Positions 1 through 33,066 of a stretch of 33,066 nt of DNA are shown piece by piece (the first letter of the stretch is position 1; each line of letters begins with the position of its first letter). Under the pieces are notes generated by a model. It was not told where the DNA came from and made no database searches. It saw only the letters and a list, made by a program, of their open reading frames with translations. The translations under genes and the position numbers were made by a program. Origin of the DNA: Paraburkholderia ginsengiterrae (GTDB lineage: Bacteria; Pseudomonadota; Gammaproteobacteria; Burkholderiales; Burkholderiaceae); the NCBI RefSeq assembly GCF_001645125.1, contig NZ_LXKA01000352.1:1-33066 (forward strand). The letters are read 5' to 3'.

Positions 1-790
1 TCGGGGAGCTCGGCAGCCAGGCGCAGAGGGCGGCCGGCACGAGGGGGTGAAACCCGCGGCCGACGTACGCGCACACCACCGATTGCGATGACAAGAGGCA
101 GCTCAGCAGCATGCGAAAGTGCATGCGCACGCCGAGCTTGCCGGTCGGCTCGCGATTGCTGCCGGGTTCCAGCGCCGCGAGCCGCTGTTCCGTCACGACG
201 AGCCGATACACGATCACCAGCACGATGCCGAAGCAGGCCATCGCGCCAAACGACCAGCGCCAGCCGAGATGGGCCGCGACCGCGCCGCCCAGCGCCATGC
301 CGAACACCGACCCGAACGCGCCGCCCGCCATGAACGCGGCCGTGAGCGTGGAACGCAAGCGGGCCGGAAAAATGCTCAGCACCAGCGCGATACCCGCGCT
401 CCCGTAGGCGGCTTCACCCACACCGACGAAGGTGCGCGCCACCAACATCTCGCCGTAGTTGGTCGACAGCGCGCAGCCGAGCGTCGCGAGGGTCCAGACC
501 GTGGCCATCAGCGCGATACTTCTGACACGGCCCCACCGGTCCGCCATGACCGACAACGGAAATGTCAGGAGACCTACCATCAGCGCGACGACGCTGCTCA
601 GCGACCCCAGCTGCGTGTCCGACAGGTGCCATGCGGACTTGAGCAGCGGAAAAACGGCATTCAGGACCTGCCGCGACATATAGTCGGACAGCAGTAGCCC
701 GACCGTCAGCGCGAACACTACCCACGCGTAAGCGCGCACATCCGAACGCGCCACCGGAAAATCGCCCGTCGCGGGCTCTGCATGCTGCAT
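1..790 (-). CDS. MFS transporter, 3' part beyond left edge (partial)
   Basis: The minus strand is open from position 790 to the window edge (about 263 codons) and encodes a polytopic inner-membrane protein of the major facilitator superfamily. Around residue 70 is the loop-2/3 motif ADRWGRVRSI, preceded by a DYMSRQVLNAVFP segment and followed by GVGEAAYGSAG in helix 4, all typical of the anion/aromatic-acid type of MFS carrier. The C-terminal half is missing because the window ends. ATG at 790 is taken as start; TTG at 796 has a better-spaced GGAGG and is an alternative. It lies about 180 bp downstream of the BKACE gene on the same strand, so it probably imports that enzyme's substrate or a precursor. 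The substrate cannot be read from the sequence. Confidence 0.85.
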   Translation of the reverse strand, partial: MQHAEPATGDFPVARSDVRAYAWVVFALTVGLLLSDYMSRQVLNAVFPLLKSAWHLSDTQLGSLSSVVALMVGLLTFPLSVMADRWGRVRSIALMATVWTLATLGCALSTNYGEMLVARTFVGVGEAAYGSAGIALVLSIFPARLRSTLTAAFMAGGAFGSVFGMALGGAVAAHLGWRWSFGAMACFGIVLVIVYRLVVTEQRLAALEPGSNREPTGKLGVRMHFRMLLSCLLSSQSVVCAYVGRGFHPLVPAALCAWLPSSP

Positions 791-972
791 CAGCAAGATC
801 GTCTCCTCCGCGTCCGGCGCGGCGGCTCCCGGTCGTGATTTCCGTGACGGAATGCACGAAGAGGCCGCTTATCCGATCCGGCTGCCTTGCGGCATCCGGC
901 CAGCGCCTGGAAGCTCCAGTGTGAAGCCCGGCATCAGCGCGGCGGTGTCACGCCGCGCCCATGCCCCCTACA

Positions 973-2028
973 TCAGGCAGCGCGCAACGGAATGTTCTTC
1001 ACATTCGACGCGCGGTTCGGCGCCATGCCATTGGCGGCCAGCGTTTCATCCACCGTTTCGTACTGTACGCCGATCTTGTAGATCTCCCGGGCCTCCTTGC
1101 CCGACGCGATCTCGCGGCCCAGTTCGTGCGCCACGCGCACGCACTGCTGGATCTGCTGCACCGAGGTCATGCGCTTGCCGTGCTGATCGATGATCGTGTC
1201 CTCGATCCCGCAACGCGGGTGAAGACCCATGGACATCGCCATCATGTTGAACGGCAGCACGTTCTTCAGCAGCGATTCGGCGGTGAGCGTGCAGCCATCC
1301 GGCGCGCGATGGACGAAATTGAAGAAGTTGAACGGGTTCGGGCCGTCGAAGCCGCCGCCAATGCCGATCCACGTCAGGTTCAACGGCCCCTTGTAGACGC
1401 CCTTGCGCACCAGCCGCTCGAGCGTTTCGAGCGCGTGAATGCCGGTCAGCTGGAAATGCGGCTGGATGCCGGCACCCTGCAAACGCTTCAGGTGTTCTTC
1501 GAGCCACGCCGGACCGGCCGGCACAGTCATCTCGCTGTAGGCGGCCTGCAAAACCGGATTGGCCAGCGACGTGCCCGCCAGATACTCCGGATAAAGCAGC
1601 TCCATGATGTTCATCTGCGTGGTGTTGATCGCGACCGTCACCTGGTCCGGCTTCGGCGAGAGTTCGGCGAGCATGTGGCGGGTGTCGTCGGAGAGCCACT
1701 TCGCGGCCTGGCCGTCGTCTTCCGGTGCAAACGAGATCGAACCGCCCACCTGGATGATCATGTCCGGCACAGCCGCACGCACGCCGGCAATCAGCTCGTT
1801 GAACTTCGACAGGCGCTTGGAGCCCTTGCCGTCCAGTTCACGCACATGCAGGTGCAGCACCGTCGCACCCGCCTCGTAGCAATCCACCGCCTTTTGAATC
1901 TGCTCTTCCATGGTCACCGGAATGTCTTCCGGGAAATCGGCCGGCATCCATTCAGGACCGTAGGGCGCAACCGTGATGACGACCTTGTCCTGGTTTTCGG
2001 GATGCAGCGAATCATCGAGAAATTGCAT
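973..2028 (-). CDS. BKACE / 3-keto-5-aminohexanoate cleavage enzyme family protein (DUF849)
   Basis: This 351-residue protein is a full-length member of the beta-keto acid cleavage enzyme family. These zinc-dependent TIM-barrel enzymes condense a beta-keto acid with acetyl-CoA to give acetoacetate plus a new CoA ester. The Zn-binding HxH motif is visible as TVLHLHVRE (His59, His61), followed by the GGSISF and GLHPRCGIEDT segments expected of the family. Family substrates include 3-keto-5-aminohexanoate, dehydrocarnitine and beta-ketoadipate; the specificity here is unknown. The start is set by a strong AAGGAAGGA before ATG at 2028. The gene is divergent from an AraC regulator and upstream of an MFS transporter, which suggests a small inducible catabolic unit. 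Confidence 0.92.
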   Translation of the reverse strand: MQFLDDSLHPENQDKVVITVAPYGPEWMPADFPEDIPVTMEEQIQKAVDCYEAGATVLHLHVRELDGKGSKRLSKFNELIAGVRAAVPDMIIQVGGSISFAPEDDGQAAKWLSDDTRHMLAELSPKPDQVTVAINTTQMNIMELLYPEYLAGTSLANPVLQAAYSEMTVPAGPAWLEEHLKRLQGAGIQPHFQLTGIHALETLERLVRKGVYKGPLNLTWIGIGGGFDGPNPFNFFNFVHRAPDGCTLTAESLLKNVLPFNMMAMSMGLHPRCGIEDTIIDQHGKRMTSVQQIQQCVRVAHELGREIASGKEAREIYKIGVQYETVDETLAANGMAPNRASNVKNIPLRAA

Positions 2029-2142
2029 GTCTTCCTTCCTTCACATCGGGCTAAGGGCGTTCGGCGCCACGGCTCCCCATCCAGAAACAGGAGCGAACAC
2101 CGAAAGGTATGGGTAGAACGATAGTGGAATCGTGTAGTACAC

Positions 2143-2178
2143 TTTTGCTTTTGCACGACACAGTTTTCGCTTTTCATG
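2143..2178. promoter_or_regulatory. Direct repeat in the BKACE/AraC divergent region, putative operator
   Basis: Two similar T-rich half-sites, TTTTGCTTTTGCA (from 2143) and TTTTCGCTTTTCA (from 2164), share GCTTTT cores 22 bp apart, about two helical turns on the same DNA face. AraC-family proteins bind direct repeats of this spacing. The repeat lies about 115 bp upstream of the BKACE start and 90 bp upstream of the regulator start, so it could serve either promoter. No clear -35/-10 pair was assigned. Confidence 0.45.
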
Positions 2179-2264
2179 CCAGTAAGCGTAAACACCAGCC
2201 TCGGCTGTGACGCGCCAAAGGCGGCGTGCAGCGGGCAGAAAAGAACATGCAGGAAGGAGGAGCG

Positions 2265-3266
2265 ATGCAGACGATGGTGCCTGCGGTAACTTTGAGCGGC
2301 TATATCGACGTGACGCGGCGGCTGGGCCTGAACCCGGCTGAGATGTTGCGGCAAGTCGGACTCGACACCGCCGCGCTCGCCAACCCCGAGGATCGCATTC
2401 CGGTGAATGCCGCCTGTCAGTTGCTCGAGATCACGGCCGCGAAAGCAGCGTGTCCGAACTTCGGGCTGATGCTGGCTGAAACGCGCAAGCAGTTTGGTTC
2501 CGGCGTCATCAATATGCTGCTCGCGCACAAAGGCACGCTGCGCGACGTGCTGCTCGCGGCGGCCCAGTACCGGCATCTGGTCAACGACGCGCTGGGCGTC
2601 TACATCGAGACGGCCGGGGACACGGTGACCATTCGCGAGGAAATCGTCGCGGACCCGGGTATTCCGACCCGCCAGGCCACCGAGCTGGCTGTTGGCGTGC
2701 TGTCACGCCACAGCAGCACGTTGCTGGGGACGCACTGGCAACCGCGCAGTGTGCATTTCACCCACCGCGGCCCCGCTGAACTGCAGTTTTACCGGCGCTT
2801 TTTCGGCTGCCCGCTGGAGTTCGAGAGCGACTTCAATGGGATTGTTTGCGATGCCGCGGATCTGGACTATCCGAACCCGACCGCGGACCTGGAGCTGGTC
2901 CGCTTTGCAGAGAGTCTCGCCGAGCCGCTCAACGCGGCCGGCGCGGACGCGATCGTCATGGATGTGCGCAAGGCCATCTATCTGCTGCTGCCGCTGGAAC
3001 AGGCCTCGTTCGAGAACGTTGCCCGGCATCTGCATCTGAGCGTACGCACACTGCAACGCAATCTCGATGCCGCGGGAAGCACGTTCTCCGCGCTAGTGGA
3101 CGACGTGCGTCACGATCTGGCGCTGCGCTACATTGCCAATGCGCGCTATTCGATGGGCCGCATCGCGGCGCTGCTCGGCTATACCCGCCAGTCGTCATTC
3201 ACGCACTGGTTCAGCGCACGTTTCGGCATGACGCCGCGCGCGTGGCGAAGCACGCGTTCGCAGTAA
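2265..3266 (+). CDS. AraC-family transcriptional regulator
   Basis: A 333-residue regulator. The N-terminal ~200 residues resemble the arabinose-binding-type domain of the OruR/ArgR-like AraC subgroup (start VPAVTLSGYIDVTRRLGLNP). The C-terminal ~100 residues carry the two helix-turn-helix motifs: first HTH around FENVARHLHLSVRTLQRNL, second around MGRIAALLGYTRQSSFTHWFSARFGMTPRAWR. ATG at 2265 follows a near-perfect GGAAGGAGGAGCG; an upstream in-frame ATG at 2226 lacks such a site. It is divergent from the BKACE-MFS genes and probably activates them in response to the substrate. Target and inducer are inferred from position only. Confidence 0.93.
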   Translation: MQTMVPAVTLSGYIDVTRRLGLNPAEMLRQVGLDTAALANPEDRIPVNAACQLLEITAAKAACPNFGLMLAETRKQFGSGVINMLLAHKGTLRDVLLAAAQYRHLVNDALGVYIETAGDTVTIREEIVADPGIPTRQATELAVGVLSRHSSTLLGTHWQPRSVHFTHRGPAELQFYRRFFGCPLEFESDFNGIVCDAADLDYPNPTADLELVRFAESLAEPLNAAGADAIVMDVRKAIYLLLPLEQASFENVARHLHLSVRTLQRNLDAAGSTFSALVDDVRHDLALRYIANARYSMGRIAALLGYTRQSSFTHWFSARFGMTPRAWRSTRSQ

Positions 3267-3290
3267 ATCGTCAGAGGGTTTCAAGCTGAA

Positions 3291-3330
3291 CGGCAAGCGC
3301 GCGAAGTTCAGCCACATCGCGCGCTTGCCG
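3291..3330. terminator. Strong hairpin between convergent genes, probable bidirectional terminator
   Basis: A perfect 14-bp stem (CGGCAAGCGCGCGA at 3291-3304 and its complement at 3317-3330) encloses a 12-nt loop, between the 3' ends of the AraC gene (+) and the small secreted protein gene (-). There is no good T-run on either side, so factor-independent termination is likely but not certain. Confidence 0.55.
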
Positions 3331-3349
3331 GGGTGCACTTTTCGACTGC

Positions 3350-3670
3350 TTACTGGCTCGCGCCGGTGCCAATGCCCGCCTTCTTCTGCGCGTTCTGCAG
3401 ATCGGTCGGATAGTTCGGGTCGTTCGCGGCCGGGTGATAGCCCGCGTCTTCGAGCTTCTTCAACTCGGCATTCTTCTTGGCACGGGCCTGCTTGCGTGCC
3501 GCTTTGCGCTCGGCCTTGGTCGGCTTCGCGCTGCTTGCCGCGGCGGGCGCCATCGCAGCGGCAGCCGTCGCGTCGCTTGCACCTTGAGCCGCGGCGAGCG
3601 GAATGCTGCCGGCCACCATCGCTGTGACGGCAAGCCCGAGCATGAGTTGTTTGAGGGCAGAGCTCTTCAT
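3350..3670 (-). CDS. Small secreted protein, DUF4148-like
   Basis: A 106-residue exported protein. A signal peptide covers residues 1 to about 29 (MKSSALKQLM... ending SIPLAAAQ). An Ala-rich linker follows, then a Lys/Arg/Ala-rich helical stretch (about 50-72), then the C-terminal pattern LEDAGYHPAANDPNYP, which resembles the small periplasmic DUF4148-type proteins abundant in Burkholderiales. The reading frame stays open up to 3856, but ATG at 3670 has both an SD (GGAGA) and the signal peptide directly behind it. No biochemical role is known to me for this family. It is monocistronic between the AraC gene and the Hcp island. Confidence 0.72.
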   Translation of the reverse strand: MKSSALKQLMLGLAVTAMVAGSIPLAAAQGASDATAAAAMAPAAASSAKPTKAERKAARKQARAKKNAELKKLEDAGYHPAANDPNYPTDLQNAQKKAGIGTGASQ

Positions 3671-4263
3671 GTCCAAATTCTCCACTTGAAAGTTGGCAAT
3701 CGCATTGCTGTGCAATGGAGTTGTCTCTATGAGTCTTTTGTTCACCACCGCGAGTCGCGCGCCATGTTCGGTGCGGACAAGCAGATAGAGCTTACAGGCA
3801 AAATGCGAAAGAAGCATGCCTCGCGTGGTAGTCCACGCAAGGCTCGCGTCAGTCACGCTTGAGGTTGGCTTGTGCCATTACCCCGCTGTTAAAGAAAAAT
3901 AAACTTGTACAACTTTGTTGTTGACCCGCAAGCGTATTTTGAGACAACCGGCAACCAAGACACGCTGACTCTATAGTGACTGCTTCGCCTTGAAATTGAA
4001 AAACACGAAAAAGCGTTTTTCGACGCTGAGATCAGAAAGCGCAGGGCGCATAATGCTTGCAGACGATTAAATGTCAGAGATTGGCGGGCGGCCTCAGAAT
4101 TCGTGAAAAATTGCACTCCATGCGAAGTGGCCGCATCTGAAGTTCGCCCACAAAAGGTGGCATCATCTTAAAATACGCGAATAATATTTCACTATTATCG
4201 ATCGCACTTTCAAGGTGGATGCACAAATACCTCTGGACCGCAATTCAACGTGAGGATTCGTAC
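3671..4263. other. Intergenic region 5' of hcp; AT-richer from about 3890
   Basis: About 590 bp without a convincing gene. The left part must hold the promoter of the secreted-protein gene (-) and contains an imperfect hairpin around 3815-3850 (GCGTGG/CCACGC). From about 3890 base composition becomes clearly AT-richer than the rest of the window, marking the left side of the hcp island. A 75-codon minus-strand ORF at 3889-4116 has no SD or recognisable domain and is not called. No integrase remnant or flanking direct repeat was seen. Confidence 0.5.
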
Positions 4264-4749
4264 GTGCCAATTCCAGCATACATGTGGCTTAAGGACGACG
4301 GCGGGGCAGATATCAAAGGCTCCGTTACTGTGCAGGGACGAGAAGGAAGTATTGAAATAATCGGATTCGGTCACGGCGTGAATCTCCCGGTCGACAGCAA
4401 GACCGGCACCATTACCGGATCACGCAACCATTCCCCAATGAGTCTTGAAAAGGAGTTTGACGCCTCCAGCCCTTATTTGTATAAAGCCGTCGCTACAGGA
4501 CAAGCGTTGAAATCTGCAGAGTTAAAGTGGTATCGAATCAATGACGCGGGGCAGGAAGAGGTTTATTTCATCATGCTCATAGAGGGCGTGAAGGTCGTCG
4601 GAATGAATCCCGGCATGGCAAACACCAAACTTGCTGCAATGTCCCAACTCAACCATATCGAGTCGGTCGGGTTAATGTACGAGCGTATTACCTGGCACTA
4701 TACCGACGGCAACGTCAAGTTCACGGATAACTGGGACGAGCGTTCTTGA
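4264..4749 (+). CDS. hcp: Hcp family type VI secretion tube protein
   Basis: A 161-residue Hcp. Hcp hexamers stack to form the inner tube of the type VI secretion system and carry small effectors in their lumen. The sequence opens with the family hallmark PAYMWLKDDGGADIKGSV and retains SSPYLYKAVATGQALKSAELKWY and the closing ITWHYTDGNVKFTDNWDER. It resembles enterobacterial-type Hcp from memory more than the main T6SS Hcp of Burkholderia. I chose GTG at 4264, not ATG at 4219: GTGAGG lies 8 nt upstream and the product then starts exactly where typical Hcp proteins do. It is followed after 2 bp by an effector gene. There is no VgrG, sheath or baseplate gene in the window, so this is an orphan Hcp relying on a T6SS elsewhere. 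Confidence 0.93.
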   Translation: MPIPAYMWLKDDGGADIKGSVTVQGREGSIEIIGFGHGVNLPVDSKTGTITGSRNHSPMSLEKEFDASSPYLYKAVATGQALKSAELKWYRINDAGQEEVYFIMLIEGVKVVGMNPGMANTKLAAMSQLNHIESVGLMYERITWHYTDGNVKFTDNWDERS

Positions 4750-4751
4750 TC

Positions 4752-5270
4752 ATGGCGTTACAGGGGAAATTCACCGTCAATAACCAGCATTTCTCTCCGC
4801 TCGCAATCTTTGGTGTGGGGACGTTTCAGGCTTACTCGGGAAATGACATCTACCGCAACCGTGGTGGATGCACTGCCGTTCCCGACAATGGTCCGATCCC
4901 TGCTGGAAAGTATTGGGTTATAGATCGACCTGCCGGGGGCATCGGCTCGCAAGCGTGGGCGTTGACTAAAGATACCTGGAATAGCATATGGGGAGCACCG
5001 ACTCACCATAACGAATGGTTCGCGCTCTATCGCGACGACGGCCTCATTGACGACTACACGTGGGTCAAAGGAGTTCAGCGCGGAAATTTCCGTCTGCATC
5101 CTGCTGGTGGACGTGGCCTTTCGCTCGGCTGCATCACGTTGCCAACCTACTCCGATTTTGAGACTATCCGGCGAGCATTCCTGCATACGACCACAACCCC
5201 GGCAGGCAATTCCGGATTAACGGCATATGGTTGGATTGAGGTCATCACCTATGGCAACGCTTGTCCGTAA
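4752..5270 (+). CDS. Tlde1-like (DUF2778) T6SS effector, predicted L,D-transpeptidase-fold enzyme
   Basis: A 172-residue protein recognised as DUF2778/Tlde1 type. The family enters the target periplasm through the T6SS and acts on peptidoglycan tetrapeptides by L,D-carboxypeptidase or D-amino-acid exchange activity, using an L,D-transpeptidase-like Cys/His site. The likely catalytic residues are intact: RLHPAGGRGLSLGC gives His116, Ser124 and Cys127. The N-terminal pattern FGVGTFQAYSG and TAVPDNGPIPAGKYWV is also typical. It has no signal peptide, as expected for T6SS cargo. ATG at 4752 lies 2 bp after hcp, so the two are co-translated and the effector is probably loaded into the Hcp ring. 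Its 3' end overlaps the putative immunity gene. Confidence 0.85.
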   Translation: MALQGKFTVNNQHFSPLAIFGVGTFQAYSGNDIYRNRGGCTAVPDNGPIPAGKYWVIDRPAGGIGSQAWALTKDTWNSIWGAPTHHNEWFALYRDDGLIDDYTWVKGVQRGNFRLHPAGGRGLSLGCITLPTYSDFETIRRAFLHTTTTPAGNSGLTAYGWIEVITYGNACP

Positions 5271-5526
5271 GGTTTTTAAATGCTTTCTCTTTATTGGCCT
5301 GCTCATTCTGTCAGTGAGATATGTTCACACGTACCCTCAACCAATGACAGAAAACCAATTGCATTGGCTACTCGTTATTTGTCAAAAATTGGGCATTCAC
5401 GACCCGGATAATCTCTACATTCCGGCGATGATGGTCCTTGAAGTCATCGCCGCAATAATGGCTTATTTATTAATTATGAAGCTCTCGAAATGCATTGGCG
5501 CGAAACGCAGAGATGAAGCTACGTAG
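5251..5526 (+). CDS. Small membrane protein, putative immunity protein for the Tlde1-like effector
   Basis: A 91-residue protein with two predicted membrane segments, about residues 8-24 (FKCFLFIGLLILSV) and 57-77 (IPAMMVLEVIAAIMAYLLIM). The ~33-residue loop between them would lie in the periplasm if both termini are cytoplasmic; the C-terminus is basic. ATG at 5251 overlaps the effector gene by 20 bp and has GAGG about 9 nt upstream; the frame is open upstream, but that extension lies inside the effector. Position after an effector, translational coupling and membrane location fit an immunity protein that protects siblings in the periplasm. I do not recognise the family, so the function is inferred from context only. 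Confidence 0.72.
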   Translation: MATLVRKVFKCFLFIGLLILSVRYVHTYPQPMTENQLHWLLVICQKLGIHDPDNLYIPAMMVLEVIAAIMAYLLIMKLSKCIGAKRRDEAT

Positions 5527-5551
5527 TAGATCGCCCCATTGAACGGATTGC

Positions 5552-5572
5552 CTCGCTTCGGCGGGTTTTTTT
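5552..5572 (+). terminator. Intrinsic terminator of the hcp-effector-immunity operon
   Basis: Stem CTCGC/GCGGG (one G-T pair) closes a TTCG tetraloop and is followed by seven T residues (5566-5572). It lies 25 bp after the immunity gene stop and marks the end of the cassette. Confidence 0.8.
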
Positions 5573-5651
5573 ATTCCAGCGTCCGGTGCGCGCCTGTTCC
5601 GGCGCTTCATCTGCACCATACAAGTTTGTTTGTTTAACTATTTGACTTTAT

Positions 5652-7390
5652 TTAGTCTCGCCCCCCCGAGCCTTCGCCGCCACTATCACCGCTGCCGCGC
5701 GTACCGCCACCCGCAGCCGCCCTGCGCGCCGCCTCCTCTTCCTGCAGCTTGCGCCACAGAATCTTGCCGCTGCCCGACTTCGGCAGCGAGGTCACGAACT
5801 CGACGATACGCGGCGCCTTGTACGCCGCCATCTGCTCATGCGCCCAGTCGATGATGGCCTGCGTGGTGATCGTCTCCGCATGCGCCGCGGCGGGCACCAC
5901 CAGCGCCTTCACGGTCTCGCCGCGCTTCGCGTCCGTCACGCCGATCACGCACACCTCGTGTATCGCCGGGTGCCGGTACATCAGCGCCTCGACCTCGGCG
6001 GGCCACACCTTGAACCCGATGCGTTGATCATGCGCTTGAGGCGATCCGTCATGAAGAAATAGCCATCTTCGTCGATATGCCCCAGGTCGCCGGTGCGCAG
6101 AAAGCGCTTGCCGTCGAGTTCGACGAACGCCTCCTCAGTCGCCTTCGGACTGCCCCAGTAGCCCAGCATGACCTGCGGCGCATTCACCACGATCTCGCCC
6201 GTTTCACCTTGCGGCAGCTCCTGCAGCGAAGCCGGATCGATCACGCGCGAGTCGACGTCGAACACCGGGATGCCCAGGCACTGCGGCTTCGGACGATGCG
6301 GTGGATTGATGTGCGTGCCGGCAATCGTCTCGGACATGCCGTAGCCTTCGACATAGTCGAGGCCCGTCAGCGTCTTGAGCTTTCTGGCAATGGCTTCCGG
6401 CATGGCCGCGCCGCCGCCGCGCGCGCCCGTCAGGCTCGACAGGTCGTACTCGCCGAGTTTCGGATTCGACAGAAAATCGACCATCATCGTCGAGATCGAC
6501 TGCCAGCCGGTGACGCGATATTTCTGTATGCATAGCGCTGCCGCCTCACGATCCCAGCGCGACAGCAGCACGATCGTGGCGCCGGAAAAGACCGCGCTGT
6601 TCATGCCGCCTTGCATGCCGGTCACATGAAATAGCGGCAACACCGACAGATAGACGGCATCCGCCGGCGTCGAGAACCAGGCGCAGCCACCGACCAGCGT
6701 GCTCATCGCGCTGCGGTGCGTATGCATGCAGCCCTTCGGTTTGCCCGTGGTGCCGGACGTATACGGCATCACGCAGAGATCGTCCGGACCGGTGGTGAGC
6801 GGCCCTGGCCCAATGCGCCGCTCGATGGCGTCCTGCCACGATACGACGCCGGGAATGCTGAACGTCTTGCGAGGCGCCGCGACGAACTCAGGCACCTGAA
6901 TCGGTGAAGGCCGCCTCAGATAATCGCTATACGTGGCGACGATGGCGTGCTCGATGCCCTTGCCGGGGCCGTTGCCGATCAGCGGTTCGACGTTCGCGAA
7001 CAGACATTGCGGCGCGATGATCGTGGTCGCTCCGCTGTCCTCGACGTAATGCGCCAGTTCGTCGCTCATGTTCATCGGATTGACCGGCACCACCACCGCG
7101 TTCGCACGCAGAATGCCGTAGTAGGCAATGATCCATTGCGGACTGTTCTGCATGTAGAGCAGCACGCGGTCACCCGCCTTGACCTGGCATTCCTGCTGCA
7201 GAAAGCCCGCGATCCGCTCGGCTTCGTCCTTGAACTCGGCGAACGTGACCGCCGTGTCGTAGTAAATGATGAACGGCTTGTCGGGAAAGCGCGCGGCCGA
7301 CACCTCGGCGTTAAAGAAAAGGTTGGTTTGCGGCAACGTCAGATGCCGTGGCAGCTGCGGCGGCCAATGCGGATAATGGCGTTCGTTCAT
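5652..7390 (-). pseudogene. Acyl-CoA ligase (AMP-forming), frameshifted near 6014/6015
   Basis: The gene encodes an ANL-superfamily acyl-CoA synthetase that activates a carboxylic acid with ATP and CoA. Residues 1-459 read in one frame: A3 loop YTSGTTGKPKG (210-220), YGMSET (350-355), RTGDLG (432-437) and hinge DRLKRMINASG (449-459). The C-terminal domain continues in another frame from position ~6014 (WPAEVEALMYRHPAI... to the catalytic Lys region LPKSGSGKI). One base is missing after the GG of the Gly459 codon; adding it restores a 579-residue protein of normal family length with a family-like FKVWPAEVE junction. It is either a real recent mutation or a sequencing error. As read, translation stops after a short false tail ending near 5981. 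It follows the SDR gene by 11 bp, so the two form one operon. Confidence 0.88.
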
Positions 7391-7401
7391 TGGTGTCTCA
7401 C

Positions 7402-8175
7402 TCAGGCAATGATCGCGCCGCCATCCACGGCGAAATGCTGACCCGTGATATGGCGCGACGCTTCACTGGCGAGAAACACCACCGGGCCTTTGAGATCTTC
7501 GTCGCCGCCCAGACGCTGCAATGGCGTGTGCGCAACGATCGTGTCTTCGAGTTTACCGAGCAGCCCGGCGGACATTTTCGAGGGGAAAAAACCCGGGCAG
7601 ATCGCGTTGACGTTGATGTTGTACTTGCCCCATTCCGCGGCCAGCGCACGCGTGAAATTGATCGCGGCGGCTTTCGACGTGTTGTACGCAATCGTATTCA
7701 TGCCGGGCGGCGAACCCTTCAGGCCGGCCACCGAGGCAATGTTGATGATCTTGCCCGCGCGCCGGGCAATCATGCTGCGCTTGCCGACTTCGCGCGCGAG
7801 AAAGAACGGTGCGTTGACGTTCAGGTTCATGACCTTGTGCCACGCTTCGTCGGGGTAGTCCTCGGCGGGCGCGCCCCATGTCGCGCCGGCGTTGTTGACG
7901 AGGATGTCGATGTGACCATGCATGCCCAGCACTTCATCCACGAGACCTGGAATACCCTCGAAGCGCTGCAGGTCGTTAATCACCGTCTGCACCTCGATGC
8001 CACGTTGTTGCAGATGCGCTTGCGCCTGCGCAAGTTCGTCGGCCTTGCGCGCGGTGATCGCCACGCGGCAACCCATTTCGCCGAGTGCCTCGGCCATTTG
8101 CAGGCCAAGCCCACGCGAGCCCCCCGTGATCAGTGCAACCTTGCCGTCGAGTTGAAACAGGTCCTTCACAGACAT
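7402..8175 (-). CDS. SDR-family oxidoreductase
   Basis: A 257-residue classical short-chain dehydrogenase/reductase. Visible motifs are the cofactor loop TGGSRGLG (17-24), NNAG (94-97), the catalytic Ser148 (INIASVAG), YNTSK (Tyr164, Lys168) and the C-terminal VDGG. The Arg after Gly-Ser in the cofactor loop hints at NADP(H) preference, as in FabG-like enzymes, but this is not decisive. ATG at 8175 has a strong GGAGGAG; the frame is open to 8301 without a better start. It is first in an operon with the acyl-CoA ligase and divergent from an acyl-CoA dehydrogenase. It probably acts as a 3-hydroxyacyl(-CoA) or alcohol dehydrogenase in the same catabolic path. Confidence 0.93.
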   Translation of the reverse strand: MSVKDLFQLDGKVALITGGSRGLGLQMAEALGEMGCRVAITARKADELAQAQAHLQQRGIEVQTVINDLQRFEGIPGLVDEVLGMHGHIDILVNNAGATWGAPAEDYPDEAWHKVMNLNVNAPFFLAREVGKRSMIARRAGKIINIASVAGLKGSPPGMNTIAYNTSKAAAINFTRALAAEWGKYNINVNAICPGFFPSKMSAGLLGKLEDTIVAHTPLQRLGGDEDLKGPVVFLASEASRHITGQHFAVDGGAIIA

Positions 8176-8363
8176 TGCAACGCTCCTCCAGTTGGTTCGG
8201 CCAGACAGATTCGGATCCCCTATTTCTCGGCCATTCTGTGTGCCGCCATGCGGCGCTCGAATAAAAGCACGCTCATTCACTTTTGCTATAGACTGACACA
8301 AATCGCCGCCGGGTGGATCATCGGGACTTACCCGAATACGATGCTTATCAATCGAGCCGTGCC

Positions 8364-8400
8364 GCTGCGCGCGCGCGGGTTTCCGCGCGGCGCGCGCAGC
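8364..8400. repeat. Very GC-rich imperfect inverted repeat upstream of acyl-CoA dehydrogenase gene
   Basis: GCTGCGCGCGCGCGG (8364-8378) can pair with CCGCGCG plus CGCGCGCAGC (8383-8400) across a 4-nt loop, with a small bulge. It lies 40 bp before the acyl-CoA dehydrogenase start, so it would fall in its 5' untranslated RNA or in the divergent promoter region. No T-run follows. Confidence 0.4.
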
Positions 8401-8440
8401 TGTTTCGCATTACGGCATTCCTGTGGACGGACCCTCTCCC

Positions 8441-10246
8441 ATGCAAGATGCACAGATCATCAACTCGCGCGACCTCGAGTTCCAGCTGTTCGAAGTGCTC
8501 GAGGTGGAGGCGCTGACGCGCCGTCCACGCTACGCCGATCACAGCCGCGAAACGTTCACCGCGGCGCTCGACACCGCGCACGCGGTCGCAATCGAAAAGT
8601 TCGCGCCCCACAACCGCCTCTCGGACGAACACGAGCCGCAATTCGACGGGCAACGGGTCACCATGCCGGCCGAGGTCAAGGAGGCGCTCGACGCAATGCG
8701 CGCCACGGGTTTCCTCGCGGCGGGCAAAGACTACGAGCTGGGTGGCATGCAGTTGCCGTCGGTGATTTCGTTTGCGTGCCTGTCGCTCTTCAAGAGCGCC
8801 AACATGGCCACCTCGTCGTACGCGATGCTGACCACCGCGAACGCCAACGTGATTGAACGTTTCGGCAGCGCGGCGCAAAAGCGCAAGTATCTGCAAGCGC
8901 TCTTCGAAGGCCGCGCATTCGGCACCATGGCGTTGACCGAACCGCAAGCGGGTTCGAGCCTCTCCGATCTCGTCACGAGCGCCACGCCCAACGAAGACGG
9001 CACCTACTCGATTCGCGGCAACAAGATATTCATTTCAGGCGGCGATCACGAGTTGAGCGAGAACATCGTCCACCTGGTGTTGGCGCGCATACCCGGCGGG
9101 CCGCCGGGCGTCAAAGGCATCTCGCTCTTTACGGTGCCGAAGTTCCAAGTCAACGAAGACGGCAGCCTCGGCGCGCGCAACGACGTCGCTCTCGCCGGGC
9201 TGATTCACAAGATGGGCTGGCGCGGCACCACGTCGACCATGCTGTCGTTCGGCGAGCATGGCGCATGTATCGGCGAACTGCTGGGCGACCCGCACCACGG
9301 TCTCGCCTACATGTTCCACATGATGAACGAGGCGCGCATCGGCGTCGGGCTCGGCGCTGTCATGCTCGGCTATCGAGGCTATCTGGCCTCGCTCGACTAC
9401 GCGCGCGAACGGCCGCAGGGACGCCACCCCGACAACAAGAACCCGCTCGATCCGCAAGTGCCGCTGATCGAACACGCCGATGTGCGCCGCATGCTGCTCG
9501 CGCAAAAGGCCTATGTGGAAGGCGCTTACGCGTTGTGCCTGTATGCGGCGAGCCTCGTCGACGAACAGAACACCGGCGTGAGCGACACCGCACGCGCCGA
9601 AGCGGGCCTGCTGCTCGACCTGCTGACGCCCGTGGTGAAATCCTGGCCGTCGCAGTGGTGCCTCGAAGCCAACAGCCTGGCGATCCAGATTCACGGCGGC
9701 TACGGCTACACGCGCGAATATCCGGTCGAGCAGTTCTATCGCGACAACCGTCTGAACATGATTCACGAGGGCACCCACGGCATTCAGGCGATCGATCTGC
9801 TGGGCCGCAAAGTCACGATGAAACAGGGCGCCGCGCTCAAACTGCTGGCGCGTGAAATCCAGCACACCATCGACGCCGCACGCGCTCATGTGTCGTTGCA
9901 CGCGCATGCGGATGCGCTCGGCGACACATGGCGCGACCTGAGCGCCACGGTCGAAGCGTTGCTGTCCACGCTCGCAGAAGACAGCGAACGTGCGCTGGCC
10001 AATGCGAATGCGTTTCTCGAGGCCTTCGGCCACGTGGTGATGGCATGGACGTGGCTGAGACAGGCGATCGTCGCGAGCGCCGCGCTACCCCAAGCGCATA
10101 GCGAAGCGGATGCGGACTTTTACCGCGGCAAACTGCATGCGTGCCAGTGGTTCTTCCGTTGGGAATTGCCGCGCGTCGCCCTGATGTTCGCGACACTGCG
10201 CAGCCTCGACGACACCACCCTCCGCATGGCGCCGCGGTGGTTCTAG
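8441..10246 (+). CDS. Acyl-CoA dehydrogenase (large, C-terminally extended type)
   Basis: A 601-residue FAD-dependent acyl-CoA dehydrogenase of the long subclass (typical ACADs are ~380-400 residues). It carries an extra N-terminal segment (about 1-75) and a C-terminal helical extension after the core, as in the DmdC/FadE5-like group. Core motifs include MALTEPQAGSSLSDL with the preceding substrate-binding region, IFISGGDHE, and QIHGGYGYTREYPVEQFYRDNRLNMIHEGTHGIQ, in which the second Glu-Gly-Thr segment is the usual FAD/catalytic region. ATG at 8441 is used; an in-frame GTG at 8423 is possible and neither has a strong SD. It is divergent from SDR and acyl-CoA ligase, so together they cover ligation, dehydrogenation and hydroxyl oxidation of a beta-oxidation-like route. 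The natural substrate is unknown. Confidence 0.93.
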   Translation: MQDAQIINSRDLEFQLFEVLEVEALTRRPRYADHSRETFTAALDTAHAVAIEKFAPHNRLSDEHEPQFDGQRVTMPAEVKEALDAMRATGFLAAGKDYELGGMQLPSVISFACLSLFKSANMATSSYAMLTTANANVIERFGSAAQKRKYLQALFEGRAFGTMALTEPQAGSSLSDLVTSATPNEDGTYSIRGNKIFISGGDHELSENIVHLVLARIPGGPPGVKGISLFTVPKFQVNEDGSLGARNDVALAGLIHKMGWRGTTSTMLSFGEHGACIGELLGDPHHGLAYMFHMMNEARIGVGLGAVMLGYRGYLASLDYARERPQGRHPDNKNPLDPQVPLIEHADVRRMLLAQKAYVEGAYALCLYAASLVDEQNTGVSDTARAEAGLLLDLLTPVVKSWPSQWCLEANSLAIQIHGGYGYTREYPVEQFYRDNRLNMIHEGTHGIQAIDLLGRKVTMKQGAALKLLAREIQHTIDAARAHVSLHAHADALGDTWRDLSATVEALLSTLAEDSERALANANAFLEAFGHVVMAWTWLRQAIVASAALPQAHSEADADFYRGKLHACQWFFRWELPRVALMFATLRSLDDTTLRMAPRWF

Positions 10247-10288
10247 ACCCCGGCGCCCCGAAGCGCGCGTGCGAAATTCGCGTTGCGT

Positions 10289-10322
10289 CGCCGCAGCTAA
10301 AGCGGCGCCTGGGGCAGTTTTT
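10289..10322 (+). terminator. Weak putative terminator after acyl-CoA dehydrogenase gene
   Basis: Stem CGCCGC/GCGGCG with a 7-nt loop, followed 9 nt later by GTTTTT. The gap between stem and T-run makes this only a possible terminator. Confidence 0.3.
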
Positions 10323-10486
10323 CCAGCATGAGCGCGTTGGCTGGAGTATTGTTTAAGCGCGCCGGGAGCGTCGCAGCATCACTCTTCTATAAGACTAGGT
10401 GCTCCTCGTGAGCGGAACAATGCTCGCAAGGGCGTGGTTTTTTGCATGCAACGAAGCGACATCAACTTTTCGAGGATGGAGAAAAC

Positions 10487-10858
10487 GTGAAAACAGTCAA
10501 TCTTTTGAAGGCGCTCGGCATTGCACTGTGCGTGGCGACTGCATCCAGCGCCTATGCACAGTCCAGTGACGCGATGGCGATGGCGTCCGGCACCATGGCG
10601 GCGCCGGGTACCGATGCAAAAACGACCAAGAAGGCTGACCGGGCGCTGGGCCTGCAAGTACGCAAGGCCATGGCAAGAGCACAGGGCTTCGATGTATCGA
10701 ACGTGTTTGTGCGCGCGCGCGGCGGCGCGGTAACGCTGACGGGAACAGTGCCCGATGGCGCACAGATTCCCCAGGCTGAGGAAATTGCGAAAAGCGTGGC
10801 CGGTGTGAAGTCGGTGAGCAACAAGATCACGCTCGGCACGCAGGGCGGCGGAGGCTAA
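10487..10858 (+). CDS. BON-domain periplasmic protein
   Basis: A 123-residue exported protein. A signal peptide spans residues 1-24 (MKTVNLLKALGIALCVATAS, cleavage after AYA), followed by a Met/Ala/Gly linker and one BON domain (about 52-116) with RGGAVTLTGTVPD and VAGVKSVSNKI. BON domains occur in OsmY-like proteins and are thought to bind phospholipid or other envelope components. GTG at 10487 is chosen because GGAG lies just upstream and the signal peptide starts there; an upstream ATG at 10442 would add 15 unlikely residues. It is monocistronic and convergent with the next lipoprotein gene. The role is inferred to be envelope maintenance or stress. Confidence 0.85.
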   Translation: MKTVNLLKALGIALCVATASSAYAQSSDAMAMASGTMAAPGTDAKTTKKADRALGLQVRKAMARAQGFDVSNVFVRARGGAVTLTGTVPDGAQIPQAEEIAKSVAGVKSVSNKITLGTQGGGG

Positions 10859-10872
10859 GCGCGCGAGGCTCG

Positions 10873-10942
10873 ACCCGGCGGCCTGCCGGGTCGGCTGGTG
10901 GCGCTGCTCGCCGCGCAACGCGAGCGAGCGGCGCCACCAGCC
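10873..10942. repeat. Tandem strong hairpins between convergent genes
   Basis: Hairpin 1 is ACCCGGC/GCCGGGT (10873-10891, 5-nt loop). Hairpin 2 has a perfect 12-bp outer stem, GGCTGGTGGCGC (10893-10904) with its complement at 10931-10942, and an inner GCTCGC/GCGAGC stem. The pair fills the gap between the BON gene (+) and the lipoprotein gene (-). No T-runs flank it. It may act as a bidirectional terminator or mRNA 3'-end protector, or be a REP-like element. Confidence 0.55.
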
Positions 10943-10987
10943 GCGTTGACGAACGCGCATTCTGCCGGCGTCACAGATGCAATCCGG

Positions 10988-11203
10988 TTATCCCCTCCAA
11001 TGTCCCGGCACCCACTGCCAGTGATTGCCCTCCCAGCGGTAATGGCCCTTTACCCAGACATAGCCCGGTGCGGGCGCGACGGGTACCACCTCGACGAGCG
11101 GAGCGGGCTGCGGCGGCCGGGCAGGCTCGACCACGCAGGCTGACAACAAGGCGGCGCAAAGACCCACGATCGAAATGGCGCGTACGTTCGATGTGATTTT
11201 CAT
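10988..11203 (-). CDS. Small WXXGXW-repeat lipoprotein
   Basis: A 71-residue lipoprotein precursor. The signal ends in a lipobox, LLSAC, then a Pro-rich stretch (VVEPARPPQPAPLVEVVPV) and a C-terminal aromatic repeat unit, YVWVKGHYRWEGNHWQWVPGHW, matching the YXWQ/WXXGXW repeat type seen in small Burkholderiales envelope proteins. ATG at 11203 follows AGGAGAGG. Its C-terminal unit is related to that of the larger protein at 16038-16358. The function of the family is unknown to me; a surface or outer-membrane-inner-leaflet location is expected from the lipobox. Confidence 0.8.
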   Translation of the reverse strand: MKITSNVRAISIVGLCAALLSACVVEPARPPQPAPLVEVVPVAPAPGYVWVKGHYRWEGNHWQWVPGHWRG

Positions 11204-11229
11204 TTTCCTCTCCTGAGTGTTTTATGAAC

Positions 11230-11250
11230 GAGCCGGCCACCGGCCGGCTC
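11230..11250 (-). terminator. Hairpin downstream of DUF1501 gene, possible terminator
   Basis: A perfect 9-bp stem GAGCCGGCC/GGCCGGCTC with a 3-nt loop lies 65 bp beyond the DUF1501 stop and 26 bp upstream of the lipoprotein start. No T-run follows on the minus strand, so it may terminate weakly. Confidence 0.4.
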
Positions 11251-11314
11251 TTTCGGTTACCGCGGTTGAATTCGTGGTGTAGATGCGGCGTCCTGCGACG
11301 CGCATGTATCGGCG

Positions 11315-12472
11315 CTAGGCCCGCACGATGCCCGTCAACGGCCGCACGGCCGCTGTCTGGCCGAACAGCGCGGACGCCGTGCGCTGCGGATCGAGCCCGA
11401 GACTTTCGCTCGCGGTGCCGGCAATCAGCGCGTCGAGCGAGGTGGTGGGTTTCAGGTCGCGTGCTTCGTAAAGGTTGTGCGGCGCGAGACCCGGCCAGTC
11501 CGCGATCACGCGCCCGCCCTGCACCGAACCGCCCAGCACCATCGCCACCGAACCGGTGCCGTGGTCGGTGCCGCCCGTGCCGTTGGCGGCGGCGGTCCGG
11601 CCGAACTCCGTGGCGACCAGCACGGTTGTTTTGCTCCACAGCGGACCCATGCCGTCGCGCAATGCCGCGAGCAGGGTGTCGAGCGCCTTCAACTGGTTGG
11701 CGAGGCGCGCGTTCTGCGCACTGTGCGTGTCCCACCCGCCGGTTTCGATCATGGCGATCCGCGGACCGTCGTCGCGTGACAGGAAGCCCGCGGCGAGCTT
11801 GCCCAGGCTGGCCGGATCCTGGCGCGCACCGGCGTCGCCCGCGAGGCCGCGCGCGGTCATCGCGGACTCCCACAACGGACGCAATTGCGCGTCCTGGTCG
11901 TACAGTTGCGCAACCCGCGTGAGCAGATCGTCGGGCGCGGCCGGCAACGCCGACGGCGCGTACGACGTCACCGCCGCCGTGCCGCGCAACGCCATCGGCA
12001 CGGTGGGCGCAAAGGCGATCGCGTTTTCGCGCGTGGCGGGCAACTGGGCGGCGAGCCGGTTCAGCCAGCCGTCCTTGGTCTGATACGGCGACGTGCCGCC
12101 GGTCTCGAGCACGTTCTGCCCGTCGAAGTGCGAGCGGTCGCGATACGGCGACGCGACCGCGTGCACGAACAGTGCCTGGTGCTGTGCATACATCGCGGCG
12201 GTCTGCGCCAGCGCGGGATGCAGCGCGAAGGTGCCATCGAGCCGGGGCGCGTTGGACGTGTCGATGGCGAGCGCGCCACGCAGCGTGGCGTAAGCGGGCT
12301 CGGCGTACGGCACGACGATGTTCAGACCGTCGGCCGCGCCGCGCTGGATCACGAACACGAAACGGCGGTCGGTGGCGACGCTCGCGAACGCAATCTGCGG
12401 CGACACCAGAATCGCGCCGGCACCGGCAGCGGCGACGCTCAAGAACTTGCGGCGTGAGAGCATGGTATTCAT
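11315..12472 (-). CDS. DUF1501 family protein, Tat-exported
   Basis: A 385-residue protein of the DUF1501 family, related to the alkaline phosphatase/sulfatase superfamily; no enzymatic activity is established to my knowledge. A twin-arginine signal opens it (LSRRKFLSVAAAGAGA), so it is exported folded. Family segments visible are FVFVIQRGAADGLNIVVPY near the N-terminus, SHFDGQNVLETG, MIETGGWDTHSAQNARLANQ, TEFGRTAAANGTGGTDHGTG (likely metal-binding His/Asp) and the C-terminal LGLDPQRT. ATG at 12472 forms an ATGA overlap with the DUF1800 stop; ATG at 12463 has a better-spaced GGAG and is an alternative. DUF1800-DUF1501 pairs are widely conserved. Here they lie behind an ECF sigma operon. Confidence 0.9.
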   Translation of the reverse strand: MNTMLSRRKFLSVAAAGAGAILVSPQIAFASVATDRRFVFVIQRGAADGLNIVVPYAEPAYATLRGALAIDTSNAPRLDGTFALHPALAQTAAMYAQHQALFVHAVASPYRDRSHFDGQNVLETGGTSPYQTKDGWLNRLAAQLPATRENAIAFAPTVPMALRGTAAVTSYAPSALPAAPDDLLTRVAQLYDQDAQLRPLWESAMTARGLAGDAGARQDPASLGKLAAGFLSRDDGPRIAMIETGGWDTHSAQNARLANQLKALDTLLAALRDGMGPLWSKTTVLVATEFGRTAAANGTGGTDHGTGSVAMVLGGSVQGGRVIADWPGLAPHNLYEARDLKPTTSLDALIAGTASESLGLDPQRTASALFGQTAAVRPLTGIVRA

Positions 12473-14004
12473 CTCCGTTGAAAGTCCGGCGAGACCAGCA
12501 ACAGCGCAATGGCCGTGGAGGCGCTTTCGGCATGTGATACAGCAGAGGCCGTCGGCGCGCTGAGCGAACCGGCCAGCAAGGTCTGGCCGAGCGCGCGCGC
12601 ATCGAGCCGGTCGCCGACTTGCGACGCGAAACGCTGCGCCACTTCGACCCGGCGCACGAGCGCGTCGGGCGCGGCCCAGCTCGCGGCAATGTCGTCGTAA
12701 CCGGCCGGCGAACCCGGTCGCCAGACTGGCTGGCCGAGCTGCGTGAGGATGGGCGCCGTCTGCAGCTTGCCGAGGTCCTGCCAGCCGAGCCCGCGCATCG
12801 TGGATAGGGTCCACTCCCACGGCGTCTTGAACTTCACCGCGATGGGCGACCACGCTTGCGGCAGGTCGATCAGCGCGCGGTACATCGTGGGCAGATCGCC
12901 GCCGCTGCGCTCAAAAGCGCTGGCCAGATGTTCGCTTACGCCAGCCGGCGGATTGTCGGCGACGAAATGACGGGCCAGCTTGGTGCCGATATGCTGTGCT
13001 GTCGCCGGCGCGCTCGCGAGGTCATGCAGGATCGCTAGCGCCTGCTCTTCGCCGGGCTGGTCGTAACGGCGGCCCATGATGGTCCGCGTACCCGGCTCGT
13101 GCAGCGCGGCGCGAAACACGAAGGTGCCCGGCGCGGCGTTCTCCTGCAAGCGCGCCCTGCCTGCCGCGCCGCCATTGGCCGGGTTGCCCGCGAGACTCCA
13201 GCCGGTCAGCGCGCGGGCGAATTCGGTCACGTCGTCCTGGCTGTAGCCGCTGCGCACGCCGAGCGTGTGCAGTTCCATGATTTCGCGCGCCAGGTTCTCG
13301 TTCAGGCCGCGCTTGCGCTCCGGATTGCGTTGCGCGGCGCGCATGGCCGCCATGCTGTCCGGCCCGACCGAGCGCGTCTGGTCGAGAAACAGTTGCATGG
13401 CCGGATGGCGTTCCACAGCCACCAGCATGTCCTCGAAGCGGCCGAGCACGTGCGGGCGAATCGCCTCGGCTTCGAACGAGCCGGCGAGCGCCGCGACGCC
13501 GGGCTTCTCGGTGGACACCGCGAAATGATTGGCCCAGAAGTGAACGAGCCGTTCGACGAATGGCGCCGGCGTGGTCAATGCGCTCGCCACGCGTGCATTC
13601 ACCGATGAGCGGTACATGTCGAGTATTTCGCCACGAAAGGCTTTTCGTTCGGCCTCCCTGGCAGTTTCCGCCGCGTTCTTCGGTGTGGCTTGTGCGTTAG
13701 TTTGGGCGTTCGCTTGCGCATTGATCTGCGCGGTGGTCTGGGCGGTCGCCGGATTGGCGGCGGCGCCCTCGCCCGCATTCGACCTGGCCTGCTGATTGAG
13801 GCGCATGCGCTGTTGCAGCAGTTCCGTCGACAGCGCTATCGAGTCAGGCTGGCCGGCCCATGCGGGCGGCCGCGGCTGATACTGTTCAAACTGCGCCAGC
13901 AGCCAGCCCTTGGGGTCGGCGGGCGGTGAATCGTTGGCGCGCGCGCCCAGGCCGAAGCGGTTCAGCGCGATCGCCGCGGCGTTCAGGTTCGGTGAGTTGG
14001 ACAT
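12469..14004 (-). CDS. DUF1800 family protein
   Basis: A 511-residue DUF1800 protein, partner of DUF1501; no biochemical function is established as far as I know. Typical features are ALNRFGLGARANDSP at the start, VHFWANHFAVS, NENLAREIMELHTLGV with the YSQDDVTEFARALTGW segment, MGRRYDQPGEEQALAIL, VAKHF-like LARHFVADNPP and GQPVWRPGSPAGYDDI. Residues about 86-110 are a low-complexity Gln/Asn/Ala/Thr insert encoded by 12-bp DNA repeats. There is no obvious signal peptide. ATG at 14004 follows GAGGGTGGT. It lies 73 bp downstream of the sensor gene, and this gap contains a candidate ECF promoter; the 3' end overlaps DUF1501. Confidence 0.9.
   Translation of the reverse strand: MSNSPNLNAAAIALNRFGLGARANDSPPADPKGWLLAQFEQYQPRPPAWAGQPDSIALSTELLQQRMRLNQQARSNAGEGAAANPATAQTTAQINAQANAQTNAQATPKNAAETAREAERKAFRGEILDMYRSSVNARVASALTTPAPFVERLVHFWANHFAVSTEKPGVAALAGSFEAEAIRPHVLGRFEDMLVAVERHPAMQLFLDQTRSVGPDSMAAMRAAQRNPERKRGLNENLAREIMELHTLGVRSGYSQDDVTEFARALTGWSLAGNPANGGAAGRARLQENAAPGTFVFRAALHEPGTRTIMGRRYDQPGEEQALAILHDLASAPATAQHIGTKLARHFVADNPPAGVSEHLASAFERSGGDLPTMYRALIDLPQAWSPIAVKFKTPWEWTLSTMRGLGWQDLGKLQTAPILTQLGQPVWRPGSPAGYDDIAASWAAPDALVRRVEVAQRFASQVGDRLDARALGQTLLAGSLSAPTASAVSHAESASTAIALLLVSPDFQRR
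13691..13750 (-). repeat. Five imperfect 12-bp tandem repeats within DUF1800 gene
   Basis: Five consecutive 12-mers (for example TGGGCGTTCGCT, TGCGCATTGATC, TGCGCGGTGGTC, TGGGCGGTCGCC on the plus strand) encode a four-residue AQxN/AQxT-like repeat in the protein. The repeat keeps the reading frame and sits in a linker, so copy number could vary between strains without inactivating the gene. Confidence 0.7.
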
Positions 14005-14025
14005 ACCACCCTCTTCGGCAATGGA

Positions 14026-14061
14026 TACTCTTTAAACGTCCGCCGCGAGAAAATCCGTCGC
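14026..14061 (-). promoter_or_regulatory. Predicted ECF-sigma promoter of DUF1800-DUF1501
   Basis: Minus strand: GCGACGGATTTT (14050-14061), 11 nt, then CGTTTAAAGAGTA (14026-14038), 22 bp before the DUF1800 ATG. The same two blocks with the same 11-nt spacing occur at 16401-16436 before a WXXGXW gene (24 of 36 positions identical). Taking GCGACG as -35 and CGTT as -10 core gives a 17-nt spacer, a usual ECF arrangement. Recognition by the neighbouring sigma factor is inferred. Confidence 0.6.
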
Positions 14062-14077
14062 CACCGCCGCTATTTTT

Positions 14078-14620
14078 TTATTCGCCCGACGATTCGCTGG
14101 ATGCTTCGCTCGCCGGGTTCTGCGCCGGCTTTTGCGCCGGCTTCTTCGCATTCGCGGCCGGCAGCGGCTCACGCCACTGGCCATGCACTTTCAGACTGTC
14201 GGCGAACGCGACCCGCTCCTCGGGCGACAAACTTGCCGCGAAATCGGCCACGCTGCCTTCCACCTGCGCACGCAGACGGCTGTCGGCCTCACGCGTACGG
14301 GCCAGCGCGGCGTCGAGCGCCGCGCGATCGAACTGCGGCGCCGCCAGCAGGCTCAACACGTCGCGGCGCCCTTCGCGGGCCTCACGGGCATACTGCCTGC
14401 CCTCGCGCCGCGCATTCTTCAAGCCGTCGACAAAGGCCTTTTGCCGGTCGGCGGACAGGCTATCCGCGGCGAAACGCAGCGCGGACTGCTGGGCCCGCAC
14501 CGGCGCAGTCGCGCCGCGCGCAGTGAACCATTGATAAGCACCACCGACAATCGCGCCCAGCAGAAACACGTTGAACACGAGCGAGGCAATCAGCACGATT
14601 TTCCACGACCGGCAGTTCAT
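14078..14620 (-). CDS. Periplasmic sensor-like protein (heavy-metal-sensor / Spy-CpxP type)
   Basis: A 180-residue protein with an N-terminal membrane anchor (about 7-29, WKIVLIASLVFNVFLLGAIVGGAYQWF) and a long alpha-helical periplasmic domain rich in Arg/Ala/Glu. Motifs such as LSADRQKAFVDGLKNARREGRQ and LSPEERVAFADSL recall the LTxxQ-type repeats of CpxP/Spy and the CnrX-like heavy-metal-sensor family. A Lys/Pro/Ala/Ser-rich tail follows. Few His/Cys/Met residues are present, so metal binding is not supported. ATG at 14620 overlaps the anti-sigma stop (ATGA). It is the third gene of the ECF operon and probably modulates the anti-sigma factor in response to an envelope signal. Confidence 0.78.
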   Translation of the reverse strand: MNCRSWKIVLIASLVFNVFLLGAIVGGAYQWFTARGATAPVRAQQSALRFAADSLSADRQKAFVDGLKNARREGRQYAREAREGRRDVLSLLAAPQFDRAALDAALARTREADSRLRAQVEGSVADFAASLSPEERVAFADSLKVHGQWREPLPAANAKKPAQKPAQNPASEASSESSGE

Positions 14621-15036
14621 TCGCCGCTCCAATCGGCGGATGATCCACCGAAGCTCGAAGTTAAATAGCTCGACTCGTGCACGGGCGGCACCGTCTCCGT
14701 CAGGACAAAGAATGACACGGCAAAAGCGCCGGCCAGACCACCCAGCAGGCCCACGCCTGCAACCGCCGCGCCCGACCACCACAAGCGCCGCCGCGGCGCC
14801 GCGGGCTGCCGCACCGGCGCGCTGTCGAGCACGCGCTGCCGCAACGCCTCGCCCGGTGGTTCGAGCCTGTCGGCGGCGAGCCATGCATCGAGGCCGGCTG
14901 CCTCCGCCAGCACCGTATCGGCTTCGACGCGATGCTGCCGCGCCCACTCCTCGGCCGCCGCGCGCTCCTGTTGCGGCCAGCGGCGCGGCTCGGCACCATA
15001 GGCCTCGACAATCTGATGGAATCTTTCGGGCGTCAT
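14617..15036 (-). CDS. Putative membrane anti-sigma factor
   Basis: A 139-residue protein with a cytosolic N-terminal part (about 1-80, MTPERFHQIVEAYGAEPRRW; Trp- and Arg-rich helices), one transmembrane segment (about 85-112, [18 protein letters not shown] to AVSFFVL) and a short periplasmic tail. No zinc HxxxCxxC motif is visible, so it is not a ZAS-type anti-sigma. It overlaps the sigma gene upstream (ATGA) and the sensor gene downstream (ATGA), the strict coupling expected for sigma/anti-sigma partners. The function is assigned mainly from this arrangement. Confidence 0.75.
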   Translation of the reverse strand: MTPERFHQIVEAYGAEPRRWPQQERAAAEEWARQHRVEADTVLAEAAGLDAWLAADRLEPPGEALRQRVLDSAPVRQPAAPRRRLWWSGAAVAGVGLLGGLAGAFAVSFFVLTETVPPVHESSYLTSSFGGSSADWSGE

Positions 15037-15593
15037 GACTTGTCCTTGCTAAGGCCGCTGCCGGCCAGTTGAGCGCGCAGATTGCGGCGCGCACGGGCCA
15101 GCAGACTTTCCAGCGCATCGACCGTGATGCCCATCAGGGCGGCGGCGTCGATGTTCGACATCTCCTGGTAGTAATTGAGCACCAGCGCCTCGCGCTGGCG
15201 TGCCGGCAAAGCGGCGAGCGCGTCGCGTATGCGCTGGTCCTGGGCTCGCGCTTCGAGCCGCGCATCGGGAAGCGCGGCGGGATCGACCTCCTCGGGCATC
15301 TCGTCATGCGGCTCCTCGCGCCGGCCGCGCAAGCGGTCGTAGCAGAGATTGAGCGCGACGCGGTGAACCCACGTGTCGAATTTCGCCTCGCCTTCCCGCC
15401 AGCGCGACGCCTGCTTCCAGATGCGCACGAACACCTCCTGGGCCACATCTTCGGCTTCCATGCGGTCGCCCAGCATGCGCGTGGCCAGCGCAAGCAGACG
15501 CGGCAGCTTGCGCGAGACGAGCGAACGAACGGCGGCCGGATCCTGCCGGCCGACCCGTTCAAGCAGCTCCGCGTCGGGATCGCGTTCGCTCAA
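15033..15593 (-). CDS. ECF-type RNA polymerase sigma factor
   Basis: About 186 residues from TTG 15593. Region sigma2 holds ALATRMLGDRMEAEDVAQEVFVRIW and FDTWVHRVALNLCYDRLR; sigma4 holds LAALPARQREALVLNYYQEMSNIDAAALMGITVDALESLLARARRNL. A linker of acidic residues separates them. The frame is open upstream to GTG 15752, which would add 53 residues not typical of ECF factors; TTG 15593 has GGGAG 9 nt upstream and gives normal family length, so it is preferred but not certain. The gene leads an operon with the anti-sigma-like and sensor genes (two ATGA overlaps), then DUF1800-DUF1501. I saw no copy of the predicted ECF motif before it. Confidence 0.9.
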   Translation of the reverse strand: MSERDPDAELLERVGRQDPAAVRSLVSRKLPRLLALATRMLGDRMEAEDVAQEVFVRIWKQASRWREGEAKFDTWVHRVALNLCYDRLRGRREEPHDEMPEEVDPAALPDARLEARAQDQRIRDALAALPARQREALVLNYYQEMSNIDAAALMGITVDALESLLARARRNLRAQLAGSGLSKDKS

Positions 15594-15867
15594 GGCGTGC
15601 CGCTCCCGCACGCCGGTTCGACGCGGCGCGTGAGCCGTGCGGATCGTGCTGATTGCCGCGGCACGCGCCATCGCGATGCGAACCGCATCTGCCCGAAACG
15701 AACGGACCTGACAGGCGGTGACGCCGGACGAACATGGTTCACTAGCCGCCACTCCTTCTGATGCAATTCACCCTGATTTCATCCTCACGCGAATCGTTGT
15801 GCGCGCACCGGTTTGAACAGACCACGCGGGCGGCGCGTGCAGCACGCGGTGCCCGCCACAACCACAA

Positions 15868-15969
15868 TCAATATACGACGACGGCCGGACGATAGTAGGC
15901 CGGCCGCGCCGGGACCACCACACAGCCGGCGAGCGTTGCCGCCAGCAGAATGACCACAAGCGTTTTCAT
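15868..15969 (-). CDS. Very small lipoprotein (33 residues)
   Basis: A short minus-strand gene encodes a 33-residue peptide whose first 16 residues form a lipoprotein signal with lipobox LAGC (Cys16), followed by VVVPARPAYYRPAVVVY and a TGA stop. The mature peptide would be only 18 residues, Pro/Tyr/Val-rich. The part after the Cys resembles the beginning of the WXXGXW lipoprotein at 10988-11203 (CVVEPARP), so it may be a shortened relative or a degraded copy. The SD is weak (AGGCAGATTGCT). It sits between the ECF operon and the larger WXXGXW gene, both on the same strand. It could also be expressed as one transcript with 16038-16358. Confidence 0.6.
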   Translation of the reverse strand: MKTLVVILLAATLAGCVVVPARPAYYRPAVVVY

Positions 15970-16037
15970 AGCAATCTGCCTGGTTCAGGTAAGCACAGCG
16001 AGTAGCACCGGAAGAAGCACGCCGCGGCGCTCCCGCG

Positions 16038-16358
16038 TCAAGCCCAATGGCCTTCAACCCAACGCCAGTTGGGACCGCGCTGCACCCAATGTCCCGGTAC
16101 CCAGCGATAACCGACGCGCACCGGCTGCCAGTGGCCCGGCACCCACACGTAGCGGCCATGATTCCAGCGCCAGCGGCCTTGATCCCAGACATAGCCCGAA
16201 CGCGGCGCCGGCACGACCTCGACGCGCGGCGGCGGCGGCGCCATCGGCGCGACGATCACCGCCTGAGCGAAAGCCGGCGCGGCAGTGAGCGTGCCGGCGC
16301 AAACCAGCACGGCGGCCAGCATGGACGTCAGAAGGCGACCCGGTTGAGTGGATGTCAT
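16038..16358 (-). CDS. WXXGXW-repeat exported protein
   Basis: A 106-residue protein with a signal peptide (about 1-31, ending TAAPAFA) and a Pro-rich start (MAPPPPRVEVVPAPRSGYVW). Four aromatic repeats follow, with WDQGRWRW, WVPGHW, WVPGHW and WVEGHW, the YXWQ/WXXGXW type. No lipobox is present, unlike the related lipoprotein at 10988-11203. ATG at 16358 has GGAG 8-9 nt upstream; the frame is open further upstream, but without a signal sequence. A predicted ECF promoter lies 43 bp upstream, linking it to the sigma operon. Family function is not known to me; tryptophan-rich repeats of this kind may bind glycans or stack in the envelope. Confidence 0.85.
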   Translation of the reverse strand: MTSTQPGRLLTSMLAAVLVCAGTLTAAPAFAQAVIVAPMAPPPPRVEVVPAPRSGYVWDQGRWRWNHGRYVWVPGHWQPVRVGYRWVPGHWVQRGPNWRWVEGHWA

Positions 16359-16400
16359 GTTGGTTTCTCCGATAAGAGTCGAAGCCAGTAGCGGCCTCGT

Positions 16401-16436
16401 TACTTCTTGAACGCGGCAGCCGCAAAAATCCGTCGC
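16401..16436 (-). promoter_or_regulatory. Predicted ECF-sigma promoter of the WXXGXW gene
   Basis: Minus strand: GCGACGGATTTT (16425-16436), 11 nt, CGTTCAAGAAGTA (16401-16413), ending 43 bp before the ATG at 16358. Block sequences and spacing match the motif at 14026-14061. The rest of the gap up to the phosphoesterase gene (16437-16756) holds no recognisable gene or clear sigma70 promoter. Confidence 0.6.
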
Positions 16437-16756
16437 GGAATTTCGTAGGACAGCAGCGTTGGAAAGATGAGGGAAAAACGGCAGACACGTCCGTGCAACG
16501 GGCGGCATCGCCGTCGTTCTCAGATAGTGGACAAACGTTGGCAGAACGACAGAGTAAGTTACGACTTTGAAAGAAACAGGAGGGCTTCGGTAATGTTCGC
16601 GCCCCGAAATTTTAACCATCGAATGGTTCAATGCGCGCAGTTTGTCGCGGCAAGACCACCAGCACTAGCTGTATTTCTAACAATAACCCCCAGCGAACCT
16701 CCACACGCATCGCAATGGAAACGCTGGAAGGCGTAGTCGAATCTGGAGCCAGTCAA

Positions 16757-18538
16757 ATGTTTTGTAGAAGCCTTTTACCCCTTTTGCCCATCCCGTTTGC
16801 CGCGATGCTGGCGCTCGTGGCATGCAGCAACAATAGCGTGAGCACCCCGGCGCCCACCGCCGCGGTGTCGGCACAGGATGCCGTGGTCACGACCACGCCG
16901 ATCAAGCACCTCGTGGTGATCTTCGGCGAGAACGTCTCGTTCGACCACTACTTCGGGACCTATCCGCAAGCCGCCAATCCGGTCGGCGAGCCGCAATTCA
17001 CGGCAGCCTCGGGCACGCCGTCGGTCAACAACCTCAGCGCCAACAACCTGCTCACGACGAACCCGAACGCGCTGGCCACGTCGCCGAACACGGCGGGCCG
17101 CTCGGTCGGCAGCGTGGCGATCGCCGGTCTCGGCCTGCCTGCTTCCGATCTGCTGCCGTTCCGCCTGGACCGCTCGCAAGCCAACACCTCGAGCCAGAAC
17201 CACGCGTACGCGGCGGAGCAGCTCGCCTATAACAACGGCGCGATGGACTCGTTCCCGTTGTTCACGGCGTCGGGCTCGACCATTGCCGGCAGCACGGGCG
17301 CGTTCGCCACGAAGGGCCAGGTGCTCGGCTACTTCGACGGCAACACGGTCACGGCCATGTGGAACTACGCGCAGAACTTCGCGATGAACCAGAACGCGTA
17401 CACGGACACGTATGGTCCGTCGACGCCGGGTGCGCTCGAAGTGGTGTCCGGCCAGAACAACGGCGTCGTCGTCTCGGGCGGCACCTCGGCCAACGCGATT
17501 CCGGACTCGGCCGGCGGCTTCACGATGATCGGCGACCTCGACCCGACCGGCGACGTCTGCACGACGGCGGCAGGCAGTGTGGTAACGGGCACGATGTCCT
17601 CGAAGAACAAGAACATCGGCGACCTGCTCAACGCCAAGGGTCTGACGTGGGGCGGCTTCATGGGCGGCTTCAACCTCGCGACGGTCAATGCCAACGGCAC
17701 GACCGGCTGCGCGCGCTCGACCTTCTCGCAAGTGCTGAATGCAACCAAGACCGACTACGTGCAGCACCATGCGTGGTTCCAGTACTACGCCAGCACGGCT
17801 AACCTCGCGCATACGCGCCCGACGTCGGCGGCACTGATCGGCGCGACCGATCCGCTCGACAACACGGCGACGCCGGTTCACCACCAGTACGACACCGACG
17901 ACTTCTTCGCGGCGGTGAAGGCGGGCAACTTCCCGTCGGTGAACTTCCTGAAGGCGCCGGCAATCAGCGACGGCCACCCGGGCAACTCGGACCCGATCGA
18001 CGAACAGGCTTTCGTCACGAAGGTGATCAACTTCCTGCAGCAGCAGCCTGACTGGAACAACACCGCCGTGATCATCGCTTACGACGATTCGGACGGCTGG
18101 TACGACCACCGCTATAAGGCGCCGAGCAGCGCATCGTTCGACTCGACCACGGCGCAATCCGCCGGCGGCAAATCGGTGGCGGGCAGCGACAATCTGAGCG
18201 GCGTGGGCCAGTGCACGGCAGCGGGCGCGGTTCAGCCGCAAGGCGTGAATGGCGGCGCGGTGAACGGCCGCTGCGGCCCGGGTACACGTACGCCGTTTAT
18301 CGTGGTGTCGCCGTGGGCGAAGGCCAACTTCGTCGACGATACGCCGATCACCCAGGCGTCCGTGGTGAAGTTCATCGAAGACAACTGGCTGGGCGGTCAA
18401 CGCCTGGGCGGCGGGTCGTTCGACGCGACGGCCGGCAGCATCGTCAACATGTTCAACTTTGCCGGCAGCGGCAACCTCGCGCCGCTGTATCTGGACCAGA
18501 ACCTCGGTACGAAGCTGGCAACGGCGCCGGCAAGCTGA
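16757..18538 (+). CDS. Lipoprotein phosphoesterase (AcpA acid phosphatase / phospholipase C family)
   Basis: A 593-residue protein of the phosphoesterase family that includes bacterial non-haemolytic phospholipase C and Francisella-type AcpA. The N-terminus is a lipoprotein signal with LVAC (Cys23). The metal/nucleophile region HLVVIFGENVSFDHYFGTYP (about 51-70) carries the family Glu-Asn; later come HHAWFQYYAS, the IIAYDDSDGWYDH segment (about 438-450) and the RTPFIVVSPWAKANFVD/SVVKFIEDNW end. These enzymes hydrolyse phosphomonoesters or phospholipid head groups in the periplasm or outside the cell. ATG at 16757 has TGGAG upstream and starts the signal; the frame is open from 16631 but without such features. 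It is followed by a terminator and a cytochrome c peroxidase gene. Confidence 0.9.
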   Translation: MFCRSLLPLLPIPFAAMLALVACSNNSVSTPAPTAAVSAQDAVVTTTPIKHLVVIFGENVSFDHYFGTYPQAANPVGEPQFTAASGTPSVNNLSANNLLTTNPNALATSPNTAGRSVGSVAIAGLGLPASDLLPFRLDRSQANTSSQNHAYAAEQLAYNNGAMDSFPLFTASGSTIAGSTGAFATKGQVLGYFDGNTVTAMWNYAQNFAMNQNAYTDTYGPSTPGALEVVSGQNNGVVVSGGTSANAIPDSAGGFTMIGDLDPTGDVCTTAAGSVVTGTMSSKNKNIGDLLNAKGLTWGGFMGGFNLATVNANGTTGCARSTFSQVLNATKTDYVQHHAWFQYYASTANLAHTRPTSAALIGATDPLDNTATPVHHQYDTDDFFAAVKAGNFPSVNFLKAPAISDGHPGNSDPIDEQAFVTKVINFLQQQPDWNNTAVIIAYDDSDGWYDHRYKAPSSASFDSTTAQSAGGKSVAGSDNLSGVGQCTAAGAVQPQGVNGGAVNGRCGPGTRTPFIVVSPWAKANFVDDTPITQASVVKFIEDNWLGGQRLGGGSFDATAGSIVNMFNFAGSGNLAPLYLDQNLGTKLATAPAS

Positions 18539-18700
18539 GCGGCCGCCTTGCGCGCCGGGCGCCGCGCCCCTGTGCGCGTCCCGGCGTAGTGTGCGAAAGC
18601 GGCTTGTGTGCGCTTTCGTGCCACTCGTGCCTTTCGCGAATCACGCCGGGCAACGCTGCAGATCGCGGAGCGTGAAACCCGGCAAGCTGTAGATGGGCGT

Positions 18701-18739
18701 CGAGCCAGCGCATCCGTGCTGGCTCGATTTTGCTTTTTT
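18701..18739 (+). terminator. Intrinsic terminator after phosphoesterase gene
   Basis: A perfect 9-bp stem CGAGCCAGC/GCTGGCTCG with an 8-nt loop is followed by ATTTTGCTTTTTT. It ends 31 bp before the peroxidase ATG, so the peroxidase gene needs its own promoter or read-through. Confidence 0.85.
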
Positions 18740-18770
18740 GCACCCACTCGAATTTCCAGTCACCACCGCC

Positions 18771-20198
18771 ATGAATCATCCTTCAGACGCCGCCCTGCCT
18801 TCGCATCTGCCCGCGGGCGGCGAGCCCCGCCGCTCGTGGCGCAGCCTGCTCGCGTGGAGCGCGGCCGGCATCGCGCTCGCGTTGGGCGTCAGCAGCGCGT
18901 ATGCGCTCATCTACCCGGAGCGCATGCCGCCCGCCGTCGGCGCGATTGTCGAGGACATCACCGGCGCGAATCCGCATCCGGTGCATCTGCTGCGTCCGCA
19001 AGCCGTGCCGCTCAGCGCGGTGGCGCTGCTCGGCAAACAGATTTTCTTCGACACGAGCTTGTCGGCGTCCGGCACGCAGTCGTGCGCGTCGTGCCACTCG
19101 CCGCAGCATTCATATGGGCCGGATAACGCATTCCCGGTTCAGCTCGGCGGCGCGCATATGAACCAGGCCGGATATCGTCCGCCGCCCTCGCTCACGTATC
19201 TGTACCGGCAGGCGCCGTTCAGCATCGGCCCGGATCAGGGCGACACCGACGTGCCGGTGGATATGACCCAGCTGGCGACGCAAGCCGCCGGCGTGCAGCG
19301 CGCGCAGAAGACCGAGCTCGCCGCGCCCGCCGCTCCGGCCATGGTGCCGCAAGGCGGGCTGTTCTGGGACGGCCGCGCGGACACCTTGCAGGATCAGGCG
19401 ATCGGACCGCTGCTCAATCCGGTGGAGATGGCCAATGCTTCGCCGGAAGATGTGGCGCGCAAGCTGCTGCAAACGAAGTACGTGGACCAGTTCAAGCAGA
19501 TCTTTGGCCCTGGGATCGTCAGTAATCCGAGCTTGTTGATTTCGGAAGCGATGTTCGCCGTGGGACGCTATCAGACCGAGGATTCATCGTTTCATGCCTT
19601 TACCAGCAAGTACGACGCCTGGCTCGAAGGCAAGGCACGGCTGACGCACGCCGAACTGCACGGCCTGCAATTGTTCAACGACAAGGACAAGGCGAACTGC
19701 GCGGGCTGTCACTTGAGCCAGCCGACCAAAGACGGCTTGCCTCCGGTGTTTACCGATACGCAGTACGAAGCGCTGGGCGTACCGCGCAATCCCGCGCTTC
19801 CCGCCAATAAGGACCCGAAGTTCTTCGATATGGGCGTGTGCGGACCGTTCCGCAGCGATCTTGCCAAGGAAACGCAGTATTGCGGCATGTTCCTGACGCC
19901 GACCCTGCGCAACGTGGCTGAACGCAAGGTGTTTTTCCACAACGCCGTGTATCACGACCTCAAGCAAGTCATGGACTTCTACAACCTGCGCAATACGGCG
20001 CCCGAGAAGATCTATCCGCGGGACGCCTCTGGCAAGGTGCAGAAGTACAACGATCTGCCGGTGCAGTATCACGCCAACGTCGACGTCGCCGACGCGCCAT
20101 TCGACCGCAAGTTCGGTGATCAGCCGGCCATGACCGATGAGGACATTCAAGACATCATCGCGTTCATGAAGACACTGAGCGACGGGTATAAGAACTGA
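18771..20198 (+). CDS. Di-haem cytochrome c peroxidase (CcpA/MauG family)
   Basis: A 475-residue protein with a membrane anchor or uncleaved signal (about 24-46, LLAWSAAGIALALGVSSAYAL) and two c-type haem sites, CASCH (105-109) and CAGCH (310-314). Family segments LGKQIFFDTSLSASGTQSC, GLFWDGRADTLQDQAIGPLLNPVEM and PTLRNVAERKVFFHNAVYHDLKQVMDFYN are present. The family reduces H2O2 with electrons from cytochromes or, in MauG, oxidises protein residues. At 475 residues it is longer than classical CcpA (~330), because of the anchor and inserts. ATG at 18771 is the only start next to the anchor; the SD is weak. It shares orientation with the upstream phosphoesterase but is separated by a terminator. 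Confidence 0.92.
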   Translation: MNHPSDAALPSHLPAGGEPRRSWRSLLAWSAAGIALALGVSSAYALIYPERMPPAVGAIVEDITGANPHPVHLLRPQAVPLSAVALLGKQIFFDTSLSASGTQSCASCHSPQHSYGPDNAFPVQLGGAHMNQAGYRPPPSLTYLYRQAPFSIGPDQGDTDVPVDMTQLATQAAGVQRAQKTELAAPAAPAMVPQGGLFWDGRADTLQDQAIGPLLNPVEMANASPEDVARKLLQTKYVDQFKQIFGPGIVSNPSLLISEAMFAVGRYQTEDSSFHAFTSKYDAWLEGKARLTHAELHGLQLFNDKDKANCAGCHLSQPTKDGLPPVFTDTQYEALGVPRNPALPANKDPKFFDMGVCGPFRSDLAKETQYCGMFLTPTLRNVAERKVFFHNAVYHDLKQVMDFYNLRNTAPEKIYPRDASGKVQKYNDLPVQYHANVDVADAPFDRKFGDQPAMTDEDIQDIIAFMKTLSDGYKN

Positions 20199-20215
20199 GT
20201 CTGCGGGCTTCGGCG

Positions 20216-20240
20216 CAAGGGCCACGTCGCGCGGCCCTTG
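20216..20240 (+). terminator. Putative terminator after peroxidase gene
   Basis: Stem CAAGGGCC/GGCCCTTG with a 9-nt loop, extended by outer CGGCG/CGCCG pairing. Only two T residues follow, so the strength is uncertain. Confidence 0.5.
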
Positions 20241-20306
20241 TTCCGCCGCAGGTGGGCCGGTGAGGTATCCTTGCTGGTTCCACGAACCTGATTCCCACCC
20301 TGCCCG

Positions 20307-20999
20307 ATGGCCGATTTTCCCTTCGACGCCGTACTCTTTGACTGCGACGGCGTGCTCGTCGACACCGAACCCATCACCAACCGCGTGCTGACTGACATGC
20401 TCGGCGAGCTGGGCTGGCAATTGAGCGTCGAAGAAACGATGCGTATTTTCGTCGGCAAAACCGTCAAGGACGAGGCCGCGCTTATCGAAGCGCGCACCGG
20501 CTTCGCGATCACGACCGACTGGCTCATGCAGTTTCGCGAACGCCGCAATGCGGCGCTCGACAACGAACTGGTCGCGATTCCGGGCGCGGCGTCCGCGGTA
20601 CGTTCGCTTCATGCGGTGCTGAACGGGCGCATTGCGGTAGCGTCGGGCGCGGATCGCCTCAAGGTTGAATTGCAACTGACCAAGGCGGGTATTCTCGACT
20701 GCTTCGCAGGACACATCTTCAGCGGTCACGAAACGACCCGCAACAAGCCTTTCCCTGATGTCTATCTCGCCGCGGCCGCCGGGCTGGGCGTCGATCCGAA
20801 ACGTTGCGCGGTGGTCGAAGACACGGTAACGGGCGCGACCGCCGGTGTTGCGGCCGGCGCCACCGTGTTCGGTTATTGCCCGAAGGAACTGGGTCATAGC
20901 AGCGCGACTGCCTTGCATGGCGCCGGCGCCGTGCATGTCTTTCGCGACATGGCTGAATTGCCGGCCGTGCTTGCCGCATGGCGCGGCGACTCGCGTTGA
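20307..20999 (+). CDS. HAD-superfamily hydrolase (subfamily IA, phosphoglucomutase/phosphatase-like)
   Basis: A 230-residue HAD enzyme. Motif I is FDCDGVLVDTEP (nucleophile Asp12, acid Asp14), with a helical cap behind it, as in beta-phosphoglucomutase and 2-deoxyglucose-6-phosphatase-like proteins. Motif II is VASGAD, motif III is the Lys of RNKPFPDVY and motif IV is CAVVEDTVTGATAG. It is expected to dephosphorylate a small sugar phosphate or a related metabolite; the substrate is not readable. The length is normal for the family and ATG at 20307 is next to the motif. No operon partner: the peroxidase is 108 bp upstream behind a hairpin and the peptide gene 253 bp downstream. Confidence 0.92.
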   Translation: MADFPFDAVLFDCDGVLVDTEPITNRVLTDMLGELGWQLSVEETMRIFVGKTVKDEAALIEARTGFAITTDWLMQFRERRNAALDNELVAIPGAASAVRSLHAVLNGRIAVASGADRLKVELQLTKAGILDCFAGHIFSGHETTRNKPFPDVYLAAAAGLGVDPKRCAVVEDTVTGATAGVAAGATVFGYCPKELGHSSATALHGAGAVHVFRDMAELPAVLAAWRGDSR

Positions 21000-21252
21000 G
21001 GTGTGCAGGCTCGGGCGGCTGTGCCTGGATTTCGGTGGGCGCAACGAGTGTGCTGAGATAAACCTGGCTGTCGGCAACTCGCCGACACCGGCGCGCGGTT
21101 AGTTGGTGTCAGTCAACCACCCTTTGCCAAAGAATCCCCCAAATGCATGCGGCGCCTCGCTTTGCGGCGCATGGCATGGTGCGTGCAACAGCAGATCATG
21201 AGCGCGGCAATGTCCGGGCTCTCCGCCCATCCAATCCTGCTGGAGATACACC

Positions 21253-21504
21253 ATGAAAACCCTCCTCCTCAAAGACCTGCCCCGTGTCGACGAACTCGAT
21301 CGCAAGGCGTCGCAAACCATTCGCGGCGGCTTCGACTGCCTGAGGCGCGAAGGCCCGCCGGTTTGCCCCGGTGAGTTCGAACCGCCCATCGTCATTCGAC
21401 GCGGCTGGGATCAGTGTCCGCCCGTTCACTTCGGCTGCGGGCCGACCTATTTCCCGTATGGCGAGCCGCCATTGCACCGGGAACCCAAGATCGTACCGCT
21501 ATAG
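21253..21504 (+). CDS. Double-glycine-leader peptide, putative secreted/RiPP-like precursor
   Basis: An 83-residue peptide. Residues 1-26 look like a bacteriocin-type leader: LPRVDELDRKASQTIRGG ends in Gly25-Gly26 with Ile at -4 and Leu at -12, as cleaved by C39 peptidase/ABC exporters. The 57-residue remainder is unusual: 13 Pro, 4 Cys (29, 38, 55, 62), several aromatics (Trp52, Tyr66, Tyr69) and no hydrophobic helix. Disulfides or Cys-based modification are possible. ATG at 21253 has GGAG 8 nt upstream. No peptidase, exporter, modifying enzyme or immunity gene is near, so any machinery is elsewhere. I do not recognise the core. It could instead be a non-processed small protein; the leader call rests on motif reading alone. 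Confidence 0.75.
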   Translation: MKTLLLKDLPRVDELDRKASQTIRGGFDCLRREGPPVCPGEFEPPIVIRRGWDQCPPVHFGCGPTYFPYGEPPLHREPKIVPL

Positions 21505-21550
21505 TTCGCGAACGGACACGCCCGCACGGAGCATACCGCTCATAGCCGGC

Positions 21551-21587
21551 GCGTGGCGGTACGTGAACTGGATCACTACCGCCACGC
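21551..21587. terminator. Strong hairpin between convergent peptide and cysS genes
   Basis: A perfect 11-bp stem GCGTGGCGGTA (21551-21561) with its complement (21577-21587), and an inner GTGA/TCAC stem. It lies between the peptide gene (+) and the cysS 3' end (-). No T-run, so it is a probable bidirectional 3'-end structure. Confidence 0.5.
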
Positions 21588-21608
21588 AACGCGTGACACT
21601 ACTTCGGA

Positions 21609-22994
21609 CTACTTCGTCTTACCCAGCGGACGCAGCACCTGGCCGTTCACACTGTCCTCAACATTCCAGCCGGCCGCCGCCAATGCATCACGCAGACGGT
21701 CGGCTTCGTTCCACTGCTTCGCCGCGCGTGCTCTTTCGCGTTCGTCCGCGAGTGCCGCAATCTCCGCGGGAATCGCGAACGCATCGCCGTTCCAGTCGGC
21801 GAGACCTAGTCCCAGCACCGCATCGAAACGATCGACCGTCGCTCTGCGCGTGGCCGCCGGCAGATCGCTTCTGACTACGTCCCACAACACGGCAAGTGCG
21901 CGCGGCAAGTTCAGATCCTGATCGACCTCTTCCTTGAAACGCGCAACGCTCTGGGCGTCCGGCGTGCCGCCTCGCGGCCATTGCACATAGCTCCTGCGCA
22001 ACCGGTCCAGCGCGGCTTGCGCGGCATCGAGCGCTTCCATGTTGAAACGCAAGCTGCTCCGATAGTGCGCGCTCAGGCATAAATAGCGGTACGCGAGCGG
22101 ATCGTTGCCACGATCAATCAGCGTCTGCAAGCGCACGAAGTCACCGCTCGACTTCGACATCTTGCCGGCGTCCAGCACCAGAAAATGGCCGTGCATCCAG
22201 AAGTTCGCGAGCCGTGTGCCGTGGCACGCCTGGGTTTGTGCGATCTCGTTGCTATGGTGCACGGGGATATGGTCTTCGCCGCCGCAATGAAAGTCGAACC
22301 ACGGGCCCAGATACTCGGCCGACATCGCCGAGCATTCGATATGCCAGCCGGGAAAACCGCGTCCCCACGGGCTATCCCACTCCATCTGCCGAGTGGTGCC
22401 TGGCGGGCTGAATTTCCATAGCGCGAAGTCGGTCACGTTCCGCTTCTCGCCCTGCGCGACACGCTTGCCGGCCTGCAAACCCGCCACGTCGAGGCGCGCC
22501 AGATAGCCGTAGTCATCCTGCCTGCTGGTGTCGAAATAAACGCCGTCGTCCGTGAGATAGGTATAACCGTTGCGCTCGATCTCCGCGATAAAGTCGATCT
22601 GCCCGGCAATGTGATCGGTGGCGCGGCACCAGATGGTGGGCTCCAGCAGATTGAGCGCACGCCAGTCGCTCATGAAGGCCTCGGTGTAGCGTTGCGCGAT
22701 CGTCCACGCCGACTCGCCCGTGCGGCGGCTGCCCTTCTCCATCTTGTCTTCGCCTTCATCTGCATCGGAGACCAGATGACCGACATCGGTGATGTTGACG
22801 ACGTGCCGCACCGTGTAGCCGTTTAAAGCCAGCGCGCGCCGCAGTACGTCTTCGAACACGTAAGTGCGAAGGTTGCCGATGTGCGCGTGGTCGTACACCG
22901 TCGGGCCGCAGCAGTACATGCCCACCTGTTCCGGCCGAATCGGCGTGAACTCGCGCGTGCTGCGAGACCAGGTGTCGTATAGGCGAAGCGGCAT
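21609..22994 (-). CDS. cysS: Cysteine--tRNA ligase
   Basis: A 461-residue class I aminoacyl-tRNA synthetase charging tRNA-Cys. Signature sites are MYCCGPTVYDHAHIGN (Zn ligand Cys29; HIGN version of HIGH at 38-41), WHIECSAMS (Cys221), HHSNE (246-250) and KMSKS (278-282). The C-terminal domain has the RARAAKQWNEADRLRDAL motif common to the family. ATG at 22994 follows GGGAG; the frame is open to 23036 without a better start. The HIGN and CCGPTVYD forms differ from the HIGH/CGITVYD enzyme I recall as usual in Burkholderiales, so this may be a second, divergent cysS. It appears to be monocistronic, with its own promoter and a leader that includes a terminator hairpin. Confidence 0.95.
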   Translation of the reverse strand: MPLRLYDTWSRSTREFTPIRPEQVGMYCCGPTVYDHAHIGNLRTYVFEDVLRRALALNGYTVRHVVNITDVGHLVSDADEGEDKMEKGSRRTGESAWTIAQRYTEAFMSDWRALNLLEPTIWCRATDHIAGQIDFIAEIERNGYTYLTDDGVYFDTSRQDDYGYLARLDVAGLQAGKRVAQGEKRNVTDFALWKFSPPGTTRQMEWDSPWGRGFPGWHIECSAMSAEYLGPWFDFHCGGEDHIPVHHSNEIAQTQACHGTRLANFWMHGHFLVLDAGKMSKSSGDFVRLQTLIDRGNDPLAYRYLCLSAHYRSSLRFNMEALDAAQAALDRLRRSYVQWPRGGTPDAQSVARFKEEVDQDLNLPRALAVLWDVVRSDLPAATRRATVDRFDAVLGLGLADWNGDAFAIPAEIAALADERERARAAKQWNEADRLRDALAAAGWNVEDSVNGQVLRPLGKTK

Positions 22995-23019
22995 GTCGTG
23001 TCTCCCGTTACTGGGGTTC

Positions 23020-23057
23020 AAAAACAAAAAGGCCACCGGTCGTGTGACGGGTGGCCT
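23020..23057 (-). terminator. Terminator hairpin in the cysS leader, putative attenuator
   Basis: On the minus strand AGGCCACC (23057-23050), 12-nt loop, GGTGGCCT (23037-23030), then TTTTTGTTTTT. It ends 25 nt before the cysS ATG and lies downstream of a good promoter and downstream of the cyo terminator. A terminator placed inside the leader suggests conditional termination. An upstream TGGCCT within the leader ORF could pair with the AGGCCA of the 5' arm as a competing fold. Alternatively it ends a ~140-nt sRNA. Confidence 0.75.
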
Positions 23058-23087
23058 CAGGGATGCGAATCTGTACAGATGCTCTTG

Positions 23088-23165
23088 CTAGACGCAAGCT
23101 CCCCTCGGCAGGCCATGACAGCATGCGCGCAAAGAATGCAGACGGGAAAGGATAGAAGCGTTCAT
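23088..23165 (-). CDS. Putative cysS leader peptide (25 codons)
   Basis: ATG at 23165 opens a 25-residue ORF ending TAG at 23088, with three Cys codons near its end (…ACCHGLPRGACV). Position between the cysS promoter and the terminator-like hairpin suggests a leader whose translation senses charged tRNA-Cys. Weak points: no SD is visible. The predicted -10 puts transcription start at or next to the ATG, so translation would have to be leaderless. Three Cys codons in 25 is suggestive only. The competing-fold logic was not resolved. Confidence 0.3.
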   Translation of the reverse strand: MNASILSRLHSLRACCHGLPRGACV

Positions 23166-23172
23166 GCAAAGG

Positions 23173-23201
23173 ATGCTAACGCGGGTTCGTCGATCGGTCA
23201 A
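23173..23201 (-). promoter_or_regulatory. Sigma70-type promoter for cysS leader
   Basis: Minus strand TTGACC (23201-23196), exactly 17 nt, TAGCAT (23178-23173): five and four of six consensus matches. Predicted start of transcription is at about 23165-23166. It lies between the cyo terminator and cysS. Confidence 0.6.
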
Positions 23202-23233
23202 TTGCCGCGAGCGTGCGCGGCGGCCGCCAAGAA

Positions 23234-23267
23234 AAAGCCCCGCAAGACTATCGCCTTGCGGGGCTTT
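23234..23267 (-). terminator. Intrinsic terminator of the cyoABCD operon
   Basis: A perfect 13-bp stem AAAGCCCCGCAAG/CTTGCGGGGCTTT with an 8-nt loop is followed on the minus strand by TTTTTC. It lies 40 bp after the cyoD stop and is a very strong terminator. Confidence 0.9.
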
Positions 23268-23305
23268 GCTTCAGACAACGGTCACGCCATCCACTTATCG
23301 TGGCA

Positions 23306-23638
23306 TCACCGCGACATCATGTTCATGCTGACGTTATGCATGACCCACAACGTGCCGCCGATCACAATGACCGCGGTGAGCAACGTGAAGGCAAACGCCA
23401 TCACATTCCAGCGCTGCGCCGACGACGTATTCATGTGCAGGAAGAAAATCAGGTGCACGACGATCTGCACGAACGCGAGACCGGCGATCGCCAGCAGCGC
23501 GTTCTCGCCCGTCAGCGTGCCCGTCATAACGAGGCCGAAAGCGGCGACAGTCAGAACGACGGAAAGAATGAAGCCCGTCGTATAGCTGCCGAGGCTGCCG
23601 TGACTTTCACCTGCGTGGGCGTTATGGCTATGGTCCAT
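23306..23638 (-). CDS. cyoD: Cytochrome o ubiquinol oxidase subunit IV
   Basis: A 110-residue inner-membrane protein with three transmembrane helices (about 20-42, 49-70, 80-102) after a His/Ser-rich hydrophilic N-terminus. It matches CyoD: GSLGSYTTGFILSVVLTVAAFGLV and QIVVHLIFFLHMNTSSAQRWN. CyoD is a small subunit needed for assembly of the bo3 oxidase, helping CuB insertion into subunit I. The ATG directly abuts the cyoC TAA (TAAATG), so the genes are translationally coupled. It is last in the operon and followed by a strong terminator. Confidence 0.95.
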   Translation of the reverse strand: MDHSHNAHAGESHGSLGSYTTGFILSVVLTVAAFGLVMTGTLTGENALLAIAGLAFVQIVVHLIFFLHMNTSSAQRWNVMAFAFTLLTAVIVIGGTLWVMHNVSMNMMSR

Positions 23639-24244
23639 TTAGATCACGTTCGCAAGATAGACAAAGGTGAAGACGCCGATCCACACGACGTCCAGAAAGT
23701 GCCAGAACAGGCTCAGGCACGTCAGGCGGATCATGTCGCGCTCGGTCAGGTCACGATGACGCATCACCTGAACGGCGAGCACCACCATCCAGATCAGGCC
23801 GCACGTCACGTGCAGACCGTGCGTGCCGACCAGCGTGAAGAACGACGACAGGAACGCGCTACGGCTCGGACCCGCGCCTTCGGCGATCAGGTGCGAGAAC
23901 TCGCGCATTTCCAGCACCAGAAACGCGAGGCCCAGCAGGAACGTCACGCCGAGCCAGAACAGCAGCACGCCCTTGCGGTTCTTGTGCGCGCCCAGCATCG
24001 CGAAGCCGTACGTGATACTCGAAAGCAGCAGCATCGTCGTTTCAAGCGCGACGCCCGGGATCTCGAACAGGTCCTTGCCGCTCGGACCGCCCGCGAACTG
24101 GTGGCTCATCACCGCGAACACGGCGAACAGCGCCGCGAAGATGATGCAGTCGGTCATCAGGTACAGCCAGAAACCAAACACCGAGTGCGACGGCACATGA
24201 TCCGGCGCGAGTTGCGGCTCAACCGCAATAGTCTTCTGTAACAT
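23639..24244 (-). CDS. cyoC: Cytochrome o ubiquinol oxidase subunit III
   Basis: A 201-residue protein with five predicted membrane helices, as expected for CyoC (haem-copper oxidase subunit III). Segments [34 protein letters not shown] and [18 protein letters not shown] are characteristic; the GTHGLHV motif corresponds to the conserved helix-4 region. The ATG overlaps the cyoB stop by one base (TGATG). It stabilises the oxidase core and contains no redox centre. Order cyoABCD without cyoE in the window: the haem O synthase must be encoded elsewhere. Confidence 0.95.
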
Positions 24245-26268
24245 CAGTCCACCTCCAGCGCGACCTTCTCATCGGCGCGAACAGCTGCGCCAACACCGGC
24301 CACGGCAGCGCCACCGCTGCGTTTCTCTTCGATCAGCGCGACGGTGTCGGCCGGGATGTAATAGCCCTCGTTGTCCTGGAAGCTGTAAATGATCACAGTG
24401 GCGATCGCGCCGACAAAGCCGACAATCGCCAGCCACCAGATGTGCCACACGCCTGCAAAGCCGAGCACCAGCGAGAACAGCCCCACCAGCAGGCCCGCGG
24501 ACGTATTCGACGGCATGTGAATGTCGCGATACACCGGCACCTTCTGGACACCCTTGCGCGACTTCATTTCGGTGAACGCGTCGAGCGAGCGGATCGTCGG
24601 GATGTGCGCGAAGTTATAAGGCGGCGGCGGCGAGCTCGTCGCCCATTCCAGCGTATGACCGTCCCACGGATCGCCCGTGAGGTCGCGGTTTTGCGGCAGG
24701 TTGCGATCGCGGATGCTGACGACCAGTTGCAGCAGCTGGAAACCGATACCGATTGCGATCAGCACCGCGCCGAACGCGGCGGCGATCAGCCACGGATGCC
24801 ATGCCGGGTTGTCGTAGTGGTTCAGACGACGCGTCATGCCCATGAAGCCGAGCACGTACAGCGGCGTGAACGCAACCCAGAAGCCGATCTGCCAGAACCA
24901 GAACGCGGCCTTGCCGAGCTTCTCGTTCAGCTTGAAGCCGAACGCCTTCGGGAACCAGTAGTTGAAGCCGGCCAGATAGCCGAACAGCACGCCACCGATA
25001 ATCACGTTGTGGAAGTGAGCGATCAGGAACAGGCTGTTGTGCAGCACGAAGTCCGCGCCCGGAATGGCCATCATCACGCCGGTCATACCGCCGATCGTGA
25101 AGGTGACCATGAAGCCGAGGGTCCACAGAATCGGCGTCGTGAATTGCAGCCGGCCCTTGTAGATCGTGAACAGCCAGTTGAACACTTTCACGCCGGTCGG
25201 GATCGCAATCACCATCGTCGCAATACCGAAGAACGCGTTGACGTCAGCGCCCGAACCCATCGTGAAGAAGTGGTGCAGCCACACGAGGAACGACAGCACC
25301 ATGATCGCGCAGGTCGCCCACACCATCGTCTTGTAGCCGAACAGCGGCTTCTTCGCGAAGGTCGCGACGACTTCCGAGAAGATACCGAACGCCGGCAGGA
25401 TCAGGATGTACACCTCGGGGTGACCCCATGCCCAGATCAGGTTCAGGTACAGCATCGCGTTGCCGCCGGCATCGTTCGTGAAGAAGTGCATGCCGAGGTA
25501 ACGGTCCAGACCCAGCAGCGCGAGCGTGACAGTCAGGATCGGGAACGACGCCATGATCAGCACGTTCGTGCACAGCGCGGTCCACGTGAACACCGGCATC
25601 TTCATGAACGTCATGCCCGGCGCGCGCATCTTCACGATGGTCGCGAAGAAGTTCACGCCCGTCAGCAAAGTGCCGATGCCGGAGAGCTGCAGGCTCCACA
25701 GGTAATAGTCGACGCCGACACCGGGGCTGAACTGCAGTTCGGACAGCGGCGGATAAGCGAGCCAGCCAGTCTGCCCGAATTCACCGACCACCAGCGAGAC
25801 GTTGATCAGAATCGCGCTGACCGCCGTCATCCAGAAGCTCAGCGAGTTGATGAACGGGAACGCGACGTCGCGTGCGCCGATCTGCAGCGGCACGATGAGG
25901 TTCATCAGACCGACCATGAACGTCATCGCCATGAAGAAGATCATGATGACGCCGTGGGCCGTGAAGATCTGGTCGTAGTGATGCGGCGGCAAAAAGCCCG
26001 GGCTCATGTACGACAGCGCCAGCTGCATGCGCATCATGATTGCGTCGGCAAAGCCGCGCAGCAGCATGATGAACGCAACGACGATGTACATGACGCCGAT
26101 CTTCTTATGATCGACGGACGTCAGCCATTCGCTCCACAGGTAGCGCCATTTGCCGAAATAAGTGATTGCGCCGAGCACGGCCAGCGCGGCGAGCACCATG
26201 CCGGCGCCCGCCACAACGATGATTGGCTCGTGATACGGAATCGCATCGAGCGTTAGTTTTCCGAACAT
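24244..26268 (-). CDS. cyoB: Cytochrome o ubiquinol oxidase subunit I
   Basis: A 674-residue catalytic subunit with about 15 membrane helices. It oxidises ubiquinol and reduces O2 to water at the haem o3-CuB centre while pumping protons. [17 protein letters not shown] holds the CuB His and cross-linked Tyr; [10 protein letters not shown] gives two further CuB His; [13 protein letters not shown] gives the haem b and haem o3 axial His. The D-channel-like region near the N-terminus and the long C-terminal tail (…ETVAL-like) fit CyoB. Its length is close to E. coli CyoB (~663). It starts 3 bp after the cyoA stop, with cyoC overlapping its stop. Confidence 0.97.
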
Positions 26269-26271
26269 GCG

Positions 26272-27171
26272 TTACCCCTTAGGCGCACAGTTGGCGTCCT
26301 TCATGTTGTCGAGGACGTTCCCGTTGTTGTATCGGGCAATGATGTTGTTAAAGAGCTTCGGATCGACGGTCGAGAAATAGCGAACCGGATCCTTCTCGCT
26401 CGGCGCAGATACCGCGTGGTAACGGTCCATGCTGAGGTTGTCCGACGAGGCGCGCACTTTCGCAACCCAGGCATTGAACTCTTCCGGCGAGGTGGCGAGC
26501 GTGCGGAATTTCATGTCCGAGAAGCCCCTGCCGCTGAAGTTCGCGGCGAGGCCGGCGTAGTCGCCGGTGTGATCGGCGATCAGATGCAGGCGCGTTTGCA
26601 TGCCCGCCATCGCGTAGATCTGGCCGCCCAACTGTGGGATGAAGAACGAGTTCATCACCGTGTCCGACGTAATCCGGAAGTTCACCGGCGTGCCGACCGG
26701 GATCGCGAGCTGGTTCACCGACGCGATGCCGAGGTCCGGATAGATGAACAGCCACTTCCAGTCGAGCGCGACGACTTCGACGTTGATCGGCTTCACCTGC
26801 GACTCGAGCGGACGATACGGGTCGAGCTCGTGCGTGGTCTTCCACGTCAGCACGGCGAGGAACAGGATGATCAGTGTCGGAATCGTCCAGATGGCGATTT
26901 CAATGCCGGTGGAATGCACCCAGCCGGGGCGGTACTCGGCGTTCCTGTTCGACGCGCGATAGCGCCAGGCGAACAGCAGCGTCAGCACGATCACCGGAAC
27001 GACCACGATCAGCATGGCCCAGGTCGACGTGGCGATCAGATCGCGCTCCGCCAGACCCACACTCCCCTTCGGATTCAAAATATCGAGGTTGCTGCAACCC
27101 GAGAGCAACAACACGAGGCTGGAGGAAAGGAAACTTGCCGACCCTCGCAGAGTCTTTCCTTTCATATCCAT
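26272..27171 (-). CDS. cyoA: Cytochrome o ubiquinol oxidase subunit II
   Basis: A 299-residue lipoprotein subunit II. A signal ends with lipobox LLSGC (Cys26), then two membrane helices (about 45-66 and 85-110), then a periplasmic cupredoxin domain (EVVALDWKWLFIYPDLGIASVNQLAIPVGTPVNFRITSDTVMNSFFIPQLGGQIYAMAGM in pieces), lacking the CuA ligands as in quinol oxidases. A COX-aromatic-rich end follows. ATG 27171 and 27165 are both possible; 27165 has the better AAGG spacing. First gene of the operon, with the promoter in the ~230 bp upstream, which also hold a perfect dyad at 27288-27305. Confidence 0.95.
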   Translation of the reverse strand: MDMKGKTLRGSASFLSSSLVLLLSGCSNLDILNPKGSVGLAERDLIATSTWAMLIVVVPVIVLTLLFAWRYRASNRNAEYRPGWVHSTGIEIAIWTIPTLIILFLAVLTWKTTHELDPYRPLESQVKPINVEVVALDWKWLFIYPDLGIASVNQLAIPVGTPVNFRITSDTVMNSFFIPQLGGQIYAMAGMQTRLHLIADHTGDYAGLAANFSGRGFSDMKFRTLATSPEEFNAWVAKVRASSDNLSMDRYHAVSAPSEKDPVRYFSTVDPKLFNNIIARYNNGNVLDNMKDANCAPKG

Positions 27172-27287
27172 TGCCTTTCAGTTACGACTTCAACGAACGT
27201 CATCAGACCGCTCTCCATTAATTAGCGCTCGCATAGTAGGGGAACGGCATTGTCCAATAAACCCCTCGTTTTGCAACGTATTATTGC

Positions 27288-27305
27288 GTCGCACCACCGT
27301 GCGAC
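27288..27305. promoter_or_regulatory. Perfect dyad upstream of cyoA, putative operator
   Basis: GTCGCAC-CACC-GTGCGAC is a 7+7-bp perfect inverted repeat, 117 bp upstream of the cyoA start, in the cyo promoter region. It may bind a dimeric regulator. No FNR/ANR-type site (TTGAT-N4-ATCAA) was seen nearby. A possible weak sigma70 promoter (TTGGAC … TATGCG) lies between it and cyoA. Confidence 0.45.
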
Positions 27306-27404
27306 ACGTTGCCGCACACGTGCGCGGAGGTGAACTTTTGCAAGGATACTTTACAGATACTCGAAGAATCGGTGCATCATAAAGTGCCTTTAAACAAGCA
27401 CTAA

Positions 27405-27437
27405 AACGCGGCATGACCTCGTTGGCCATGCCGCGTT
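27405..27437 (-). terminator. Terminator downstream of nuoM
   Basis: A perfect 11-bp stem AACGCGGCATG/CATGCCGCGTT with an 11-nt loop is followed on the minus strand by TTTTAG. It lies about 130 bp beyond the nuoM stop and upstream of the cyo promoter region. The sequence between it and nuoM (27438-27567) contains no recognisable gene. Confidence 0.65.
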
Positions 27438-27567
27438 ATTGACGCGCGAAGGAATGGACTACGCCGTCCGGAAGTGCGCGGAAGCGGCAGCATCCGGTCA
27501 ACGAATGCTGCATCTGCGATACGCCCCCGCTAGCGTGGTTTTCGGGTGGGATGCCCGATCAATCCGA

Positions 27568-29124
27568 TCAGCCCGGCGTGCGAGCCGTTGCGGCAACCGG
27601 TGCCGGCGCCGCAGCCTGCAGATGTTCACCGCCGTCAGCTGGTACGGTATCCGAAGGAATCGACGAACGCTCCGATTGAGCGAGCAAGGTGCCGACCGAC
27701 GGATCGATCGCATCGGTGAACGGCTTCGGATTGATGCCGATCGCGAGCACCAGTACGGCCATCGCGCCCAGCAGCACGATCTCGCGCTTGCCGAGATCCG
27801 TCAGCTTCGCGACGCGCGCATTGGCGATCGCGCCGAAGATCACCCGCTTGTACATCCACAGTGTGTAGGCCGCGCTGAGAATCAACGTGGTCGCCGCCAT
27901 CGCGCCGATCCAGAAGTTGAAGCGGATCGCGCCCATCAGCACCATGAATTCGCCGACAAAACCCGAGGTGCCCGGCAGGCCGATGTTGGCCATCGAGAAC
28001 AGCATCACGAACGCGGCGAAGCGCGGCATGGTGTTGGCCACACCGCCGTACTCGGAAATCGAGGCCGTTTTCGTGCGGTCGTAGAGCATGCCGGTGCACA
28101 GCAGCATCGCGCCGGACACCACGCCATACGACAGCATCTGCACGATCGCGCCGGCCTGGCCGATGCGGTTGAAGACGAACAGGCCGAGCGTCACGAGACC
28201 CATGTGCGCCACCGTCGAATACGCGAGCAGGCGGCGGATGTCGGTTTGCACGAGCGCGAGCAGGCTCGAATAGATCACCGCGACCAGCGAGAGCGTGATC
28301 ATCATCGGCGCAAAGAAGTGGCTGGCCTGCGGGGCGATCGGCAACGCGAAACGCAGCAGGCCATAGCCGCCGATCTTCAACATGCCGATCATCACGGCGG
28401 CGCCAGTCGGGCCATCGAGGTGAACGTCGGGCAGCCACGTGTGCAGCGGCCACATCGGCACCTTCACGCCAAAGGCGGCGAGGAATCCGAGGAAAATCAG
28501 CACCTGCGGCATCGTGCCGAGATGCGTTTCGCGCCACAACGCGAGGTCGAAACTGTGCGTCTGGCTATACAGATACAGCATCGACATCAGCATCATCAGC
28601 GACCCGAGGAACGAGATGAAGAAGAACTTCACCGCCGCATACGAACGGTTCGCATGTCCCCATGTGCCGATCAGCAAATACAGCGGAATCAGCGTCGCTT
28701 CGAAGGCGACGAAGAACATCATCCCATCGAGCGACGTGAACACGCCCTGCATGAAACCGGACAGCATCAGGAACGCGCCAAAGTATTGCGCGACTCGCTC
28801 GGTGATCGATTCCCACGAGGCCACCACGATGATGATCGTGGTGAGCGCGGTCAGCGCGACGAGCCACAGCGAAATGCCGTCCACGCCCACATGCCACGCG
28901 ATATCGAACGTGGGCGACCATCTGACGTTCTCGACGAACTGCATCGACGTGACGTCGTTGCGAAAATTCGCGACCAGCGGAATCACCGGCAGGAAACCCG
29001 CAACCGCGCCGGCCAGCGCGAGCCAGCGGGTGCGACCCCGTGCCGCGTCGGATCCGGCACGCAACACCACCAGACCGGCGACAATAGGGATCCAGATGAG
29101 TAGGCTAAGAAGAGGCAATGGCAT
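27568..29124 (-). CDS. nuoM: Stand-alone NADH-quinone oxidoreductase subunit M-like protein
   Basis: A 518-residue protein with about 14 membrane helices, homologous to complex I subunit M, one of the three proton-antiporter-like subunits. The conserved Glu142 (VAFEATLIPLYLLIG) and Lys221 (LAAFGVKVPMWPLHTWLPDVHLDGPTGA region) needed for proton pumping are intact, as is LLAYSTVAHMGLVTLGL. A Pro/Ala-rich tail follows the last helix. ATG at 29124 (PLPLLSLLIWIP) is chosen; a TTG at 29151 would add nine residues. No other nuo subunit is next to it, so this is an orphan paralogue outside the nuo operon. It could be part of a separate antiporter or carbonate-uptake-type complex, or be a stray copy. 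Confidence 0.9.
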   Translation of the reverse strand: MPLPLLSLLIWIPIVAGLVVLRAGSDAARGRTRWLALAGAVAGFLPVIPLVANFRNDVTSMQFVENVRWSPTFDIAWHVGVDGISLWLVALTALTTIIIVVASWESITERVAQYFGAFLMLSGFMQGVFTSLDGMMFFVAFEATLIPLYLLIGTWGHANRSYAAVKFFFISFLGSLMMLMSMLYLYSQTHSFDLALWRETHLGTMPQVLIFLGFLAAFGVKVPMWPLHTWLPDVHLDGPTGAAVMIGMLKIGGYGLLRFALPIAPQASHFFAPMMITLSLVAVIYSSLLALVQTDIRRLLAYSTVAHMGLVTLGLFVFNRIGQAGAIVQMLSYGVVSGAMLLCTGMLYDRTKTASISEYGGVANTMPRFAAFVMLFSMANIGLPGTSGFVGEFMVLMGAIRFNFWIGAMAATTLILSAAYTLWMYKRVIFGAIANARVAKLTDLGKREIVLLGAMAVLVLAIGINPKPFTDAIDPSVGTLLAQSERSSIPSDTVPADGGEHLQAAAPAPVAATARTPG

Positions 29125-29160
29125 GTGCTCTGTCGAAAACTTGAAGTACAAAACGTCGCA

Positions 29161-29188
29161 TCAATGCCTTCAGGCCTGAAGGCATTGA
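29161..29188. repeat. 28-bp perfect palindrome upstream of nuoM
   Basis: TCAATGCCTTCAGG (29161-29174) is followed immediately by its exact reverse complement (29175-29188). It lies 37 bp before the nuoM ATG, in the expected promoter/leader zone. It can be an operator for a dimeric regulator or, if transcribed, a stable hairpin. On the minus strand a short TTTTG follows 9 nt later. Confidence 0.75.
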
Positions 29189-29787
29189 AATGAAATTGAA
29201 GGCTTTATTTCGCTGAAATTGACGTGAAGCCGGTGCCGCTACTTACACGTTTACCCGCAGTCGAATGACCAAGGGTGGGAGATTACCAAGATAAGAATAC
29301 TTTTGCAGCGCAACAATGCTGCAAAGCCCGGTGCAATGCGTTATTGCCGCCACAGGTCTTGCGAAATGAATAAAAATGTGCGCACGCACAAACACCGTTA
29401 GGCCCACTGCAAACGGTTGTTTTTGGGCGAAAATGCGCGCAGTTGGCGGCACGTTACAAGCGCTTGTATGAATGCACCGGCATGAAAACCGGACGGAGCC
29501 GGATCAGGCTGGTGCATGAGAGCGCGCGGGCGCAAATTTAGCCCGGAATTCAGCCTGCTTGCGAGCAGAAATATTTTTTGTTCCATCGAGTCGGATTTCA
29601 GTCGTACGGTCCGGAAAGGATCAGGCCCCTCTTTCCAGCTACGATTTTCAGACCCGGGCGCGAGCCGCGCGCCCTGCTTCGGACGACCTTACGGAAGCCG
29701 AATATACTGCGACGATTCAGGGGCCACTGGCTACGCGCGTGCTCACCGCGTCTTCGCCCTTCATCGCTCACACTTTTCGGAAATCGC
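29189..29787. other. AT-richer intergenic region between nuoM and ABC ATPase
   Basis: About 600 bp with no supported gene. It should hold the nuoM promoter (-) and the ABC operon promoter (+); TATACT at 29703-29708 could be a -10 box, but no matching -35 was found. A stem ACCGTT/AACGGT at 29394-29417, followed by TGTTTTTG, resembles a plus-strand terminator without an obvious upstream gene and might end a small RNA. Confidence 0.4.
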
Positions 29788-30525
29788 ATGGCGCTTCGTG
29801 ACGAAAGTGTCGTTCCCGCACTCGAGTGCCGCGGGCTCAGCAAGACATACGGCGCGGGCCGTGTCGTGCTGGCGCACCTTGACTTCATCCTCCGTCCCGG
29901 TGAATTCGTCGCGATCATGGGCGATTCCGGCGTCGGCAAATCGACACTGCTCAATCTGATCGCGGGGCTGGACAGCGCGGATAGCGGCGATGTGATCATC
30001 GACGGCAACGCCGTTGCGCAACTGGACGACAACGCGGCGACGCGCCTGCGCCGGCAAAAGCTGGGCTTCGTCTTCCAGGCTTTTCACGTGCTGCCGCATC
30101 TGACGCTGGCGCAGAACGTGGCGCTACCGCTGCTGCTGAACGAGCTGCCCGCCGAGGCCGCGCTGGATATGCTCGCCGCGGTCGGCCTGCGCGGACGCGG
30201 CGATGATTTTCCGCGCCAGCTCTCGGGCGGCGAATTGCAGCGCGTGGCGATTGCGCGCGCGCTCGTGCATCGTCCGACACTGATTCTCGCCGACGAGCCC
30301 ACCGGCAACCTCGACCCCGATACCGCGCACGACGTGCTCGGCCTGTTCCGCGCGCAGAGCAAGGCCAGCGGCGCGGCGACGATCATGGTGACGCACTCGG
30401 AAGCCGCCGCGGCCTTCGCCGACCGCATCCTGATTCTGAGCGACGGCGCCCTGCACGTGTCGTCCGGACCCGCGGCGCTTGCCGGCGCCCGCTCCCCCGA
30501 GCCTTCAGCCGATGACGCCCGCTGA
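29788..30525 (+). CDS. ABC transporter ATP-binding protein (LolD/MacB type)
   Basis: A 245-residue ATPase with Walker A GDSGVGKST (45-53), Q-loop FQAFHVLPHLT, signature LSGGELQRVAIARAL, Walker B LILADEPTGNLD and H-loop MVTHSEAA. The 'HVLPHLTLAQNV' and 'NLD' forms are typical of the MacB/LolD/FtsE-type mechanotransmission ATPases that work with FtsX-fold permeases. ATG at 29788 is used; the upstream frame is open but lacks domain sequence. Its stop overlaps the permease start by 14 bp. The pair resembles AttE/AttF-like or lipoprotein/lipid-extraction systems; the substrate is unknown. Confidence 0.93.
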   Translation: MALRDESVVPALECRGLSKTYGAGRVVLAHLDFILRPGEFVAIMGDSGVGKSTLLNLIAGLDSADSGDVIIDGNAVAQLDDNAATRLRRQKLGFVFQAFHVLPHLTLAQNVALPLLLNELPAEAALDMLAAVGLRGRGDDFPRQLSGGELQRVAIARALVHRPTLILADEPTGNLDPDTAHDVLGLFRAQSKASGAATIMVTHSEAAAAFADRILILSDGALHVSSGPAALAGARSPEPSADDAR

Positions 30526-32980
30526 GATCGGCCGGCCGCAGCACCGACAAGGACACCGCGTTCTCGCCCGTTGGCTGCTGAGCGCCGAATGGCGCAGTCA
30601 TCGTGGACGCGCGCTGGTTGCCATCGCGACGATCGCACTCGGCGTGGCGCTCGGCTACGCAGTACAACTGATCAATAGCGCGGCGTTCAACGAATTCTCC
30701 GCGGCGGCCCGCAGCCTCTCGGGCGAGTCCGATCTGCAGGTGCGCGGCGCACAGCCTTCATTCGACGAAGCCATCTACCCGCGCCTCGCGAACGAACCTG
30801 GTGTCGCGCTCGCGAGTCCCGTGCTCGCACTCGATGTGACCGTGCCTGACCGGACTTCCGCCTTGCCGGTGCTCGGCATCGACGTGTTCAAGGCGAGTCG
30901 CATCGCGCCGGATCTGATCGGCGTGCCGTCGCCGGACCGGCCATTCGATACGCTCGCGACGAACACCGTGTTTCTCTCGCCGGCGGCGCAGCAATGGCTG
31001 AAAGTCAAAATCGGCGACGACCTGGCGCTGCGCAGCGGCACCTCGATCGTGCATTTTCGGGTGGCCGGCGGTCTCGTGAGAACGCGGCCTGGCCAGCGGC
31101 TCGCGGTAATGGACATCGCCGCCGCGCAGTGGAAGTTCGGCAGAGTGGGCAAGCTGTCCCGCGTGGACATTCAGCTCGAACGCGGCGTAGACCGGGAGCG
31201 CTTCAGGCACGCCCTGCAAGCGCGGCTCGGCAGCCAATGGGTGATCTCCGAAACCCGCGATGCCGAAAGTCGTACCGACCGGCTGTCGCGCGCATATCGC
31301 ATCAATATGAATGTGCTCGCGCTGGTGGCCCTCTTCACCGGCGCGTTTCTGGTGTTTTCGACGCAGGCGTTGAGCGTGGTGCGGCGCCGCGCGCAGTTCG
31401 CCATGCTGCGCGTGCTCGGTCTGACGCGTGGCCAGCTGTTGCGCCAGATCCTGATGGAAGGCGCGCTGCTGGGTCTGCTCGGATCGATCGCGGGGCTCTG
31501 TCTCGGTTATGCGCTGGCGAGCGGCGCGCACCATTTCTTTGGCAGCGACCTGGGCGGCGGCTACTTTCCGGGTGTACAACCGCAAGTCGGTTTCGAACCA
31601 CTGGCGAGCGTCCTGTTTCTGGCGCTTGGCCTCGCGGTGTCGGTGTTGGGCAGTCTTGCCCCCGCGCTGGAAGCCGCGCGCGCGCGGCCCGCCGCGGCGC
31701 TCAAAGCCGGCGCAGAAGAAGGCGCCTTGGCGCGGCTCGCTACACCGTGGCCCGCCGTGCTGTGTCTGGCGGCCGCCGCCGTGCTCACGCAGATGCCGCC
31801 ATGGTTGGATGCGCCGATCGGCGGCTATCTTGCCGTCGCGCTGCTGCTGGTCGGCGGGATTGCGTTGATGCCGCGCGCGACCGCGCTCATCTTCGGGGCG
31901 GCGAGCCGTGCTTTCGCCAGGCGTCGCCGTGTCGGCGCCGCCCGCACGCTCGCGCTGGCGCGGCTGGCGAACGCACCGGGCCACGCGTCAATCGCAATGG
32001 GCGGCGTGTTGTCGAGCTTTGCGCTGATCGTCGCGATGGCGATCATGGTGGCAAGCTTTCGTGTTTCCGTCGAAGACTGGCTGGTTCATCTGCTCTCCGC
32101 GGATCTTTATGTGCGCGTGGCGCCGAACGGCGACACAGGCGGTTTGCGGCCGGACGAACAGTCCAGCGTCGCAGCCGTGCCCGGTGTCAAGGCAGCAGCC
32201 TTTGGGCGCACCTCGCACCTCACGCTCGACCCCGCGCGGCCTGACGTGGCTCTGCTTGCACGCGGGATCGACGCAGCCGATCCGGGTGCGACTCTGCAGA
32301 TGACTGGTGCGGTTTTGCCGCTGTCCGCTTTCCAGGGAAACGAGACGCCTGTTTGGGTGTCCGAAGCAATGGTCGATCTATATGGATACCGATTGAGTCA
32401 GCGTATTCAACTGCCGCTAGGCGAGCACGGCCACGTGTTCGTCGTGGCCGGCGTATGGCGCGACTATGTGCGGCAAACCGGAGCGATCGTGATGCGGCGT
32501 GCCGACTACCGGCGCTTGACCGGCGACACCGGCGCAACCGATGTGGCGGTCACCGTTCAATCAGGAACGAGCGTCGAGCGTGTTGCCGCGGGGCTGCGTG
32601 CGCTGCCGTTTGGCGGGGCGCTGGATCTGTCTCAGCCCGGCGAGATTCGCGCGCGCACCCTGGTTATCTTCGATCGCAGTTTTGCGGTCACCTATCTGCT
32701 CGAAGTGGTGGCTATCGTGATCGGCTTGTTCGGCGTGGCGGCGACGTTCTCCGCGCAAACCCTCGCGCGCGCCCGCGAGTTCGGCATGCTGCGGCACGTC
32801 GGCGTGACGCGCTCGCAGATTCTCGCGATCCTCGCACTCGAAGGCGGAATGCTTACCGCTAGCGGCATTGCAATGGGCTTCGCGCTTGGATTCACGATCG
32901 GTCTCATTCTGGTCTTCGTCGTCAATCCGCAGTCGTTCCGTAAGCACCCGGTGAAGGCACCTTGTCCAGCCCGTGCGTAA
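30512..32980 (+). CDS. FtsX-type ABC permease, C-terminus replaced by an insertion
   Basis: An 822-residue protein as read, with an N-terminal helix (about 33-55), a large periplasmic MacB-like domain, an FtsX domain (about 265-395), a second helix bundle (about 415-460 and 490-530), a second periplasmic domain and a final FtsX block (about 735 to 810). It ends GLILVFVVNPQSF, which should precede the last extracellular loop and final helix. After 32939 the sequence changes to RKHPVKAPCPARA and stops, exactly where a GTAAGC terminus begins. Thus the last loop and helix are lost and the protein is probably inactive. ATG at 30512 overlaps the ATPase gene. Confidence 0.88.
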   Translation: MTPAEIGRPQHRQGHRVLARWLLSAEWRSHRGRALVAIATIALGVALGYAVQLINSAAFNEFSAAARSLSGESDLQVRGAQPSFDEAIYPRLANEPGVALASPVLALDVTVPDRTSALPVLGIDVFKASRIAPDLIGVPSPDRPFDTLATNTVFLSPAAQQWLKVKIGDDLALRSGTSIVHFRVAGGLVRTRPGQRLAVMDIAAAQWKFGRVGKLSRVDIQLERGVDRERFRHALQARLGSQWVISETRDAESRTDRLSRAYRINMNVLALVALFTGAFLVFSTQALSVVRRRAQFAMLRVLGLTRGQLLRQILMEGALLGLLGSIAGLCLGYALASGAHHFFGSDLGGGYFPGVQPQVGFEPLASVLFLALGLAVSVLGSLAPALEAARARPAAALKAGAEEGALARLATPWPAVLCLAAAAVLTQMPPWLDAPIGGYLAVALLLVGGIALMPRATALIFGAASRAFARRRRVGAARTLALARLANAPGHASIAMGGVLSSFALIVAMAIMVASFRVSVEDWLVHLLSADLYVRVAPNGDTGGLRPDEQSSVAAVPGVKAAAFGRTSHLTLDPARPDVALLARGIDAADPGATLQMTGAVLPLSAFQGNETPVWVSEAMVDLYGYRLSQRIQLPLGEHGHVFVVAGVWRDYVRQTGAIVMRRADYRRLTGDTGATDVAVTVQSGTSVERVAAGLRALPFGGALDLSQPGEIRARTLVIFDRSFAVTYLLEVVAIVIGLFGVAATFSAQTLARAREFGMLRHVGVTRSQILAILALEGGMLTASGIAMGFALGFTIGLILVFVVNPQSFRKHPVKAPCPARA

Positions 32981-33066
32981 GCTATAGTGCGCTAGCGTAG
33001 GGTTTCCAGAGATGAGGGAGCAACGCATCAATGTCAGCGGCACGATGTGTTGGCAAGCGGGTGAGC
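32940..33066. mobile_element. End of an insertion sequence, probably IS66 family (partial)
   Basis: From 32940 the sequence GTAAGCACCCGGTGAAGG replaces the expected permease sequence. IS66-family ends typically start GTAAGCG and make 8-bp target duplications, so the target would be GTCGTTCC (32932-32939). Downstream, ATG codons at 33012 and 33031 (the latter with GGGAG upstream) could begin the first transposase-associated ORF, but only a few codons lie inside the window. Family is from memory of the terminal sequence; the rest of the element and its other end are beyond the edge. Confidence 0.6.

Follow-up and report, generated by a model that had tools for sequence, protein, structure and literature searches.

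CnrYXH of Cupriavidus metallidurans unites an ECF sigma factor, a membrane anti-sigma factor and a periplasmic protein with a Metal_resist domain. The locus of the soil bacterium Paraburkholderia ginsengiterrae considered here displays a comparable three-part layout with a candidate anti-sigma gene (Table 1), although CnrH is not the closest solved relative of its sigma factor (4cxf, E 6e-11 versus 1e-17 for the best). CnrX-like metal binding is doubtful here, since the Metal_resist protein contains a single His in 180 aa. With the ECF26 factors RpoE1/E4 of S. meliloti, our locus has in common an ECF regulon of small size that takes in the sigma operon, and a CGT-type -10, but these factors come with another anti-sigma domain (COG5662) and other target genes.

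The CaBP-SigV circuit of Caulobacter vibrioides (PMC13171946, May 2026), whose inducers are calcium chelation and acid, offers further parallels. There, the EF-hand gene cabp lies beside an ECF sigma gene, its transcription start is mapped 40 nt before the ATG, and its promoter GGAAA-N13-CGTTCA is weakly active when sigV is missing and exceeds wild type about 3-fold on sigV overexpression. Our locus resembles this sigV-dependent circuit, for which autoregulation is reported, in placing an ECF sigma gene beside a secreted-protein gene with the same promoter spacing. It differs in having a WXXGXW (PF12779) gene and a small lipoprotein gene, with no EF-hand gene directly upstream of sigma, and in a second site serving DUF1800-DUF1501, whereas in Caulobacter a separate promoter within cabp reportedly serves sigV (PMC13171946).

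Two sites surrounding a sigma gene

Two copies of GCGACGGATTTT-N11-CGTTYAARRAGTA were found in the window, the whole stretch of 33,066 nucleotides analysed, both on the minus strand. The initial annotation had described this pair as 24/36 identical, just before start codons and flanking an ECF sigma operon, and our rescan confirms both copies. Identity reaches 12/12 in the left block and 10/13 in the right one but 2/11 in the spacer, and the 3′ ends lie 42 nt before the WXXGXW ATG (16358) for site 1 and 21 nt before the DUF1800 ATG (14004) for site 2, with the sigma, anti-sigma-like and Metal_resist genes in between. Allowing 3 mismatches, neither the window (0 in 100 shuffles) nor the rest of the 8,533,041-base genome (8.5 Mb) contains a further match, and a whole-genome scan with the looser pattern CGGATTTTN{11,15}CGTTNAA gives the same two sites only.

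Table 1. Coordinates of the promoter sites and genes of the locus
Feature	Position	Strand	Basis and details
Promoter site 1 (operon head)	16401..16436	-	-35 region GCGACGGAT = 16436..16428; -10 CGTTCAA = 16413..16407
Secreted WXXGXW-repeat protein (PF12779), first gene of presumed sigma operon	16038..16358	-	Pfam
33-aa putative lipoprotein (MKTLVVILLAATLAGC...)	15868..15969	-	Read from sequence
ECF sigma factor, NCBIfam NF004113/PRK05602	15033..15593	-	Pfam + NCBIfam; TTG start assumed from GGGAG upstream and homologues
Anti-sigma candidate	14617..15036	-	Helical N-terminal part of ~72 aa carrying AYGA(D/E)xxRWPxxER, followed by a single hydrophobic helix
Metal_resist-domain protein (PF13801), candidate periplasmic sensor	14078..14620	-	Pfam
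Promoter site 2	14026..14061	-	-35 region GCGACGGAT = 14061..14053; -10 CGTTTAA = 14038..14032
DUF1800 protein (PF08811), presumed site 2 target	12469..14004	-	Pfam
DUF1501 protein (PF07394)	11315..12463	-	Pfam
71-aa WXXGXW-like putative lipoprotein after DUF1501	10988..11203	-	Read by eye

Both sites read CGACGG-N16-CGTT close to a start codon, and thus display the -35 block, the separation of 16-17 nt and the CGT(T/C) -10 of ECF-type promoters. Judged from these letters, the class would be ECF-type in the usual register, with an unusual -35. The sigma factor itself has a typical ECF architecture, with PF04542 (region 2) and PF08281 (region 4) above cut-off and no region-3 family listed, and scores 293.4 bits against NF004113 (PRK05602), for which the curated cut-off is 208. 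The anti-sigma candidate matches no Pfam or NCBIfam family; for comparison with the four-helix, sigma-binding domain of class I anti-sigma factors, helices are predicted at residues 3-13, 22-34, 36-55 and 63-72, and a structure search with its model had no anti-sigma factor among the matches listed, which is uninformative either way. A homologue of the 33-aa putative lipoprotein was detected in 60/80 related loci.

Taken together with the comparisons below, these observations are best explained if it is the ECF sigma factor encoded between the two sites that reads them as promoters, which is very probable.

Conservation and autoregulation

Using the sigma protein alone, 80 Burkholderia/Paraburkholderia loci were fetched and scanned for sites with at most 2 mismatches. 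Such a site is present at the operon head in 80/80 loci and before DUF1800 in 79/79, and just 6 further same-strand matches occur over 975 kb. In these 79 loci the -10 end lies 26-78 nt from the DUF1800 start, as estimated by alignment, and DUF1800 keeps site 2 even in ten loci where it stands about 1 kb or more from Metal_resist. Antisense near-matches were also recorded, 28/30 of them falling in DUF1501.

As the 80 loci belong to related species, this conservation partly reflects descent, and block-like letters can also arise from conserved coding sequence, as seen for the antisense near-matches in DUF1501 and for three distant matches in EF-hand coding sequence. Yet a chance resemblance, or one owed only to common descent of adjacent DNA, is hardly credible: the two copies in one genome share their blocks while their spacers diverge, conservation across the 80 loci is far lower in the upstream flank and in most spacer columns than in the two blocks, unrelated distal genes bear the site, and distant homologues stand far above shuffles (see below).

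The initial annotation held autoregulation to be unsupported for want of a copy before the sigma gene. We reject this view: site 1 heads the co-directional gene run that holds sigma, so that a missing copy directly before sigma is no argument against autoregulation. In four loci (L011, L012, L014 and L016) only ~27-47 bp separate the end of the WXXGXW gene from the sigma gene, and in the 7/80 loci with no detected WXXGXW gene before sigma, the site precedes the sigma gene itself or a small gene before it. The arrangement of the gene run and these last sites speak against an absence of autoregulation, and since site 1 heads the run holding sigma, positive autoregulation of the sigma operon via this site is likely.

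Co-occurrence of site and sigma factor

The initial annotation had proposed scanning related genomes for the motif, a lack of enrichment in sigma-bearing genomes being the outcome that would speak against it. What we found is enrichment before genes and co-occurrence with sigma. Within the genus, the strict site occurs in 113/114 genomes with sigma versus 4/31 without it, the reversed pattern giving 2 matches as a control. Among 399 genomes of the family, 122 have both site and sigma, 16 sigma only, 11 the site only and 250 neither (Fisher 3e-70, uncorrected for relatedness among genomes). Five of the 16/138 sigma-bearing family genomes in which the strict site is missing were examined (G473, G481, G506, G718 and G738); all have head sites with 1-2 mismatches, and three (G481, G718 and G738) have no site before DUF1800. 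Three of the 11 genomes with the strict site and no sigma were also examined: the site lies at a contig end in G086 and before a carboxylesterase gene in G739, and no gene of the sigma operon was detected in G732.

This tracking of the sigma factor across 399 genomes bears on the reading of these promoters by a different sigma factor, SigT/EcfG-like or ECF26-like, for which the Caulobacter study provides an argument: its authors give SigT a part alongside SigV, describe effects of SigT and see a resemblance between the promoters and the SigU consensus (PMC13171946). Such a reading is improbable in view of the co-occurrence and of the promoter letters. In the ECF26 promoters listed for S. meliloti, three of which were counted, 15-17 nt separate GGAAT from CGT (PMC6180224), whereas GGATT stands 13-14 nt before CGTT here and the window sites read CGACGG-N16-CGTT; Caulobacter SigF reads GTAACC-N16-CGAA, and the -35 found here in that register is CGACGG.

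Distal sites and extent of the regulon

In the genome under study, the sole N14 site with 1 mismatch precedes a hydrolase gene on another contig; matches with two mismatches are near background (N14, 23 versus 16 for the reversed control; N15, 34 versus 26). In sigma-bearing Paraburkholderia genomes, 40 sites away from the sigma locus were listed and 23 of these examined. Eight stand before a response-regulator gene or in the same run as one, and six are so placed with regard to a hydrolase gene; the others concern DUF1800 homologues (2), an unnamed shared protein (2) and hisC (3, named by reading), while two sites (L121 and L155) have nothing sensible alongside.

The recurrence of response-regulator genes among site-bearing genes would suit an operator bound by another regulator, for example an OmpR-type response regulator, with the operon sigma itself as a target. 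We consider this unlikely: this genome has no exact site elsewhere and, among N14 sites with 1 mismatch, just that of the hydrolase, the element is two-part, in ECF register and at a short, estimated distance before the DUF1800 starts, and the Caulobacter copy sits at a mapped transcription start. With the sites taken as promoters of the ECF sigma factor, the regulon here likely comprises, on sequence grounds, WXXGXW-sigma-anti-sigma-Metal_resist, DUF1800-DUF1501 and the distant secreted hydrolase.

The proposal of a new promoter class with a regulon for this sigma factor stands as to enrichment, co-occurrence and a small regulon. The qualifier 'previously unnamed' is only partly safe, because a Caulobacter study of 2026 mapped one promoter of this kind and because published compilations of ECF-group motifs may already list this motif. 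Only PMC13171946 was found to touch this promoter class in the literature searched, and a start-site map of B. cenocepacia reports no alternative sigma motifs in its available text (PMC4603805).

Distant homologues

Regions upstream of 35 distant sigma homologues (35-66% identical) were scanned on the sigma strand. With at most 3 mismatches a match precedes 30/35, but three of these lie inside EF-hand coding sequence (L242, L254 and L263), leaving 27/35, against 0/35 for the reversed pattern, 2/35 on the opposite strand and 22/700 for shuffles. With at most 2 mismatches the figures are 20/35 versus 2/700 shuffles, and no convincing match precedes 5/35 homologues. Within the phylum, many distantly related sigma genes have this same signal before them. 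In two genomes belonging to another class, the head site is accompanied by a second site directly after Metal_resist, ~0.4-0.5 kb before DUF1800; in three other loci (L220, L221 and L222) no second site precedes DUF1800 (best 5 mismatches), so that this second site is not universal.

Distant PRK05602 loci share with the Caulobacter circuit an EF-hand-then-sigma gene order. Among 14 control genomes, only that of C. vibrioides has a match to the PRK05602 profile, one above cut-off, and SigV would be the PRK05602 factor of this species. In the available text of the Caulobacter paper, a cabp primer holds gcgacgga, and the GCGAC block is not described as a promoter element (PMC13171946). The GGAAA form gave 0 matches in 18 genomes of one family (f215).

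Proposed circuit

By analogy with the family, the membrane anti-sigma candidate would hold sigma until an envelope signal arrives, perhaps under the control of the Metal_resist protein. Freed sigma would then direct RNA polymerase to GCGACGGAT-N14/15-CGTTNAA, a recognition that we infer. Site 1 would drive a presumed operon of WXXGXW-lipoprotein-sigma-anti-sigma-Metal_resist, hence positive autoregulation, site 2 a presumed operon of DUF1800-DUF1501(-WXXGXW-like lipoprotein), and the third site the secreted alpha/beta hydrolase.

On a larger scale, it seems reasonably probable that PRK05602-type sigma factors constitute an envelope signalling system that spans the phylum and relies on a single conserved, unusual promoter (GCGACGGA-N15/16-CGTT), the first gene of the system (secreted EF-hand or WXXGXW) being swapped between lineages. 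This system would have recruited DUF1800-DUF1501 both in Burkholderiaceae and in one or more genera of another class; in Burkholderiaceae its control would also extend to secreted hydrolases and, in certain species, to an OmpR-type regulator. An uncharacterised ECF family would thereby gain a defined promoter and a target list, and DUF1800 and DUF1501, domains of unknown function, would be tied to a regulated envelope response, making unexplained envelope genes testable by simple reporter or deletion approaches. The Caulobacter cabp promoter could be re-read as belonging to a broader class.

The region-4 helix of these sigma factors is conserved as A.ESLL.R.RR (≥80% per column, 46 sequences). 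One subgroup reads ESLTxRGKR in this helix.

Two probable ECF promoters and their register

The two 36-bp sites reported in the initial annotation are present in the window as described, with no others in the genome. They are identical at 24 of 36 bases, nearly all of these within the blocks GCGACGGATTTT and CGTTYAARRAGTA, and at 2 of 11 spacer positions. Four-base overlaps join the sigma gene to the anti-sigma candidate and the latter to the Metal_resist gene, and a terminator scan of the minus strand found none in the stretch separating the WXXGXW gene from the sigma gene. The divergent neighbours are not preceded by an exact site in the window scan.

Features around the ECF sigma factor gene, minus-strand genes in order of transcription
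Feature	Position	Strand	Remark
Site 1	16436-16401	minus	upstream of WXXGXW gene
WXXGXW gene		minus	
Putative lipoprotein gene		minus	33 aa
ECF sigma factor gene	15033-15593	minus	
Anti-sigma candidate gene	14617-15036	minus	
Metal_resist gene		minus	
Site 2	14061-14026	minus	between Metal_resist and DUF1800 genes
DUF1800 gene		minus	
DUF1501 gene		minus	
Small lipoprotein gene		minus	WXXGXW-like
Divergent neighbours	16754-20198		phosphoesterase (PF04185) and di-haem peroxidase (PF03150)

The sigma protein matches NF004113 (PRK05602) with 293 bits against a cut-off of 208. The Caulobacter SigF promoter is given as GTAACC-N16-CGAA, and in ECF26 promoters (three counted, PMC6180224) GGAAT lies 15-17 nt from CGT. 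Set in this register, CGACGG is the -35 of the window sites; A(T/A) comes next and then, in Burkholderiaceae, frequently a T run. Such a constant -35 fits the sigma region-4 helix A.ESLL.R.RR, conserved at 80% or more in each column of 46 sequences, one subgroup displaying ESLTxRGKR. The sites were initially proposed to be of ECF type; we uphold them as a real promoter pair, which the neighbouring sigma factor, we infer with high confidence, recognises.

Conservation and co-occurrence with the sigma factor

Of 171 relatives found, the best 80 loci, from Burkholderia and Paraburkholderia and retrieved by the sigma protein alone, mostly keep the gene order, with homologues of the anti-sigma candidate in 80, Metal_resist in 79, DUF1800 in 79, DUF1501 in 78, WXXGXW in 74 and the small lipoprotein in 60. 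With up to two mismatches allowed, GCGACGGAT-N14/15-CGTTNAA matches no more than 420 bp upstream of the first gene in 80/80 loci (64 exact) and no more than 150 bp upstream of DUF1800 in 79/79 (67 exact). Further same-strand matches in the 80 loci number six in 975 kb, and 28 of the 30 on the opposite strand fall in a conserved DUF1501 coding stretch. Where Metal_resist and DUF1800 are about 1 kb or more apart (e.g. loci L053, L055, L064, L069, L073 and L079), the site remains with DUF1800.

Motif and sigma factor also co-occur across related genomes, a check that the initial annotation had proposed. At genus level (145 genomes), the strict site is found in 113 of 114 genomes with the sigma factor versus 4 of 31 without it, and the reversed pattern matched twice (hand count). 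Among 150 sites listed, 108 are on the strand of the sigma gene and no more than 8 kb from it, 40 elsewhere and 2 in genomes lacking it, none being near it on the opposite strand. At family level (399 genomes), 122 genomes have both, 16 the sigma factor only, 11 the site only and 250 neither (Fisher 3e-70, related genomes being treated as independent), with 8 reversed-pattern matches (hand count). On inspection, five of these 16 genomes each proved to have a head site with one or two mismatches, and three of the five have none before DUF1800.

Two loci, L131 (genome G026) and L227 (G131), carry a WXXGXW gene and an intact site, the sigma gene being a fragment or not found; both sites could be left over from a sigma factor that has since disappeared. 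The sigma match of another genome, G130, contains two in-frame stops. At L225 and L226 are second copies of sigma (54% identical). WXXGXW and Metal_resist genes accompany them, no DUF1800 was detected within 9 kb, and the -10 of their site is longer by one base (CGGTTTAA).

A probable small regulon, partly conserved

The proposed regulon is supported as a small and partly conserved one. The sole single-mismatch N14 site of this genome (another contig, C363:7500-7529) is followed after 30 nt by a secreted-hydrolase gene, whose homologues bear a site in other Paraburkholderia, Burkholderia and a third genus, g252 (L125, L141-L145, L148, L149, L156, L157). Identity within this cluster is 41-92%, the site-to-gene gap reaches 176-184 nt at the two g252 loci, and Pfam gives Abhydrolase_6, weak and below cut-off, in the three members scanned. 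Recurring among the other targets are genes for an OmpR-type response regulator (one cluster of 7 homologous loci, with Pfam applied to one), for a beta-lactamase-fold serine hydrolase (a cluster of 5 loci, three of them checked in Pfam) and for DUF1800-DUF1501 homologues (L124, L130, L133).

A site-like sequence also occurs about 85-90 bp upstream of hisC, named by reading, in four genomes (L117-L119, L168) including this one, where it has two mismatches. At L128 and L158, in two genomes, a site precedes a gene whose product has about 500 aa; the two products share 69% identity.

Distant sigma relatives and the Caulobacter circuit

We scanned 1.1 kb upstream of 35 distant sigma homologues, 6 from other families of the class (35-40% identical) and 29 PRK05602 loci, these being the ones assigned a locus out of the 40 further PRK05602 places that 219 genomes sampled across the phylum yielded. 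At up to three mismatches, a site is present on the sigma's strand in 30/35, compared with 0/35 for the reversed sequence, 2/35 for the opposite strand, both belonging to divergent site pairs, and 22/700 shuffles; at up to two mismatches, 20/35 against 2/700. Since three of the 30 (L242, L254, L263), none among the 20, lie within the EF-hand gene's coding sequence, where codons can resemble the left block, the fair count is 27/35, and as several homologues are congeneric these are not 35 independent cases. No convincing site was seen in the 1.1 kb at L245, L246, L250, L257 and L261; in 18 genomes of family f215 the GGAAA form had no match.

In the distant loci whose reading frames were read, the gene after the site usually encodes a secreted EF-hand protein and is followed by sigma. 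Anti-sigma homologues were detected in 13/29 PRK05602 loci and 6/6 other-family ones, and Metal_resist homologues in 13/29 and 0/6, the PRK05602 loci ending about 1.5 kb after sigma. In two genomes inspected outside the class (L264, L265), Metal_resist is directly followed by a second site, which stands 0.4-0.5 kb upstream of the DUF1800-DUF1501 frames. EF-hand loop codons (GGCGACGG..., e.g. L242, L263) mimic the left block and are a trap for scans. At L218 and L219, about 740 bp before sigma, divergent sites stand back to back, each near a gene with a signal-peptide-like start.

A comparable circuit is that of CaBP and SigV in Caulobacter vibrioides, where the EF-hand gene cabp adjoins the ECF gene sigV (PMC13171946). 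There, the start mapped by 5'RACE for cabp lies 40 nt upstream of the ATG, the promoter having GGAAA-N13-CGTTCA, and reporter activity depends on sigV; the authors regard direct recognition as unproven and also invoke SigT. Because one primer of that study contains gcgacgga, GCGACGGAAA-N13-CGTTCA is the probable reading of the mapped promoter, an element shared with the window sites. C. vibrioides alone among 14 control genomes has a PRK05602 match, which we infer to be SigV.

Probable autoregulation and the anti-sigma candidate

Autoregulation was initially considered unsupported, a view not borne out here. WXXGXW ends 27-47 bp before the sigma gene in L011, L012, L014 and L016, and was not detected upstream of sigma in 7 of the 80 loci; in all of these the head site most likely serves the sigma gene, which we therefore read as positive autoregulation.

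The anti-sigma role of the candidate rests on gene position and co-conservation: Pfam and NCBIfam models did not match the window protein, and structural comparison of its model returned no useful match. In the model, four helices at the N-terminus are predicted with confidence and a single hydrophobic helix with less. By analogy with Caulobacter, calcium limitation and acid could be leads as candidate signals. The N-terminus of the candidate's family displays AYGA(D/E)xxRWPxxER (22 aligned), its genes standing next to those of PRK05602 sigma factors across several families and classes.
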